Part shown: one piece after another, positions 1-64,000 of the stretch
Position numbering within the stretch: position 1 is the first letter of the stretch
How the letters are laid out: every line of letters begins with the position of its first letter
Assembly (NCBI RefSeq): GCF_900106785.1
Contig: NZ_LT629841.1
Span: 181,266 to 245,265 of the forward strand
Source of the DNA: Prevotellamassilia timonensis
Lineage (GTDB): Bacteria; Bacteroidota; Bacteroidia; Bacteroidales; Bacteroidaceae
Reading direction: 5' to 3'
DNA length: 64,000 bases
Program-made: the position numbers and the translations under genes
Notes under the pieces: model-generated
Told to the model about the DNA's origin: nothing
Databases searched by the model: none
What the model saw: only the letters and a program-made list of their open reading frames with translations

Positions 1-669
1 AAGGTGACTGTAATACCCTCGCACCACACGGTGTACTTTGAAAACAAATATGGCGCAAACCAGAACAACCGCACACAGCGTGTGCTGGCCAAGGCCGACC
101 CCTTTACGGCCGAGAGCCTGAAGGGGGTTGAGGCCGGCGTGTTCCACTTGGGCTCGCTGCTGGCCGACGATTTTGGTCTCGACGTGATACGCGCGCTCAA
201 GGCACGTGGCGTGGTGAGTGTTGACTCGCAGGGCTACCTGCGCGAGGTGCGCGGCGAAAAGGTTTTTGCCGTTGACTGGCCCGACAAGCGCGAGGCACTG
301 AAAATGATTGATGTGCTGAAGGTGAACGAGTATGAGATGGAGGTGCTCACGGGTCAGAAGGAGGCGCATGACGCTGCCCTGCAACTGGCCGAATGGGGGG
401 TGAACGAGGTGTGTGTAACCCTGGGCGACTATGGTTCGGTGGTGCTTGAGAATGACCACTTTTACGACATTTGCGCCTATCCGCCCAAGCAGGTGGTTGA
501 TGCCACGGGGTGTGGCGACACTTACTCTACCGGCTACCTGTATATGCGCTCGCGCGGAGCCGACCCCAGCGAGGCAGGACACTTTGCCGCAGCCATGTCG
601 ACACTGAAACTCGAACACAGCGGCCCCTTTGCACGCACTGAGGAGGAGGTTTTCTCGCTGATAAAATAA
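1..669 (+). CDS. PfkB-family carbohydrate kinase, C-terminal part (cut by window edge)
   Basis: The reading frame is open from the first base, so the gene begins upstream; the GTG at position 4 is only the first possible start inside the window. The translated 222 residues are the C-terminal two thirds of a ribokinase/PfkB-fold kinase, which phosphorylates a sugar or nucleoside with ATP in the cytoplasm. The signature DATGCGDTYSTGY near residue 167 is the PfkB motif 2 (usual form DTxGAGD), holding the anion hole and catalytic Asp. The stretch LKVNEYEMEVLTG is the usual N-x-x-E region of the family. Substrate cannot be told because the N-terminal lid and sugar-binding residues are missing. A hairpin follows the stop. 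Confidence 0.85.
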   Translation, partial: KVTVIPSHHTVYFENKYGANQNNRTQRVLAKADPFTAESLKGVEAGVFHLGSLLADDFGLDVIRALKARGVVSVDSQGYLREVRGEKVFAVDWPDKREALKMIDVLKVNEYEMEVLTGQKEAHDAALQLAEWGVNEVCVTLGDYGSVVLENDHFYDICAYPPKQVVDATGCGDTYSTGYLYMRSRGADPSEAGHFAAAMSTLKLEHSGPFARTEEEVFSLIK

Positions 670-680
670 TGTCCGCTACG

Positions 681-730
681 CTCGCCATGCCCACGAATGT
701 GCTGATGTGCACATTAGCGGGCATGGCGAG
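681..730. terminator. Hairpin after the PfkB kinase
   Basis: Two perfect 12-bp arms, CTCGCCATGCCC (681-692) and GGGCATGGCGAG (719-730), with further pairing inside the loop (AATGTGC with GCACATT). It lies 11 bases after the stop at 669. There is no long T run, so it could be a terminator or an mRNA 3'-end stabiliser. Confidence 0.5.
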
Positions 731-766
731 CAACACTTAATACCCGTTGGCGGAGTTTCAGGCTTA

Positions 767-1242
767 CGGGTTAACAAGTTGACAGGTTAACAAGTAAGTA
801 TCTGAAGTTTCGGATTTAATAAGGGCGGGCTGAAAGCCCAATGTAGCACCCAGCCCAGGGCAAGCGAAGCGACACCCTGGGGCTTCCGCATAGTAGAGCC
901 TCCGCGCCCTGTAAGGGCAAAAGCCTTAATCCTTTATTTGTTATTCTTACTTGATAGCTGAATTAGCGGTCTTAAAGTGAAACATCGTATGTATTTTTTC
1001 AATACCTGCGCCATGTCTTAAAGCTTTTGCCCTTACAGGGCGCGACTGCTCTGACACGCGATACCCAGGGTGTCGCTTCGCTTGCCCTGGGCTCCGTGCT
1101 CCATTGGGCTTTCAGCCCGCCCTTGCTAAATCAGAAACTTGAGTAAGTATGCTTTACACCACTTATTATGTTAGAGTCTGAATAGTGAGAAACTTAAAAA
1201 GCTTGGCAAACTTACCTGTTAACCCGTTAACTTGTCAACTTG
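767..1242. repeat. Composite intergenic repeat: GTTAAC-rich arms around a long inverted repeat
   Basis: This fills most of the 627-base gap before the GH3-like gene. An inner inverted repeat has arms of about 120 bp (805-927 and 1020-1140, mostly identical). Each arm holds three small hairpins: GGGCTGAAAGCCC, a CCCAGGG...CCCTGGG stem and GCCCTGTAAGGGC. Outside it are GGTTAACAAG-type units on the left and CGTTAACTTGTCAAC units on the right. The right flank (1143-1242) resembles 59882-59976, between cysS and nhaD, where the inner 120-bp arms are absent; the inner part therefore looks like an insertion into, or expansion of, an older repeat. Confidence 0.75.
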
Positions 1243-1279
1243 TTTACTAATTCCACCAACGCGTTATTATACATTTTAT

Positions 1280-1287
1280 TATCTTTG
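1280..1287 (+). promoter_or_regulatory. Bacteroidota -7 promoter box
   Basis: TATCTTTG matches the Bacteroidota primary-sigma -7 consensus TAnnTTTG, ten bases before the ATG at 1297. No clear -33 TTG lies at the usual spacing. The predicted transcript would have a very short leader, so it supports 1297 over the upstream TTG at 1240 as start. Confidence 0.55.
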
Positions 1288-1296
1288 CACGTAGTT

Positions 1297-2802
1297 ATGA
1301 ACCTGACATCAATCATACGACCTGTGTTCAACAGCCGCTTGCACGCTATTGAACGCTACGAGAGTCACGCCGAGGACATTCAGCGCGACACGCTCGAACG
1401 ACTACTGCACGAAGCCGCACGCACCGAGTGGGGGCAACGCTATGGATATGACAACATGCACAGCTACGAGGAGTTTGCGGCCAAAGTGCCTGTAAGCACC
1501 TACGAGGAGCTGAAGGGATATATCGACCGCATGCGTCACGGCGAACGCGATGTGCTGTGGCCCGGCCAAGTAAAATGGTATGCCAAATCGTCGGGCACGA
1601 CCAACGACAAGAGCAAATTCATACCCGTAAGCCGCGACGGACTGCATGACACGCACTACCAAGGTGGCACCGACGCGGTGGCCCTGTACCTGCACAACAA
1701 CCCGCTGAGCCGCCTGTTCGACGGCAAAGCGCTGATATTGGGCGGCAGTCACGCACCTAACTATAATGTGGCTAACTCGCTGGTGGGCGATTTGAGCGCC
1801 ATACTCATCGAGAACATTAACCCGCTGGTTAACCTCGTGCGCATTCCGCCCAAAAAGATTGCCCTGCTGAGCGACTTTGAGGAGAAGCGCGACCGCATTG
1901 CCGAAATAGCCATTAAAAAGAATGTGACCAACATATCGGGGGTGCCGTCGTGGATGATGGCGGTCATTACACGTATGCTCGAACTGAGCGGCAAGCAGTA
2001 CCTTGACGAGGTGTGGCCCAACCTTGAGGTGTTCTTCCACGGCGGGGTGGCCTTTACACCCTACCGCGAACAGTACCACCGCCTCATACGCTCTACTAAC
2101 ATGCACTACATGGAGACGTACAACGCCTCGGAGGGCTTTTTCGGTTTGCAGAACGACCCGCTCGACGCGGCCATGCTGCTCATGATTGACTATGGGGTGT
2201 TTTACGAATTTATCCCCCTCGACGAGGTGGGCAAGCCCAACCCTACCGTGCTGCCGCTGTGGGAGGTGGAACAGGGCAAGAACTATGCTATCGTGATTAG
2301 CACAAGCTGCGGCTTGTGGCGCTACCAAATAGGCGACACGGTGAAGTTTACGTCGACCAACCCCTACAAGTTTATCATCAGCGGACGCACCAAGAGCTTT
2401 ATCAATGCCTTTGGCGAGGAACTGATTGTGGACAATGCCGAAAAGGGGCTGCACGAGGCCTGCAAGGCTACCGGCGCCGTGGTGAGCGAGTATACCGCCG
2501 CACCGGTGTTTATGAACGCCGAGGGAAAGTGTCGCCACCAATGGGTGATTGAGTTCAGCCAGCAACCGGCCGACATGGAGGCCTTTGCCAATGCGCTCGA
2601 CCTGGCACTGCAGCACATTAACTCTGACTACGAGGCAAAACGCCACAAGGACATCACGCTGCAACGGCTCGAGGTGGTGACAGCACGCCAGGGCCTGTTT
2701 AACGACTGGCTCAAGAGCAAGGGCAAACTCGGCGGGCAGCACAAGGTGCCACGACTGAGCAACAACCGCGACATTATTGACGACATATTAAAACTTAACT
2801 GA
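1297..2802 (+). CDS. GH3-like acyl-adenylating (auxin-responsive promoter family) protein
   Basis: A 501-residue cytoplasmic protein of the GH3 family, ANL-superfamily enzymes that adenylate a carboxylate and, in plants, join it to an amino acid. Recognisable parts are the P-loop-like YAKSSGTTNDKSKFIPV near residue 85, the central FHGGVAF and YNASEGFFG segments, and the C-terminal WRYQIGDTVKF and ISGRTKSFINAFGEEL, which fit GH3 ATP-binding and hinge motifs. The length is normal for bacterial GH3 proteins; their substrates are mostly unknown. I chose ATG 1297 because an open frame back to a TTG at 1240 would span the promoter box. The stop overlaps the next start (TGATG), so the two genes are translationally coupled. 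Confidence 0.85.
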   Translation: MNLTSIIRPVFNSRLHAIERYESHAEDIQRDTLERLLHEAARTEWGQRYGYDNMHSYEEFAAKVPVSTYEELKGYIDRMRHGERDVLWPGQVKWYAKSSGTTNDKSKFIPVSRDGLHDTHYQGGTDAVALYLHNNPLSRLFDGKALILGGSHAPNYNVANSLVGDLSAILIENINPLVNLVRIPPKKIALLSDFEEKRDRIAEIAIKKNVTNISGVPSWMMAVITRMLELSGKQYLDEVWPNLEVFFHGGVAFTPYREQYHRLIRSTNMHYMETYNASEGFFGLQNDPLDAAMLLMIDYGVFYEFIPLDEVGKPNPTVLPLWEVEQGKNYAIVISTSCGLWRYQIGDTVKFTSTNPYKFIISGRTKSFINAFGEELIVDNAEKGLHEACKATGAVVSEYTAAPVFMNAEGKCRHQWVIEFSQQPADMEAFANALDLALQHINSDYEAKRHKDITLQRLEVVTARQGLFNDWLKSKGKLGGQHKVPRLSNNRDIIDDILKLN

Positions 2803-4742
2803 TGCGCTCCACACACTTTCATACCCGACACTTGACGGGCTTGGTGTGCACGCTGCTTTGTGTGGCGTGCATGTTGCTTTCGTGCGCCAATCCGGGGTCG
2901 GGGCCCGATGGGGGACCTTACGACGAAACGCCGCCACGCATTGTGCAAATGCTGCCGGCGCTGGGCAACACGGGAGAGAGGGCTCGAAAGGTGACGATTG
3001 CCTTTGACGAACCCGTGAAGATTGACAACGCAAGCGAGAAGGTGATTGTGTCGCCACCGCAAATCAATATGCCAGAAATCAAGACTTCGGGCCGACGCAT
3101 CAGCGTGGAGCTGATGGACTCGCTCAAGCCTGGCACTACTTATACCATCGACTTTAGCGACGCCATTACCGACTGCACCGAGAATAACCCGCTGGGCAAC
3201 TTTACATACTACTTTAGCACGGGCACGCAACTCGACACCATGGAGGTGGCAGGACACGTGCTGGCTGCTGAGAACCTTGAACCCGTGAAGGGCATCATGG
3301 TGGGGCTGCACAGCAACATGGCTGACTCGGCCTTTACTACGCTGCCCTTCGACCGCGTGGCGCGCACCGACGCCAACGGCCATTTCTGCATCAAGGGGGT
3401 GGCGCCGGGCAATTACCACATTTATGCCTTGAAGGACGTGGACGGCGACTTTAAGTATACGCGCGGCGAGATGCTGGCCTTTAGCAGCGAAACGGTGGTG
3501 CCGTCGTCTTTTCCCGACGTGCGGCACGACACGCTGTGGGCCGACACCATACGCATCGACACCATCAAGACGGTGGCCTACACGCACTTTATGCCCGACA
3601 ACTTGGTGCTGAGGGCTTTTACTGAGAAGAATAACACACGGCAGCTGCTCAAGTCGCAGCGCGAACCGGCTTACTTCCGCACTTACTTTACAGCTCCCTC
3701 GGCGCATGTGCCGGTGGTGCGCGGCCTTAACTTTGATGCCGCACACGGCATTGTGGAGGACCGCTCGGCGGGAAACGATACCATCACTTACTGGCTGGCC
3801 GACACGGCGCTCGTAAAGCAGGACTCGCTCATGGTGGCCTACACCTACGAGGCTACCAACGACTCGACGCTGCAGCCTTACTTGCAAACTGACACGCTGT
3901 GTCTTGTGCCACAATTCTCGTATGAACGCCGGCAGCGACTGGCGGCCGAGGATTTGGCGAAGTGGCAGAAGGGGCTTGAAAAGCGCCACAAACGCGGCGA
4001 CTTCAGCCAGGAGAAACCACCCGTCAGGCCGCTGAAGATGCAGCTGGCACTGCGCGGCAGCATCAACCCTGACGAGAATATGCACATCTCCCTCGATGAG
4101 CCGGCGGCAAGGATTGACACAACTAAGTTCCACCTTTACCTTAAAGTGGACTCTACCTACAAGGCGGTGCCTTTCAAACTGAGGCGCGACGCGAACACGC
4201 TGCTGGCGTACACGCTGTATGGCGAGTGGAGGCCGGGACAGCAGTACTTGCTCAACATTGACTCGACTGCTGTGACGGGACTGTCGGGTGCGGTGTGCAA
4301 CAACTTCGACACCAAATTCAGTGTGGCGGGTGACGACAGCTACGGCTCGCTGTTTATGACAATAGCGGGGGCCGACTCTACTTGTGTGGTGCAACTGCTG
4401 CAAGGTGACAAGGTGGCCAAACAGGTGCGCGTGAAGAATGGCCGTGCCGACTTTTACTACACCAGACCTACCGACTACTACGTGCGGGCCTTTATTGACG
4501 CGAACGGCAACAACCGCTGGGACACGGGGTGCTACGCCGAGGGGCGCCAGCCTGAAATGGTGTACTACTATCCGCACAAAATTACGGTGCGTGCCAACTG
4601 GGACATTGAGCAGACATGGCAACTTGATGCGCTGCCGCTGAACCGCCAAAAACCAGCGGAACTGGTAAAACAGAAGGGCGACACCAAGAAGACGCCGCGT
4701 AACCTTAACGCTGAACGCGAACGCAAAAAGCGAGGCGGGTGA
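2802..4742 (+). CDS. Ig-like domain lipoprotein (Big_5 type)
   Basis: A 646-residue exported lipoprotein. The N-terminus has a hydrophobic stretch ending in a lipobox (LLSCAN, Cys near residue 28), so it should be anchored in the outer membrane. Residues from about 40 (ETPPRIVQMLPALG...VTIAFDEPV) match bacterial Ig-like Big_5 domains: TPP...P..G..V......I.F.EPV followed by LKPGTTYTIDFSDAITD. A second beta-rich domain around 150-230 has the ARTDANGHFCIKGVAPGNYHIYAL pattern of SpaA/CarboxypepD_reg-like folds. The basic C-terminus (KKTPRNLNAERERKKR) is typical of this Bacteroidales family. It overlaps the GH3-like gene by one base and likely shares its transcript. Exact role unknown; probably cell-envelope structure. 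Confidence 0.75.
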   Translation: MRSTHFHTRHLTGLVCTLLCVACMLLSCANPGSGPDGGPYDETPPRIVQMLPALGNTGERARKVTIAFDEPVKIDNASEKVIVSPPQINMPEIKTSGRRISVELMDSLKPGTTYTIDFSDAITDCTENNPLGNFTYYFSTGTQLDTMEVAGHVLAAENLEPVKGIMVGLHSNMADSAFTTLPFDRVARTDANGHFCIKGVAPGNYHIYALKDVDGDFKYTRGEMLAFSSETVVPSSFPDVRHDTLWADTIRIDTIKTVAYTHFMPDNLVLRAFTEKNNTRQLLKSQREPAYFRTYFTAPSAHVPVVRGLNFDAAHGIVEDRSAGNDTITYWLADTALVKQDSLMVAYTYEATNDSTLQPYLQTDTLCLVPQFSYERRQRLAAEDLAKWQKGLEKRHKRGDFSQEKPPVRPLKMQLALRGSINPDENMHISLDEPAARIDTTKFHLYLKVDSTYKAVPFKLRRDANTLLAYTLYGEWRPGQQYLLNIDSTAVTGLSGAVCNNFDTKFSVAGDDSYGSLFMTIAGADSTCVVQLLQGDKVAKQVRVKNGRADFYYTRPTDYYVRAFIDANGNNRWDTGCYAEGRQPEMVYYYPHKITVRANWDIEQTWQLDALPLNRQKPAELVKQKGDTKKTPRNLNAERERKKRGG

Positions 4743-4863
4743 TGACGCCACACTATTATAGCAAACGGGCAAGCGGACTGTGGTGCGGACAGTGAAGCGA
4801 CCGTAGCAAGCCCCTGCCCTACTCTATTTCATTACAAACCAGACCTAAACACCATTATGAACT

Positions 4864-5673
4864 ATGATTAAGAAACTCATGCTACTGCTGCTGTTAGTCG
4901 TGTCAGGACTACAGGCCAGCGCGCAATGCTCGTCGAACAACACGGCATTCAAAAGCGGCGAAACACTTATCTACGACTTGTACTTTAACTGGAAATTTGT
5001 GTGGATAAAGGTGGGCGTGGCCTCAATGAACACCACGCAGACTACCTACGGGGGGCACCCGGCCTTGCGCACGTATCTGATAACACGCGGCTCGAAAAAG
5101 GCTGACAAGATATTTGTGATGCGCGACACGCTGATGGCATACACCGGGCTCGACCTCGTGCCGAAGTATTACGTGAAAAAGGCTTTCGAGGGCAAAACTT
5201 ACCGCAAAAACGAGGTGTGGTACTCTTACCCCAAAGGCAAATGCAACGTGAAGATGCGCTATCAGCGCGACCACAACCCGGCCAGCCACTCAAGTCACTC
5301 GAGCAAATACTGCGCCTTTGACATGATTTCGATGCTGATGCGCGCACGCTCGTTCTCGGCCGAAGGCATGAAGGTGGGACACCGCATCAACTTTTTAATG
5401 GCTGACGGACGCACCTGCGAGTGGAAGAGCATCGTCTATCGCGGCAAGAAGACTTTCAAAATGGAGAACAGCAATACCAAATACCGCTGCCTCGTGTTCT
5501 CGTTTGTTGAAAAGGAGAATGGCAAGGAAAAGGATATCGTTACCTTTTACATTACCGACGACAAGAACCACCTGCCGGTGCGACTTGACATGAACTTGAA
5601 CTTTGGTACTGCCAAGGCGTTCCTTACGGGGGCACGCGGGCTGCGCAACCCGCAAACGGCTAAAATCAAGTAA
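4864..5673 (+). CDS. DUF3108 domain-containing exported protein
   Basis: A 269-residue protein with a cleavable signal peptide (hydrophobic residues 4-20, AQC at about 20-22). The body matches DUF3108: the opening GETLIYDLYFNWKFVWIKVG, then paired beta strands and a C-terminal DDKNHLPVRLDMNLNFGTAKAFLTG. Proteins of this family are predicted periplasmic beta-rich, single-domain, function unknown; the fold resembles lipid-binding proteins. A gap of 121 bases separates it from the Ig-like lipoprotein and I see no promoter box there, so it may be the third gene of that transcript. Its TAA stop directly abuts a 13-bp-unit repeat element. Confidence 0.75.
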   Translation: MIKKLMLLLLLVVSGLQASAQCSSNNTAFKSGETLIYDLYFNWKFVWIKVGVASMNTTQTTYGGHPALRTYLITRGSKKADKIFVMRDTLMAYTGLDLVPKYYVKKAFEGKTYRKNEVWYSYPKGKCNVKMRYQRDHNPASHSSHSSKYCAFDMISMLMRARSFSAEGMKVGHRINFLMADGRTCEWKSIVYRGKKTFKMENSNTKYRCLVFSFVEKENGKEKDIVTFYITDDKNHLPVRLDMNLNFGTAKAFLTGARGLRNPQTAKIK

Positions 5674-5858
5674 CGCAAGCACCAAACGCTAACACTGAAC
5701 GCTAGCACTAATGGGGAGCGACGCGTCTCGCGTCGGTGAGATGGACAACGCACACAATCACCAACATAACAGACCGTGCCCGACGCGAGACGCGTCGCCC
5801 CCATTAGTGCTAGCGTTTGGTGTTAGCGTTTTGTGCTCACGTTTGGTGCTTGCTTTGC
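5672..5858. repeat. 13-bp-unit / GACGCG palindrome element (copy 1)
   Basis: Starting at the stop codon of the DUF3108 gene are in-phase 13-bp units (AAGCACCAAACGC, TAACACTGAACGC), then a core half TAATGGGGAGCGACGCG (from 5709) that contains the mini-hairpin CGACGCG-TCT-CGCGTCG. After a 43-base spacer the mirrored core (5780-5806) ends in CGCCCCCATTA, followed by inverted 13-bp units (TAGCGTTTGGTGT). Other copies lie at 42046-42513 (two) and 58073-58302, and a core-less array at 34921-35199. The spacer of this copy lacks the GGCTCACAGACA hairpin found in the other three. It would fold into a strong hairpin in RNA of either strand. Confidence 0.85.
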
Positions 5859-5898
5859 TCTTTTTATTACAAAATGAAAGAAAATAACCTATTTATTT

Positions 5899-5928
5899 TT
5901 GCTTAATGCCTATCTTGCACTAACTTTG
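5899..5928 (+). promoter_or_regulatory. Promoter of the Lrp/AsnC regulator
   Basis: TTG at 5899-5901 (within TTTTTG), a 19-base spacer, then TAACTTTG at 5921-5928: a full -33/-7 match to the Bacteroidota consensus. The start codon at 6047 leaves a leader of about 115 bases. Confidence 0.7.
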
Positions 5929-6046
5929 CTACCGAATTATAACATAATGCTTACCTTTCGGACATCAGCACCTCTGCTTGTAGGCTTACATGGTGCGGCA
6001 GAATGGTAGGCACATACACCTAAAAGATAAAAAACCTACACTTATC

Positions 6047-6514
6047 ATGGAAAAGGTTGACCAGCTTGACCTCAAGATTTTGAAGATTATTACAGTTAAC
6101 GCACGTATCCCGTTTAAGGACGTGGCCGCTGTGTGCGGTGTGTCGCGTGCAGCTATTCACCAACGCGTGCAACGCCTCATCGAGGCCGGTGTCATCACCG
6201 GCTCGGGCTACACCGTGTGCCCCAAAAGCATTGGCTACAGCACTTGCACCTACGTGGGTATCAAGCTCGAACGCGGCTCTATGTACAAGGGCGTGGCCGA
6301 GCAGTTGGAGAAAATTCCCGAAATTGTGGAGTGCCACTTCACCACCGGCCCGTACACAATGCTTGTCAAGCTTTACTCGCGCGACAACGAGCACCTTATG
6401 GACTTGCTTAACAACCACATTCAGGAAATTCACGGCGTAATATCGACAGAGACGCTCATCTCGCTCGAGCAGAGCATCAACCGCACGGTTCCCGTTACCC
6501 TGCAAGAGGATTAA
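6047..6514 (+). CDS. Lrp/AsnC family transcriptional regulator
   Basis: A 155-residue DNA-binding regulator. Residues 1-60 form the AsnC-type winged helix-turn-helix (QLDLKILKIITVNARIPFKDVAAVCGVSRAAIHQRVQRL), and residues 65-150 the RAM/AsnC ligand-binding domain, with the YTMLVKLYSRDNEHLMDLLNN stretch that forms the octamer core. These proteins respond to amino acids and regulate amino-acid metabolism. I chose ATG 6047 because the frame open from 5990 has no family match before it. It has its own promoter and a hairpin at 6528-6567 after its stop, so it is probably a single-gene unit. Its targets cannot be read from the window. Confidence 0.9.
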   Translation: MEKVDQLDLKILKIITVNARIPFKDVAAVCGVSRAAIHQRVQRLIEAGVITGSGYTVCPKSIGYSTCTYVGIKLERGSMYKGVAEQLEKIPEIVECHFTTGPYTMLVKLYSRDNEHLMDLLNNHIQEIHGVISTETLISLEQSINRTVPVTLQED

Positions 6515-6527
6515 AACAGACTTTGGC

Positions 6528-6567
6528 GGCGGGGCAGTACACATAAGCAGATGTGCCCTGCCCCGCC
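6528..6567. terminator. Hairpin after the Lrp/AsnC gene
   Basis: Ten-bp GC-rich arms GGCGGGGCAG (6528-6537) and CTGCCCCGCC (6558-6567) with additional ACAT/ATGT pairing in the loop, followed by a short TTA. It lies 13 bases after the stop and fits a terminator with a weak T tract. Confidence 0.55.
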
Positions 6568-6596
6568 TTAAGGATTATCACATAACACACTCGCAC

Positions 6597-6887
6597 ATGA
6601 CACTTACTGGCCCGCTCATTGGTTTGGCCACGTTCCTTATTATAGGGGCGTTCCACCCCGTCGTTATCAAGACCGAATACTACTGCGGCACCAGACCGTG
6701 GTGGGTGTTTCTCGTGGCCGGAATAGGCTGCATTGCCGCAGCACTGTTTGTAAGCAATGTGCTGGGGTCTGCCGTACTGGGCGTGACGGGCTTTTCGTCA
6801 CTATGGACCATTCTCGAGCTATTTGAGCAACACCAACGGGTGGAGAAAGGGTGGTTTCCCAAAGGGCCCGGACACGGCAAAAGATAG
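6597..6887 (+). CDS. DUF4491 family small membrane protein
   Basis: A 96-residue protein with three hydrophobic helices (about 5-22, 35-55, 57-75) and a short charged tail. The order of GLATFLIIGAFHPVVIKTEYYCGTRPWW, VLGVTGFSSLWTILELFEQ and a final KGWFPKGP matches the DUF4491 family, common in Firmicutes and Bacteroidales, function unknown. The full length is normal for the family. It stands alone between the regulator and the amidotransferase/dipeptidase fusion. Confidence 0.8.
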   Translation: MTLTGPLIGLATFLIIGAFHPVVIKTEYYCGTRPWWVFLVAGIGCIAAALFVSNVLGSAVLGVTGFSSLWTILELFEQHQRVEKGWFPKGPGHGKR

Positions 6888-6923
6888 CGCACCACCACAG
6901 TTTGTGGCGGCTTATACAACATT

Positions 6924-8687
6924 ATGCAGATGATGATTGACATTGACCAACTCAACACCGAGGCTCTGGCGGCGCCTGCCAACCGGCCTGTTATTGGCAT
7001 TACAGGCAACTTTAACGAAGGGCAGCTCAAGCTGCTCCCCGGTTATTTCCGCTCTATCGAGGCTGCTGGCGGCACCCCCGTGGTCATTCCGCCACGACGC
7101 AAGCCCGACGCCTCGCTCATCAGTCTGATTGACCGCATCGACGGGTTGCTGCTTTCGGGCGGAGCCGACATCAACCCTATATTGATGGGCGAGGACCCCG
7201 TGCCGGCACTGCACGGCATCAACAACGAGCGCGATGCCTTTGAACTGGCACTCACACGCTTGGCTTACAACCGCCAAGTGCCCATGCTGGGCATCTGTCG
7301 CGGCATACAAGTGCTCGCTGCAGCACTGGGCGGCACCGTGATGCAGGACATAGCCACGGCTATGCCCCACTCTACCCTGGTCAAGCACTCACAAGACGCT
7401 GACCGCGGGGTGGCCACACACTTTGTCACGGCCGAGGCCGACTCTGTTGTCGGACGGCTGCTGGGCACACGCTTTGCCGTCAACTCCTTCCACCACCAAG
7501 CCGTGGGCGAACCTGGCCCCCACTTTAGGGTGACGGCACGCTCGGCCGACGGGGTGGTTGAGGCTATCGAGAGCACCGACATGAAGAGTATCATTGGCGT
7601 GCAATGGCACCCCGAATGCTTCTGGCCCGAAGGCGACAGCTGCATGATGCCACTGTTTGAGCACTTTATAGCCAATGCCACACAATTTGCCACTGCCAAA
7701 CGGGTGCACGAGCATGTGCTCACTCTCGACTCGCACTGCGACACGCCCATGTTCTTTGACAAAGGGGTGGAACTTACCCGACGCGACCCACAACTGCTCG
7801 TCGACTTTCCGAAAATGCGCGAGGGACACCTCGATGCCACTACCATGGTGGCTTATCTGCCGCAGGGCGGACGCTCTGAACAGGAGGAGCTGCAAGCCAC
7901 ACAAATGGCTGTCAAACTGCTCAACGAGATTGAGACACGCGTGGCAGACGCACCCAATGTGGCACTTGCACGCACACCGGCCGACTTGTACCGCCACAAG
8001 CTTGAAGGCAAGCTGTCCGTCATGCGCGGCATTGAGAATGGCTACGCCCTGGGACGCGACATCGACAATGTGGCTCGATTTGCACAAATGGGCGTGGTGT
8101 ACATCACGCTCTGTCACAACGGCGACAACGACATCTGCGACTCGGCACGCCGCTCTACCAACGAACACGGTGGTCTGTCGGACTTTGGACGCAAGGTGGT
8201 GGCCGAAATGAACCGCACAGGTATCATGGTCGACCTTAGCCATGCGGCCGAAAGCTCTTTTTACGATGCACTGGCCTGCAGCACCACCCCTATCGTTTGC
8301 TCACACGCTTCGAGCCGCGCACTGTGCAACCACCCGCGCAATCTGACCGACGACCAGTTGCGGGCGTTGGCCAAGGCTGGCGGTGTGGCGCAAGTCACAC
8401 TGTACCACGGCTTCCTGCGTCTTGACGACGACGGCATACCGGCCACTATCGACGACGGGGTGCGCCACTTGATGCACTTTATCGATGTGGCAGGAATCGA
8501 CCACGTGGGCATCGGCACCGACTTTGACGGCGACGGCGGAGTGCCTGGCTGTGCCTGCGCTTCCGAACTCATCAACTTTACACGCCGCTTGCTGGCCGAA
8601 GGGCTCACCGCTGCCGACTTGCAAAAGGTATGGGGCGGCAACTGGCTGCGTGTCATGCAGCTGTGCCAGGACAAAGCACAGTGCTGA
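6924..8687 (+). CDS. Class-I glutamine amidotransferase-like (C26) / membrane dipeptidase (M19) fusion
   Basis: A 587-residue two-domain protein. Residues 20-255 form a peptidase C26 / gamma-glutamyl-GABA hydrolase domain with nucleophile Cys125 in MLGICRG and the His229-x-Glu231 pair in GVQWHPE. Residues 262-585 form a metallo-dipeptidase of family M19 (renal-dipeptidase type) with the first zinc ligands His271-x-Asp273 in LDSHCDTP, the HASSRAL segment and GIGTDFDG near the end. C26 enzymes hydrolyse gamma-glutamyl bonds; M19 enzymes cut dipeptides, including Cys-Gly in the gamma-glutamyl cycle. One chain could therefore remove a gamma-glutamyl group and then split the dipeptide (inferred). 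No signal peptide, so probably cytoplasmic. ATG codons at 6930 and 6933 are also possible starts. Confidence 0.88.
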   Translation: MQMMIDIDQLNTEALAAPANRPVIGITGNFNEGQLKLLPGYFRSIEAAGGTPVVIPPRRKPDASLISLIDRIDGLLLSGGADINPILMGEDPVPALHGINNERDAFELALTRLAYNRQVPMLGICRGIQVLAAALGGTVMQDIATAMPHSTLVKHSQDADRGVATHFVTAEADSVVGRLLGTRFAVNSFHHQAVGEPGPHFRVTARSADGVVEAIESTDMKSIIGVQWHPECFWPEGDSCMMPLFEHFIANATQFATAKRVHEHVLTLDSHCDTPMFFDKGVELTRRDPQLLVDFPKMREGHLDATTMVAYLPQGGRSEQEELQATQMAVKLLNEIETRVADAPNVALARTPADLYRHKLEGKLSVMRGIENGYALGRDIDNVARFAQMGVVYITLCHNGDNDICDSARRSTNEHGGLSDFGRKVVAEMNRTGIMVDLSHAAESSFYDALACSTTPIVCSHASSRALCNHPRNLTDDQLRALAKAGGVAQVTLYHGFLRLDDDGIPATIDDGVRHLMHFIDVAGIDHVGIGTDFDGDGGVPGCACASELINFTRRLLAEGLTAADLQKVWGGNWLRVMQLCQDKAQC

Positions 8688-8806
8688 CACCTGCGTCTCT
8701 CGCATATCCCCCCACCCACACACACTGAGAGCATCTGTGCGCAACACTGCGTATGACGCTGTGCGCAACGCTCTACCATCATATTAGTAACAGAGTATCA
8801 GCTATC

Positions 8807-9811
8807 ATGAACAAGATATTTGCGGCCTCACTGGCCGCCATCATACTGGCAGCCACAACCTGCCTCGCTGGCTGCAAAAGCCAAAAGCAGAGTGGCGACG
8901 ACACGGCCACCGACACCATTGCGGTGACCCAAATAACCTTCAACGCCGACTCGGCTTTTGCCTCTATCGAAAAGCAGTGCAGTTTCGGCGCACGCGTACC
9001 AAACTCCGAAGCGCACGACCGCTGCGCCGCCTACATCGTGGCACAATTCAATGCTTTAGGACTTGATGTGACAGAGCAAAAGGCCGACCTCAAGGCTTGG
9101 GACGGCAAGGTGCTCAAGTCAAACAACATCATTGCGGCCTACCGCCCCGATCTGACCGACCGCATCATCATCTGCACACACTGGGAAAGCCGTCCGTGGG
9201 CCGATGCCGACCCCGACTCTACCAAGCACCACCAGCCCGTAATGGCTGCCAACGACGGTGCAAGCGGTGTGGCCGTAATGCTCGAAGTGGCGCGCCACCT
9301 GGGCGAGCTCAAGCCCAACATTGGCATTGACTTCATCTGCTTCGACTCCGAGGACTATGGCGCCCCCTACTGGGCCGAAAGCCAAGCCCCGCAGGACGGC
9401 TCCGACTGGTGTCTTGGCTCACAATACTGGGCTGCCCACCCGCATGTGCCAGGCTACAAGGCGCGTTTCGGCATACTGCTCGACATGGTGGGCGGACAGG
9501 ACGCCCGATTTGCCTACGAGGGCATAAGCATGCGCTATGCACGCGACGTAATGGTGAAGGTGTGGGACGCTGCCACACGCGCCAAGGCCGACCACCTGTT
9601 CCAGCCCATTGAGGGCGGCTATGCACAGGACGATCACGTGCCCATGAACGAGACTGCTGGCATACCCACCATCGACATCATTCCATTTATTGAGGGAGAG
9701 CACTCCTTTGGCACTACCTGGCACACCACCAGCGACACGCCACAAAACATATCGAAGGAAACTCTGCGCGGCGTGGGACAAACGCTGCTGCAATTCATCT
9801 CCGAACAATAA
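8807..9811 (+). CDS. M28-family glutaminyl-peptide cyclotransferase-like lipoprotein
   Basis: A 334-residue lipoprotein with lipobox LAGC (Cys near residue 22). The body is an M28/glutaminyl-cyclase fold: THWESRPWADADPD, NDGASGVAVMLEVARHL, FDSEDYG and the ILLDMVGG strand hold the zinc and active-site residues. It most resembles bacterial glutaminyl cyclases, which convert N-terminal Gln to pyroglutamate. That modification is common on exported Bacteroidales proteins after signal peptidase I cleavage before Gln. The frame is open from 8753, but only the ATG at 8807 starts a normal lipoprotein signal. It lies 119 bases after the fusion gene and 32 before sufE. Confidence 0.83.
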   Translation: MNKIFAASLAAIILAATTCLAGCKSQKQSGDDTATDTIAVTQITFNADSAFASIEKQCSFGARVPNSEAHDRCAAYIVAQFNALGLDVTEQKADLKAWDGKVLKSNNIIAAYRPDLTDRIIICTHWESRPWADADPDSTKHHQPVMAANDGASGVAVMLEVARHLGELKPNIGIDFICFDSEDYGAPYWAESQAPQDGSDWCLGSQYWAAHPHVPGYKARFGILLDMVGGQDARFAYEGISMRYARDVMVKVWDAATRAKADHLFQPIEGGYAQDDHVPMNETAGIPTIDIIPFIEGEHSFGTTWHTTSDTPQNISKETLRGVGQTLLQFISEQ

Positions 9812-9843
9812 TACAAAGCATAACACTTAACACACTAACTGCC

Positions 9844-10275
9844 GTGACTATTAACGAGATACAAGACGAGATTATTGAAGAGTTCTGCGAGCTCGATGAC
9901 TGGATGGACCGCTACCAACTGCTCATTGACCTGGGCGAGGAGCAAGCCCCCCTACCCGACTCTGACAAAACGGACCAGAACCTGATTGACGGCTGTCAGA
10001 GCCGCGTATGGATAACATGCGAGGAGCATGACGGCCGCCTCGACTTCCGAGCCGAAAGCGACGCACTGATTGTAAAGGGCATCGTGTCGCTCGTTATCCG
10101 CGTGGTCAACCACCAAACGCCCAAGGACATTCTCGACGCCAAGCTCTACTTTATAGACAAGATTGGCCTTACCGAGCACCTCTCTCCCACCCGCTCAAAT
10201 GGCTTGCTCGCCATGATAAAGCAAGTGCGCATGTATGCCCTCGCCTTTCACACCAAGCTCGAAGAGAACAAGTAA
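9844..10275 (+). CDS. sufE: SufE-like Fe-S cluster assembly protein
   Basis: A 143-residue cytoplasmic protein of the SufE family, which accepts persulfide sulfur from the cysteine desulfurase SufS and passes it to the SufBCD scaffold. The active-site Cys is residue 51 in NLIDGCQSRVWI. The flanking DWMDRYQLLIDLG helix and the C-terminal TEHLSPTRSNGL segment are typical. Start is GTG; no upstream ATG gives a better N-terminus. No other suf gene is nearby, which is usual for stand-alone sufE in Bacteroidales. Confidence 0.92.
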   Translation: MTINEIQDEIIEEFCELDDWMDRYQLLIDLGEEQAPLPDSDKTDQNLIDGCQSRVWITCEEHDGRLDFRAESDALIVKGIVSLVIRVVNHQTPKDILDAKLYFIDKIGLTEHLSPTRSNGLLAMIKQVRMYALAFHTKLEENK

Positions 10276-10353
10276 CACGCCACGCACAAGCCCAAGGCTG
10301 CGGCACAGGAGACAAAGCGCATGCGCTGCTAAATATTTATGCACAAATACGCA

Positions 10354-10388
10354 AAATGCTGCATACACGCCACGTGTATGCAGCATTT
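10354..10388. terminator. Perfect hairpin between sufE and the CoA-transferase
   Basis: AAATGCTGCATACAC (10354-10368) and its exact reverse complement (10374-10388) are separated by five bases. The A and T runs at the ends make it a likely bidirectional terminator. It ends six bases before the TATATTTG box of the next gene. Confidence 0.65.
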
Positions 10389-10393
10389 ATTTG

Positions 10394-10401
10394 TATATTT
10401 G
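10394..10401 (+). promoter_or_regulatory. -7 box of the CoA-transferase promoter
   Basis: TATATTTG fits TAnnTTTG and lies 26 bases before ATG 10427. The -33 region would fall inside the terminator hairpin at 10354-10388; no clear TTG is seen there. Confidence 0.5.
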
Positions 10402-10426
10402 CAAGCAAAACACACTACTTAGCAAC

Positions 10427-11941
10427 ATGACAATACCCGAGATTACTGCCGCCGAGGCGGCATCGATGATACAAAACGGCGACCTTTTGGCCGTGGGCGG
10501 CTTTGGTCCGGCTGGCTCGCCCAAAGTAATAACGCCAGCTCTTGCAGCCCGTGCCCGTAAAGAGCATGAGGCTGGGCGTACCTTCAAGGTGAATGTGGTG
10601 ACGGGGGCCTCAATCGGTGCCAGCTGCGACGGCGAACTGGCCGCAGCCGATGCCGTCGACCGCCGTTTGCCCTTCAGCGTCAACCCCGAAATGCGCAAGG
10701 CTTACAACACGGGACATGTGCGCTACACCGACCTCAACCTGTCAGACAATGCCTCACACCTGCGCCAGGGGCTCACGGGGCGCATCACATGGGGCATTAT
10801 CGAAGCCTGCGATGTGCAGGAGGTGCGGGGCAAACTGCGCATTTACCTCACTGCGGGCATAGGCATTGCGCCCACCATCTGTCGTTTGGCCGAAAAGGGT
10901 GTGTTCATTGAACTAAACACCTGGCACAGCACCAAGGTAATAGGCATGCACGACATCTACGAGATTGAGGATCCCTGGTTCCGTGCCCCGATACGCATCA
11001 CGCAGCCTATCGAGATTATCGGACTGCCATACATCGAGGTGGAGCCCGACCACGTGCGCGGCATTGTTATGACCCATCTGCCCGACGAGGCACGCGCCAT
11101 GAACCCTGCCAACGAGGTGACACGTGCCATTGGCCAGCACACGGCCGACTTCCTGGTGTGGAACATGGAACAGGGCTTCATCTTCCGCAACAAGCTCATA
11201 CTGCAAAGCGGTGTGGGCAGCGGAGCCAATGCCGTGATAGGTGCCCTGGGCGAATCGAAGGAGGTGCCCAACTTCTCCATCTACACCGAGGTATTGCAAG
11301 AGGAACCCATGCGCCTCATACGCGAGGGTAGGGTAATGGCCGCCTCAACCGGTGCACTCACACTGAGCCCCGAACATCTGCAGGACCTTTACCGCAACAT
11401 GAACGACTACCGCGGACGTCTGCTGCTGCGCCCCTCCGAAATATCAAACTGCCCCGAAATCATTGCCCGCCTTGGCGTATGCTCGCTCAACACTGCCATC
11501 GAGGTGGACATCTACGGTCACGTCAACTCCACCAAAGTATGCGGCACACGCATGATGAACGGGGTGGGGGGCTCGTGCGACTTTACCTGCAACGCCATGC
11601 TGGCCACGTTTACCTGTGGTTCAACCGCCAAGGAGGGCCGCATAAGCAGCATTGTGCCATTCTGCTCACACGTCGACCACACTGAACACTACGTCGATGC
11701 CATCGTAACCGAATATGGCGTGGCCGACCTCCGCAACAAGTCTGCCCTCGAAAAGGCCGAGGCTCTCATAGCCATTGCCCATCCCGACTACCGTCCCATT
11801 CTGCGCGAATATATGCGTCTGGCCGGTGCCTACGGCGGACACACGCACCACATCTTACCGGCGGCCTTTGCCATGCACGACACCTACCGCCGCAAGGGTG
11901 ACATGCGCCTGGTTGACTGGAGCGAATACATCAAGGACTGA
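10427..11941 (+). CDS. Acetyl-CoA hydrolase/transferase (succinate:acetate CoA-transferase type)
   Basis: A 504-residue class-I CoA-transferase of the Cat1/AarC branch, which swaps CoA between succinate and acetate; it serves acetate/succinate/propionate fermentation in Bacteroidales. The GSGANAVIGALGES glycine-rich loop is followed by YTEVLQEEPM, whose Glu is the catalytic residue forming the acyl-CoA anhydride. The conserved GSCDFTCNAMLATF and VTEYGVADLRNKS blocks are also present. An open frame back to 10235 runs through the sufE terminator, so I chose ATG 10427, which begins MTIPEITAAEAASMI. It has its own -7 box and a terminator at 11964-12007. Confidence 0.92.
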   Translation: MTIPEITAAEAASMIQNGDLLAVGGFGPAGSPKVITPALAARARKEHEAGRTFKVNVVTGASIGASCDGELAAADAVDRRLPFSVNPEMRKAYNTGHVRYTDLNLSDNASHLRQGLTGRITWGIIEACDVQEVRGKLRIYLTAGIGIAPTICRLAEKGVFIELNTWHSTKVIGMHDIYEIEDPWFRAPIRITQPIEIIGLPYIEVEPDHVRGIVMTHLPDEARAMNPANEVTRAIGQHTADFLVWNMEQGFIFRNKLILQSGVGSGANAVIGALGESKEVPNFSIYTEVLQEEPMRLIREGRVMAASTGALTLSPEHLQDLYRNMNDYRGRLLLRPSEISNCPEIIARLGVCSLNTAIEVDIYGHVNSTKVCGTRMMNGVGGSCDFTCNAMLATFTCGSTAKEGRISSIVPFCSHVDHTEHYVDAIVTEYGVADLRNKSALEKAEALIAIAHPDYRPILREYMRLAGAYGGHTHHILPAAFAMHDTYRRKGDMRLVDWSEYIKD

Positions 11942-11963
11942 CAACCCATTATCCTACTGACAC

Positions 11964-12007
11964 CAAGAGGCAGGAAGGCCAGCGGCTTTCTTGCCTCTTG
12001 TCTTTTT
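11964..12007 (+). terminator. Rho-independent terminator after the CoA-transferase
   Basis: CAAGAGGCAGGAA pairs with TTTCTTGCCTCTTG and is followed by TCTTTTTAT. It lies 23 bases after the stop. Confidence 0.8.
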
Positions 12008-12070
12008 ATATCATTACGGTATTGACAAGTGAATACACCTTAGCACCCTAAAACTTTGATAACAAGCAAC

Positions 12071-12264
12071 AAAGTTCAAGCAAGCTTGACTTTCTTCACT
12101 CGGTTTGCACTATCTTTTGATAAGATAGGCGGCACCTCACAACAAAGTTCAAGCAAGCTTGACTTTCTTCACTCGGTTTGCACTATCTTTGAATAAGATA
12201 GGCGGCACCTCACAAGAAAGTTCAAGCAAGCTTGACTTTCTTCACTCGGTTTGCACTATCTTTG
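12071..12264 (+). repeat. Tandem promoter array, three 73-bp units
   Basis: Units start at 12071, 12144 and 12217. Each opens with a near-palindrome (AAAGTTCAAG...CTTGACTTT), then TTCACTCGGTTTGCAC followed by TATCTTTG, a -7 box. The first two units continue with AAGATAGGCGGCACCTC. The box is intact in units 2 and 3 (12184-12191, 12257-12264) and changed to TATCTTTT in unit 1. The third box should drive the ATG at 12312. Similar arrays occur before rpoN (37052-37257) and, on the minus strand, before the AspT-like gene (51403-51545). Confidence 0.85.
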
Positions 12265-12311
12265 CACAGAGAAGTACAAAGAACACCATCAACTACAAAA
12301 ACCACACTACC

Positions 12312-13280
12312 ATGATTGTACACGCAGCCAACCCCATTTACGACAGCATATTCAAGTATTTAGTCGAAGACAAACGCATTGCAAAGATACTCATCTCCGC
12401 ACTGCTAAAGAAAGAGGTCCTCGATGTTGAATTCCGCCGCCATGAGTACACCAACAATGTACGCAACGACATTTCCATGTTCCGCATAGACTTCGGAGCC
12501 AGGGTGCGCGAGGCCGATGGCTCAGAACACCTGGTACTGATTGAACTGCAAAAGACCTGGATCGAAACCGAGACGCTGCGTTTCCGCCAATACCTTGGAG
12601 CACAGTATTCTGACCCCAATAATATTCAAAAAGAGGAGCGTCTCAAACACGGATATGCCATACCAATGGTTACCGTCTACCTGCTGGGGCACAAAGTGGG
12701 CAACATCGAAGAGCCTATCCTCTACGTCAACCACAAGTCATACGACTACAACGGGCACGAAATTACCCAAGGTCTGCCAGACCCCTTTGTCGAGAGCCTT
12801 GTACACAACAGCATCATTGTACAAATACCCCGTCTGCACGGACATGTCAACAACCGGCTTGAAGAGGTGCTCAGCGTATTCGACCAAAACAGAACCAACG
12901 AGTTCAACCACCATATCATCAACATCAACGAAGAGGAATATGCCAACGATGACGACATGCTCTACATCGTACGAAAGCTTACCGCTGCTGCTGCAAATGC
13001 CAAACTGCGCCATGACATGAACGTCGAGGACGAATTTTTCACAGCTATCGAGAACCGCGACACTACCATAATGAATAACGAAAGGGAAATAGCTGAACAA
13101 AGGGCATATATCAACGAGCAGAAATGCCAAATCAACGAGCAGCAAAACCAACTCAACGAAAAGAACAAGATGCTGCAATCTGCCATTAAAGCCATGATGA
13201 ACAATGGGTTAGACGTGGCTACCATCGCCACTTCGCTTGGCATAACAGAGGGTGAGGTTGAAGCGCTTATGGCAAAATAA
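12312..13280 (+). CDS. PD-(D/E)XK nuclease-family transposase / Rpn-like protein
   Basis: A 322-residue protein of the PDDEXK transposase family (PF12784), related to Rpn recombination-promoting nucleases. Residues 5-110 begin NPIYDSIFKYLVEDKRIAKILISALL, a hallmark of the family, and hold the nuclease core: an Asp-bearing strand (ISMFRIDFGARV) and the strand HLVLIELQK with the E-x-Q motif. A charged coiled coil follows (about 255-295, repeated INEQ steps), then a small helix-turn-helix-like end (GLDVATIATSLGITEGEVEALM). Such proteins are abundant in Bacteroidales; few have proven transposition. I chose ATG 12312 because an open frame from 12159 runs through the promoter repeats. Confidence 0.82.
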   Translation: MIVHAANPIYDSIFKYLVEDKRIAKILISALLKKEVLDVEFRRHEYTNNVRNDISMFRIDFGARVREADGSEHLVLIELQKTWIETETLRFRQYLGAQYSDPNNIQKEERLKHGYAIPMVTVYLLGHKVGNIEEPILYVNHKSYDYNGHEITQGLPDPFVESLVHNSIIVQIPRLHGHVNNRLEEVLSVFDQNRTNEFNHHIININEEEYANDDDMLYIVRKLTAAAANAKLRHDMNVEDEFFTAIENRDTTIMNNEREIAEQRAYINEQKCQINEQQNQLNEKNKMLQSAIKAMMNNGLDVATIATSLGITEGEVEALMAK

Positions 13281-13307
13281 ACCCTCGTCAAAAGCACAAA
13301 TCAGCAT

Positions 13308-13374
13308 TTGGCGGCAAAAAAGAAGGCAACAGATACCCTCCATTACAATAAAAAGTGTATTTTTGCCGCCAAAA
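13308..13374. promoter_or_regulatory. Inverted repeat and -7 box before the DUF2795 gene
   Basis: TTTGGCGGCAAAAA pairs with TTTTTGCCGCCAAA, enclosing about 40 bases. TATTTTTG (13358-13365) inside the right arm fits TAnnTTTG, so one structure may both end the upstream transcript and start the DUF2795 one. The start codon is at 13483. Confidence 0.45.
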
Positions 13375-13482
13375 ACCACTGAGCAGTTGGGAACTTGCGC
13401 AACACCTCACACATGCTGCACCAAGGAACGGCCCATGCTGCCCGACATTTAAGTATAACCTCAAACCCAAATAACTGACACT

Positions 13483-13704
13483 ATGTATTGGACATTGGAA
13501 TTGGCCTCAAAGCTTGAAGATGCACCTTGGCCAGCAACAAAAGACGAACTCATTGACTACGCCATGCGCTCAGGAGCACCGATGGAGGTGGTAGAAAACC
13601 TGCAGGAACTTGAAGACGAAGGCGAAATATACGAAACCATCGAGGACGTATGGCCCGACTATCCTACAAAGGAGGATTTCCTCTTCAACGAGGACGAATA
13701 CTAA
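13483..13704 (+). CDS. DUF2795 domain-containing small acidic protein
   Basis: A 73-residue, strongly acidic protein matching DUF2795: WPATKDELIDYAMRSGAPMEVVENLQELED is the family core, the usual DLIEYAKSQGAPQEVIDALEQL-like helix pair. The C-terminus is IWPDYPTKEDF-like, as in Bacteroidales members. Function unknown. The last eight codons, the stop and the terminator that follows are copied 1700 bases downstream on the other side of the ATPase gene, which makes this the likely original locus of an insertion or duplication. Confidence 0.8.
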   Translation: MYWTLELASKLEDAPWPATKDELIDYAMRSGAPMEVVENLQELEDEGEIYETIEDVWPDYPTKEDFLFNEDEY

Positions 13705-13806
13705 CTCACACCCAAGCTATAACCAACATATAGCACAAAGCCTTTCAATAAGCGGTATAGAATTTCTGACATACAGATTTCTATACCGCTTTTTTAGCAC
13801 CTGACA
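13678..13806 (+). repeat. 129-bp direct repeat, left copy
   Basis: Matches 15378-15506 at 126 of 129 positions by eye (differences at 13740, 13747 and 13763). It covers the last nine codons and the stop of the DUF2795 gene, its 3' region and the terminator. The two copies are offset by exactly 1700 bases. Confidence 0.95.
13750..13796 (+). terminator. Strong rho-independent terminator of the DUF2795 gene
   Basis: AAGCGGTATAGAA pairs with TTCTATACCGCTT and is followed by a run of six T. It is part of the 129-bp repeat and present again at 15450-15496. Confidence 0.9.
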
Positions 13807-13960
13807 ACCCCGCCCACAGCACATGCAAAGCCTACTCATGAAAGAGGGATGATAAAACGCTCCGAAAAGTTGCTTCGTTCATCATAATATTGTACATTCG
13901 CACCTAACAAGTTCGAAAAAGTGTCATCTTTGGCACAAATCCGAAGTCATCAGTGCAAAT

Positions 13961-15277
13961 ATGAGGATAGAGAGAGACATAATAAACAAACTCAAAGAAT
14001 GGAAAGATGCTGAAAAACGCAAACCAATTCTTCTGAAGGGCGCCCGTCAGATAGGCAAAACATGGGCTATGGAGGAGTTTGGAAGAGAGTATTTCGACTA
14101 CACGGCAAAATTTGATTTTGACCGTCAGAAAGAATTACAATCAGCCTTCACCGTATCAAAGGAGCCTGCACGCATCATAAAGGAACTTGCCCTTTACAGC
14201 CAAGTACCCCTTGTCCCGGGCAAGACACTGCTCATATTCGACGAAATACAAGAATGCGAGGAGGCGCTCAACTCACTAAAGTATTTTTTTGAAGACGCCC
14301 CCGAGTGGCATATTATTGCAGCAGGCTCGCTGTTGGGCGTTGCTGTGAAAAGGAGGAGAATGACCGTACCAGTAGGAAAAGTACAGGTCGTACGTATGTA
14401 TCCTATCACATTCAAGGAATTTTTGCGGGCAAGTGACGTTCAAACATTCAATTTCATAGAACAGATAAATCAGCCAGAAAAACTGCCCCTTATCATACTT
14501 GATAAATTAAAGTCTGAATACCGCAGATATATGGTGTCTGGAGGAATGCCAGAAGCAGCTGTAAGCATGCTTGAAAATCAAGGCATGCAAGCAGTGGACG
14601 ACATATTACAGGGGATATTAGACTTGTATGAGCTTGATTTTGCCAAGTATGCGGAGCCGCGCGAAATACCGCGCATACATGCCATTTGGCACTCACTGCC
14701 ATCTCAACTTGCCAAGGAAAATCGAAAGTTCATCTATAAGATTATAAAGAAAGGGGCAAGAAGCCGCGACTATGAAGACGCCTTGCTCTGGCTCGAAGAT
14801 GCAGGCATGATATACCGTGTAAACGCTGTATCGAAACCCGGAATGCCTTTAAGCGCCTACGAGGAACCTGACATATTCAAGGTTTATGCCAGCGACTGCG
14901 GACTACTGCGGCAGTTGGCCGGACTACCAGGAAGCATCGTCATCGACCCAACCTCTAACTACACCGAATTCAAAGGTGCAATGGCTGAAAATGCTGTACT
15001 ACAAAGCCTGTTGCCCTCATACGGTTCCATACCTTACTATTGGACTTCAGAAGGAAAAGCCGAGATAGAATTTCTATTACAGCAAGAGCACGAGGTAGTT
15101 CCTGTTGAAGTCAAGGCCGAGAATTGTGTCAGCGGCAGAAGCATTGTTGTATACAACGAACGCTACCAGCCCAAGAACCGCATACGTTTCTCCTTTCTCA
15201 ATTTACAGCAGAACTGTGGAATGCTTGCTTGTCCGTCACCTTTAGCAGAGTGGGCTATGAAATGGCTTATCAAATAA
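13961..15277 (+). CDS. AAA-family ATPase with DUF4143 C-terminal domain
   Basis: A 438-residue ATPase of the AAA_14/DUF4143 family. Walker A is GARQIGKT (residues 27-34), Walker B LLIFDEIQ (about 90), and the AAGSLLGVAV segment near 125 is the sensor region. The C-terminal half has the DUF4143 pattern: LWLEDAGMIYRVN, KVYASDCGLL, and GAMAENAVLQSLL followed by a PD-(D/E)XK-like core in which EIEFLL and VPVEVKAE supply acidic residues and a lysine. The family is widespread in Bacteroidales and proposed to be mobile or defence-linked, but its role is unproven. The gene lies between two 129-bp direct repeats, which marks it as a recent insertion or duplication product. Confidence 0.88.
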   Translation: MRIERDIINKLKEWKDAEKRKPILLKGARQIGKTWAMEEFGREYFDYTAKFDFDRQKELQSAFTVSKEPARIIKELALYSQVPLVPGKTLLIFDEIQECEEALNSLKYFFEDAPEWHIIAAGSLLGVAVKRRRMTVPVGKVQVVRMYPITFKEFLRASDVQTFNFIEQINQPEKLPLIILDKLKSEYRRYMVSGGMPEAAVSMLENQGMQAVDDILQGILDLYELDFAKYAEPREIPRIHAIWHSLPSQLAKENRKFIYKIIKKGARSRDYEDALLWLEDAGMIYRVNAVSKPGMPLSAYEEPDIFKVYASDCGLLRQLAGLPGSIVIDPTSNYTEFKGAMAENAVLQSLLPSYGSIPYYWTSEGKAEIEFLLQQEHEVVPVEVKAENCVSGRSIVVYNERYQPKNRIRFSFLNLQQNCGMLACPSPLAEWAMKWLIK

Positions 15278-15377
15278 AGGCCATATAGCGCGTGACTCAC
15301 AGCAACCCACACAACAAACAAACTGACAGGCTATTGTGATGTAGCATCATAGTGCTCTTGAAACTCAATATATCATG

Positions 15378-15506
15378 TTCCTCTTCAACGAGGACGAATA
15401 CTAACTCACACCCAAGCTATAACCAACATATAGCACAAAACCTTTCGATAAGCGGTATAGAAATTCTGACATACAGATTTCTATACCGCTTTTTTAGCAC
15501 CTGACA
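15378..15506 (+). repeat. 129-bp direct repeat, right copy (3' end of DUF2795 gene plus terminator)
   Basis: Second copy of 13678-13806. By chance or design it begins after an ATG at 15375, giving an in-frame nine-codon remnant ending NEDEY and a stop. Only the gene end is present, so it is a fragment and not a second DUF2795 gene. Confidence 0.95.
15450..15496 (+). terminator. Duplicated terminator after the ATPase gene
   Basis: Same stem as 13750-13796, now serving as terminator for the ATPase transcript 170 bases after its stop. The loop-side change TTT to ATT improves the stem (AGAAATTC). Confidence 0.85.
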
Positions 15507-15581
15507 GTTCCACCACACGGTGCCACAACAGGGCAGGGTGGGGCGGGGGAGAAGCCCTGCTTGCATACACGCCAACTGCTC

Positions 15582-15912
15582 ATGCAAAGAACGTGATGCG
15601 CTTGTAAGAGCACAGAAAACCAACTGCAAGAATACAGAAAAACACTTGTGAGAGCACAGAAAGCCACCTGCAAGAATACATAAAAACACTTGTGAGAGGA
15701 CTTAAATGCACTTGCGCAAAAGCTGAAAAACACTTACGGGAGGTAGAAAAATCTATTCGTCCAACAGAAAAGTCTGCCTCCCGTAACAAGAAGAACGCTC
15801 TCCCGTAACAAGAAGAACGCTCCCCCGTAACATGAAAAACGCTCCCCCGTAACAAGAAAAACGCTCTCCCATAACAGGAAAACGCTCCCCCGTAACAGAC
15901 AAATCACTCCCA
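15582..15912. repeat. Degenerate 22-bp tandem array (about 15 units)
   Basis: Nearly every unit is 22 bases. Early units are of type GTGAGAGCACAGAAA...CACTT, alternating with GCAAGAATACAGAAA...CACTT; from 15782 they become CGTAACAAGAAAAACGCTCC (starts at 15782, 15804, 15826, 15848, 15870, 15891). One 24-base unit lies at the switch. Each unit carries an A tract of 3-5, spaced about two helical turns apart. A GGGAGGTAG hairpin (15736-15784) sits at the change-over. No gene is present between 15278 and 16177. Confidence 0.8.
15736..15784. repeat. GGGAGGTAG hairpin element (copy 1)
   Basis: ACGGGAGGTAGAAAA and GTCTGCCTCCCGT form imperfect arms around about 20 bases. Related copies are at 35429-35475 and 57816-57864. 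Confidence 0.6.
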
Positions 15913-16083
15913 CCGAACCCAAAAGGCCACCTCACGCAACACGTAAGAGCCACACCCAACACCAAAAGTGTGCAAACAGCGGCACGGGCATTCGCGGCCA
16001 GGACACAATCAGATATATTTCTTGCAACAAGCACTGCAAAACGCCGAAATAATTACATTTTGCAAAATAATCGTGCAAAATAC

Positions 16084-16114
16084 TTGCATATTATCTATTA
16101 ACGTACTACCTTTG
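16084..16114 (+). promoter_or_regulatory. Promoter of the secreted protein at 16178
   Basis: TTG (16084-16086), a 20-base spacer, then TACCTTTG (16107-16114), fitting the Bacteroidota consensus. The leader is about 60 bases. Confidence 0.65.
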
Positions 16115-16177
16115 CTTTCGTTATAAATACAATACAACAATTAAGAACTCCTTACAACTACCAAAATAACACAGCTT

Positions 16178-17899
16178 ATGAGACATCTCTACACAGCTTT
16201 TGCAGCAGCCCTTATAGCAAGTTCGGCTGCTACCGCACAAACCGCCGCCACGCGCAATGTGCGCCTTACCCCTAACAAGCAAGCCATAGCTTTGGCCAAA
16301 AAGTCCAACTTCCGGCCGGCCGTCAAGCTGGGCAGCACTGCCGCATCGGGCAAGCGCTTCAACGTAGCCTCCACTACCGGCACCACTACCACAGCCCCCA
16401 TCATCGATGCCCAGCCCGAAGGCAAGCTCCACGCCAACTTCTACTTTTCGGGCGAGAGCTTTGTCAACATGATGGGCTATGAGGCCCAACTGCCGTTCGA
16501 CGGTATTTGGGGCAAAATAGTCGAGGCTCCCGACAACAAGACCATATACATCAACAACCCCATCGGGGCCTACTATTCTGACGCATGGATTAAGGGCGAG
16601 CGCACCACTGGCGACACCATCGAGGTAAAACTGCCGCAGCAGTTTGTACACGAGGAGTACGACGGCATGAGCACCGACGCCTGGCTTTACAAACTCGTGC
16701 CCGTCAAGGTTGAACAGGACGGCGAAACCTACACCACCTTCAAGCCCGACTCTACGAGCCAGACCGTGAAATACGTGTGGCGCAACGACAGCATCGTACT
16801 TGTCAACACCACACAGGACAGCAAGCTGCTTGGCATGTGTACCGAGGCGGGCGAATGGTATGGCTATGGCGACTACATACAGCAGTACACTGTGTTCGAC
16901 CAACAGCCCGTTGCACCCAAGGACGAGACCAAAGCCACCCAGATGAGCATCACCTACTACGACTCAGGACAGATGTACGGCCGCGTAAAGAAGGTGGTGC
17001 GCGAGGGCAACGACATCTACATTGCCGGGCTCAACGGAAACATTCCCTCAGGCTGGGCCAAGGGCACCATCAGTGGCAACAAGGCCACATTCAGCGGCCA
17101 CCAGTACATGGGCCTCGACACTGTGACAGCAAGCTACGCCTTTTTCGAACCCGTGTCGCACAACATGGTGTGGGACAGCGAGATTGGGGATTCAATAGAG
17201 AGCCTCACACTGGCCGATGCCATCACATTTGACTACGATGCCGACAAGGGCACACTCAGCACCGACAGCACCTTTGTGGCCAACCAGGGTTACAAAATGT
17301 TCAACCAGGTGTTCACCTACGACGGCGCAACCCTTGAGCCATGGACCGAAAAGGCCGCCACACCGCTTGCCGTAGACGCAAGCACCATGTCGTACATGCC
17401 CTTCAGCGAGGAGTACGGCTACGGTCTGCTGGCCTTCGCACCCAGCGAGTTCGACGCCGACGGCTACATTCTCGATGCCAACAAACTCTACTACAGCATC
17501 TACCTCGACGACGACGTTCTGACCATCGACCCCGATGAATATAAACTGTTCCCTTACGAAACCACCGAAATACCCTTCATCTACAGCGACATGCTCGACT
17601 TTGTCAATTATGCCGGCTTGTGGCAGGTTTACACCTTTGTCACGGGCATCGACCGCATCGGTGTACAAATGATTTACAAGGGTGGTGGCGAAGTGCGCAA
17701 GTCGGCCATTACCTATATAAGCGCCACCGACGAGGACCCCTCGGCTGTGAGCAATGTGGCCCAAACCGGCAAGGTGGCTGGCGTCACCTACACCGACCTC
17801 AGCGGTCGCCGTGTGAGCCGCCCCGGCAAGGGCTTGTTCATTCAGACCACACGCCTGGCCGACGGCACCATCACTACAAGCAAGCGCTTGTTCAAGTAA
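16178..17899 (+). CDS. Secreted protein of unknown function with DLSGRR-type C-terminal tail
   Basis: A 573-residue exported protein. The signal peptide is residues 1-20 (cleavage after TAQ or ATA). The mature part is beta-rich, with repeated aromatic strands and no catalytic motif I recognise. The last 35 residues, beginning VTYTDLSGRRVSRP and ending in KRLFK, have the shape of the T9SS-type sorting tails common in Prevotella relatives (D-x-x-G-R-x-V..., then a glycine and a basic end). It is therefore probably exposed at the surface (inferred). It has its own promoter and a strong terminator at 17932-17970; the next gene encodes another protein with the same tail type. Confidence 0.7.
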   Translation: MRHLYTAFAAALIASSAATAQTAATRNVRLTPNKQAIALAKKSNFRPAVKLGSTAASGKRFNVASTTGTTTTAPIIDAQPEGKLHANFYFSGESFVNMMGYEAQLPFDGIWGKIVEAPDNKTIYINNPIGAYYSDAWIKGERTTGDTIEVKLPQQFVHEEYDGMSTDAWLYKLVPVKVEQDGETYTTFKPDSTSQTVKYVWRNDSIVLVNTTQDSKLLGMCTEAGEWYGYGDYIQQYTVFDQQPVAPKDETKATQMSITYYDSGQMYGRVKKVVREGNDIYIAGLNGNIPSGWAKGTISGNKATFSGHQYMGLDTVTASYAFFEPVSHNMVWDSEIGDSIESLTLADAITFDYDADKGTLSTDSTFVANQGYKMFNQVFTYDGATLEPWTEKAATPLAVDASTMSYMPFSEEYGYGLLAFAPSEFDADGYILDANKLYYSIYLDDDVLTIDPDEYKLFPYETTEIPFIYSDMLDFVNYAGLWQVYTFVTGIDRIGVQMIYKGGGEVRKSAITYISATDEDPSAVSNVAQTGKVAGVTYTDLSGRRVSRPGKGLFIQTTRLADGTITTSKRLFK

Positions 17900-17931
17900 G
17901 CCGCACGTCTGAATTATGACACATACATATT

Positions 17932-17970
17932 GAGAAGTCCGGGAGCCTTATGCCGGCTCCCGGACTTCTT
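17932..17970. terminator. Strong hairpin terminator
   Basis: GAGAAGTCCGGGAGCC (17932-17947) pairs perfectly with GGCTCCCGGACTTCT(T) (17955-17970) around seven bases, flanked by A/T-rich sequence. Confidence 0.85.
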
Positions 17971-18059
17971 AAATCTCTTAATGAGTGGTGCTGATGTTCT
18001 TGATTTCTAAATTCTAAGCATCACACACCGGCCCCACCCTTTAATCCCACCACACACAC

Positions 18060-19934
18060 ATGAAACTATTACACACCTGTCTTGCCGTTCTGCTCATGGC
18101 CCTTTGCACAGGCCCCGTGGCTGTGGCACAAACCACCACCATGGACTACAGTTACTACGACGGCACCACCGACCTGGCACAAACAGGGTCGGGCAAAAAG
18201 GAGACCTACGACGTGGCCATACACATCAATCAGCCGGCTCTCACTGGCACCACCATCAAGGGGGTGATTATCAGCATACCACACACCACGGCTGTCAGCA
18301 ACCTTAAAGTGTGGCTGTCAAAGAAACTCACGCTCCAATCCATCGACGGCAAAAAGCAGAATGTGCCCGACATCTGCACACAACCCGCCGACACCGCATT
18401 GGCCTTCAGCAGCACCTACATACCCCTCGACCAACCATACACCATCACCGAGGGTGGCGTATATGTGGGCTACACCTTCACCATCAATGCCGTTGGCACC
18501 GACCAAAATGCGGCCAACCCGCTGATTGTGTGCGAAAGCCAGAACGAGGGCGGATTTATGATACATTCTACCAAGAAGTACCTCAAATGGGTTGACCAGT
18601 CCGACGTAGCCAATTTGGCCATGAAAGTACGCATCGACGGCGTGGCAGCCAACAGCGCTTCGGTCAGCCTGCCCGCCACCATCTACACCATCACGGGGCA
18701 AACGGCCACCACCAACGTCACAGTGGCCAACTACGGCGCCAATGGCGTGCAGTCCTTCGACATCGACTACACCGTCAACGGCACACCGCTCACCCAACAC
18801 TGCGACCTGCCCGCCGGACAGCAGTTGCCGGGCGAATTTGGCAAGAGCACCCAAGTGGCCGTCAGCCTGCCCGCCATCGGGGCCGACGGCACTTATCCCG
18901 CCACCATCAGCATCAGCAAGGTGAACGGGCAGCCCAACTCAAGCACAGCAGCCCCCACCGCCTTCGAGGTGGACGCACGCGCTTTCATACCCACACACCG
19001 TCCCGTCATCGAGGAGTTTACAGGCACCTGGTGCGGCAACTGCCCGCGCGGCTACGTTGCCATGAAGGCCATGAAACGCCTGCACCCCGACCGCTTTGTG
19101 GGACTGGCCTACCACTTCAACGACAGCATGATGGTCATGACGCAAGAGCAGTTCCCGATTTCAGTAACCGGCTACCCCATAGCCTCGATTGAGCGTCACG
19201 GCACCACCGACCCCTATTTCGGGTCCGACTCAAAAGGCGCCCACCCATTATACATTGAACGGGAGTGGCTGGCCTATGCCAACCAGTATGTGCCTGTCGA
19301 CGTGGCTGTCGAAGCCAAACTCTCGGCCGACGGCAAGGAGGTGACAGCCCAAGCCGGCATCACCTCAACACGCGCCATGAGCAATGCGGGTTACAAGGTC
19401 GAATTTGTGCTCGTGGGCAACGGTCTGAGCGGCACGGGCAATGGTTGGGTGCAGGAGAACTATTATAACAATGCCACCGCCGACATATTTCCAGAGCCGG
19501 AGTTTGCCCCCTTCCTTGGCACTGCCGACAAGGTGGCCGGCCTCGACTACGATGATGTGGTGCTTGCCACTACCCGCACACTCGGCACCGACGTGGCACT
19601 GCCCAATGCCCTGGAGGCTTACAAGCCCTGCCAGGCTGCGGCCACATTTGAGCTTGACGCCATTGTGACGCCCGACAAGCTGAACCCCGTAAAGTTTAAC
19701 AAGACCAAACTCGATGTGGTGGCCCTGCTCATCAATGTGGCCACCAACAAGGTGGTCAATGCCGGCATTGCGGCGGTTGACGCCACAGACTATCGCACGG
19801 CTGTGGGCCAGCTTACCACCACTGGTGCCCAACCCAAGCAACCCACCATCTACTACGACCTTAGCGGCCGCCGTGCAGGCGCTGCTGCCAAGGGGGTGCT
19901 CATAACCAACACCGGACGCAAAGTAGTGCGCTAA
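18060..19934 (+). CDS. Omp28-related thioredoxin-like secreted protein with C-terminal sorting tail
   Basis: A 624-residue exported protein (signal peptide to about residue 23, VAVAQ). Residues 40-310 are beta-sandwich repeats. A thioredoxin-like domain starts near 315 with IEEFTGTWCGNCPRGY: the CxxC here is C-G-N-C, as in Omp28-related and TlpA-like proteins, suggesting a periplasmic or surface disulfide reaction. A further beta domain follows, and the chain ends YYDLSGRRAGAAAKGVLI...GRKVVR, a sorting-tail pattern like that of the preceding gene. Signal peptide, CxxC and tail are directly visible; the reaction and surface location are inferred. A terminator follows. Confidence 0.8.
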   Translation: MKLLHTCLAVLLMALCTGPVAVAQTTTMDYSYYDGTTDLAQTGSGKKETYDVAIHINQPALTGTTIKGVIISIPHTTAVSNLKVWLSKKLTLQSIDGKKQNVPDICTQPADTALAFSSTYIPLDQPYTITEGGVYVGYTFTINAVGTDQNAANPLIVCESQNEGGFMIHSTKKYLKWVDQSDVANLAMKVRIDGVAANSASVSLPATIYTITGQTATTNVTVANYGANGVQSFDIDYTVNGTPLTQHCDLPAGQQLPGEFGKSTQVAVSLPAIGADGTYPATISISKVNGQPNSSTAAPTAFEVDARAFIPTHRPVIEEFTGTWCGNCPRGYVAMKAMKRLHPDRFVGLAYHFNDSMMVMTQEQFPISVTGYPIASIERHGTTDPYFGSDSKGAHPLYIEREWLAYANQYVPVDVAVEAKLSADGKEVTAQAGITSTRAMSNAGYKVEFVLVGNGLSGTGNGWVQENYYNNATADIFPEPEFAPFLGTADKVAGLDYDDVVLATTRTLGTDVALPNALEAYKPCQAAATFELDAIVTPDKLNPVKFNKTKLDVVALLINVATNKVVNAGIAAVDATDYRTAVGQLTTTGAQPKQPTIYYDLSGRRAGAAAKGVLITNTGRKVVR

Positions 19935-19958
19935 ATCTTTGCGCACCACGCCACAGCA

Positions 19959-20014
19959 AGCGGACTTGCTGCAACACTCTGTACAACGGAGTTTGCGGCA
20001 AGTCCGCTCTTATT
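19959..20014 (+). terminator. Terminator after the Omp28-related gene
   Basis: AGCGGACTTGC pairs with GCAAGTCCGCT (arms 19959-19969 and 19998-20008), followed by CTTATTTTT. Confidence 0.85.
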
Positions 20015-20161
20015 TTTGCACAAATTGCTCTAAAATATTTTGTAAGGCGGAGTTAACATTTTACCCCCCCAACGTGTAAACTTTACTAATTAAGCAAAAT
20101 AATGCATCACAGCTACGCTATTTTGCAACATCTGCCGCCTTTATAAAACGTGAAAGGTTAG

Positions 20162-20169
20162 TAATTTTG
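20162..20169 (+). promoter_or_regulatory. -7 box of the fimbrial operon
   Basis: TAATTTTG fits TAnnTTTG, 70 bases before the first gene of the operon. No clear -33 TTG. The A+T-rich 305-base gap (19935-20239) holds only the upstream terminator and this box. Confidence 0.5.
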
Positions 20170-20239
20170 TAGCTAATTTTATAAGGATAACGCGCACGCA
20201 GAACAAACGCACGCAGAACACCTACAAAGGATAACACGT

Positions 20240-20839
20240 ATGAACCTCAAACAACGCATATTGCAACGCTTGGGGGCACTGATGCTGGCCAGCATTCTAT
20301 GCCTCAACCTCAACGCACAACACGCGGCCGTCAAAACCAATCTGCTGTACGACGCCACTCTCACGCCCAACCTCGGTGTGGAGCTGGGCCTGGGGCGCAA
20401 AAGCACCATGCAGGTGCTCTACGGCCTCAACTTGTGGAAACACCCCTTGAACAACGACAAGATGTGGAAACACTGGCAACTGCTCGGCGAGTACCGCTGG
20501 TGGCCCTGCTCCAAGTTTAACGGCCACTTTATTGGCGTGCACGCCATGGGCGGCGAGTTCGACATGCAGAAGGTGCGCTTCAAACTGCCCTTTTACAACT
20601 GGCCTTCCGACCTGCGCGACAAACGCTACGAGGGCTGGAACGCCGGGGGAGGCTTTACCTACGGCTACCAATGGATATTGGGCCGGCACTGGAACCTCGA
20701 GGCATCGCTCGGCGTGGGCTATCAGTACATCAGCTACAAGCGTTACCCTTGTGCCGAATGTGGCACCACCGAGGAAAGCGGACACAAGCACTACTTCGGG
20801 CCCGACAAACTGGCGCTCAGCCTGATGTACGTGTTCTAA
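20240..20839 (+). CDS. DUF3575 domain-containing outer-membrane-type protein
   Basis: A 199-residue protein with a signal peptide (to about residue 26, NAQ) and the DUF3575 body: AVKTNLLYDATLTPNLGVELGLGRK near the start, YRWWPCSKFNGHFIGVHAMGG in the middle and a beta-hairpin end closing with aromatic SLMYVF. The final Phe and alternating strands suggest a small outer-membrane beta-barrel. DUF3575 genes are a standard first gene of Mfa-type fimbrial operons in Bacteroidales. It starts the operon; the next gene follows after 107 bases. Confidence 0.85.
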   Translation: MNLKQRILQRLGALMLASILCLNLNAQHAAVKTNLLYDATLTPNLGVELGLGRKSTMQVLYGLNLWKHPLNNDKMWKHWQLLGEYRWWPCSKFNGHFIGVHAMGGEFDMQKVRFKLPFYNWPSDLRDKRYEGWNAGGGFTYGYQWILGRHWNLEASLGVGYQYISYKRYPCAECGTTEESGHKHYFGPDKLALSLMYVF

Positions 20840-20946
20840 ACGCTGATGCCACCACGTGCACAGCCACATTTTGGTGTGCAGCCCCGGCCCAATGCGCCCC
20901 GCCTGCCACAACCACCTCACCCCCCCTTACTATCAAACAGCAACTT

Positions 20947-22362
20947 ATGTCAATCAAACACATCATAGCCACATCGCTCCTGGCACTCGCACCATTGGCC
21001 GCCTGTGCCCAAGGCAACAGCATGCACCAGCTTGCAGCACGCCCCATGGCCAAACCGGCCGGCGAATCGCTGGTGGTAACCTGGCGCATGACCATGGACA
21101 GCATGCGCATACGCTCCAACCAAACGCTGGTGTTCACCCCCGTCATTGAGGACAAGCACGGCCACACACAAACGCTGCGCTCCATCATGGTGAACGGACG
21201 CCGCCAGCACTACGTATTTCTGCGCAACGGCAACAAGCATTACCCCGACGCCATTGAGCTGCAGCGCCACAACGGCACCACACAATGCTACAACTACCGC
21301 GAGGCCATCGACCTCGAGCCGTGGATGAACGACGCCACCGTGCGCATTGCCACCGACACCTGCGGATGCGGCAATCTGGTGGGCAACAGTGCCGGCACAC
21401 CCGTCGACATCAATCCGCACTGGGAACGCAAATGCGCCCTGGCCAACGTGATGCCCGCCGTCAGTGCCGACGACCCCGTGCTCTCGCTGCAGGGCAAGGC
21501 TTACCTCGACTTTCCTGTCAACCGCACCGAACTGCACCCCGACTACCACAACAATGCGGCCGAGCTGCACAAAATAATGAGCACCATCGACACCGTGCGC
21601 CACAACCCCAACGTGAGCATCACCTCTATCAGCATTCACGGCTATGCCTCGCCCGAGGGGTCGTGGACCAACAATGCCCGTCTGGCACAGGGACGCGCTG
21701 CCACGCTCAAGGAGTATGTGCGCAACCAGTACGACATACCGGCCAAAACGTATCATGTAGACTTCACCCCCGAGGACTGGGCAGGGCTCGACACCTTTAT
21801 CGTGCGCAGCAACATGGCCGACAAGCAGGCTTTGCTCGGCATTGTGCGTGCCGACATGGACCCCGACGCCAAAGATGCCCAGCTCAAGCAGCGCTACCCC
21901 GAGGCTTACAGCATTCTGCTCAACGCGTGCTACCCCTACCTGCGCCACTCCGACTATGAGGTGAAGTACAAAATACGCCCCATGAGCGACCGCGAGGCCG
22001 CTGCCCTCATCAGCACCGAGCCAAGGCTGCTCTCGCTCACCAAAATGTACCGCATTGCGGCCCTTTACGAGCCGGGCAGCGACCAGTACAACGAAGTGAT
22101 TGAAACCGCTGCCAACGTTTATCCCGCCGACACCGAAGCCAACCTCAACGCTGCAAGCGTGGCACTACGCCAAGCTGACATCACACGCGCCGGGAGCTAC
22201 CTCAAGCGTGCCGGCCAAACGCCTGCCGCCATCAATGCCCGCGGCGTGCTGGCCCTGCTTCAAGGCCATTTGGCACAGGCTCAACAACTCTTTGAGCAGG
22301 CTGCCGCCAACGGCTCCGACGAGGCCAAACGCAACTTGGCGCTCATTACAGCTGCCAATTAA
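20947..22362 (+). CDS. DUF3868 / OmpA-C-like protein of the fimbrial operon
   Basis: A 471-residue exported protein, start ATG 20947 (the frame is open further up but lacks signal-peptide character). The signal ends at LAACAQG, which could be a lipobox with Cys20 or a type-I site. Residues 30-160 match DUF3868. Residues 190-300 are OmpA-C-like (YLDFPVNRTELHPDYHNN...I.SISIHGYASPEGSWTNNARLAQGRA), the peptidoglycan-binding fold. The rest (about 400-470) is alpha-helical and TPR-like, ending in a FEQAAANGSDEAKRNLALI repeat. A probable role is to fix the fimbria to the wall or support assembly (inferred from context). Confidence 0.82.
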   Translation: MSIKHIIATSLLALAPLAACAQGNSMHQLAARPMAKPAGESLVVTWRMTMDSMRIRSNQTLVFTPVIEDKHGHTQTLRSIMVNGRRQHYVFLRNGNKHYPDAIELQRHNGTTQCYNYREAIDLEPWMNDATVRIATDTCGCGNLVGNSAGTPVDINPHWERKCALANVMPAVSADDPVLSLQGKAYLDFPVNRTELHPDYHNNAAELHKIMSTIDTVRHNPNVSITSISIHGYASPEGSWTNNARLAQGRAATLKEYVRNQYDIPAKTYHVDFTPEDWAGLDTFIVRSNMADKQALLGIVRADMDPDAKDAQLKQRYPEAYSILLNACYPYLRHSDYEVKYKIRPMSDREAAALISTEPRLLSLTKMYRIAALYEPGSDQYNEVIETAANVYPADTEANLNAASVALRQADITRAGSYLKRAGQTPAAINARGVLALLQGHLAQAQQLFEQAAANGSDEAKRNLALITAAN

Positions 22363-22395
22363 GCACTCTATATAAACTTTACATACATAAGACTT

Positions 22396-24249
22396 ATGAA
22401 AAAGATTTATTTACCTTTAGCTCTTGCTGCCACCCTTGCATTAGGTGCTTGCAGCAGCGACAATGTAGTAGACAATGGTGGGTCAAACCCCATCGACCTG
22501 AGCAAGGGAGGCTTTGTCAAGATGAGCCTCAACCTGCCTACCGACAACAACCGCGGCAGCCGCGCCGAACTCAACGACACGCTCAAAGATGGTCTGGCCA
22601 ACGAGTACGGCATCAAAAATGCGTACCTCGTGCTCTTTGAGGGAATAGATGAAAACAACAAAGAGAATGAAGCCAAGTTCAAAGGTGCCTACGAACTCGA
22701 GAACAGCGATTTTAGAGATTTTGAGGCGGTGGGCGACGACCCCAACCACGTAACGATCACAAAGCGTATTGCCTTTGCCAACGGCACGAAGCCCCAAAGC
22801 GGCAGAAAGCTTTTCGCTTTGGTGGTGCTCAACAACAATAACTTGTTTACTGTCAATGCCACCAAACACGAACTGACATTTGACGATACTAAAGTGGACG
22901 CTGCAGCTTACAAATCTACTTCTAACTTCATCAACTTCTCTAAAGCCCTTGCCAGCACAAGTACCGACGGCACAACACCCTTTGCCTCTAACGTGGCTAC
23001 CAACGGCATCTTCATGACCAACGCCCCACTCTGCACCGAACCTGGCGGCGCCACCGCCCCAAGCACCGATGCCAAAATCAAGACATTGGCCGATGTAACC
23101 AACAACATCTACACTACCGAGGCCGAGGCCAAGTCGAAGCCCGCTGCAGAGATTTATGTGGAGCGTGCCGTAGCCAAGGTGACTGTACAGAGCAAGAGCA
23201 AGACCAACGCACTCGAGGTTAACAAGAATATAAGCTACAAGCTGTACAACTGGGCGGTGGACAACACCAACAAGAAGAGCTACATCGTGCGCCAGTATGA
23301 CAATAATTGGAACAAGCTCTATTCCGACAAGGCTGCAGGCGCCAACAAGTACCGCTTTGTGTGGGACACACCGGTGAACCCCAACGCTACTGAAGCCAAC
23401 AAGCGTTACCGCACGGCATTTGCCCAAGACCCCGAATATCTTACCACTACCGATTCTACCAAATACAACCAAATGGGCAACAACGCCAGCATGACGTTGA
23501 AGACAACGTTTGGCGACAATGCCCCGCAGTATTGCAACGAGAACACCTTCAAGGTAGAGGCTCAAAATCAGGACCAAACTACCCGCGTGGTACTTGGTGT
23601 TAAAATGTCTGAGCCTGGCACAGACACCTATGATAAAGACCTCTACACCATCAACGACAACAAGGAGGTTGTTTACACCAAAGCCACTCTGGCCGAACGA
23701 CTCAAAAACATTCTGCTTCAGGAATCTGACGTAAAGGATTGGGTTGCTAAGCACGCCACAGATGCTTCATTCGACATCACATTCGACACCGATAAGGCTG
23801 GTGAAACTACCATCACAAAGGCCACCTTTAAGGGCAAGACCACCACACCCGGTGCTACTGAGGAGAAACTTGAAAGCTTCACAACCAAATTCGATAATGC
23901 TCTGCCCAACATCGTTCGCTACAAAGGCGGCGTGGCATACTATGCCGTGCGCATCAAGCACTTTGGCGACAGCGACACACCTTGGAATAAAGAAGGACAG
24001 AACGTAACAGCCGGCGGCAACAGTAATATCTATAACACTAGTAGCACTGATAGCGAAAACTGGTTCCTTGGCCGCTACGGCGTAGTGCGCAACAACTGGT
24101 ACGACATCAGCGTGAACAAGATTCAAACACTTGGCGATGCCACCATACCCGCATTCACTAACGACCCCGACGATGTGCTTGAGAACTATATCTCTGTAAG
24201 CATCAACGTACTCTCATGGAGCAAGCACACTCAAGGTGCTGACCTCTAA
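22396..24249 (+). CDS. Mfa1-family major fimbrial subunit
   Basis: A 617-residue fimbrillin precursor. Lipobox LGAC with Cys19. After the first strand (FVKMSLNLP) comes an Arg-Ala junction (Arg56-Ala57), matching the place where Porphyromonas gingivalis Mfa1 is cut by an Arg-specific protease before polymerisation. The C-terminal part has YGVVRNNWYDISVNKI and ends ISINVLSWSKHTQGADL, typical of the Mfa1 family. Such subunits polymerise by strand exchange into surface fimbriae for adhesion and biofilm. It is longer than P. gingivalis Mfa1 (about 560). It lies 33 bases after the DUF3868 gene, and an attenuator-like hairpin follows. Confidence 0.9.
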   Translation: MKKIYLPLALAATLALGACSSDNVVDNGGSNPIDLSKGGFVKMSLNLPTDNNRGSRAELNDTLKDGLANEYGIKNAYLVLFEGIDENNKENEAKFKGAYELENSDFRDFEAVGDDPNHVTITKRIAFANGTKPQSGRKLFALVVLNNNNLFTVNATKHELTFDDTKVDAAAYKSTSNFINFSKALASTSTDGTTPFASNVATNGIFMTNAPLCTEPGGATAPSTDAKIKTLADVTNNIYTTEAEAKSKPAAEIYVERAVAKVTVQSKSKTNALEVNKNISYKLYNWAVDNTNKKSYIVRQYDNNWNKLYSDKAAGANKYRFVWDTPVNPNATEANKRYRTAFAQDPEYLTTTDSTKYNQMGNNASMTLKTTFGDNAPQYCNENTFKVEAQNQDQTTRVVLGVKMSEPGTDTYDKDLYTINDNKEVVYTKATLAERLKNILLQESDVKDWVAKHATDASFDITFDTDKAGETTITKATFKGKTTTPGATEEKLESFTTKFDNALPNIVRYKGGVAYYAVRIKHFGDSDTPWNKEGQNVTAGGNSNIYNTSSTDSENWFLGRYGVVRNNWYDISVNKIQTLGDATIPAFTNDPDDVLENYISVSINVLSWSKHTQGADL

Positions 24250-24262
24250 TTTATAACCTTAC

Positions 24263-24315
24263 CATTGGGGGCTCACCATACAGCCCACGGCTCATGGCGA
24301 GCCCCCAATGCTTTT
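24263..24315 (+). terminator. Attenuator-like hairpin after the major fimbrillin
   Basis: CATTGGGGGCTC (24263-24274) and GAGCCCCCAATG (24299-24310) are perfect 12-bp arms, followed by CTTTTCT. It lies inside the operon, between the major subunit and the anchor gene, where a partial stop would make the major subunit more abundant than the minor ones. Confidence 0.75.
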
Positions 24316-24483
24316 CTATACTCACACACCACGCCCTGCCGCTGGGCGCATGGCAAAATACAGCGGGATATTGCCTCTTGCAGCCACACCATTACACAAT
24401 GCGCTGCCACCAATACCGACACTACACGCCGCCAACCGTGCGGCCACAGCATACATACCATACACACCCCACACCAAATTGAG

Positions 24484-25602
24484 ATGACACACCTACTCAG
24501 CAAAGCCCTCATTGTGCTGGCCACCGCAGCAGGTCTGGCCTCATGTGCCGACATGAAGGAAGACCTGCCCCCCTGTCCGCAAGGGCTTGACATACACTTC
24601 AAATACAACTACAACCTGCAGCGCGCCGACATGTTTACCGACCACGTGGGGGCCGTGAGCGTTTATCTGTTCGATGCCAACGGCCACTATCTCGAACAGC
24701 GCACCGTGCAGAACACCGCTGCAGCACAGCCGCTCAAGAGCAAGGACTTCTGCGTACACTTCGACATAGCTCCCGGCACTTACCAATATCAGGCTGTAGC
24801 CTTTCAGCGGCCCTATGCCGAATGCCAGGCCACAGCGGGCGCACGCTTCAAGGTGTCGGCACCACAGTCGGCCAGCGACAATCTGCAAACGTTGCGCATT
24901 GCCCTGCCCGCCAAGCCTATAAGCGGGGTGGCCGACACCATGATGGTTGACAACGCTGCCCTGCCACTCGACACGCTGTGGGTGGGACAGTCGGCCCGCC
25001 CCGTCACGGTGCGCTACAACGACAAGCTTGCCACACAGGCCGACACCTGCTCATTGGTGCGCGACACAAAGCAGATTAACATCACGCTGCGCGACCTTGA
25101 CAATCCGGCCGCCCTCGATGTGAACGACTTTACGTTTACCATCACCGACCGCAACGCCGCGGTGGACGGCTACAACACGGTGGACGGGCATACCACGCTC
25201 CGCTACACGCCATACGCCACGTGGAACACCACCGACCCTATCAACACTGCCTCCGCCACTACCTACCCGAACACTAACAACGCGCAGGCTCCCGGCCGCA
25301 TGGCACACGCCGATTTCATGACCTCGCGCATCATTTACCACAGCGGTGCCGACGCCGCACACAACGCGCAACTCGTCATTTACAACAAAAGGACGCAGCA
25401 AAACGTGGTGCGCATCGACCTGGCCGACTTTCTGCAACGCCTGCGCTCGTCGGCCGAACGTAACTACACGGCTCAGGAGTTCCTCGACCGCGGCTACGAC
25501 TACCGTCTGTCGTTCTACCTCAAGGGCGGCAGCTGGAGCTACGCCAGCATCGAAATTGGCGTCCTCTCATGGGCTGTGCGCATTCAGAACGAGGACATTT
25601 AG
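24484..25602 (+). CDS. FimB/Mfa2-family fimbrial anchor lipoprotein
   Basis: A 372-residue lipoprotein (lipobox LASC, Cys near residue 20). DMKEDLPPCPQGLDIHFKYNYNLQRAD and VGAVSVYLFDANGHYLE are typical of FimB/Mfa2 anchors, which stay in the outer membrane and end polymerisation of the fimbria at the cell. The C-terminus is ASIEIGVLSWAVRIQNEDI, sharing the V-L-S-W strand with the major subunit. The frame is open from 24265, but the only signal peptide starts at ATG 24484. The 235 bases before it hold the attenuator hairpin. Confidence 0.88.
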   Translation: MTHLLSKALIVLATAAGLASCADMKEDLPPCPQGLDIHFKYNYNLQRADMFTDHVGAVSVYLFDANGHYLEQRTVQNTAAAQPLKSKDFCVHFDIAPGTYQYQAVAFQRPYAECQATAGARFKVSAPQSASDNLQTLRIALPAKPISGVADTMMVDNAALPLDTLWVGQSARPVTVRYNDKLATQADTCSLVRDTKQINITLRDLDNPAALDVNDFTFTITDRNAAVDGYNTVDGHTTLRYTPYATWNTTDPINTASATTYPNTNNAQAPGRMAHADFMTSRIIYHSGADAAHNAQLVIYNKRTQQNVVRIDLADFLQRLRSSAERNYTAQEFLDRGYDYRLSFYLKGGSWSYASIEIGVLSWAVRIQNEDI

Positions 25603-25637
25603 CCTCCCTCTACCACCCACATCATTCCACCTGACAA

Positions 25638-27065
25638 ATGAAACTGCGATTACTGACATATCACCTCACATTGCTCTGCACCGCCTGGCTGCTCCTGTCG
25701 GCCTGCCACAACGACACTGCCGGGCCCGCCACCCCGGTGGTGGGGCCCAACACCTATGTGCGTATGCAAGTGCAAGTGGCGTCAGGACGCAAGCAGCGCG
25801 CCACTGCTGCCGAAGAGGGGCTGCCACGCGAAAACAGCATCAGCCAAATCACCATCATACTCTTCAAGGGGGCTGAGGGCGGCATCAATGCGGCCAATGC
25901 CGACAAGGTGACCGTGCGAGCCTTTTGCTGGGACGTGCAGCCGCTCGGCGCCACCACCTACACCACCGGCAGCCGGTTGTTGCCTGCCAACATGGAGTAT
26001 GGCACATACAACGTACTGGTGGTGGCCAATGCCAACTATGCCGCGCTTGATGGCCACACTCTGGCCGAGGTGCGCACACAAATATACAATGGCACGCCCT
26101 GGGCCAACAACATCTATGCCGACCAAAGCACCGCCTGGCCCGAACGCCAATCGGACTTTGTCATGACATCGGCCGCCGACGCGCAAATAATAGTGGGCAC
26201 GGGCAGCCCCCATACTGGCACGGCCAACGACGCCTTTACCACCACCAGCGGCCAGCCCATCGACCTCGATCGCCTGGCCGCCCGCATTGATTTTGTGCCC
26301 GATGCAGCCTATCTTAAGAAGGCGGCCGACGGCACCATCTACTACGAATATCCCGTTACCGATCCCAACGGTTCTGCCACCAGCAGCAAGTTCCGCCTCA
26401 AATTTGTAGAGCCCTACAACATCACGCAGCAAAGCACCTTGTTCGAGCAGAGCATGGATGCCGACGCCACCACACAGGCACCCAAGGACAGTGTCATCTA
26501 CCTTGGCGGCGAGAGCACCGAGAGCGGCACTCCACGCTATGTGGCCGACCCGCTCACACTGCACAAGGGCAACCCGGCCACCACGGCCGACGCCTACAAC
26601 GCTTTCTACGTAGCGCTGAACCGCTACAATGCCTTGCCGCAGAACGGCGCCTTGTTGCGCACCATATACCCAGTGCGGCAGGGCAACCACGCCAACCCCG
26701 ACGATCCTGCCAACCCCTACTACATAGTGGCCTATACCGCCGAGAACACGCTCAGCGTGGCCTTGCAGCAAAGCAACGATGTCAGGACCTACGCCACGGG
26801 GCTGCGCTTCTTCGGCACCTACTTGCCTAACGGCGAGGAGAGCAAGGCTTACGACCGTGCCTACGACTTTGACATTCGCCACCGTTCATCAGACACGGCG
26901 TCCAACCCCAACCTGGCCCTGCCCCTGGCCTACGGCATTGTGCGCAACAACATCTACCGCGTGCGCATCAGGAAAATTACCCGCACCCCCGACAACTTCA
27001 ACATCACGCTGCAAATACGTGTGGTGCCATGGCAACGCTACGAACACGGCGATGTTATTATGTAA
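25638..27065 (+). CDS. Mfa-like minor fimbrial subunit lipoprotein
   Basis: A 475-residue lipoprotein (lipobox LSAC near residue 22). The first strand YVRMQVQVA is followed by GRKQRATAAE, again with an Arg-Ala junction, as in the major subunit. The C-terminal YGIVRNNIYRVRIRKI and TLQIRVVPWQRYEHGD repeat the pattern of the major subunit (YGVVRNNWYDISVNKI; INVLSW...G.D). It therefore probably has the fimbrillin fold and is assembled into the fibre as a minor or adaptor subunit (inferred). It lies 35 bases after the anchor gene. Confidence 0.8.
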   Translation: MKLRLLTYHLTLLCTAWLLLSACHNDTAGPATPVVGPNTYVRMQVQVASGRKQRATAAEEGLPRENSISQITIILFKGAEGGINAANADKVTVRAFCWDVQPLGATTYTTGSRLLPANMEYGTYNVLVVANANYAALDGHTLAEVRTQIYNGTPWANNIYADQSTAWPERQSDFVMTSAADAQIIVGTGSPHTGTANDAFTTTSGQPIDLDRLAARIDFVPDAAYLKKAADGTIYYEYPVTDPNGSATSSKFRLKFVEPYNITQQSTLFEQSMDADATTQAPKDSVIYLGGESTESGTPRYVADPLTLHKGNPATTADAYNAFYVALNRYNALPQNGALLRTIYPVRQGNHANPDDPANPYYIVAYTAENTLSVALQQSNDVRTYATGLRFFGTYLPNGEESKAYDRAYDFDIRHRSSDTASNPNLALPLAYGIVRNNIYRVRIRKITRTPDNFNITLQIRVVPWQRYEHGDVIM

Positions 27066-27118
27066 AGCCAAGACTAACTTACCCGTTAACCCGTCAACTA
27101 ACTCATAAGTAAAGCCCA

Positions 27119-28522
27119 ATGAAACACCTGCTCAGCATACTATTATTGTCAATCATACTGGCGGCCTGCAGCAGCGACCCCATAGCGCCCCCTGCTACCG
27201 ACGGCACACCCATCAAGCTGTCTCTGCGCATTGCCACACAAAGCAAAGACGCCCAAAGCAAAGACGCCCAGAGCAAGGCCAACGCCTTACCCACATTAGG
27301 CTGGAACTACGAGCAGGGCGACGAACTCATCGAGAATTGGGTGGTCATCATGGTCAACGACGCCGACCACACCATCGAACAGGTGTTCACACCCGCCACC
27401 AGCCCCAATAACGTTGAGGCCGACAAAGTGGCCACCAATCTGCGAACCACCGCCTCAAACAAGACATTCTACTCCTTTGCCAACATATCCCTGGCGCAAC
27501 TCCAGCAGGCCACCGGGCACACATTTGCCAAGGGCGGCACCATGCCCGACATAGCCTCGGCCACCTGGCACATCGACGGCAACGGCTTCGACCCCAAAGC
27601 CAAAGATGCCACGGGCCGCGCACAAGGCATACCCATGACAGGCATTTGCCACATGAGCCTTACCAACAAGGATAACGAAACGACCAAGACACTCTACGTG
27701 GTGCGCATGCTGGCCAAACTGCAGTTCAACATTACCAACAAAACCGGCGCCGACATCACCATCGACACCATCAGCATCGACCGCCTCAGCGCCAATCCGA
27801 CCGACGGCGGCGTGCAAAACGTCATGCTGTTCCCCTCGGCCACACCCACCGATGCCAACACGCAAGTAGTGCAACAGCCGCGCCTCAACGGCACACAGCC
27901 ACAGCAGGTATACCATCTGGCGCTGAACCAAGTCGTGGCCAACGACGCAAGCATCGGGAAAACACTTTACGTAAACGAGTGCACCACCCCCGCCAACACC
28001 TTTGGCCAATTCATGCTCACCGTAAGGCTCACCATGGCCGACGGCACCACCACACAGCAACGTTACAGCGTGGTGAGCAACGACAATGGCAACTGGCACT
28101 TCATTGCCCGCAACGACTGGCGCATCATACCCATCACCCTGCAAAACATCAAGCTCGACCTCATACCGCTCGACTTTCCCGCCATTGGCGTGCTGCCCTG
28201 CTCGGTCAAGGAGGCCGACGGCACATTCACCTGCACCTTCAACGCCGGCGGCGAGTTCCGCCTCACCCCCAAAGTCACACGTTTTGACAATGGTGCGGCC
28301 GTGCCCGATGCCGACTGGAAATTCAGCCGCTTCAGCACCGACACCTACCCTGCCGCACCGCCGGCCGGCTTCTATGCCGCAGCCCCCTCATGGTTCGCCC
28401 GTGGCAGCTACATCACCGGCACCTTTGGCACCGCCACTGGCCAGGCCTACCACACACTTTACCTCACCCACAACGCCACGGGGCGCACCCTTGTGTGCCG
28501 TGTGCGCATCGTGCGTCCATAA
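27119..28522 (+). CDS. Fimbrial-operon lipoprotein, minor subunit candidate
   Basis: A 467-residue lipoprotein (lipobox LAAC, Cys near residue 17). Two copies of the five-residue repeat QSKDA, encoded by a 15-bp tandem repeat at 27239-27268, follow the first strand IKLSLRIA. The body is beta-rich (YVVRMLAKLQFNITNKTG..DITIDTISIDRL is a fimbrillin-like strand pair). The end, RTLVCRVRIVRP, lacks the V-x-x-W motif of the other subunits, so it may not be extended by a further subunit. Family not firmly recognised; by position, a tip-proximal adaptor (inferred). Only 20 bases separate it from the giant gene. Confidence 0.65.
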   Translation: MKHLLSILLLSIILAACSSDPIAPPATDGTPIKLSLRIATQSKDAQSKDAQSKANALPTLGWNYEQGDELIENWVVIMVNDADHTIEQVFTPATSPNNVEADKVATNLRTTASNKTFYSFANISLAQLQQATGHTFAKGGTMPDIASATWHIDGNGFDPKAKDATGRAQGIPMTGICHMSLTNKDNETTKTLYVVRMLAKLQFNITNKTGADITIDTISIDRLSANPTDGGVQNVMLFPSATPTDANTQVVQQPRLNGTQPQQVYHLALNQVVANDASIGKTLYVNECTTPANTFGQFMLTVRLTMADGTTTQQRYSVVSNDNGNWHFIARNDWRIIPITLQNIKLDLIPLDFPAIGVLPCSVKEADGTFTCTFNAGGEFRLTPKVTRFDNGAAVPDADWKFSRFSTDTYPAAPPAGFYAAAPSWFARGSYITGTFGTATGQAYHTLYLTHNATGRTLVCRVRIVRP

Positions 28523-28542
28523 CAATCATTGTATAAACCATT

Positions 28543-31500
28543 ATGACAAAGCATCTCACCATACGTCTGTCATTACTATTGTTGCTGTTATTCCACACCG
28601 CCACAGTCCGTGCCTGGAGCGTGACGGCCGTGGCCGATGCCGACGTGGCGCATGCCTACCTCAACAATGTGGCATCTGGCTCTATAGCCGAAACTAAGAC
28701 TGATGTGACGGCCATCAAACTCAGCAAGTACTATACCAGGATACTGGCCGATTTAGGACTGACAGAGAACGCCTCAGGGCAGTCGCTCTACATACGTTGG
28801 TACATCGAAAATGCCGACGGCACCTTGGCCAACATCGACGGCAAACTCACACCGGCCACCACCGACAAGGGGCACATTACCGACACGCAGTGCCTTTATT
28901 GGTGCAGCACGCTCACCACCACGCCTTTTAACTCGGCCAACAAAGCCGCCATTCTCGACCTCAACTACAAGAATGCCGGCACTGTGGGCCAAAAGGTGGT
29001 GGCGCTCATTGCCAAAATTGACGACACCAACCCCCTCACCACTGCCAACGGTGCCGTAACGGCCGAGCCAGCCAAGTTCCAGCTCAAGTACAGTTTCAGA
29101 CTGGTGGACCAGACTAATGCCCGAGCCTGCTATATTACAACTGACGCCTCACACTTAACGGCAGACCAAGCCTATTTCACTTGCAGTAAGAATGCCACGA
29201 ACTTTGAGATAACAGCCGATGCTGGGAACAATAAATTCTCACGCTTGTATCTGGTTGACCGCACCACAGGGCAGATGATTGAAAACAGCCAAGACTACAT
29301 AGCACCTGTCAACACCTTATGGCCTGTATTGGGGGCATTTTACAAAACGCCACAAGGCCAAACATTCTACTCACGTACAACAGCTACTACTAACCCACAA
29401 AGTTTGCGTATCACCCTGCCAGCAGGCAAAACGCCCAGCGACATCAAAGTGGTGCGTCTCTATAGCGACAATAACACCGGCCTGGTAGCTGGTAATCTTG
29501 TCAATGTCAACACCAAATACCCCGACTACTTTGTAGCACAAGACCCCGTGGCATGGAGCTCGGTGACTGAATATACTTACAAGCCTTACACTTTCCAACA
29601 CTCCTCGGGCTATGCCTACAACTATGCCCCCGAGGGACTGAAAGACGGCCGCCAACAAGTGGCGCAATGGACCTACCAATACTACGTTAAACCTGGCGAG
29701 AAGCGCAAACTTATCGTACCTATAGCCAGCCATGATGGCAGCGACAAGACTACAAGTTCCATCGAGCCGACTGGATATTGGAGGTGGTACGACAATGCCA
29801 CCGACCGCGCCTGCACCTACATCAGCACCACCAACAACACTGGCTACAAACTCGAGGAGCCATGTTATGACGACCACGACCAGTCATACGGCCTGTTCAA
29901 ATATCAACTTGGCTATAATGAGTGGGCCACGGTTGAGAATGTGGCTTCTGTAATGTTCAACACCCCTACAAGCGGTTGGACCGGCACCGACGTGGCTTGC
30001 GATGTGAGCCGCTATAAGGACTACCCCGGCACAGCCCCTGACGTTAAATACGAGCCCACGCTCTCGTTGCGCTATCTGTTCAAGGTGCGCCCAGCCACCG
30101 ATATTGCCGACAACATCAAGAAAGCCCTCATGTCTGGCACTGCCTACGAGGACAACGGCCACATAACGCTCGGCATGTACAATGGCTACAAGGGCAACAT
30201 CACCCTGCGCATGGCCATCAGCGACTTGAGCATGTACTACTTCTACCCCTACACCAACACCGACTTTGCTGCCCCGTCACAGGAGAGCCACTTCGGCACC
30301 ACGCTATGCCAGGGCAAAACGGTAACATGGACGGCCATCACACGTATCGGCACTAAATACTACTACCACATACTGAAAAATACCGAAGGAACCGAGGCCA
30401 TGCTCCAAGGCCGATATGACATCAATATCAACATAGAATCGTTCAAAGGCGAATACAGGCCCGTGAGCGACGGTCTTGGCCAGCCCTCATCAGACGTGCA
30501 CACCATCAGCAGCATGGCCATAGGGCAACCCTATTATGTGTTGGCCTATGTCAACGACTACGACAGCCACACTGCCACCACCAAGCACTCCACGCCTGTG
30601 GCACGTTACACCTGCTACTTCCGTGCTGAATCGGCTCCGCAGGACATCGACAGCCTCGACTACAACCGCACACACGCCGTGCTCGAACGCAACTACACCC
30701 AAGTGGCCGACATCAGCTTCGACGACATGGCGGGCATGAATTATAACAAGCCTGACACAATATACGTCAATGGCGATGCCTACAACAACCAGTGGAACCA
30801 ACCGTTAGACTGGAACCGCACTTACTATGGTTTTGTGTACCCCGGGCTCACATCACAAATGGCCCTTAATTCTGACTGGATGAAGCAGTGGTACAAATAC
30901 TCGCCCTACCATGGCGACTACGTGATTATAAAGTCAATGAACGACCCCGTTGCCTCAAAGAATGCCATTGGAAGCTACTGTTTCTATGCCCCTGAAACAC
31001 TTTACGATGCCACCTACTACCGCACAGGCGGCAAGCAATACGGCTATTTCGTATACCTTGATGCAACCGACGAGGCACGCCCCATTATCTCAACCGACTT
31101 CGATGCCAACCTGTGCGAAGGTTCTACCGTCATTGCCACTATCAACATTGCCAACATGACTGATAAGACTGCCGCGCCGCCACAGCTCATGTTCAAACTC
31201 TACGGCGAGGCCATCGACCAACAAACGGGGAAAAAGCAGAGCCAACTCATACAGTCGTTTGCCTCGGGCGATTTCAAGTCGGTAGGTGCCACCGAAACCG
31301 GCCGGTGGTATCAAGTGTTTGCGTTCTCGGTAATAGCTACTGGCACACACCCCGAAAAGTATTCACACTTTTACATCACCGTCGACAATCAGGGAGCCAG
31401 CACTGATGGCAACGACTTTGCCATTGACGACATACGCATCTACGTTAAGAACCCGAAGATTGAGGTGCTGCAGCAAAGCGACGATGCCGACATCTGCAAA

Positions 31501-34500
31501 AACCGCGAGAATGGCGCCAAACTCAAACTCACCATGGTGTACGGCCAAGTGAAGGACGCTCTCGAACTGCCCAACTATACCGACGCCACCACCGACATCA
31601 CACGCCCGCTCTTTTGGCGGCTGGTGCATGCCGACACGGGGCTACCGGTCAACACGGCGTATGGCGACTCTACCTACAATGCCGGCCACACACACGACTA
31701 TGGCGCCATTGTGGTGCACAGCACCGACACCCTTAACCGCCGCAACCTGTACGCAGATGCCAACGAATACTACCACCTCATACTGGCCAACCGCTTTTTC
31801 AAACTCGACCCCCACAAGCAGTACTATGTGTCGATAGCCACACCGCGGCGCCGCATTGTCAACGGGGTGGAGGTGTACGAACCATCGTCATGGGGCACCC
31901 CCAACGCCACGTGCTCCATCTACAGCGAACCGCAGGACTATGTGCAGCAAGATGCCGTAGTGACCGACGAGAATGGCTCGGTCAACACCACCTTCTCGGC
32001 CGAGTGTGGCGCCACCACGGTCATGGTGCAGATGAAGGGCCGCCTGTCGCTACCCGACGGCGTGAACGGCGGACGCATAGAGGTGAGCCGCTGGCCCTTC
32101 GACTGGTTCAGCGGTTCAGTAGCCGATTTTCAAGCGGTGAGCGGCCTCAACACCGCCCTTGTCAACTTCCGTGCCGAATACCCCAACGACACCACCCTGC
32201 AGCCCACCAAGGGCTGCTACACCAAGGCCGACTCCACGCTGTTGCACCAATATGTGAAGGGCGTGCCAAGCAACAGCATCAATGAGTATGAGCAAAAGCT
32301 CTATCTGCTGGCAAGCGACACCTTCAAGGCGCCCTTCAACCTGCCTGCCGATGGCAATCGCGTTGTCAAGATTACGCTCATTCCACTTGCCGGACAACAC
32401 ACCGAACCGCGCACCATGCCGGTACAACACTTCACCATTTGCGGCTATCCGCTCGAAACCTCGGCCACGCTCACCCACGACGGGCCTGTGCTCAACCTGG
32501 GCTTCCCCTCGGTCACCTATCCCGACGAATGGGCACACACCGCGCGCTACCTGCGTCTCGACCTCAACCAAATGGCCGCCCTCATGACTGATGGCAAATA
32601 CCTGCGTGTGCCCATACACAGCTATGCCGACGCGCAACGCCCCATCAGCACCAAACTGCACAACCTGCAGTTTGTCACGTACAATGCCGGCACAGCCCCG
32701 GCACAGCTCATACTGAGCGCCACCAACGACCCACTCAACACGGCCAACATTGGCAAGAGCTTTGGCACTGTGCAAAACCCCACCATACAGCCCGCCACAC
32801 GCAACCTGTCGTTCAATCTGGCACCGGCCAAGGCTGCGGGCATCGAACTGCACGAAGGCTACGACTACACGCTCGAAATGCAATACTACGATGCCACACA
32901 GAACCCCGGCTCGGCCAACACCTGCAAGGGCACTACCTACATCACGCTGCAGGTCATACCCGAGTATGTGACGTGGACCAACCAACTGGCCAACAACGAC
33001 AACTGGAACAACGATGCCAACTGGCGACGCGCCAGCAAGGCCGAACTGTACAGCACCACCTACAAGGATTATGGCACTGACATTCCGGGACTGCAGCAAA
33101 CTGCGGGCAGCGATGCCGGCAGCACACCGCACGCTTTCATTCCGCTGCGCACCACCAAGGTGATTGTGCCAACTGGTGGGGAGCCTCCCTTCCTTGGCAC
33201 TTACTCCGTGGCCGCACACGACTCGCTGCTCATCTACCTTGACAACGCGGTGAATGCGCCGGCCACCACCAACATAGCCTACTACATGGTGCTTAACGAC
33301 AAGCCCGTCACATCGGCCACAGGCACCTATTACGACTGTGTGCGCTTCTATGCCAACACGTGCGACCAGGTGTACTTCAAGCCGCGTGCCGAACTGCGCT
33401 ACCAGCAATACTTGCAGTATAACCAGGCGTGGGTGGACGTTGAGATGCAGCCGGGCGAGTGGACCATGTGGAGCTCGCCGCTCAAGTCGGTTTACGCTGG
33501 CGACTTTTATGTGCCGCAGGCCACTGGCCGCCAGCTTACCGAGGCTTTCAAGCCCATCACCTACAATGCCGCCGTAAACAGCCGCGCGGGCTACCCCATC
33601 TACCAGCGCAGCTGGGACAAGGCGCAGTCTATGGTCATTACCGACTCCGACGATGCCCTGCGCAACGACTACGATGCTTACATCGACTACGACTCGTTCA
33701 GTGGCACCGACACCCTGGCCGTAATGCAGCAGTGGAGCAGCCGCTACAACGATGTGACGGTGCCCTATGCCCCCGGTCGCGGCGCGGCCCTGCTGAGCGA
33801 GGACAAGCCGCTCACGGGCCAGCCCACCCTGGTGCGCCTGCCAAAGGCCGACACGCAGTATGCCTACTACCGCGCCGATGGCACTAAGCGCCAAACGGTG
33901 GCACTGCCTGCACGCACCGGTCAAGGCCAACTGGCCACCTCCGACCCCGCAGTGGGCGACCCGCAAAAGCTCACCGGACGCCTCGTCATCAGCATCGACG
34001 AGGCTAACAAGCACCAGGACAACGGCTACTACCTTGTGGGAAACCCTTACATGTCGTCGCTCCACATGAAGCGTTTCTTCGACCAGAACACGCAGCTCTA
34101 CCCCAAATACTGGACCATGCAGAACGGGCAGATGTGTGCCTTTGATGCCAGCGCCGACAATGTGGTGGCGCCCATGACGGCTTTCTTTGTCAAACCCGTG
34201 AGCGGCACCTTGCTGCAAAACATTGAGTTTCTGCCCATCATGACGGTGCCCTTCACCTCGGCCGTGACGCAGTCGGCCGAGGCCACGCTGCGCCTTACGC
34301 TCACCAGCGGCAGCCACACCACCAGCGCAAGCATTGTGGCGGACAAAGGGGCCGCGGCCGACTTTAAGGAGGGTGAGGACGTTGAGGCCATGTTCGACTC
34401 CAACACCACGGGCTCTGCCCTCACGCTTTACACCATGGCGGGCCAGTTGGCGGCCGCCATCAACCATGTGCCCGATCTGTGCAATGTGCCGCTGGGCATT

Positions 34501-34923
34501 GTGGCCCCCACCACCAGTGCTGCCACGCTGCACATAGCTGGCACCGACCAGCTGCGCAAACCGCTCTACCTGTACGATGCGCACACCAAGCACTACACGC
34601 TGCTCACCGACAGCACGGCTGTAACGCTCACGCCCAATGCGGTGGGCCGCTACGCGCTCACATCGCAAGCCATTGCGCCCCAACCTGTGCAAACGGCCTT
34701 GCGCTGCTGGGCCTCACAGGGGGGCATGGTCACTGCCACCACCGCGCCCGACGATTGCCTGCGTGCGGTGCTTGTGTTCGACCCCACGGGTCGCCTTGTG
34801 CGCGAGTTTCAGCCTGCTGCCGTGTCGTACACTTTCAACTTGCCGGCCGGCCCTTACCTCATCACTGTGTGCTCTGACGCTGTGACGGAGGGCCGCACCT
34901 TCAAGGTGGCGGTGGGGCATTAG
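28543..34923 (+). CDS. Giant fimbrial-operon surface protein (2126 residues) with T9SS-type C-terminal domain
   Basis: A 2126-residue exported protein; signal peptide to about residue 25 (VRAW). The long body is tandem beta-rich segments. Around residues 920-970 is a MAM/jellyroll-like stretch (DFAIDDIRIYVKNPKIEV). Near 1480 the WTNQLANNDNWNNDANW motif is typical of large Bacteroidota adhesins. YLVGNPYMSSLHMKRFF and MTAFFVKP near 1830-1880 are also of that type. The last 60 residues (VFDPTGRLVREF ... LPAGPYLITV ... TFKVAVGH) fit a type-A T9SS sorting domain. As the last gene of the fimbrial operon it is a candidate tip adhesin, functionally like the large Mfa5, but I see no vWA MIDAS motif. 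The TAG stop is also the first base triplet of the 13-bp repeat array. Confidence 0.78.
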   Translation: MTKHLTIRLSLLLLLLFHTATVRAWSVTAVADADVAHAYLNNVASGSIAETKTDVTAIKLSKYYTRILADLGLTENASGQSLYIRWYIENADGTLANIDGKLTPATTDKGHITDTQCLYWCSTLTTTPFNSANKAAILDLNYKNAGTVGQKVVALIAKIDDTNPLTTANGAVTAEPAKFQLKYSFRLVDQTNARACYITTDASHLTADQAYFTCSKNATNFEITADAGNNKFSRLYLVDRTTGQMIENSQDYIAPVNTLWPVLGAFYKTPQGQTFYSRTTATTNPQSLRITLPAGKTPSDIKVVRLYSDNNTGLVAGNLVNVNTKYPDYFVAQDPVAWSSVTEYTYKPYTFQHSSGYAYNYAPEGLKDGRQQVAQWTYQYYVKPGEKRKLIVPIASHDGSDKTTSSIEPTGYWRWYDNATDRACTYISTTNNTGYKLEEPCYDDHDQSYGLFKYQLGYNEWATVENVASVMFNTPTSGWTGTDVACDVSRYKDYPGTAPDVKYEPTLSLRYLFKVRPATDIADNIKKALMSGTAYEDNGHITLGMYNGYKGNITLRMAISDLSMYYFYPYTNTDFAAPSQESHFGTTLCQGKTVTWTAITRIGTKYYYHILKNTEGTEAMLQGRYDININIESFKGEYRPVSDGLGQPSSDVHTISSMAIGQPYYVLAYVNDYDSHTATTKHSTPVARYTCYFRAESAPQDIDSLDYNRTHAVLERNYTQVADISFDDMAGMNYNKPDTIYVNGDAYNNQWNQPLDWNRTYYGFVYPGLTSQMALNSDWMKQWYKYSPYHGDYVIIKSMNDPVASKNAIGSYCFYAPETLYDATYYRTGGKQYGYFVYLDATDEARPIISTDFDANLCEGSTVIATINIANMTDKTAAPPQLMFKLYGEAIDQQTGKKQSQLIQSFASGDFKSVGATETGRWYQVFAFSVIATGTHPEKYSHFYITVDNQGASTDGNDFAIDDIRIYVKNPKIEVLQQSDDADICKNRENGAKLKLTMVYGQVKDALELPNYTDATTDITRPLFWRLVHADTGLPVNTAYGDSTYNAGHTHDYGAIVVHSTDTLNRRNLYADANEYYHLILANRFFKLDPHKQYYVSIATPRRRIVNGVEVYEPSSWGTPNATCSIYSEPQDYVQQDAVVTDENGSVNTTFSAECGATTVMVQMKGRLSLPDGVNGGRIEVSRWPFDWFSGSVADFQAVSGLNTALVNFRAEYPNDTTLQPTKGCYTKADSTLLHQYVKGVPSNSINEYEQKLYLLASDTFKAPFNLPADGNRVVKITLIPLAGQHTEPRTMPVQHFTICGYPLETSATLTHDGPVLNLGFPSVTYPDEWAHTARYLRLDLNQMAALMTDGKYLRVPIHSYADAQRPISTKLHNLQFVTYNAGTAPAQLILSATNDPLNTANIGKSFGTVQNPTIQPATRNLSFNLAPAKAAGIELHEGYDYTLEMQYYDATQNPGSANTCKGTTYITLQVIPEYVTWTNQLANNDNWNNDANWRRASKAELYSTTYKDYGTDIPGLQQTAGSDAGSTPHAFIPLRTTKVIVPTGGEPPFLGTYSVAAHDSLLIYLDNAVNAPATTNIAYYMVLNDKPVTSATGTYYDCVRFYANTCDQVYFKPRAELRYQQYLQYNQAWVDVEMQPGEWTMWSSPLKSVYAGDFYVPQATGRQLTEAFKPITYNAAVNSRAGYPIYQRSWDKAQSMVITDSDDALRNDYDAYIDYDSFSGTDTLAVMQQWSSRYNDVTVPYAPGRGAALLSEDKPLTGQPTLVRLPKADTQYAYYRADGTKRQTVALPARTGQGQLATSDPAVGDPQKLTGRLVISIDEANKHQDNGYYLVGNPYMSSLHMKRFFDQNTQLYPKYWTMQNGQMCAFDASADNVVAPMTAFFVKPVSGTLLQNIEFLPIMTVPFTSAVTQSAEATLRLTLTSGSHTTSASIVADKGAAADFKEGEDVEAMFDSNTTGSALTLYTMAGQLAAAINHVPDLCNVPLGIVAPTTSAATLHIAGTDQLRKPLYLYDAHTKHYTLLTDSTAVTLTPNAVGRYALTSQAIAPQPVQTALRCWASQGGMVTATTAPDDCLRAVLVFDPTGRLVREFQPAAVSYTFNLPAGPYLITVCSDAVTEGRTFKVAVGH

Positions 34924-35199
34924 CACTAAACGATAGCACTAAACGTTAGTGCTAAACGCTGGCACTAAAGGCTAACACTAAATGCTAACACTAAACGCAA
35001 GTACTAAAGGCAAGTACTAAAGGCAAGTACTAAACGCTTGCACTAAATGCAAGCACTAAACGCAAACACAAAACGCAAGTACTAAATGCTAACACTAAAC
35101 GCTTGCGTTTAGTGCTTGCATTTGGTGTTAGCGTTTAGTGCTTGCGTTTAGTGTTAGCATTTAGTGTTAGCATTTAGTGTTAGCATTTAGTGCTTGCGT
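34921..35199. repeat. 13-bp tandem array, 14 forward and 7 inverted units
   Basis: From the stop codon onward, fourteen 13-bp units of form TAGCACTAAACGC run to 35102, in exact phase; then seven units in inverted orientation (TTGCGTTTAGTGC type) run to 35193. The two halves can pair over about 90 bp. The array is followed by GAGGCGCCTC and GTCCCCATTAGTGC (35208-35231), which resembles the right core of the GACGCG elements. The units are those that flank the GACGCG cores at 5672, 42046 and 58073. Confidence 0.95.
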
Positions 35200-35228
35200 A
35201 TTCTTGCGAGGCGCCTCGTCCCCATTAG

Positions 35229-35310
35229 TGCACAATGCAACAACCATAAATATTTGTTTGGGGATTTTACCTGCACCTTGCACTTTTTGGCGTAACGCAC
35301 TGGTTTTCAA
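35229..35310. repeat. CTGCACCTTGCACTTTTTG module (copy 1)
   Basis: An A+T-rich block (AAATATTTGTTTGG, then CTGCACCTTGCACTTTTTGG and CGTAACGCACTGG) that reappears in inverted orientation at 57975-58058 with few changes, and partly at 57633-57690. No gene is seen in 34924-35763; beyond this module the gap holds a GGGAGGTAG hairpin and TGCA-rich short repeats (35518-35600). Confidence 0.8.
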
Positions 35311-35428
35311 AGCTTCTGAATGTGTAGGTAACAGCTGTCACTGCATACACATTGCCTGCACAAGTGTATGTAAAGACGCACCAAAGTGCAGTAGTATTTA
35401 CTATTGTGCCAGAGCGGCGCACGAATTT

Positions 35429-35475
35429 AGGGAGGTAGAATTTTCGGTTTCTCCAAAACAATTTCCTACCTCCCT
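35429..35475. repeat. GGGAGGTAG hairpin element (copy 2)
   Basis: AGGGAGGTAGAA and CCTACCTCCCT form arms around a TTTTCGG...CCAAAACAA loop. Related to 15736-15784 and 57816-57864. Confidence 0.65.
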
Positions 35476-35763
35476 ATGCTGTTATACGTGGCTGCGCCCG
35501 TAAAAATCCGTTATTGTTAGTGCAGACAAGTGCAAGCACTGTGCAGACAAAGTGCAGGTGCAGTGCAAGCAAGTGCAAGCACTGTGCAGGTGTACCTACA
35601 CTACATAATCCGCTGATTTTCAGTTTATTTAGAGCAAAAAGTGCAAGATGCAAGCAAAATTGCCAAATCAGTATTTATGGTAAAACACCTGCACATTGTG
35701 CACTAAAATTAGCCCACAGGCAAACGGGGTGGCAAACTGCACAACACGGCCTTCCACGCCCAC

Positions 35764-36933
35764 TTAATACAACAGCCCAAACCACCACAAAGGCAGTACA
35801 TTGTCGTGTCCATACTCAATGTCGTCCTTCACAACATAGGCATTCTGCAACCCTTCAATTTGGGCATTTCCCTTTTTGCGTCCGCCTATCTCAAAGCTGG
35901 CACCACCTATGCAAAAGTCTGTTTGTCTTGACGCCACAACATCTGCCACTACACGCGCCTGATTGTTGAAAAAAGTTTCACGCACATTGCCAATGTTAGC
36001 ATTTTGAGGAGCAAGGGCATATATGATGTTCGTGTTGTCAAGATACACTTTATCCACCTTGCCCAACTGTCGTATGCCAACTGTGTCATCACGTAATTGC
36101 GCCACAAGTCCGGCCTCCTCAAGTAGCGTAAGGTGTTCGGCCACCACATTACGGCTTACCCCCACCATCTCGCCAATCTTGCTCATATTGGGCTTAAAGG
36201 GTACGCTCTCAGCTATGATTGACAGCAGCCGTTTCAGCTTGTACGCCACAGCATAACTCATCATCGCAAATGCGGGTATGTCTGCATCAACCGACATACT
36301 CACAATCTGCCTGAGCTTCTCTATATATCCCGACTCCGACGCAAACGGGTAATATCCATTGTGCAAATATTCAGCAAAATAGGCCAAGGGGTGTTCTATC
36401 GCACCAACTTCAGCATTTTGCTGCAATATCTGCTCCAGTGAGTGTACTGGCACGACTATGCCATGTGCGTATTCAAGATATTCTCTGAACGACAGTCCTT
36501 GCATGTGGTACATTACCGCACGGCGGCTCAAGTCCGACACGCCCTTTCTGATGTCGAGCACCGACGAACCAGTGAACACCACGCACAAGTCCGGGTAGTA
36601 GTCGTATATCAACTTCAGTTCCTTCGACCAATCGGGATAGCGGTGTATCTCGTCTGCAAACAAATATTTGTAGCCAAGTTTCGACAGTTGTCCGGCAAAG
36701 TCGACAAGGCGGTGTGTAGTAAAATAGAAGTCCTCCATATTCACATACAACACCTTCTCCCCCTGCAATTGTTGCTTTATGCGCTGCAAAACAAGGGTTG
36801 TTTTGCCTACACCTCGAGGGCCGGTCAAACCTATCATGCGGTTGCTCCAGTCTATCTTGTTGTACATATAGCGGCGAAATTGTACCGGTGTGCGCGCCAC
36901 TATGTTGTTATGTCGTTGAATTAGCTGCTCCAT
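35764..36933 (-). CDS. AAA-family ATP-binding protein with winged-helix C-terminal part
   Basis: A 389-residue ATPase. Walker A is GPRGVGKTT (residues 38-46), Walker B YLFADEIH (near 93), and FTGSSVLDIRKG near 122 is the sensor stretch, as in the AAA_14 group. Residues 240-300 look like a winged helix (NMSKIGEMVGVSRNVVAEHLTLLEEAGLVAQLRDD). The end (FCIGGASFEIGGRKKGNAQIEGL) is a PD-(D/E)XK-like strand region as in DUF4143 relatives. It is a distant relative of the ATPase at 13961. Role unknown; transcribed away from rpoN. The 3' end faces a repeat-rich gap. Confidence 0.82.
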   Translation of the reverse strand: MEQLIQRHNNIVARTPVQFRRYMYNKIDWSNRMIGLTGPRGVGKTTLVLQRIKQQLQGEKVLYVNMEDFYFTTHRLVDFAGQLSKLGYKYLFADEIHRYPDWSKELKLIYDYYPDLCVVFTGSSVLDIRKGVSDLSRRAVMYHMQGLSFREYLEYAHGIVVPVHSLEQILQQNAEVGAIEHPLAYFAEYLHNGYYPFASESGYIEKLRQIVSMSVDADIPAFAMMSYAVAYKLKRLLSIIAESVPFKPNMSKIGEMVGVSRNVVAEHLTLLEEAGLVAQLRDDTVGIRQLGKVDKVYLDNTNIIYALAPQNANIGNVRETFFNNQARVVADVVASRQTDFCIGGASFEIGGRKKGNAQIEGLQNAYVVKDDIEYGHDNVLPLWWFGLLY

Positions 36934-36951
36934 ATCTCAAGTCATTTTATG

Positions 36952-36959
36952 CAAATGTA
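36952..36959 (-). promoter_or_regulatory. -7 box of the AAA ATPase promoter
   Basis: On the minus strand the bases read TACATTTG, fitting TAnnTTTG, 19 bases before the start at 36933. Confidence 0.5.
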
Positions 36960-36964
36960 CTAAA

Positions 36965-37017
36965 ATTGCACTGACTCGGTGCAAATTTGGCCGCAAATTG
37001 CACCGAGTTAGTGCAAT
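36965..37017. repeat. Inverted repeat of TGCACTNACTCGGTGCA type between the ATPase and rpoN
   Basis: Arms 36965-36988 and 36995-37017 are nearly perfect reverse complements (TTGCACTGACTCGGTGCAAA versus AATTGCACCGAGTTAGTGCA). A third half, TGCACTGAGTTAGTGCAAA, lies at 37031-37049. It sits between the diverging ATPase and rpoN promoters, so it may be an operator or a decayed promoter unit. Confidence 0.6.
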
Positions 37018-37051
37018 TATTGGCAAAATTTGCACTGAGTTAGTGCAAATT

Positions 37052-37257
37052 GCGCTCGGTTTGCAGTACAATTAGATAAAGTACGCGCCACCTACGCGGC
37101 ACCTCGGCAATGAAAAGGAAAAAGATTGCATCGTTTTTCCTTTTCATTGCGCTCGGTTTGCAGTACCTTTGAATAAGCTACGCGGCACCTCGGCAATGAA
37201 AAGGAAAAAGATTGCATCGTTTTTCCTTTCCATTGCGCTCGGTTTGCAGTACCTTTG
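37052..37257 (+). repeat. Tandem promoter array before rpoN
   Basis: Units begin at 37052 (decayed), 37149 and 37235, the last two with an 86-bp period. Each holds GCGCTCGGTTTGCAG; units 2 and 3 then have the -7 box TACCTTTG (37164-37171, 37250-37257). Between them lies AAGCTACGCGGCACCTC and a hairpin (AATGAAAAGGAAAAA with TTTTTCCTTTTCATT). The third box is about 23 bases before the rpoN ATG at 37280. Confidence 0.85.
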
Positions 37258-37279
37258 TAGCATAAAACAGACGTTACCT

Positions 37280-38803
37280 ATGGCACAACGATTAGAACAA
37301 ACACAGGCGGCTGTGCAAACACAGCAGTTGGCATCGCTACAAGTGGCGGTGGCCAAACTTGTGGAGCTGCCCGTAACCGAACTGGCCGCACGGGTGAGAG
37401 ATGAAATGGTGGACAACGCCGCACTCGAGGAGAAGGACGGCGAGGACTATCCTACACACGACGAGGCCGATAATACTGACAATAACGATAACAACGAGGA
37501 GAACGACAAGGACGCTGAGGCCGACGAGGCAAATGCCTATGAGGAGAGCGAGGACTACGGACGCGAGGCTGACGCTATGGGCGACTACTTCTCGGCCGAC
37601 GATGTGCCTGACTACCTGCAACAACGCGCCGACGAGGAACGCGACCGCAAAGAGATGCAGTACTCAGGACAGACCTCATTCTACGAGGACTTGCAGCAGC
37701 AAATCAGTGAGCACAACCTTACCGAACACGAACAGGAGGTGATGGAATATGTCATTGGCTCGCTCGACGAGGACGGCTTTTTGCGGAAGGACCTTGATGC
37801 GCTGGCCGACGAGTTGGCCATTTACCACAATATAAACACCGACCGCCACGAACTTGAACGCTTGCTCGGCATTTTGCAACAGTTTGAGCCGCGAGGCATC
37901 GGTGCACGCTCGCTGCAGGAGTGCTTGCACATACAACTGACTGACCCCGAGCGCCGCACGCCTTACACCAAACTGGCGCTGGAGGTGGTTGACCGCTGCT
38001 TTAAGGACTTTGTGGGGCGCCACTGGAACGTGGTTAAGCAGCGCCTTGGCATGGACGATGACACCTTTGCCCATGTGCGCCACTTGCTCGTTCACCTCAA
38101 TCCGCGTCCGGGCAGTGCCCTTAACGACTCTACCGCACCAAGTGCCCCAACGGTGGTGCCCGACTTCTATGTCAGGGTTGACGACGAAGGACGCGTGGAG
38201 GTGGGCATGAACAATGGCGATGTGCCCGAACTGAGGGTGAGCCAGGCTTTCCGCGACAGCATCAAGCAGTATGGCGGCAACAAGACGAAACTGTCGCGCG
38301 AGCAACGCGACGCTTACACCTACGCCCGCCAAAAGGTGGACTCGGCCTTGTCGTTTATCAACTTGCTCACGCGACGCAAGGAGACTCTGATGTCGGTTAT
38401 GCGTGCCATTGTTGACAAGCAACACGCCTTTTTTGTGAACGATGATGACGAGAACGACTTGGTGCCGCTCACGCTGAAGGAAATTGCCGAAATGGCACGG
38501 GTGGACATTTCGACCGTGTCGCGCGTGACGAACAGCAAATATGTGCAGACTATGTACGGCACTTACCCGCTCAAGTTTTTCTTCTCGTCACAGTTCACCA
38601 CAAGCGATGGCGACGAACTCTCTGCCCGCAAGGTTAAGGCGGCTCTGCGCGAGCTGATTGACGGCGAGGACAAGCGTCACCCGCTGAGCGACGAGGCGCT
38701 GGCCGCCAAGCTCAAGGAGGCTGGCTACAATGTGGCTCGCCGCACTGTGGCCAAATACCGCGATATGCTGGGACTGCCTACCGCACGCCTGCGCAAGGAG
38801 TGA
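37280..38803 (+). CDS. rpoN: RNA polymerase sigma-54 factor
   Basis: A 507-residue sigma-54. Region I is the Gln/Leu-rich start (MAQRLEQTQAAVQTQQLASLQVAVAKLVELP); region II is extremely acidic (about 55-115, Asn/Asp/Glu-rich). The core-binding domain runs from about 150 to 290 (LQQQISEHNLTEHEQEVMEYVIGSLDEDGFL), the HTH follows, and the RpoN box ARRTVAKYR lies near the end. It directs polymerase to -24/-12 promoters with an enhancer-binding ATPase. I chose ATG 37280 because the open frame upstream runs through the promoter repeats. The stop overlaps the start of the PAP2 gene (GTGA), so the two are coupled. Confidence 0.95.
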   Translation: MAQRLEQTQAAVQTQQLASLQVAVAKLVELPVTELAARVRDEMVDNAALEEKDGEDYPTHDEADNTDNNDNNEENDKDAEADEANAYEESEDYGREADAMGDYFSADDVPDYLQQRADEERDRKEMQYSGQTSFYEDLQQQISEHNLTEHEQEVMEYVIGSLDEDGFLRKDLDALADELAIYHNINTDRHELERLLGILQQFEPRGIGARSLQECLHIQLTDPERRTPYTKLALEVVDRCFKDFVGRHWNVVKQRLGMDDDTFAHVRHLLVHLNPRPGSALNDSTAPSAPTVVPDFYVRVDDEGRVEVGMNNGDVPELRVSQAFRDSIKQYGGNKTKLSREQRDAYTYARQKVDSALSFINLLTRRKETLMSVMRAIVDKQHAFFVNDDDENDLVPLTLKEIAEMARVDISTVSRVTNSKYVQTMYGTYPLKFFFSSQFTTSDGDELSARKVKAALRELIDGEDKRHPLSDEALAAKLKEAGYNVARRTVAKYRDMLGLPTARLRKE

Positions 38804-39549
38804 ACGGGGCAGGGGGGGAACAGGTTACCCCTAATCAATCAACACAAAACAGATACATCTTGGACAATACTGACATACATAACGAATCAAGCGCCCACAC
38901 GGCGCACAATCTGCGTGAGAAGGCCAGCGGGGTGAGCAGCGAACTGATAGTGCTCACTGCCCACGTTGTGTCGTCGCTCTACTCGCCGTTTTACCTGCCG
39001 GTAGTGGCCTTTGTGGTGCTGTTCTTGTTCAGCTACCTGAACATGCTGCCCATGCAGACAAAGGTGATACTTACACTGATTGTATACTTCTTTACGATAC
39101 TGCTGCCCCATGTGGCCATATACTGCTACCGCAAGCTGAATGGGTGGACACGGCACCAAATGAGCCGCCGCGAACGCCGTTATGTGCCTTACGTGCTGAG
39201 CATTGTGAGCTATGGTGCACTGCTCTACCTGCTCTACGGCATTCACATGCCACGCTTTGCGTTGGGGGTGATTGGCGGCGCGCTGGTCATACAGGTGGTG
39301 TGCGCCATTGTTAACAACTTTATCAAAATCAGCACACACGCTGCCGCCTCGGGGGGTGTGGTGGGGGCACTGATAGCCTTTTCGTTCATCTTTGCCTTCG
39401 ACCCCACATGGTGGGTGTGCCTCACCACGCTGCTCTGCGGCATGGTGTGCTCGGCACGCCTCATTCTGCGACAGCACACCTACGCCGAAATAGGGTGGGG
39501 CGTACTGGTTGGCGTGGTGAGCGGATTTGTCAGCATTTTGCTGATATGA
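38800..39549 (+). CDS. PAP2-family membrane phosphatase-like protein
   Basis: A membrane protein of up to 249 residues with five or six hydrophobic helices (about 62-80, 86-108, 128-146, 151-168, 183-200, 228-247). The pairs KISTHAAASGGVVGAL and ARLILRQHTYAEIGWGVLVG resemble PAP2 motifs 2 and 3 (S-x-x-x-GH and SR...H...D), but motif 3's Asp is Glu and motif 2's GH is HAA, so activity is uncertain. Such proteins often remove phosphate from prenyl or lipid pyrophosphates. The start is uncertain: GTG 38800 gives a polar 45-residue lead that may not be translated. Confidence 0.7.
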   Translation: MNGAGGEQVTPNQSTQNRYILDNTDIHNESSAHTAHNLREKASGVSSELIVLTAHVVSSLYSPFYLPVVAFVVLFLFSYLNMLPMQTKVILTLIVYFFTILLPHVAIYCYRKLNGWTRHQMSRRERRYVPYVLSIVSYGALLYLLYGIHMPRFALGVIGGALVIQVVCAIVNNFIKISTHAAASGGVVGALIAFSFIFAFDPTWWVCLTTLLCGMVCSARLILRQHTYAEIGWGVLVGVVSGFVSILLI

Positions 39550-39623
39550 ATGGTTGACAGGTTAACGAGTTGACAGGTTAACCACGCCCTCATATATAGA
39601 CTTCAAACTCTACAAATATAATT

Positions 39624-40130
39624 ATGACACCAATTATTAGCATTATCATGGGCAGCACAAGCGACCTGCCCGTTATGGAGAAGGCTGCCAAGTTTCTTGA
39701 AGAGATGCAAGTGCCTTTCGAAATGAATGCCCTCTCGGCACACCGCACACCTGCCGAGGTGGAGGACTTTGCACATGGTGCACAAGCACGCGGCCTGCGT
39801 GTGATCATTGCCGGTGCCGGCATGGCTGCTGCACTGCCTGGCGTGATTGCCGCCAGCACTACGCTGCCCGTTATAGGTGTACCCATCAAGGGCATGCTCG
39901 ACGGACTGGACGCCATGCTCTCTATCATACAGATGCCTCCCGGCATTCCCGTAGCCACTGTTGGCGTGAACGGTGCACAGAATGCGGCTATCCTGGCTGT
40001 TGAAATGCTGGCACTCTCCGACGAGACTCTGGCCAAACGCCTGGCTGACTATAAAGAGGGCCTGAAGCAGAAGATTGTGAAGGCCAACGCCGACCTGCAC
40101 GAGGTGAAATATCAATTCAAAACAAACTAA
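39624..40130 (+). CDS. purE: N5-carboxyaminoimidazole ribonucleotide mutase
   Basis: A 168-residue PurE, which converts N5-CAIR to CAIR in purine biosynthesis. The class-I signature is visible: IIMGSTSDLPVMEKA, then NALSAHRTPAEV, IAGAGMAAALPGVIAAST, GVPIKGMLDGLDAMLSIIQMPPGIPVATVGV. The catalytic His is in SAHRTP. Length is normal. It is separated from ispG by 13 bases and so probably co-transcribed. Repeats of GTTAAC type lie just upstream (39552-39590). Confidence 0.95.
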   Translation: MTPIISIIMGSTSDLPVMEKAAKFLEEMQVPFEMNALSAHRTPAEVEDFAHGAQARGLRVIIAGAGMAAALPGVIAASTTLPVIGVPIKGMLDGLDAMLSIIQMPPGIPVATVGVNGAQNAAILAVEMLALSDETLAKRLADYKEGLKQKIVKANADLHEVKYQFKTN

Positions 40131-40143
40131 GCTTACTACATAA

Positions 40144-42012
40144 GTGTCGATATTCAACTATAATCCGCGAATGAGCCACGAGGTGGTGATTGGCAACCGG
40201 CCACTCGGCGGCAATAATCCGCTGCGCATACAGAGCATGACCACCACTGCCACCACCGACACCGAGGGTTGCGTGAAGCAGTGTATGGCCATATTCGACG
40301 CTGGGGCCGACTATGTGCGACTGACTACACAGGGCACACGCGAGGCCGAGAACCTGCGCCACATCAAAGACGAACTGCTGAAGCGCGGCTACGACCGCCC
40401 GCTGGTGGCCGACGTGCACTTCAACCCCAATGTGGCCGATGTGGCGGCTGCCATTGTGGAGAAGGTGCGCATCAATCCGGGTAACTATGTGGACCCGGCA
40501 CGACAGTTCAAACACCTGGAATACACCGACGAGGAGTATGCCGCCGAACTGGCACGACTTGAAGAGCGGTTTACCAAACTGCTCAACATCTGTAAGGCGC
40601 ACCACACGGCTCTGCGCATTGGCGTGAACCACGGCTCGCTCTCCGACCGCATCATGTGCCGCTACGGCGACACGCCGGCGGGCATTGTGGAGAGCTGCAT
40701 GGAGTTTCTGCGTGTGTGTGTGAAGGAGGGATTCAAGGACGTGGCTGTGTCTATCAAGGCATCTAACACGCAAGTGATGGTGCGCTCGGTGCGCCTGCTG
40801 TGCAGCGTGATGCGCATGGAGCACATGGACTTTCCGCTGCACCTTGGCGTGACCGAGGCCGGCGAGGGCGAGGACGGACGCATAAAGAGTGCCGTGGGCA
40901 TTGGCGCACTGCTGGCCGACGGCATTGGCGACACGCTGCGCGTAAGCTTGAGCGAGGCTCCCGAGGTGGAGGTGCCTGTGGCCTACAAACTGGCCGAATA
41001 TGTGGTGCGACGCGCCGGACACCCCGAAATTCCCGGAAAGGAGGCCCCGCAGTTCAACTACGAAAATCCTTCGCGCCGCCGTACCACTGCGGTTGGCAAC
41101 ATAGGTGGCGACAATGTGCCGGTGGTCATATCCACACGCCTCAACAACGAGACGTACACGGCTACCAACGGCCAGCCCACGCCCGACTACATTTATGTGG
41201 GGCGCAGCCTGCCCGGCAAGGACAAACGCATGGCTGGCACGGGCTATTTGGTGGACGCTGACTTGTGGCAGGGCGAGGTGGGCACTTATCCCGTGTTTAC
41301 GAAACGCTACCTCATGGCCATGCCTGCGTGCAGGGCAAGCATCAAGTTCTTGTTCCTCACTTACCTCGACCTTGACGACGAGGTGAAGGCGCTGCTGCGC
41401 ACCGTGCCCGGGGTGGTTATCATAGCACAAAGCAACCACCAGAACCGCTTGGGCGAGCAACGCGCACTGGTGCACGAACTGTGGTGTGAGGAACTGCGCA
41501 CCCCGGTGGTGTTCTTTGAGCAATACCGCATGGGCGAGGGCGACAAGGAGAATTTCCAGCTTTACGCTGCTGCCGACATGGGCGCACTGATGTTTGACGG
41601 GCTGACCGACGGCATCATGCTGTTCAACCAGAAGCCTGAGGGTCAGCGCCCGCTGCCGCTCGAGGTGCAGGACGCCACAGCCTTTGCCATACTGCAGGCT
41701 GCCCGCTTGCGCACTACCAAGACGGAGTATATCAGCTGCCCTGGCTGCGGCCGCACGCTCTACGACCTACCAGGCACCATTGCCCGCATCAAGGCTGCCA
41801 CAGCGCATCTCAAGGGCCTTAAAATAGGCATTATGGGCTGCATAGTGAATGGCCCAGGCGAGATGGCCGATGCCGACTATGGCTATGTGGGCGCCGCACG
41901 CGGCAAGGTGAGCCTTTACCGAGGCAAGGTGTGTGTTGAAAAGAACATACCAACCGACGAGGCCGTTGACAAGCTGCTCGAACTGATTGAAAAGGACCGC
42001 AGCAACTCTTAA
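40144..42012 (+). CDS. ispG: 4-hydroxy-3-methylbut-2-enyl diphosphate synthase (long form)
   Basis: A 622-residue IspG (GcpE), which converts MEcPP to HMBPP in the non-mevalonate isoprenoid pathway. The TIM-barrel opens with GGNNPLRIQSMTTT, and the Fe-S domain carries SCPGCGRTLYDL and MGCIVNGPGEMADADYG with three cysteine ligands. An inserted middle domain (about residues 275-500) is present, as in Bacteroidota, Chlamydiae and plants; Escherichia coli IspG (about 370) lacks it. Start is GTG. It follows purE closely, an unrelated pathway, so the pair is likely a shared transcript only. Confidence 0.95.
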   Translation: MSIFNYNPRMSHEVVIGNRPLGGNNPLRIQSMTTTATTDTEGCVKQCMAIFDAGADYVRLTTQGTREAENLRHIKDELLKRGYDRPLVADVHFNPNVADVAAAIVEKVRINPGNYVDPARQFKHLEYTDEEYAAELARLEERFTKLLNICKAHHTALRIGVNHGSLSDRIMCRYGDTPAGIVESCMEFLRVCVKEGFKDVAVSIKASNTQVMVRSVRLLCSVMRMEHMDFPLHLGVTEAGEGEDGRIKSAVGIGALLADGIGDTLRVSLSEAPEVEVPVAYKLAEYVVRRAGHPEIPGKEAPQFNYENPSRRRTTAVGNIGGDNVPVVISTRLNNETYTATNGQPTPDYIYVGRSLPGKDKRMAGTGYLVDADLWQGEVGTYPVFTKRYLMAMPACRASIKFLFLTYLDLDDEVKALLRTVPGVVIIAQSNHQNRLGEQRALVHELWCEELRTPVVFFEQYRMGEGDKENFQLYAAADMGALMFDGLTDGIMLFNQKPEGQRPLPLEVQDATAFAILQAARLRTTKTEYISCPGCGRTLYDLPGTIARIKAATAHLKGLKIGIMGCIVNGPGEMADADYGYVGAARGKVSLYRGKVCVEKNIPTDEAVDKLLELIEKDRSNS

Positions 42013-42045
42013 CCGGTTCTTGGCTATAGGCTATGCTGCCTGTTA

Positions 42046-42513
42046 AAACGTGAACAGGCGAACGTTCTCAAGTACAAAACACAAGCACCCAACGCTAGCA
42101 TCAAACGCTAACTCTAATGGGGGCGACGCGTCTCGCGTCGGGGAAGTGCCATGTTCATACACTTAATAAAGGCTCACAGACAGTGCTAATTACACGCTTG
42201 TTTGTGAGCCTTTGCTTTCATTTCCGACGCGGGACGCGTCGCCCCCATTAGAGCTTGCGTTGGGTGGTAGCGTTGGGGGTGCATTTGGTGCTAGAAGAAA
42301 CGCAAGCACTAATGGGGGCGACGCGTCTCGCGTCGGGAAAGTGCCATGTTCATACACTTAATAAAGGCTCACAGACAATGCCAATTACACGCTTGTCTGT
42401 GAGCCTTTGATTTCATTTCCGACGCGGGACGCGTCGCCCCCATTAGAGCTTGCGTTTAGTGGTAGCGTTGGGTGCTTGAGTTTTGTGCTTGAGTCCGTTC
42501 GATGTTTACGTTT
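42046..42513. repeat. Double 13-bp-unit / GACGCG element with terminal inverted repeats
   Basis: Two core copies in tandem (42115-42250 and 42310-42444). Each has TAATGGGGGCGACGCG, the mini-hairpin CGACGCG-TCT-CGCGTCG, an inner AGGCTCACAGACA hairpin, and the mirrored CGCCCCCATTA. They are joined and flanked by in-phase 13-bp units (AAGCACCCAACGC and so on). The ends are inverted repeats: left AAACGTGAACAGGCGAACG... and right (reverse complement) AAACGTAAACATCGAACGG..., together about 50 bp. The two internal halves are almost identical, so one is a recent duplicate. It lies between ispG and the nucleoside kinase. Confidence 0.9.
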
Positions 42514-42561
42514 CACCAGAGACAAGTACACTATGACGCGTTTAACCCGTCAACCTATACG

Positions 42562-44235
42562 TTAATACTTGAACGTGCTGCCGCCCAGGAACTCGCGCAA
42601 CAACGAGGTTGGGGGCAAACCACGTATGGAAATAGGTTTGAGGTAACTCAGAAATTTGCGCAAGCGGTATGCCTCAGAGTATTCGGGAGCCGACTCGGGC
42701 ACCTCTTCAAGCAAGGGGAGCGCCTGGTCGCGCAAGGCCGCAAATTCAAAGAGCAATGCCGTGTTCATCATTTCGTCGGCCTGCTCCTGGAAGGGGAATA
42801 TCCAACGCTCCTCGCCACGGCGCACCGAGGGCCATTGCGCAATAGTCTCCTGTGCCGAACGCGCACGATACTTGTGATCGCGCACAATGCGGCGCAGCAA
42901 ACGGTTGTCGGTGGTAGGTATGTAGTTGTGGTCGTCGAGCAATATGGTGGTCAGGGCCGAGGCATATATCTTGAACTTGTGCTTGTCGGCCACACCCTCT
43001 GTCAACCGCGGATTAAGGGCATGAATGCCCTCGAGTATCAGTATGTCGTGCTCGTCAAGGTGGTAATGGTGGCCGCTGGGCGCACTCTTGCCCGAAGCAA
43101 AGTCGTAGCGTGGTGTTTCCACCTCCTCGCCATGTATGAGGGCATTTATCTGCTCGGTGAGCAAGGGTATGTTCATGGCGTCAATGTGCTCAAAGTCGTA
43201 ATTGCCATCGGCATCGCGCGGCGTGTTGACACGGTCGACAAAGTAGTCGTCGGTAGATATGGGCAACGGGCGAAGGCCACAAGCCATAAGCTGCACGCTG
43301 AGGCGCTTGCTGAAGGTGGTCTTGCCACTCGACGATGGGCCGGCTATGAGTATCACCTTGAGTTCGGGGTTGGCAGCTATGCGGTCGGCCAAGTGGGCAA
43401 TTTTCTTCTCCTGCAGAGCCTCGCTCACGTTGATAAGGTTGTTGGTGTAACCATGGCTGCAAGCATCGTTGAACTCGCCGATGGTGGTCACACCCAATAT
43501 CTCGTTCCAGCGGTGCTGCTCACTGAACACTTCAAACATTTTGGGTTGTTCAACCATGGGGCGTAGTTGTGAGGGATTTTCAGGGTCGGGTATGCGCAAC
43601 AGCAAGCCGTCGCCATAGAGCGCCAGGTCGAACAAATAGATTTGCGAGGTTTTGATGAGCAACGAACCATAAAAGTAGTCGGCCGTGTCGTCAAGGGTGT
43701 AGTAGGTGGTGTAGAGCTTGCCCACACTCTCAAGCAGTTTGGCTTTGCTCTCAAGCCCGTCGGCACGGAAGCGCGCCACAGCCTGCTCGGTAGGACAGGT
43801 TATGCGGTGAAATGGTATGTCGGCCGCCACTATCTGCGCCATGCGCTGCTTGAGCTGGTCTACCACCATTTGCGACACCACACCGTCGTTCGAACCCGTA
43901 ATGAGGCGGCAATAGTAGCCATTCGACACGGGGGTTTCGATGCGCAAACGGGCCGAAGGACCATAAATGTCGCGCACCGCCTTGTAAAGCACAAAGAACA
44001 GTGAACGCGTGTAGGTGCGCAAGCCCGACGATGAGGTGATGTCGAGGAACTCCACATCTTTGTCGGTAAAAAACGTGAAGTGCAGGCCCTCAACCTTATT
44101 GTTTACCTTGGCACTGGTCGGGCCGTAGGGCATGTTAAGGTCGAGCATTTCATACACCTCTTCAAGATTAAAGCCTATGGGCACCTTGTGTGTGCGCCCC
44201 GTGTTTTTGCAACGTATGGTTATATTCTTGCTCAT
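42562..44235 (-). CDS. Nucleoside (uridine) kinase fused to TGS/tRNA-synthetase-like domains
   Basis: A 557-residue protein. Residues 1-70 are a TGS-type ubiquitin-like domain (ITIRCKNTGRTHKVPIGFNLEEVYEML); residues about 80-210 resemble the ThrRS second additional domain (HRITCPTEQAVARF); residues about 290-500 are a uridine-kinase/PRK P-loop domain with Walker A GPSSSGKTT and ISTDDYFVDR. The fusion is typical of Bacteroidota, Firmicutes and Thermotoga 'nucleoside kinase' proteins. It phosphorylates uridine/cytidine, by family. The N-terminal domains may bind nucleic acid or metabolite (inferred). Transcribed toward the double repeat element. Confidence 0.9.
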   Translation of the reverse strand: MSKNITIRCKNTGRTHKVPIGFNLEEVYEMLDLNMPYGPTSAKVNNKVEGLHFTFFTDKDVEFLDITSSSGLRTYTRSLFFVLYKAVRDIYGPSARLRIETPVSNGYYCRLITGSNDGVVSQMVVDQLKQRMAQIVAADIPFHRITCPTEQAVARFRADGLESKAKLLESVGKLYTTYYTLDDTADYFYGSLLIKTSQIYLFDLALYGDGLLLRIPDPENPSQLRPMVEQPKMFEVFSEQHRWNEILGVTTIGEFNDACSHGYTNNLINVSEALQEKKIAHLADRIAANPELKVILIAGPSSSGKTTFSKRLSVQLMACGLRPLPISTDDYFVDRVNTPRDADGNYDFEHIDAMNIPLLTEQINALIHGEEVETPRYDFASGKSAPSGHHYHLDEHDILILEGIHALNPRLTEGVADKHKFKIYASALTTILLDDHNYIPTTDNRLLRRIVRDHKYRARSAQETIAQWPSVRRGEERWIFPFQEQADEMMNTALLFEFAALRDQALPLLEEVPESAPEYSEAYRLRKFLSYLKPISIRGLPPTSLLREFLGGSTFKY

Positions 44236-44475
44236 GTTTGTACTATTTTTAGTGTGGAGAGAGGAGGGCTATACATTAGCATCAAGAGAGCGGCAGACCA
44301 CTCCTGCGGCCCACACAGCCACCACCATGCAGCAGCCCGTCTTATCAACGCTCAAATATACACTTATTTGCCCAAAATACCCTTTGCAAATGTGTGAAAT
44401 TAGCTTGCAATGTTACACTTTAGGACATAAATGCCGCAATATCAGCACATTACGCACAATTATCGGCCGAAACAC

Positions 44476-44506
44476 TTGGAGCTTTTGAGAATAGTTGCTA
44501 CCTTTG
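44476..44506 (+). promoter_or_regulatory. Promoter of rpsO
   Basis: TTG (44476-44478), a 20-base spacer, TACCTTTG (44499-44506). The leader to ATG 44596 is about 85 bases. The rest of the 360-base gap between the kinase and rpsO shows no gene. Confidence 0.7.
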
Positions 44507-44595
44507 CAGCCGCTATGTGTAAAGCAGCTGCGCGCAACCTTGCGCACAATGCCACACAGAGCATTATTACATTCATATCTCATAATTCATACACA

Positions 44596-44865
44596 ATGTA
44601 CTTAGATTCTGAAAAGAAGAAAGAGATCTTTGGCAAGTACGGACAGTCTAATTCGGACACTGGTTCAGTAGAGAGCCAGGTGGCCTTGTTTTCTTACCGT
44701 ATTGCCCACTTGACGGAGCACATGAAGCAGAACCGTAAAGATCATACGACTGAACGCTCACTCGTTAAGATGGTAGGTAAGCGCCGCGCGCTCCTCAACT
44801 ACCTGAAGCGCAAGGACATCGAGCGTTACCGTGCTATCGTTAAGAACCTCGGCTTGCGTAAGTAA
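44596..44865 (+). CDS. rpsO: 30S ribosomal protein S15
   Basis: An 89-residue S15 of normal length: FGKYGQSNSDTGSVESQVALFSYRIAHLTEHMKQNRKDHTTERSLVKMVGKRRALLNYLKRKDIERY is the standard four-helix body, with the GSVESQV and RRALLNYL rRNA-binding motifs. I chose ATG 44596; the frame is open further up but only this start matches the family. It has its own promoter and a strong terminator. S15 commonly represses its own mRNA through its leader, but I cannot see a defined structure here. Confidence 0.97.
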   Translation: MYLDSEKKKEIFGKYGQSNSDTGSVESQVALFSYRIAHLTEHMKQNRKDHTTERSLVKMVGKRRALLNYLKRKDIERYRAIVKNLGLRK

Positions 44866-44910
44866 TCACGCTGCTGTACAGAGGTTTACTAACGAGACTC
44901 TGAAAAGCTT

Positions 44911-44950
44911 AATCCCGCCCAACACTGATGTGTCGGAGCGGGATTTTTTG
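44911..44950 (+). terminator. Terminator of rpsO
   Basis: AATCCCGC pairs with GCGGGATT, followed by TTTTTTG, 45 bases after the stop. Confidence 0.9.
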
Positions 44951-44955
44951 TGCTC

Positions 44956-45048
44956 GCTTGCCAATGGGGTAATGGGGCAATGAGGGCAATGAGATAATGT
45001 GCTAATATGCTAATTGGCACATTAGCATATTACCCCATTAGCATATAA
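44956..45048. repeat. TAATATGCTAAT-type short repeats
   Basis: Repeated AATGGGG/AATGAGG steps lead into AATGTGCTAATATGC and its inverted copy GCACATTAGCATATTA, making a hairpin. The same words occur in direct array at 61440-61521. Confidence 0.6.
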
Positions 45049-45051
45049 CGC

Positions 45052-45093
45052 AAAAAGAGTTGGCCTTGCACCGGGGTGCAGAGCCAACTCTTT
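45052..45093 (-). terminator. Terminator of pckA
   Basis: AAAAAGAGTTGGC (45052-45064) and GCCAACTCTTT (45083-45093) form a stem; read on the minus strand it is followed by TTTTTG. It lies about 45 bases after the pckA stop. Confidence 0.85.
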
Positions 45094-45136
45094 GAGTTGT
45101 TATGCTTTAAGCTTAGAACTTATTTAAGCCGCACGA

Positions 45137-46741
45137 TTAGAGCTGGGGACCAGCAGCAACGAGAGCCTTACCAGCTTCGTTGGTTTCGTACTTCTTGAAG
45201 TTCTTGATGAAGCGTGCAGCGAGGTCCTTAGCCTTCTCTTCCCATACTGAAGCGTCAGCGTAAGTGTCGCGAGGATCGAGGATCTTAGGATCAACGCCGG
45301 GGAGTTCAGTAGGAACAACGAAGTCGAAGTAAGGAACAGTCTTGGTAGGAGCCTTGTCGATAGAACCATCGAGGATAGCGTCGATGATACCACGTGTATC
45401 GCGGATAGAGATACGCTTGCCTGAACCATTCCAACCAGTGTTTACGAGGTAAGCCTTGGCACCGTTCTTTTCCATCTTCTTAACGAGTTCCTGAGCGTAC
45501 TTGGTGGGGTGCAATTCGAGGAATGCCTGGCCGAAGCAAGCTGAGAAAGTAGGAGTAGGCTCGGTGATACCACGTTCAGTACCAGCCAACTTGGCAGTAA
45601 AGCCAGAGAGGAAGTAGTACTGAGCCTGAGCCTCAGAGAGGATAGATACAGGAGGAAGTACACCGAAGGCATCGGCAGAGAGCATGATAACCTGCTTTGC
45701 AGCGGGGCCCTTGCTGATAGGCTTAACGATGTTGTTGATGTGGTAGATAGGATAGCTTACACGAGTGTTTTCAGTTACAGTCTTGTCAGCGAAGTCAATC
45801 TTGCCGTTAGCATCAACAGTTACGTTCTCGAGGAGTGCGTCACGCTTGATAGCGCCGTAGATATCGGGCTCGCTTTCCTTGTCGAGGTTGATAACCTTTG
45901 CGTAGCAACCACCTTCGTAGTTGAACACACCGTTGTCGTCCCAGCCGTGTTCGTCGTCACCGATGAGCTTACGCTTCGGGTCGGTAGAGAGGGTAGTCTT
46001 ACCAGTACCTGAAAGGCCGAAGAAGATGGCAGAGCTTGTCTCTTCCATGTTGGTGTTAGCAGAGCAGTGCATAGAAGCGATGCCCTTGAGGGGGTTGTAG
46101 TAGTTCATCATTGAGAACATACCCTTCTTCATTTCACCACCGTACCAAGTGTTGATGATAACCTGCTCGCGGCTTGTGATGTTGAATACAACGGCAGTTT
46201 CTGAGTTGAGGCCGAGTTCCTTGTAGTTAGTTACCTTAGCCTTTGATGCGTTGTAAACGATGAAGTCAGGTTCGAAGCTCTCAAGTTCTTCCTTTGAAGG
46301 ACGGATGAACATGTTAGTTACGAAGTGAGCCTGCCAAGCAACTTCAACGATGAAGCGCACAGACATGCGAGTTTCCTTGTTGGCACCACAGAAACCATCT
46401 ACTACGAAGAGACGCTTGTTAGAGAGCTCTTTCTTAGCGATTTCCTTAACGGCTGCCCAAGCCTCCTGTGAAGCAGGCTTGTTGTCGTTGGGATATTCGG
46501 GAGTAGTCCACCACACTGTGTCCTTTGAGTTCTCGTCCATTACGATGAACTTGTCCTTAGGAGAACGGCCAGTGTAGATACCTGTCATTACGTTAACAGC
46601 GCCGAGTTCAGTTTCCTGACCCTTTTCAAAACCTTCGAGACCTGCCTTGGTTTCCTCTTCGAACAACTGCTCGTATGAGGGGTTGTGAACGATCTCTGTT
46701 GCGCCGGTAATACCGTACTTGGTTAAATCTAATGTTGCCAT
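45137..46741 (-). CDS. pckA: Phosphoenolpyruvate carboxykinase (ATP)
   Basis: A 534-residue ATP-dependent PEPCK, which interconverts oxaloacetate and PEP; in Bacteroidales it runs mostly toward oxaloacetate for succinate fermentation and ATP gain. The kinase loop [12 protein letters not shown], the [11 protein letters not shown] segment and the metal-binding [13 protein letters not shown] stretch are all present. Codon choice is unusually regular (many AAG, GTT and GCT codons) compared with neighbours, which suggests high expression. A -7 box lies at 46825-46832 and a terminator at 45052-45093, so it is a single-gene unit. Confidence 0.97.
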
Positions 46742-46824
46742 AATGCTTTATTAGTTAATAAAAAAAGTTTACTTGTTAGTAGGGTTAGGCAGCAGGCAGA
46801 GCAAGTGCCCGCGCTTTACCGCAG

Positions 46825-46832
46825 CAAAAGTA
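46825..46832 (-). promoter_or_regulatory. -7 box of pckA
   Basis: On the minus strand the bases read TACTTTTG, fitting TAnnTTTG, giving a leader of about 80 bases. No -33 TTG at good spacing was seen. Confidence 0.5.
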
Positions 46833-46869
46833 CGAAAATGTTGGTACAAACGAAAAGTTTTAACGCATT

Positions 46870-49512
46870 TTATTTTGCTAATTTGCTGCATTCTTCTGCG
46901 CCATTGCTGGTGCGTTCCTTGCCTTTGCTCTGGCGCCATAGCGCAAAAGCGAACAGGGCTATTATCACAGCCAGTGCTGCGTAGGCCACGCTGTTGGTGG
47001 CGGTGATGCTGGCGGGGTGGAAGGTCATGACCACCTGGTGCTTGCCGGCAGGCACCTTGAGGGCGCGCAACACATAGTTGACACGGCCCAATTCGGCGGG
47101 CTTGCCGTCGATGGTGGCGGTCCAGCCGGGGTAGTATATTTCGGAGAACACTACTACGCCGCCCTTGGGCGAGCTGATGGTGTACTTCAGGCAGTCGAGG
47201 TCGTGGGCTGTTACCTGCACGCTGCCGCTGTCGAGAGGCGAGCCGTCGAGCACGGCGCGGAACTTTTCGTCGGCCACAGCCTTGTGTTTGGTGTCAAGCC
47301 CAGTGAGGCCGGCCATTTCGGCGTCGGCATTTTTCACAAAGTTGATGTTGCTCACAAACCAGCCGTTGCCGTTGGCATAGGGGTTGAGCACCACCTGGTC
47401 GGCCTGCTTGCCAAACATAAAGTATTTGGTGTTGAGCATGTTGAGCACGGGCGATATGCTGTCGCCTTTAACCTGGCTCATGTCGCCTTGTGCATTGTTC
47501 ACAGCATTGACGAACTGCTGCAGCTCGTTGTTGAGCTGGCGGTCGATAAGGTCCTGATAGCGGTGCAATTTGGCTGCGTGGTAGCCGCCAATGCTGTGGT
47601 GGTAGTATGAGGTGGCGTTTGACGTTTCGTTGAACGGACTGCCGCCTGTGCCGAGATTTACCACACGGTAGTAGGTGGTGTCTTGCAGCACGCGGGCATC
47701 GGCGGGCGACTTGGTAAAGTTCTCCTCCATTACCGACTCCTCGGTGAACGAGTCATTGTTGAGGTAGCGCTTGTCAATCTGCCACATGTCGGCCAGGCAG
47801 ATGATGCCCAGCAGCAAGCACATGAGCCAGCCCTGCAACTTGTTGGCGGCATAGGCCCAGATAACCAATACGCCCAGCACAATGATAAAGGCTGAGCGCA
47901 AGGCGTCGGCCGAGAGTATGGCATGGTGCATAGAGGTGATGGCGGCCATATAGCGGCCCACGAGGTCGGCGGGGAAACCGGCCTGGCGCATGTAGTCGAA
48001 GGTGGTGGCGTCGCTTTGCGATATGCAGTCGCCCACCACGCCCGGGGCCAGCCAAACAAGCAGGCAGAAGCCGAGGGTGAGCACAGTGGCTACGGGCAGA
48101 CCTACCTTCTTTACCATCGGAGCCTGTTTCCAGTTGGTGAGCTGGAAGAGTTCCTTGCGCTTGCTTATTTCGTACAAACAGAGTATGGCGAGCAGCGGCA
48201 TGGTAAATTCGGCTATGACGAGGGCTGAACTTACGGTGCGGAACTTGGCGTACATGGGCAGGTGGTCGATAAAGAAGTCGGTAACGCCCACATATTTACC
48301 CCATGCAAAGAGCAGACTGAGCACGGTGGCGGCCAGCAAGGCCCACTTTACAGGGCCCTTTACATAGAACAGGCCGAGCACAAACAGGAAGCACACCAGG
48401 GCACCCACATACACGGGGCCTACGGTGAAGGGTTGTTCGCCCCAATAGAGGTTGAGACCCGGGGGAGTGGCTTGCAGTCCGCTCTGCTGGAAAACCTGCT
48501 GAGTTTGGCCGGCGCACTGGTAAAAGTCGTCGTAGCCGGGCAAGTCCTCTACGTTTTCGCGGTCGAGGATTGACGATGAGCCGCCGCCCTTGTAGTCGGG
48601 AATGAGCAGTGTAAGGGTTTCGTCAATGCCATAGCTCCACATGGTGATGTAGTCGCGGTCGAGACCCGAGGTGGCCTTTTGTGCCGTTTGGCCCTTGGCG
48701 GGTTGTGCGGTGAGTTCGGCCTTGCCACGCATTGACTCCTGCGCATACTGGTAGGTGTGGTAAAGGTTGGGCAGGTTGGCTGCCACGCCAAGCAAGCCGG
48801 CCACTATCAGCACACCGGTGGCCTTGAGCCAGCTGCCCATTTTGCGGCGCACAATGGCGTCGACGAGGTAGGCCACTGCCATAAAGGCCATGACAAAGAT
48901 GAAGTAGTACGACATCTGTATGTGGTTGCTCACCACCTGCAGGGCCGTAAATAGGGCTGTAACAGCACCGCCCCACAAATATTTGCCGCGGTAGCACAGC
49001 ACCAAACCGCCTATGGTGGGCGGTATGAAAGCAAGGGTCATCACCTTCCAGAGGTGGCCGGCGGCAATGATAATGAGGAAGTAGGACGAGAAGGCCCACA
49101 ATATGGCGCCTAACGCTGCCAGATAGGGCTTAAAGTTGAATGCGCGCAGCAGAATGTAGAAGCCGAGCAAATAAACGAACAGGAAACTGATGGCCGGAAA
49201 CCAGTAGATGGTGCCAAGGCCAAAGGTGTAGCCCACCTTGTTGAGGGTATCGGTGGCACTGTACGAGGGGGCAGTCTGATAGGTGGGCATGCCGCTGAAT
49301 ATGGCATTCGACCAACGGCTCACCTCGCCACCATGGTGCTGCTTATACTGCACCTGCTCCTGCTTCAGGCCCTCGGCGGCCACACTGTCGTGTCCACCCA
49401 ATACCAGGCCCTCGCTCATAGGGGTGAAGAAGTAGGCTATGCTGATAGCCAGGAATATGAGCACCGCCACGAGGTCGGGTGCTGCCTTCTTCATGATGTT
49501 TGAGAAATTCAT
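46870..49512 (-). CDS. YfhO-family multi-spanning membrane protein
   Basis: An 880-residue membrane protein matching YfhO: an N-terminal hydrophobic helix (APDLVAVLIFLAISIAYFFTP), many further helices through about residue 560, then a periplasmic C-terminal domain with FSEIYYPGWTATIDGKPA and VPAGKHQVVMTFHP, and a last helix near 855. YfhO of Bacillus is linked to glycosylation of lipoteichoic acid; in Bacteroidota the role is presumed cell-surface glycan transfer (GT-C fold) but is not proven. Transcribed from the same strand as the transporter upstream; 128 bases separate it from pckA. Confidence 0.88.
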   Translation of the reverse strand: MNFSNIMKKAAPDLVAVLIFLAISIAYFFTPMSEGLVLGGHDSVAAEGLKQEQVQYKQHHGGEVSRWSNAIFSGMPTYQTAPSYSATDTLNKVGYTFGLGTIYWFPAISFLFVYLLGFYILLRAFNFKPYLAALGAILWAFSSYFLIIIAAGHLWKVMTLAFIPPTIGGLVLCYRGKYLWGGAVTALFTALQVVSNHIQMSYYFIFVMAFMAVAYLVDAIVRRKMGSWLKATGVLIVAGLLGVAANLPNLYHTYQYAQESMRGKAELTAQPAKGQTAQKATSGLDRDYITMWSYGIDETLTLLIPDYKGGGSSSILDRENVEDLPGYDDFYQCAGQTQQVFQQSGLQATPPGLNLYWGEQPFTVGPVYVGALVCFLFVLGLFYVKGPVKWALLAATVLSLLFAWGKYVGVTDFFIDHLPMYAKFRTVSSALVIAEFTMPLLAILCLYEISKRKELFQLTNWKQAPMVKKVGLPVATVLTLGFCLLVWLAPGVVGDCISQSDATTFDYMRQAGFPADLVGRYMAAITSMHHAILSADALRSAFIIVLGVLVIWAYAANKLQGWLMCLLLGIICLADMWQIDKRYLNNDSFTEESVMEENFTKSPADARVLQDTTYYRVVNLGTGGSPFNETSNATSYYHHSIGGYHAAKLHRYQDLIDRQLNNELQQFVNAVNNAQGDMSQVKGDSISPVLNMLNTKYFMFGKQADQVVLNPYANGNGWFVSNINFVKNADAEMAGLTGLDTKHKAVADEKFRAVLDGSPLDSGSVQVTAHDLDCLKYTISSPKGGVVVFSEIYYPGWTATIDGKPAELGRVNYVLRALKVPAGKHQVVMTFHPASITATNSVAYAALAVIIALFAFALWRQSKGKERTSNGAEECSKLAK

Positions 49513-49554
49513 TATATAGATGTGTGTTTAATTGATGACAGTTGTTGTTTTGGG

Positions 49555-49700
49555 TTAGGGGGTTAGCGGGTTAGGGGGTTAAAAAGTAACTTTCTCAACT
49601 TTTACGAACTGGGCAAGCAGCGGTAATCTTTTAACCCATTAACCCGCTAACCCATTTAACCTCCTACCCCCCTAACCTCATAACACCCTCTAACCCATCA
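49555..49700. repeat. GTTAGG/CTAACC array with AGTAACTTT...GGTAATCTTTTAACC centre
   Basis: Left arm: repeated GGGTTAGCGGGTTAGG steps; centre: GGTTAAAAAGTAACTTT and GGTAATCTTTTAACCCA; right arm: CATTAACCCGCTAACCC steps. The same order occurs at 63800-63990, in the same orientation and with the same centre. Confidence 0.8.
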
Positions 49701-49705
49701 CCCCC

Positions 49706-51364
49706 TCACACCCACAGCATGACGATGAGCTGCGCAATGATTACGCGCAAAAACATACCGAGAGGGTATACGGTGGCGTAGGCCACAGAAGCCTTGTCGT
49801 TGCCGGGCAGCGAGTCGTTGACATACTCCAGGGCAATAGGGTTGGCCATGGCGCCACAGAGCATGCCTGCCGTGGTGGCATAGCTGCGTTTGTAACACAC
49901 CACGCCCACTATGCTCATGATGATAACCGGCACCAGGGTGATAACCATGGCAATGCCTATCCACCACAAAGCTTGCGGCTGCATGACGGTGGCAAGGAAG
50001 TCCTTGCCCGCATCAAGCCCCAAGCAGGCCAGATACATTGACAAACCCAACGAGCGCAACATCAGGTTGGCACTCGTGGTGGTGTAGGCCACCATGTGGA
50101 AACGTGGACCAAAGGCGCCAATGAGTATGCCCATCACAATGGGACCGCCCGCCAAACCGAGCGTGACGGGAAACTTTATGCCGGGCACAAACACTGGGAT
50201 ACTGCCCAACAGCAAACCCAGCACAATGCCTATGAATATGGTCACCATATTAGGCTCGTCAAGGCGTTTCACCACATTACCCAGTTCGGTAGCCACGCGC
50301 TTTATGCTCTCAGCCTCGCCTACCACCGTCACACGGTCGCCCATGCGCAGTGTCAGGTTAGGGGTAGCCACGAGTTGTATGCCCGAGCGTTGCACACGGC
50401 TCACATTCACGCCGTAGCGGTTGCGCAGTTGCAAGTCGCCCAAGTGTCGTCCGTTAATGCTGGCTTGCGTAATGAGTATGCGTTGCGATATAAGTTTTGA
50501 GTCGAGCGCGTTCCAGTCCACATCGTTGCGGTTCCAGTTCGTTTCATCGCGCTGACCAAAGTATATGGTGAGCTGCGCCACCTGCCGCTGATGCGTGATA
50601 ACAAGTATGCGGTCGCCGTTTTCGAGTCGTGTGTCGGCATTGGGCAGTATCACCTTGCCATCGCGCCACAAGCGCGACACCACGAATTTACTTTCGTCCA
50701 TGCCGCTTATCTCGCCCAGGGTGTGGCCAAACACGGCCGGGTTGCACACCAGGAACGAGGCTATAAAAGCCTCATCGTCGTTATTGTCGTCGCTCGCCTT
50801 TTCGTGGCGTGAGAGCCAGCCCTTCACCAGCAGCAGGGCCACAATCACGCCCACCATGCCAAAGGCATACGTCACAGCACAGCTCAGGGCCGCACCCGAG
50901 GCTGGCATGTTGCACTGCTTGAGCGTTTGTTGAGCCGCACCGAGTGCCGGAGTGTTGGTAGTGGCGCCACACAGCACGCCCATCATGTCGGGCAAAGGCA
51001 GCAGTCCGGTCCAGCCCGGCACAAGTGCCAGCACCGTGCCCAGCACCACCACACCAAGTGCCAACAGGTTGAGTGTGGTACCGCCCTTGCGGAAGGTGCT
51101 CATAAAGCCCGGACCCACCTGCAAGCCCAATGTGTATACAAACAGTATCAAGCCAAAGCTTTCGGCATAGTTCAGCATCTGGCTGTCGACCTTCAAACCT
51201 GCGGCTCCGGCCAATATGCCGAAAAAGAACACGTAGGTGACGCCAAGACTGATACCACGTATGCGCCACTTGCTCAGAGCCAGTCCGAGCGCGCATATCA
51301 GGCAAATAATAATGACAGCCTGTATGGCTGATGGTATTTCAAAAAGCGTTGTTAACCAATTCAT
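49706..51364 (-). CDS. AspT/YidE-family putative transporter
   Basis: A 552-residue membrane protein: five or six helices at the start (AIQAVIIICLICALGLALS and following to about 190), two TrkA-C (RCK_C) domains about 205-370 (each with a GRHLGDLQLRNRYGVNVSRVQR-type motif), then five or six helices to the end, including ITLVPVIIMSIVGVVCYKRSYATTAGMLCGAMANP. This is the aspartate:alanine antiporter-like fold (AspT, YidE). The substrate is unknown; dicarboxylate or amino-acid exchange is likely (inferred). Its promoter region is duplicated (51403-51545). Confidence 0.87.
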   Translation of the reverse strand: MNWLTTLFEIPSAIQAVIIICLICALGLALSKWRIRGISLGVTYVFFFGILAGAAGLKVDSQMLNYAESFGLILFVYTLGLQVGPGFMSTFRKGGTTLNLLALGVVVLGTVLALVPGWTGLLPLPDMMGVLCGATTNTPALGAAQQTLKQCNMPASGAALSCAVTYAFGMVGVIVALLLVKGWLSRHEKASDDNNDDEAFIASFLVCNPAVFGHTLGEISGMDESKFVVSRLWRDGKVILPNADTRLENGDRILVITHQRQVAQLTIYFGQRDETNWNRNDVDWNALDSKLISQRILITQASINGRHLGDLQLRNRYGVNVSRVQRSGIQLVATPNLTLRMGDRVTVVGEAESIKRVATELGNVVKRLDEPNMVTIFIGIVLGLLLGSIPVFVPGIKFPVTLGLAGGPIVMGILIGAFGPRFHMVAYTTTSANLMLRSLGLSMYLACLGLDAGKDFLATVMQPQALWWIGIAMVITLVPVIIMSIVGVVCYKRSYATTAGMLCGAMANPIALEYVNDSLPGNDKASVAYATVYPLGMFLRVIIAQLIVMLWV

Positions 51365-51401
51365 GGTCTGGTATATAATGTGTGTTGGGTTGATTTGGCG
51401 A

Positions 51402-51432
51402 CAAAGTTAGTGCAAACCGAATGCAGTGCAAA
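51402..51432 (-). promoter_or_regulatory. Promoter of the AspT-like gene
   Basis: Minus strand: TTTG (51429-51432), a 19-base spacer holding GCATTCGGTTTGCAC, then TAACTTTG (51402-51409). A full -33/-7 match, 38 bases before the start at 51364. Confidence 0.75.
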
Positions 51433-51545
51433 GCGAAAGAGGGACTTTTTCGCTTTGCACTGCTGAGGTGCAGCCTAACTTGGACGAAGTAAAAGTTAGT
51501 GCAAACCGAATGCAGTGCAAAGCGAAAGAGGGACTTTTTCGCTTT
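51403..51545 (-). repeat. Tandem promoter array, two 89-bp units
   Basis: A 54-base stretch at 51403-51456 recurs identically at 51492-51545. It contains the promoter and a hairpin (GCAAAGCGAAA with TTTTTCGCTTTG). In the upstream copy the -7 box is altered to TAACTTTT. The core TTCGGTTTGCACTAACTTTG is the same as in the arrays at 12071-12264 and 37052-37257. Confidence 0.85.
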
Positions 51546-52236
51546 ATTGCCGCTTAGCGCGGAAGACATAAGAATATAAGTTGCAGCGTGTGTTAGCCGC
51601 TAACGCGGAATACATAAGAACATAAGAACAAAAGAACATAAGATATGACGTTTGTGTTAGCCGCTTACCGCGGGAACATAAGAACATAAGCTACATAAGT
51701 AACATATAAGGCCGCTGCGCGACTGACGGCCACGGACTAACGTCCGGGTGGCCTCAAGAAACATAAGGGCTGACACCGTAGCGTGGATTGGCAGCCGCTA
51801 ACGCGGTAAACATAAGAACATAAGGACATAAGGACATAAGGGCTGACGCCGTAGTATTACATATAATAACGCTACGGCGTCAGCCCTTATGTTTCTTGAG
51901 GCCACCCGGACGATAGTCCGTGGCCGTCAGCCGCGCAGCGGCCTTATATGTTTCTTATGTAGCTTATGTTACTTATGTCTCCCGCGCTAAGCGGCAAGCA
52001 CGAACGTTATCTTCTGTTCTTATGTGTCCTTATGTCTCCCGCGTTAGCGGCTGTCAAGCCACGCTACGGCGTCAGCCCTTATGTCTCTTGAGGCCACCCG
52101 GACGATAGTCCGTGGCCGTCAGCCGCGCAGCGGCCTTATATGTTTCTTATGTAGCTTATGTTCTTATGTCTCCGCGGTAAGCGGCTAACACAAACGATAT
52201 ATCTTATGTCCTTCTGTCTTCCGCGCTAAGCGGCAA
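51546..52236. repeat. Nested palindrome element of CCGCTAACGCGG and ACATAAG units (copy 1)
   Basis: About 690 bp with ends ATTGCCGCTTAGCGCGGAAG and its inverted copy at 52207-52236. Inside are CCGC-TAAC-GCGG-type hairpins, runs of ACATAAG, a block GGCCGCTGCGCG...GACGGCCACGGACTAACGTCC, and GGGCTGACGCCGTAGCG, in direct order on the left and inverted on the right; the right half contains the mirror block twice. Copies at 57194-57594 and 61522-62013. No gene in this 1000-base gap. Confidence 0.9.
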
Positions 52237-52314
52237 TAAGTATTAGCGGCTGCTTACTCCCCACCGTCACACATTCGTCACACAATCTTAAACACTTTCG
52301 TAACACCAGCATAA

Positions 52315-52322
52315 TACCTTTG
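52315..52322 (+). promoter_or_regulatory. -7 box of the phosphate-scavenging operon
   Basis: TACCTTTG, 43 bases before ATG 52366, right after the palindrome element. No clear -33 TTG. Confidence 0.5.
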
Positions 52323-52365
52323 CACCCGTAATAACAAACTACTGACATAACCAACACACTACACA

Positions 52366-53982
52366 ATGAAACTAAAGACATTGCTATTCATCGCCGCCTC
52401 AGCCCTGACCTGCACCATGGCCAAAGCCGGACAACAAGTGGCACGCCCCAAACTGGTGGTGGGACTTGTGATAGACCAAATGCGTTGGGACTACCTGTAC
52501 CGCTACATGCCACACTACGGCGAGGGAGGTTTCAAACGTCTGCTCAACCAAGGCTATAGCTGCGAAAATACACGCATACCCTATGTGCCGTCTGTCACAG
52601 CCATAGGCCACACGTGCATCTACACCGGCTCGGTGCCAAGCATTCACGGCATTGCCGGAAATAACTTTGTAAAGAACGGTCAAAAGGTGTACTGCACCGA
52701 CGATGCCACAGTGCGTCCCGTGGGCACGACAAGCAAGGCAGGCTATATGTCACCACGCAACCTGTGGGTAACTACCATTGGCGACGAACTGCGCATGGCC
52801 ACCAACGACCAAGCCAAGGTGGTGGGCGTAGCCCTGAAGGACCGCTCCTCCATTCTGCCGGCCGGCCACAATCCCAATGGTGCTTACTGGTTCGACGATG
52901 CCACGGGATGCTTTATTACAAGCACTTACTACACCAGCAAACTGCCCGCATGGGTTAAGGCGTTCAACGCACAGAAACTGGCCGACAAATATCTGTCGGC
53001 ACCATGGAACGCGCTACTCGACAAGAAAGCCTACACGCAGAGTACTGCCGACCGCACAAATTATGAAGACGGCATACAACCGGGCGTGGAGGCCACGCTG
53101 CCGCTCAACCTGCCCGCACTGCGCAAGCAATATGGCTACGGCATACTGCGCCACACGCCTTTTGGCAACACCATCACGCTCGACATGGCCAAAGCGGCCA
53201 TTGAGGGCGAAGCCCTTGGCACCGACAGTGTGACCGACCTGCTGGCCGTGAGCTGCTCGAGCACCGACTACATAGGGCACCAGGTGGGCACCAATGCCGT
53301 TGAGATTGAGGACACTTACCTGCGCCTCGACCGCGACATTGCCGCTTTTCTCGACTATCTTGACCAAAAGGTGGGACGCGGCGAATACCTGATATTTCTG
53401 TCGGCCGACCACGGTGCGTCGAACAATGCACTCTACCTTACCGACCGCCGCATTCCTGCCGGCAGCTGGGACAGCGATGGGGCTAAAAGGTACCTGAACG
53501 AGGCGGTGAACGCTGCCGTACACACAAGCGGCAATGTGGTGAGCCACGTGATGAACAACCAGGTGTTTTTCGACCGCAAGGCCATTGCAGCCCAAGGGCT
53601 TGACTTTGACCGCATAGAGGCGGCTGCAGTGCAGCGTCTTGAACAGGACTCGGCGGTGCTCTATGCCGTAGACATGGCCAAAACGGCTACATCGGCTCTG
53701 CCCGACGAGGTGAAATTCCGCATTATCAACGGCTACAACCGCGAGCGCAGCGGCGATGTGCAGATTGTGCTGAAACCGGGCTTCTCGGCTCACGGTCTTA
53801 AAGGTACCGACCATGGTACATGGAACCCCTACGACACACATATTCCGCTCGTGTTCATGGGTTGGGGAGTAACCCCCGGCGCCAGCACACGCCAGTGCTA
53901 CATGACCGACATTGCACCCACCATAGCCGCCCTGCTTCACATTCAAGCTCCCAGCGGCTGCATAGGACAACCCATTTTTTAA
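52366..53982 (+). CDS. PafA-like alkaline phosphatase (single-domain, exported)
   Basis: A 538-residue exported phosphatase of the alkaline-phosphatase superfamily, close to PafA. Signal peptide to about residue 21. Asp37 (VIDQMRWDY) is a zinc ligand, Thr78 in PSVTAIGHT is the likely nucleophile, and KDR at about 158-160 fits the phosphate-binding Lys/Arg pair of PafA. Later ligands are in STDYIGHQVG, LSADHGAS and GTDHGTWNPYDTHIPLVF. PafA removes phosphate from many monoesters without depending on phosphate starvation. It begins a three-gene set with a GDPD lipoprotein (28 bases on) and a porin. Confidence 0.9.
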   Translation: MKLKTLLFIAASALTCTMAKAGQQVARPKLVVGLVIDQMRWDYLYRYMPHYGEGGFKRLLNQGYSCENTRIPYVPSVTAIGHTCIYTGSVPSIHGIAGNNFVKNGQKVYCTDDATVRPVGTTSKAGYMSPRNLWVTTIGDELRMATNDQAKVVGVALKDRSSILPAGHNPNGAYWFDDATGCFITSTYYTSKLPAWVKAFNAQKLADKYLSAPWNALLDKKAYTQSTADRTNYEDGIQPGVEATLPLNLPALRKQYGYGILRHTPFGNTITLDMAKAAIEGEALGTDSVTDLLAVSCSSTDYIGHQVGTNAVEIEDTYLRLDRDIAAFLDYLDQKVGRGEYLIFLSADHGASNNALYLTDRRIPAGSWDSDGAKRYLNEAVNAAVHTSGNVVSHVMNNQVFFDRKAIAAQGLDFDRIEAAAVQRLEQDSAVLYAVDMAKTATSALPDEVKFRIINGYNRERSGDVQIVLKPGFSAHGLKGTDHGTWNPYDTHIPLVFMGWGVTPGASTRQCYMTDIAPTIAALLHIQAPSGCIGQPIF

Positions 53983-54010
53983 GCACACAACAACACACTA
54001 CTAATAAATA

Positions 54011-55660
54011 ATGACGCTTAAACACATCATGGCATTAGCCATTGGGTGCGGCAGCATGCTGTTCACCCTGTCTGCGTGCTCAGACGAGCAGCAATTTACC
54101 GACAACAACACCGATGCCAAGCGCATCGAGGTGCAACACATCACACCCGAAATGGCCAAAGTGCGCGACTATGTGCCACTCTACGCCGTAGTGGCCCACC
54201 GAGGCTCTACCTTTTGGGCACCTGAGGAGACTGAGGCCGCCTGGCGCTGGGCGCGCGAAATGGGGGCAGACTATCTGGAGTCGGACATGCAGGCCACCAA
54301 GGACGGCGTAATCCTGGCCAATCACGACGAAAACCTCAAGCGCACTACCAACATTGCCAATGTGTACTCCGAATATGTGCCGGCCTCGCGCAAGGACTTT
54401 TACCGCAGTTTTAAGAATGCCGATGACTCGCAACACTTCAGCGAGGAGGACATCGAGGCTCAGTACCAGCGCGATGTGAAGGACTTCCGCCCATACTACA
54501 CCATGAGCTATTACTACCACGAACTGCTGGCCCTCGATGCTGGCAGCTGGTTCAACACCTCAAGCCCCGACCAGGCACGCGCTGCCTTTGCCCAAAAGGG
54601 CGGCATACACCAGTATGTGTCGGCCCTGCAGGACCAAGTGGCCTATGCCCAGGGCAAAATGCTGCGCCGCGATGCCAATGGCGAGCGTGTGCTTGCCTAC
54701 CACATCAAGGACAAGTACAAGGACATGACACTCGAGCAGATTTACAATGCCGAAAAGCGCACTACCAAATGCGACGACCCCTCGGTGTCGTACACCTATG
54801 CCGCTAAATACATGGACTTTGTAGACTATGACTTTGACGATGCTTATGTGGCCGACCCGCAGGACATGGGCAACCGTCCGGGCATCTACATCGAGTTCAA
54901 GGAGTCGTGGCTTAACCCCAAGGACATGGAGGTGCGTGTGTACAACGCCTTGGCCGACTGTGGCTGGAACATTGCCACACAACCCGAAACGGAGCACAAG
55001 CCTTTCTACACCAATGGCAAGGTGAATGTGGGTAATACCAACGGCAAGGTTATTTTACAAACCTTCTCATTCGACGCGCTCACCCGTGCCTACAACGTGT
55101 TCAAAGGCAAGGTGCCCATGTGCTTCCTGTTGTGGACGGGTACTTATGCCACCGACTTGAAATACAACACGCCCACAGGTTATGCCGACTTTATTAGCTA
55201 CGGCCTCAACCACGGTGCCCACATCATGGGGCCGGCCATATCGGGTGCACCTAACAACTATCCCGAAATGAACAACCCCTGGCAAGCTTACATGATACGC
55301 AAGTCGGGCATGATTAACCACCCCTACTCGTTCGACTCTTACGCACAGATGGCCAAATACATGGGCTACTACAACGACTACTATGATGCCGGCAACACCA
55401 CACAATTTGACGACCTGCTGCTCACCACCGTGCCTGCCACAGCTCACACCAACTTTAGCGGCACCAAGTCGACACCTGTCTACATGGACGGCTTCTTTAC
55501 CAACCGCTCTGAAATGTCGCTGCGCTTCATGATTGAAAACGGCTTCCGCTGCAACGCCAACTTGCCTAACCCCTTCCACAAGGGCGAGACGTACGACAAC
55601 TCTCAGGCTCCATCGAGCGTGCCCGATGCCGAAAAGACATTGCAACGACTGGGATATTGA
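54011..55660 (+). CDS. Glycerophosphodiester phosphodiesterase-like lipoprotein
   Basis: A 549-residue lipoprotein (lipobox LSAC, Cys23). The GDPD core shows H63-R64-G65, E90 and D92 in LESDMQATKDG, and H105-D106 in ILANHDENLKRTT, the Mg2+ and catalytic residues of the family. A large inserted region (about 110-290) breaks the barrel, making it much longer than standard GDPDs (about 250); similar long forms exist in Bacteroidales. It would split glycerophosphodiesters into glycerol-3-phosphate and alcohol at the cell surface. Together with the phosphatase and porin it forms a phosphate-ester uptake path (inferred). Confidence 0.87.
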   Translation: MTLKHIMALAIGCGSMLFTLSACSDEQQFTDNNTDAKRIEVQHITPEMAKVRDYVPLYAVVAHRGSTFWAPEETEAAWRWAREMGADYLESDMQATKDGVILANHDENLKRTTNIANVYSEYVPASRKDFYRSFKNADDSQHFSEEDIEAQYQRDVKDFRPYYTMSYYYHELLALDAGSWFNTSSPDQARAAFAQKGGIHQYVSALQDQVAYAQGKMLRRDANGERVLAYHIKDKYKDMTLEQIYNAEKRTTKCDDPSVSYTYAAKYMDFVDYDFDDAYVADPQDMGNRPGIYIEFKESWLNPKDMEVRVYNALADCGWNIATQPETEHKPFYTNGKVNVGNTNGKVILQTFSFDALTRAYNVFKGKVPMCFLLWTGTYATDLKYNTPTGYADFISYGLNHGAHIMGPAISGAPNNYPEMNNPWQAYMIRKSGMINHPYSFDSYAQMAKYMGYYNDYYDAGNTTQFDDLLLTTVPATAHTNFSGTKSTPVYMDGFFTNRSEMSLRFMIENGFRCNANLPNPFHKGETYDNSQAPSSVPDAEKTLQRLGY

Positions 55661-55769
55661 TTGTAATAACTATTTGTCACACACACATCATAGAAGGCAC
55701 GCAACATTAGTCAATACTATAATTGGTGCTTTGAATGCCTGCCTACTTAACATATAACTTTCACAACAC

Positions 55770-57110
55770 ATGAACAAATATATAACGCTGTCTCTTCTGG
55801 GCCTTGCCGCGCTCGCCAGCCACGCACAGGACTTTGACTCAAAACCGACTCTTGAACTTGGCAACAAGGAGCAGGACGTGAAATTTACCATCGGTGCACG
55901 CATGATGACCGATGCAGCATACTACCACTCAGACTTTACGCCCATGCACTCGGGTGCTGCGCTGACTGATGCGCGTATACGCACCTCAATGACTTACCGC
56001 AACTGGTACTTCTATGCCGACTTTGGCTTTGGCAAGGGCAAGTTTGACCAAAAGAACATTTTCCTGCAATATGCTGTCAAAGACAAACACGAGGGTAACC
56101 ATGCCGTAAAGGTGGGCTATTACACCGACCCCGCAGGCTCTATGGCACGACTCACCTCGCTGGGCAGCTACCACTTCATTTCGCGTGCAGGGGCAGCCAA
56201 TGCCTTGGGCACAGGACGCGAACTGGGTGCCACCTACAAGTACACCAACAAACACGTCACTGCCTACCAGGGCGTGTTTGCCGAGAACCAATACAACAAG
56301 GTGGACGCTGGCATCAATGGCGTGAGTGTGGCCGGACGATGGGTGGTGCGCCCCATTAGCACGGCTGACCAAACTTTACACTTGGGACTCAACATGCGCT
56401 ACGCCCACTTGGGAGGCGGCGAAACTTACAACAATGTGCTTAAAAAGTCGCTCTCGTTGGGGCAGTCGCTCGAAACTTATGTTGACGAAAACCAAGACTT
56501 CTCATCATGCACGCTCGACTGGGCCAACAACACGTTCGACGTGGGGGCCGAAGCACTCTACCACAACAAGCGCTTTTTTGTGCGTGGTGAATACCGTCAC
56601 AAACTTGTCACCAAAAAGCGTGACTCTAAAACGCTCTTCGAGGCTTCTAACGACAACATCGACACATGGGGCACGCTCAGTGCATGGGAGGCTGCCAACC
56701 CCCTGCGCACCAACCACTTTAATGGTGGATATGTTGAAGCGGGCTTTCTGATATTTGGCTCTCCCTATCACTACGACACAAACGAGGCTGTGCTTGGTGG
56801 GTTGAAAGGCAAAGCGCTCGAGGTCGTAGCCCGCTACAACTACACAGGACTTAACGACATCAACAAGGGCGAGTACTTCTCGGCAGGCCGCAACCAATAC
56901 TACCCCGACGGCTACATGGCCGACTATCCCTACAACTCAAGCAGTGTGGGTGGTGGCAATGTCAATTCGTTCACCGTGGGCTTGAATTACAGTTTCAACA
57001 AATATGCGCAGGTCATGCTCAACTACACCTTGCACAAGGTTGACAAGGACTTCCTGCCTTACGACAAGACCATTCATGCACTCCAGGCTCGCGTACTCTT
57101 CTCGTTCTGA
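55770..57110 (+). CDS. OprO/OprP-like porin
   Basis: A 446-residue outer-membrane beta-barrel: signal peptide to about residue 20 (HAQ), then alternating strands (VKFTIGARMMTDAAYYHSD..., RTSMTYRNWYFYADFGFGKGK) and a terminal Phe (ARVLFSF), the outer-membrane targeting signal. It matches phosphate-selective porins O/P in layout. In the GDPD/phosphatase set it would admit phosphate or phosphate esters through the outer membrane. The gap of 109 bases to the GDPD gene has no terminator, so it may be co-transcribed. Confidence 0.85.
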   Translation: MNKYITLSLLGLAALASHAQDFDSKPTLELGNKEQDVKFTIGARMMTDAAYYHSDFTPMHSGAALTDARIRTSMTYRNWYFYADFGFGKGKFDQKNIFLQYAVKDKHEGNHAVKVGYYTDPAGSMARLTSLGSYHFISRAGAANALGTGRELGATYKYTNKHVTAYQGVFAENQYNKVDAGINGVSVAGRWVVRPISTADQTLHLGLNMRYAHLGGGETYNNVLKKSLSLGQSLETYVDENQDFSSCTLDWANNTFDVGAEALYHNKRFFVRGEYRHKLVTKKRDSKTLFEASNDNIDTWGTLSAWEAANPLRTNHFNGGYVEAGFLIFGSPYHYDTNEAVLGGLKGKALEVVARYNYTGLNDINKGEYFSAGRNQYYPDGYMADYPYNSSSVGGGNVNSFTVGLNYSFNKYAQVMLNYTLHKVDKDFLPYDKTIHALQARVLFSF

Positions 57111-57145
57111 CGGGGCAACACAGCATATATGAATATTGCTGTCAA

Positions 57146-57172
57146 GTGAAACGTTAACTTACGAACGGACTC
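57146..57172. repeat. Solo end of the GACGCG element (AAACGT...GGACTCAAG)
   Basis: AAACGTTAACTTACGAACGG followed by ACTCAAG closely matches the terminal inverted repeat of the double element at 42046-42513. No core follows; the CCGCTAACGCGG element starts right after. Confidence 0.6.
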
Positions 57173-57193
57173 AAGAAGTCGTAACGTGTGTGT

Positions 57194-57594
57194 TAGCCGC
57201 TAACGCGGGAGACATAAGAACATAAGCTACATAAGAAACATATAAGGCCGCTGCGCGGCTGACGGCCACGGACTAACGTCCGGGTGGCCTCAAGAAACAT
57301 AAGGGCTGACGCCGTAGCGTGGATTGGCAGCCGCTAACGCGGTAAACAGAAGAACATAAGAACATAAGGACATAAGGGCTGACGCCGTAGCGTTACTATA
57401 TGTAACACTACGGCGTCAGCCCTTATGTCTCTTGAGGCCACCCGGACGTTAGTCCGTGGCCGTCAGCCGCGCAGCGGCCTTATATGTTTCTTATGTAGCT
57501 TATGTTCTTATGTTCCCGCGGTAAGCGGCTAACACAAACGTCATACTTCTGTTCTTATGTCCTTATGTTCTTATGTCTTCCGCGTTAGCGGCTA
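57194..57594. repeat. Nested palindrome element of CCGCTAACGCGG and ACATAAG units (copy 2)
   Basis: About 400 bp, nearly symmetric about the centre near 57398 (GCGTTACTATATGTAACACTA). The modules are in the same order as copy 1: CCGCTAACGCGG, ACATAAG runs, GGCCGCTGCGCGGCTGACGG, GGGCTGACGCCGTAGCG, then mirror images. It follows the OprP-like porin gene by about 85 bases and could act as its transcript end. Confidence 0.9.
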
Positions 57595-57632
57595 ACACAT
57601 GCGCTTAACAACTAACAAGAAATGCAAAAGTG

Positions 57633-57690
57633 CCTGCACCTTGCACTTTTTGCTTTTAATAAGATGAATATCAGAGCATTACGCAGTGTA
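57633..57690. repeat. CTGCACCTTGCACTTTTTG module (partial copy)
   Basis: CCTGCACCTTGCACTTTTTG is identical to part of 35229-35310, followed by CAGAGCATTACGCAGTG, a weaker match to its second half. Confidence 0.6.
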
Positions 57691-57699
57691 TGCACACTT

Positions 57700-57793
57700 G
57701 CACTCTACCTACACTCTACCTACACTCTACCTGCACTTACCTACACTCTACCTGCACTTACCTACACTCTGCCTGCACTCTACCTGCACTTAC
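57700..57793. repeat. 11-bp CACTCTACCTG tandem array
   Basis: Nine units of form GCACTCTACCT or ACACTCTACCT, with three 10-base variants (GCACTTACCT). The mean period of about 10.7 bases is one helical turn. An open frame across it (57622-57894) is an effect of the repeats. Confidence 0.8.
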
Positions 57794-57815
57794 ATCACTG
57801 CTACGTATCACAACA

Positions 57816-57864
57816 TAGGGAGGTAGAAAAAGTTATCGGAGCAACCGAAAAATCCACCTCCCTA
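57816..57864. repeat. GGGAGGTAG hairpin element (copy 3)
   Basis: AGGGAGGTAGAAAAA and AAATCCACCTCCCT arms around TATCGGAGCAACCGAAA, itself a small CGG...CCG hairpin. Confidence 0.65.
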
Positions 57865-57974
57865 TACACACACAACGCCCTGGCACAACCGTAAACTCTA
57901 CTACGCCTGGGCGTGCAGACAAGCATATTGTGCAGGCAGGTGTGTACACAAAAACGACCATTACCTACACACCC

Positions 57975-58058
57975 GAAAACAATGATTACCAGCGCATTAC
58001 GTCAAAAAGTGCAAGGTGCAGGCAAAATCACCAAACAAATATTTAGGGTTGTGCACCT
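57975..58058. repeat. CTGCACCTTGCACTTTTTG module (copy 2, inverted)
   Basis: Reverse complement of the block at 35229-35310 with few differences (CGTCAAAAAGTGCAAGGTGC, CCAAACAAATATTTAGGG). Confidence 0.8.
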
Positions 58059-58072
58059 ATAACACACTAACA

Positions 58073-58302
58073 GCACAAGCACCCAACGCAAGCACCAAGC
58101 ACTACCACTAAGCGCTACCTCTAATGGGGGCGACGCGTCCCGCGTCGGGATTAAAGACAAAGGCTCACAGACAGGCAGTGTAATCACTGCTGTCTGTGAG
58201 CCTTTATTTTGTGTATGGACATTGCATTTTTCCCCGACGCGGGACGCGTCGCCCCCATTAGAGGTAGCGTTGGGTACTTGAGTCCGTTAGCATGTTTACG
58301 TT
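58073..58302. repeat. 13-bp-unit / GACGCG element with inner terminator-like hairpin (copy 4)
   Basis: In-phase 13-bp units (AAGCACCCAACGC and relatives), core TAATGGGGGCGACGCG (58122 on), an inner hairpin AAAGGCTCACAGACAG/CTGTCTGTGAGCCTTT (58159-58205, bidirectional terminator shape), the mirrored core (58233-58260), and a right end GTCCGTTAGCATGTTTACGTTT-like sequence as at 42494-42513. The left terminal repeat is missing and replaced by the CTGCACC module. The right end is 22 bases after the cysS stop codon. Confidence 0.9.
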
Positions 58303-58324
58303 TATAATAGAGAATGTATGCGCA

Positions 58325-59809
58325 TCAAGGCAGTTTCCAGGTGGCACCCTCTTTGGTGTCCTTCACCTCAAAGCCAAAGGCGGCCAGGTCGTCGCGTATC
58401 TTGTCGCTTGTGGCCCAATCCTTTTCGGCCTTGGCCTTGGCACGCAGACTGAGCAACAGGTCGATGGCATGGCCAAAAGCCTCCTCGCGCTTGGCGTTGC
58501 CACCCTCGGCCTCGCTCTTCAGACCCAATATGTCGAACACAAAGGTGTTTACCACCTTGGTCAAAGCCTCAAGGCCGGCAGGGGTGATAGTTTGCTGCTT
58601 GTCGACCAACTGGTTGATGACGCGGCATGCCTCAAACAAGTGACTGATAACGATGGGCGAGTTAAAGTCGTCGTCCATAGCCTCGTAACACTTGGTGGCC
58701 AGCTCGTTGGCATAAGCCTCGTCGAGTTTGCCGTTGGCCACAGCCTCAATGCGGCCGAGCTGCGACACGGCGTCCATCAAGCGATCGAAACCCTTCTTCG
58801 AAGCCTGCAATGCCTCGTTTGAGAAATCGACTGTTGAGCGGTACTGTGCCTGCAGTATGAAGAAGCGTATCGTCATGGGCGAGTAGGGCTGAGTAAGCAA
58901 CTCGTGACTGCCGTTGAAGAACTGGTCGAGCGTGATAAAGTTGTTGTAACTCTTGCCCATCTTCTTGCCGGCAATGGTTATCATGTTGTTGTGCATCCAG
59001 TACTTTACCATTTGGTCGCCCTGCGATGCCACAGCCTGGGCTATTTCACACTCGTGGTGGGGGAACACCAGGTCCATGCCGCCGCCGTGAATGTCGAAGT
59101 GGGCACCGAGGTACTTGCGACCCATGGCCGTACACTCGCAGTGCCAGCCGGGGAAACCCTCGCTCCAGGGTGAGGGCCAGCGCATGATGTGCTCGGGCTG
59201 TGCCTTCTTCCAGAGGGCGAAGTCCACCTGGTGGCGTTTCTCGCCCACACCGTCAAGTTCGCGGCTGGCGTCGTGCACATCTTCAAGGTTGCGGCCCGAC
59301 AGTATGCCATACTTGTGGTGCTCGTTGTACTTTACCACATCAAAGTATACCGACCCGTTGGACTCGTAGGCATAACCATTGTCAAGGATTTGCTGCACGA
59401 GCTGCTCCTGCTCAATGATGTGGCCTGTGGCGTGCGGCTCGATGCTTGGCGGCAACACGTTGAGCTTGGCCATGGCAGCATTAAAGCGGTTGGTGTAGTA
59501 CTGTGCCACCTCCATGGGCTCGAGCTGTTCGAGGCGTGCTTTCTTGGCTATCTTGTCCTCGCCCTCATCGGCATCGTGCTCAAGGTGTCCCACATCGGTG
59601 ATGTTGCGCACATAGCGCACCTTGTAGCCAAGGTGCTTGAGGTAACGGAACACGAGGTCGAAGGTAATGGCGGGACGGGCATGGCCCAAGTGGGCATCGC
59701 CGTACACCGTGGGGCCGCACACATACATGCCCACATGTCCGGGGTGGATAGGGGTGAACAGTTCCTTGCGGCGCGTCAGCGTATTGTAAAGGAATAATGA
59801 ATGTTGCAT
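58325..59809 (-). CDS. cysS: Cysteinyl-tRNA synthetase
   Basis: A 494-residue class-I CysRS that charges tRNA-Cys. The zinc Cys lies in [17 protein letters not shown], which also holds the HIGH motif as HLGH; the KMSKS loop is [28 protein letters not shown] and [14 protein letters not shown] supply the other zinc ligands. Length is normal. The 3' end faces the GACGCG element, which may terminate its transcript. The 177-base upstream gap holds GTTAAC-rich repeats. Confidence 0.96.
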
Positions 59810-59834
59810 ATACTAATCCTAATTATTTTATTGG

Positions 59835-59980
59835 AGGGTTTTGTTAACGGGGTTGACGAGAGGGGGGTAACGGGTTAACAAGTAAGTACGCGGTACACTA
59901 CTTATTATGTTAAAGTATGAATGGTAAGAAGGCAAACTTACCCGTTAACCTGTCGACCCGTAAACTTGTCAACCTATAAT
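59835..59980. repeat. GTTAAC-rich repeat between cysS and nhaD
   Basis: Contains GGGTTAACAAGTAAGTACG, CACTACTTATTATGTTAAAG, and CCCGTTAACCTGTCGACCC. Strongly similar to the flanks of the composite at 767-1242 but without its inner inverted repeat. Confidence 0.75.
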
Positions 59981-59986
59981 TTAGAG

Positions 59987-61333
59987 TTACACTCCCAGCA
60001 CCACGCGCTGCACGAAGTAGCAAACGATGCCGGCCAAGTAGCCCACAAAGGCAATCCACGAAATGTGCTTCATGTACCACCCGAAAGTAATCTTTTCGAG
60101 TCCCATCACCACCACACCGGCGGCAGAGCCAATGATGAGCATCGAACCGCCCACACCGGCACAGTAGGCCAACAGTTGCCAGAATATGCCGTCCTGTGCA
60201 AAGTCGCCCACAGCAGTCATGGGATACATGCCCATGCAGCCGGCCACGAGGGGCACATTGTCTACAATGCTCGACAGCACACCGATAATGCCTGTTACGA
60301 GGAAGTGGTTACCCTCGAACACGATGTTGAGGCCCTGGCCCAGTTGTACGAGCACACCAATGGTTTCGAGACAGGCCACTGCCATGAGTATGCCAAGGAA
60401 GAAGAGTATGGTGCTCATATCGATACGCGACAGCATGTTGGTCACACGTTTTTGCATAGCACCCTTCTCCTCGGTATGACCAAGGTGACGGTAGAATATT
60501 TCGCTCACCGTCCAAAGCACGCCCAGCACAAGCAGTATGCCTACAAACGGGGGCAGATGGGTAATGCTCTTGAATATGGGCACAAAGATGAGGCCACCCA
60601 CGCCCAGGAAGAATATCACCTTGCGCTGGCGTGCCGTCAGGTCACTGGCTGAGGTGGCAGCCTGTGGTGTGGCCGCGTAGCCGAGCTTGCCCTTGAGGGT
60701 GTACTGCATGATAAAAGCAGGAATGACCATCGACACGACAGAGGGTATGAATATCTCCTTTATCACGCCTGCGGCTGTGATGAGACCCTTGTTCCAAAGC
60801 ATGATGGTGGTTACATCGCCAATGGGCGAGAAGGCACCGCCCGAGTTGGCGGCTATGATAACGAGCGAGGCATACTTGATGCGGTCCTTGTGGTCGCTCA
60901 CGAGCTTGCGCAATATCATTATCATCACAATGCTCGTGGTAAGGTTGTCGAGTATGGCCGACAGGAAGAATGTCATGATGGCTATGCGCCACAGCAGACT
61001 GCGCTTGCTGGTAGTGCGCATCAGGTCGCGCACAAAGTTAAAGCCTCCGTTTTGGTCGACGAGCTCAACAATGGTCATGGCACCCATCAAGAAGAACAAG
61101 GTGGTGGATGTGGTGCCAAGGTGATGCTCTATCACCTCGCTCACGGCTTGCGGTATTTTGTCGCCAATGGCGGCGGCAAGGTACTGGCCAGGGTCGAACA
61201 TGAAGATGGTCCAACAGCCCACAAACATGAGCAAGGCAATGGCGGCTTTGTTGATTTTTGTAAGGCTTTCGATGGCTATCATGAAGTAGCCCAATACGAA
61301 TACAGCCACAATCAATGCGGTAAGTGTAGTCAT
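59987..61333 (-). CDS. nhaD: NhaD-type Na+/H+ antiporter
   Basis: A 448-residue membrane protein matching NhaD: about 12 hydrophobic helices, the signature LDNLTTSIVMIMILRKL, IIAANSGGAFSPIGDVTTIMLWNKG and IVDNVPLVAGCMGMY, where conserved Asp residues carry the ions. It exports Na+ (or Li+) for H+ and so maintains pH and salt balance. The start (MTTLTALIVAVFVLGYF) directly opens the first helix. A -7 box lies at 61385-61392 on the minus strand. Confidence 0.94.
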   Translation of the reverse strand: MTTLTALIVAVFVLGYFMIAIESLTKINKAAIALLMFVGCWTIFMFDPGQYLAAAIGDKIPQAVSEVIEHHLGTTSTTLFFLMGAMTIVELVDQNGGFNFVRDLMRTTSKRSLLWRIAIMTFFLSAILDNLTTSIVMIMILRKLVSDHKDRIKYASLVIIAANSGGAFSPIGDVTTIMLWNKGLITAAGVIKEIFIPSVVSMVIPAFIMQYTLKGKLGYAATPQAATSASDLTARQRKVIFFLGVGGLIFVPIFKSITHLPPFVGILLVLGVLWTVSEIFYRHLGHTEEKGAMQKRVTNMLSRIDMSTILFFLGILMAVACLETIGVLVQLGQGLNIVFEGNHFLVTGIIGVLSSIVDNVPLVAGCMGMYPMTAVGDFAQDGIFWQLLAYCAGVGGSMLIIGSAAGVVVMGLEKITFGWYMKHISWIAFVGYLAGIVCYFVQRVVLGV

Positions 61334-61384
61334 TACGCTTTGTGTTTCAAAAGTTCATAGAGTTAATTTCACGGCAAAGTTGGG

Positions 61385-61392
61385 CAAAATTA
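61385..61392 (-). promoter_or_regulatory. -7 box of nhaD
   Basis: On the minus strand TAATTTTG fits TAnnTTTG, 52 bases before the start. Confidence 0.45.
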
Positions 61393-61439
61393 GTGAGGGT
61401 TGCAAGTATTTATGCCATAAATGCTTGCAACAAATGTGC

Positions 61440-61521
61440 GAATGGGGTTGTTAATGTGGTAATATGCTAATGTGGTAATATGGTAATGTAGTAATGTGAC
61501 AATGTAGTAATATGCTAATGG
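61440..61521. repeat. TAATGTGGTAATATGC short tandem repeats
   Basis: Eight to nine steps of form (G)TAATGTGGTAATATGCTAAT leading directly into the palindrome element at 61522. The same words are at 44985-45048. Confidence 0.7.
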
Positions 61522-62013
61522 GCTGACGCCGTAGCGTGACTTGGCAGCCGCTAACGCGGGAGACAGAAGAACATAAGGACATAAGGACATAAGGCCGCTG
61601 CGCGGCTGATAGCCACGGACTGACGTCTGCGTGGCTCAAGAACATAAGGGCTAACGCCGAGGTGGGGACTTTTGAAGCGCTTACCGCGGGAACATAAGAA
61701 CATAAGCTACATAAGAGACATAAATTGGAAGTCTAGGAACTGCGTTCCCAGACTATAAGAGACATAAGGGCTGACGCCGTAGCGTGACTACTTGAGTAGT
61801 ACTTGGTACGCTACGGCGTCAGCCCTTATGTTCTTGAGCCACGCGGACGTCAGTCCGTGGCCTTCAGCCGCGCAGCGGCCTTATGTTCTTTTGTTCTTAT
61901 GTTCTTCTGTTTTCCGCGTTAGCGGCTAACACACTCCACAACTTATGTCCTTATGCCCTTATGTTCTTCTGCTTTCCGCGTTAGCGGCTGCCAAGTCACG
62001 CTACGGCGTCAGC
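61522..62013. repeat. Nested palindrome element with perfect 38-bp terminal inverted repeats (copy 3)
   Basis: The ends 61522-61559 and 61976-62013 are perfect 38-bp inverted repeats starting GCTGACGCCGTAGCG and ending GCCGCTAACGCGG. Inside are the usual modules (ACATAAG runs, GGCCGCTGCGCGGCTG, CCACGGACTGACGTC) and an extra hairpin, GGAAGTCTAGGAACTGCGTTCCCAGACT. The right end includes the stop codon of the DUF488 gene on the minus strand. Confidence 0.92.
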
Positions 62014-62593
62014 GAATTTCCGCATTCTTCAACCTATAAGCGTCAGCCAGTTGGTCGGCATCGGTATAAGGGTCGAACAATGCTGCTACGGGCTTGAGCA
62101 CCCCCTTGCGCAAGTACTCGGCCACCATTTCGCGCTCAAGCGACAACTGGGTGCGCTGCCTGCCGTCCTTAAGCAGATGCACCACCTCCACACCAATATG
62201 CTGGAAATAGCGTCCCAACAGACAAAAACGGTGACACATCAATGGATCGGCCTCGGCACACATCAGCACAACGCCATACCCCGCAGCCAAGCCACGCACC
62301 ACACGCGCAGCACTTTGTACAAAATAAGGCATCTGCATCACACGTTCATAGCTCACCAAACCCAGCGAGTCAATACAGTCGAAGTGACGCGGACCAAAGT
62401 CGCGACAAAAGTTGAGGTAGTGGCCGCCATGCCGAACTATAAACGTGCGCAAACGGTCGTCGTTATACTGCGGTGTATAACGACTCACAGGCTGGTTACG
62501 CACATCTATCACACACGTCACCCCAACCCGCTGCAATATTTGCCAAAATGTGTCGACTGGCAAATTAGAATGGCCTATGGTGTAAAGCGTCAT
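62009..62593 (-). CDS. DUF488 domain-containing protein
   Basis: A 194-residue cytoplasmic protein of the DUF488 family: LYTIGHSNLPVDTFWQILQ, VIDVRNQPVSRYTPQYN and the C-terminal VVLMCAEADPLMCHRFCLLGRYF with the C-x(6,7)-CHR motif. Function unknown; often thought to bind nucleic acid or metal. I prefer ATG 62593 over a TTG nine bases upstream. The TGA stop lies inside the terminal inverted repeat of the palindrome element, so the last codon or codons may have been changed by its insertion. Confidence 0.87.
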   Translation of the reverse strand: MTLYTIGHSNLPVDTFWQILQRVGVTCVIDVRNQPVSRYTPQYNDDRLRTFIVRHGGHYLNFCRDFGPRHFDCIDSLGLVSYERVMQMPYFVQSAARVVRGLAAGYGVVLMCAEADPLMCHRFCLLGRYFQHIGVEVVHLLKDGRQRTQLSLEREMVAEYLRKGVLKPVAALFDPYTDADQLADAYRLKNAEIR

Positions 62594-62662
62594 ACGCAAC
62601 AATGTATGTGAGTAATTGGTTAACCCGTCACCCTCGTTACCCCCGTCAACTAATTAGCGTGT

Positions 62663-63793
62663 CTACTCCTCGTCGAATGTCAGCCCGTCGGGCATCGAGG
62701 CCGAAGGGTTGAGTCCCTTCTCCTTCCACCCCTCGAGCTGGCTCACTATGTTGCCGCGCCCCGTGGTGAGCTGGCGCTGTGCATCGTCGTAGGTGCGATG
62801 CAGCTGGTCGATGCTCTTGCCTATCTTGACAAAGTTCTGCGCAAAGGTGCTGAACTTCTTATAGAGCTTTTCGGCTGAGGTATATATCTCGTTCACCGAA
62901 CGGCTCTGCAGTTCGCTCTGCCACAGGTTGTAGGCCAGTTGCAAGGCCATGAGCAGATTGGTGGGATTGATAAGTATGACGTGCTGCTGATAAGCCTCGG
63001 TGGGCAGATTGGGGGCTGCCGTAACGGCCGACACATAGGCTGCCTCGCCGGGTATGAACATCAGCACATAGCCTATGCTGTCGGGCACTATGCGCCCATA
63101 ATCCTTGGCAGCCAGCTCCTTGACGTGCTGGCGCACACTGCGCACATGCTCCTTTAGCAGAGCCTCTTGCTGGGCGGCATCGTCGGCCGCCACATAGTCG
63201 GTAAAAGCCTTGAGCGACACCTTGGAGTCGATAATGACATTGCGCTGCCCGGGCAGGTGCACCACCACGTCGGGTATGGCCACTGAGCCGCGACCGTCGG
63301 GCTGATGGCTCTGCAGGGTGTAGTCGCGTCCCTCGGTAAGCCCTGAGGCTGACAGCAGATTGTTGAGCACAGCCTCGCCCCAGTTGCCTTGCAACTTGTT
63401 ATTTCCCTTGAGGGCCTTGGCCAGGTCCTCGGCCTCGCGGCCCAGCGAGTTAGTCTGTTCCACAAGGGCCTTGATGTAGCCATCGAGCGAGGCGTGGCCT
63501 TTGACAAACTGTGTGCGGAAGTCCTCTATGTCGTGCCCAAGGGGTTTGAGCAACTCCTCGAGGGTGTGCAAATGTTGCTGTCGCAGACTGTCGCTTTGCG
63601 TGCGCATCATCTCCACCGACATGGCTTTGAATTCTGCCCGCAGTGCCTGTGCCTGTTTGCGCATGGCTTCCTCGGCATGCTGCTGCTCGGCTTTGAGTTG
63701 TGCCTGCGCACTGATGGCGGCACGCTGGGTGCGCAACACGCCTATGGCATAACCCGCCGCAAGGGCTACTATTGTGACTATTACAAAATACAT
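62663..63793 (-). CDS. rmuC: DNA recombination protein RmuC
   Basis: A 376-residue RmuC: an N-terminal membrane helix (residues 2-20), a long coiled coil (about 25-110), then the RmuC nuclease-fold domain with NWGEAVLNNLLSASGL, IPDVVVHLPGQRNVIIDSKVSLKAF and VLMFIPGEAAY. The family limits inversions at short inverted repeats and in some strains acts in phage or DNA defence; that it lies in a genome full of inverted repeats is notable but may be chance. The start ATG at 63793 is the first in the frame. Confidence 0.94.
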   Translation of the reverse strand: MYFVIVTIVALAAGYAIGVLRTQRAAISAQAQLKAEQQHAEEAMRKQAQALRAEFKAMSVEMMRTQSDSLRQQHLHTLEELLKPLGHDIEDFRTQFVKGHASLDGYIKALVEQTNSLGREAEDLAKALKGNNKLQGNWGEAVLNNLLSASGLTEGRDYTLQSHQPDGRGSVAIPDVVVHLPGQRNVIIDSKVSLKAFTDYVAADDAAQQEALLKEHVRSVRQHVKELAAKDYGRIVPDSIGYVLMFIPGEAAYVSAVTAAPNLPTEAYQQHVILINPTNLLMALQLAYNLWQSELQSRSVNEIYTSAEKLYKKFSTFAQNFVKIGKSIDQLHRTYDDAQRQLTTGRGNIVSQLEGWKEKGLNPSASMPDGLTFDEE

Positions 63794-63799
63794 AAGCGG

Positions 63800-63990
63800 G
63801 TAGGGGGGAGAGGGGGTAGAGAGTTAGGGGGTTAAGAGGTTAGAGGGTTAAGAGGTTAGAGGGTTAAGGGGTTAGAAGGTTAAAAAGTCACCTTTGTGAG
63901 TTGAACAAGCAATGGTAATCTTTTAACCCACTAACCCATTAACCCTCTAACCCATTAACCCTCATAACCCCCTAACCTTATAACCCCTAA
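63800..63990. repeat. GTTAGG/CTAACC array (second copy)
   Basis: Left arm: about six AGAGGGTTAAGAGGTT-type steps; centre AAAAAGTCACCTTTGTGAG...GGTAATCTTTTAACCCA; right arm of CTAACCCATTAACCC steps. Same order as 49555-49700. It fills the end of the window. Confidence 0.8.
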
Positions 63991-64000
63991 ATTAGAACAA

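Follow-up and report, generated by a model that had tools for sequence, protein, structure and literature searches.

Between two convergent ORFs of the window, the 64,000-nucleotide stretch of DNA analyzed here, lies a nested palindrome (42032-42527), and the locus raises the question of what kind of element this is, which of its layers is the unit that has spread and what might mobilize it. Read from its margins to its center, the element is built of inverted ends, then 13-bp units, then the arms (GGGGGCGACGCGTCYCGCGTCGG) and, innermost, a spacer that contains a hairpin of 15 bp. The inverted ends, with the core AAACGTRAAC...CGAACG...CTCAAG, were found at 42046-42064 on the plus strand (AAACGTGAACAGGCGAACG) and at 42496-42513 on the minus strand (AAACGTAAACATCGAACG), with none expected in shuffled sequence, which bears out the inverted AAACGTRAAC...CGAACG ends described in an earlier, sequence-only reading. 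The inverted flanks 42059-42141 and 42419-42501 are 88% complementary over 83 nt, and single-strand folding of the element gave z = -25 relative to dinucleotide shuffles. An Rfam search of positions 35000-64000 of the window returned no match at the gathering threshold.

The left outer inverted end (42032-42072, plus strand; TATGCTGCCTGTTAAAACGTGAACAGGCGAACGTTCTCAAG) fits the outer-end consensus TATTGCWGTCCGGTRAAACGTAAACATGCGAACGGACTCAAG and is followed by a left shoulder of 13-bp units of the AAACGCWASCWCY type that closes with TCTAAT (42073-42118, plus strand). Inside the shoulder lie a REP-like arm, composed of a GGGGG foot and a 7-bp hairpin with a 3-nt loop (42119-42141, plus strand), a T-type spacer (42142-42223, plus strand) containing a hairpin (42168-42182/42199-42213), and the inverted partner of the arm (42224-42246, minus strand). 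Further 13-bp units (42247-42313) separate this unit from a second one, built of a plus-strand arm (42314-42336), a T-type spacer (42337-42418, plus strand; hairpin 42363-42377/42394-42408) and the inverted partner of that arm (42419-42441, minus strand). A right shoulder of 13-bp units in inverted orientation (42442-42487, minus strand) and the right outer inverted end (42488-42527, minus strand) complete the element, the outer boundaries being extrapolated from the profile. The 175-nt arm-spacer-arm core thus occurs in two copies of 94% identity, spaced 195 nt apart, with one nested hairpin AAAGGCTCACAGACA in each (at 42168/42199 and 42363/42394); the 13-bp units and the two near-identical palindromic cores with a nested hairpin had been recognized correctly from the letters. 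The window element is two tandem REPIN-like units, that is, inverted doublets of REP hairpins, within one pair of outer ends. Since tandem neighbors of the family are 89% identical, compared with 73% between unlinked copies, the double structure is best read as a local duplication.

Other members of the family occur in the window. A second complete element (58073-58305) has shoulders, arms at 58126-58148 (plus) and 58234-58256 (minus), a T-type spacer and a right outer end. The right terminal repeat had been said to recur at 58280-58302, and it does, where it closes this further element. A solo outer end with no adjacent arm (57137-57175, plus strand) was also anticipated, although its repeat lies at 57149-57175, three bases from the 57146-57172 given for it. 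A third doublet (5668-5850), with arms at 5714-5736 (plus) and 5780-5802 (minus), an unusual 43-nt spacer, 13-mer shoulders and no outer end seen, had been overlooked (5714-5802), as had the genome-wide family and a mirrored 13-mer array (34921-35197) of 14 units followed by about seven inverted ones around a center without REP arms. No other clear mirrored array was seen in about 854 kb, and a degenerate arm-like sequence, GCGAGGCGCCTCGTCCCCATTAG, lies immediately outside this one.

The window holds repeats of other kinds as well. A second palindromic type, with ACATAAG tandem units and GGCTGACGCCGTAGCG-type inverted repeats, is found at 51600-51850, 57200-57600 and 61550-61970, one copy directly adjoining the solo outer end. 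An 86-bp unit is present in nearly two repeats of 98% identity at 37092-37257, within a coding region close to its beginning or just beside it, and facing arrays of 8-bp units of the GGTTAGA and TAACCCAC types at 63811-63986 could form another large hairpin.

The scale of the family became apparent in the whole genome (3.48 Mb in 17 contigs), the anatomy being drawn from about a quarter of it together with targeted loci. With up to two mismatches, the REP-like arm has 487 genomic matches (242 + 245), and a reversed-pattern control has none; the family comprises about 240 REP doublets in one species. The arm consensus, GGGGG-CGACGCG-TCY-CGCGTCG, is a G foot with a short hairpin. The 854 kb sampled contain 64 sites, mostly plus-minus arm pairs; counted from the listed patterns, there are 52 inverted doublets and 31 unpaired arms, a singlet-to-doublet ratio below 2, as is expected of REPINs. 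The doublets are oriented with their feet outward, and their spacers fall into two preferred length classes, mainly 51-53 or 82-87 nt. By sequence, 49 of 106 spacers are of the T type with the AGGCTCACAGACA hairpin, as in the window, and 41 are of the B type that surrounds the RAYT gene discussed below.

Which part of the copies is conserved indicates what the unit is. Across 247 distinct arms, conservation peaks from position -16, within the first 13-mer, to +22 and drops at once further inward; the foot TAATGGGGG is conserved and all seven stem pairs are intact in 227. Because foot and hairpin are conserved and conservation collapses just inside them, we class the arm as REP-like, a foot followed by a hairpin, and the doublet as REPIN-like, but since the foot is TAATGGGGG rather than GT[AG]G, we do not file it as a canonical GTAG REP. 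The sequence-only reading holds in part: the element is repeated and palindromic, apparently codes for nothing, is probably mobile, and its outer end is well defined. What repeats, however, is the inner doublet of arm, spacer and arm, with its 487 arms.

The emphasis on the outer ends as the defining unit was misplaced, as their distribution makes clear: an outer end was found at only 36 of 136 arms (26%), and almost without exception the two are 50+13k nt apart. At least one 13-mer stands directly outward of 118 of these arms (87%), with up to ten in a row; conversely, 83 of 90 13-mer arrays adjoin an arm, and pairs of 13-mers match 441 times in the genome. Other copies with the ends of the window element do exist, as had been expected of a mobile element; the outer-end core has 73 genomic matches (up to three mismatches; control, 0), mostly in 13-bp register with arms, and outer ends are seldom free of the REPIN family. 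Given the 13-bp units outward of the arms and this spacing of the ends, each outer end marks the margin of an elongated REPIN arm. We conclude that outer end, 13-mers and arm belong to one long arm, the central part of which has gained and lost length, and that the outer end either disappeared from many copies or was never part of them.

These observations bear on whether the element is a classic MITE, a non-autonomous transposon derivative with a transposase recognizing the outer ends and the REP arms as passive cargo. The outer ends are well defined and common to many unlinked copies, as a MITE would have it, but they are missing from most arms and, being in 13-bp register with them, have no independent frame. 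A transposase with matching terminal repeats had been proposed as something to look for; between facing outer ends less than 1.5 kb apart lie stretches of repeat sequence, 97 to 1163 bp long, in which no gene of transposase size was recognized at the loci read. Direct repeats at two-ended elements gave a mixed picture. The longest averaged 4.1 nt, slightly above the 3.3 nt of shuffled pairings, a mean reached by one of 300 shuffles and to which one 7-nt case contributes, but the 3-7 nt matches found in this target-duplication search vary in length, sequence and offset. On balance we consider a MITE improbable. Some copies carry a further outer inverted layer, GGTAGGGTGTTCAAAATCGGCATCAAAAA...TTTTTGATGCCGATTTTGAACACCCTACC, seen at three aligned loci (L133, L124 and L098; alignment A1) and on the right side of two others (L105 and L081); this layer may be an independent MITE that acquired a REPIN or expanded around one.

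Empty sites were sought as well. At the loci of 29 relatives, the gene facing the window element was never beside the same partner, and the RAYT neighborhood is rearranged between species; no clean empty site was found at any of the loci compared. A paralogue without the core (L098:18380-18760) was considered as a pre-insertion site; its junction, AAACGC followed by GTCGCCCCC, retains part of an arm and therefore reads as a deletion at short homology.

The copies lie mostly between genes: 60 of 64 sites are outside ORFs picked by a crude longest-first rule, although these ORFs cover 84% of the sequence. One could therefore ask whether the family is a functional host element, a bidirectional terminator or mRNA 3'-end stabilizer selected between convergent genes. 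The window element itself sits in such a gap, the T-type spacer carries a 15-bp hairpin, and convergent gaps hold slightly more than their share (17 of 55 sites as against 77 of 406 gaps). However, divergent gaps are occupied too (9 of 55 sites), about half of the doublets have no T-type hairpin, and where it is present it comes without a called T-rich tail and does not qualify as an intrinsic terminator. Compensated changes in 45 T-type hairpins do not exceed those in shuffles, no selection on this hairpin was seen, and the family does not occur in the sister species. Host function is thus a very unlikely explanation of the family, and the T-type hairpin may affect transcript ends by chance.

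A candidate mobilizing enzyme is encoded in the same genome. Its single Y1/HUH transposase gene (PF01797; C15:260773-261390), an open frame of 206 aa, is flanked by REPINs of this very family, two on one side and three on the other. The protein contains the motifs NHVH, WQ and YIARNP (HUH and Tyr); it scores 69.5 bits against the NCBIfam model of REP-associated tyrosine transposases, NF047646, under the curated cut-off of 80. A profile built from it and 12 relatives has TnpA_REP (PDB ID: 4ER8) as its best match among PDB sequences, with an E-value of 4.5e-11, followed by IS200-type enzymes at 2.6e-6. RAYT-like genes are present in 6 of 58 genus genomes, the source included, and the hairpins beside them differ by species: one genome has GTGCAGCATTCTTGCTGCAC after GGAG (G017), another GTACCACGTCCATTGACGTGGTAC (G069), and both genes of a third (G036) likewise have recurrent hairpins of their own. 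Two similar, non-identical hairpins lie near the gene of G012, and no recurrent hairpin was found near that of G077. A separate observation concerns contig C47 of G036 (L144:253-3048, minus strand), where the RAYT-like Y1 domain is in frame within a 931-aa ORF resembling a DNA methyltransferase (compare L146 and L142), with REP-like hairpins (GGGAGC-GCGGGCG-GCCT-CGCCCGC) translated in frame on either side of the domain; in G012 and G017, too, there are long open frames around the RAYT-like genes.

The RAYT could instead be a bystander that landed in an array of palindromes spread by recombination or template switching alone. Recombination or slippage has evidently acted on the family, as the tandem clusters and the 13-mer ladder show, and mosaic nesting of its copies with other repeats is common. 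Passive amplification nevertheless sits poorly with hundreds of dispersed copies whose foot-hairpin arms are conserved and sharply bounded, with the only Y1 gene of the genome adjoining an array of precisely this family, and with the recurrence of gene and own hairpin, in other sequences, in other species. The left and right shoulders of one copy are also no more alike than random pairs, so that arm-to-arm (concerted) copying is not seen. That the repeats spread by such processes alone is, in our estimate, highly improbable.

The 13-mer pairs and outer ends occur in the source genome alone among 58 genus genomes, and the arms are likewise confined to the source species. Among 398 other genomes of the family-level lineage, arms were found in only one, as three copies of a compensated stem variant. 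All three modules being species-confined, it appears that they originated jointly in this lineage and spread as a set. In G036 (L083-L085) we noted a sister family of hairpins that likewise has a GGGGG foot, with a stem changed on both sides (CGACGCT/AGCGTCG), opposite-facing copies of which lie about 85 nt apart; this family is absent beside the two RAYT-like genes of that genome.

Taken together, the window element is, with a probability of roughly 0.78, a tandem REPIN-like pair belonging to a species-specific family of about 240 doublets, most likely mobilized by the single RAYT of the genome, a TnpA_REP-like Y1/HUH enzyme; we infer mobilization by the RAYT from sequence. In the mechanism we propose, the arms would fold in single-stranded DNA, the RAYT would read the G-rich foot and stem and cleave beside the arms, and the doublet would be copied or joined elsewhere without target duplication. 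The 13-bp shoulders would lengthen and shorten through slippage or unequal exchange, so that the outer end would come to lie 50+13k nt away from the arm, and tandem clusters like the window element would arise by this exchange as well; gene-internal copies would presumably be lost. A more specific and tentative variant, which we find rather doubtful, is a RAYT-mobilized hybrid of REPIN and minisatellite, in which the in-register 13-bp iterons between outer end and REP hairpin would be a functional, length-variable recognition or assembly site and the enzyme would read a G-rich foot in place of GTAG; alternatively, the iterons would be slippage debris. Our literature searches, which covered open-licence papers, yielded no report of a REP with 13-bp shoulders in register.

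As judged by anatomy and enzyme, the system belongs with REPIN-RAYT systems in the broad sense. Like the REPtrons of P. fluorescens SBW25 and the REPSm of S. maltophilia, the latter with an 8-bp palindrome, a 3-nt loop and an unpaired 5' foot (PMC3116915, PMC8266576), it has a short perfect hairpin with an unpaired foot (here 7 bp and 3 nt), doublets in excess of singlets, extragenic location and high copy number, as well as ordered tandem clusters and a single RAYT flanked by clusters of its own doublet. A private hairpin family per RAYT is also the pattern reported for REPtrons (PMC6006769, PMC3116915). The foot, however, is GGGGG here and GTAG there, two main spacers are interchangeable here, the host is of a Bacteroidales-type lineage rather than a proteobacterium, and in-register 13-bp shoulders with a long outer inverted end set these elements apart from ordinary REPINs. 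With the Bacteroidetes TnpA_REP subclasses 2.4 and 2.6 the enzyme shares the Y1/HUH motifs NH-h-H, WQ and YI..NP, although, in this comparison by motif, YIARNP fits neither printed consensus exactly (YIxNNP in 2.4 and YIH[QN]NP in 2.6); subclass 2.6 is associated with atypical secondary structures that lack the GT[AG]G consensus (PMC6006769).

Three other kinds of repeat invite comparison. In TIRtrons, inverted repeats with further copies scattered over the genome flank the RAYT-like genes (TIRYTs), and some share a G-rich GGGGWSAS motif (PMC3733652); the dispersed inverted repeats flanking a RAYT-like gene are shared with the present system, but here the gene-adjacent repeats are hairpin arms, and GGGGCGAC is outside GGGGWSAS. 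CGTC-tagged REPs are likewise small GC-rich palindromes, mostly in inverted dimers, but carry CGTC as an unpaired tag and have no associated transposase (PMC3733652), whereas here CGTC is inside the stem and a RAYT lies among the repeats, which places the family outside that class. The nearest element with tandem units in its order is BrickBuilt, also from the Bacteroidales, a MITE of P. gingivalis with 23-bp units, ends like those of P. gingivalis IS elements and 19 copies in the strain described (PMC4596501). It shares inverted ends, internal short tandem units and many copies lacking one or both ends, and differs in its ends, units and copy number: the present family has hairpin arms and a RAYT, numbers hundreds of copies and arranges its 13-bp units in mirrored arrays.

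REPIN-RAYT pairs are a leading example of mobile DNA that behaves like a population within one bacterial genome, and the experimental studies of them in the literature consulted concern Proteobacteria and the GTAG foot. The GGGGG recognition foot and the expandable 13-base shoulders are unusual by that measure, and a large family confined to one species, with a RAYT of its own, ladder-like shoulders and a G-rich foot, offers a natural variant for studying what the enzyme reads and how the elements grow; since the other RAYTs of the genus carry other hairpins, the genus allows pairwise comparisons of enzyme and repeat.
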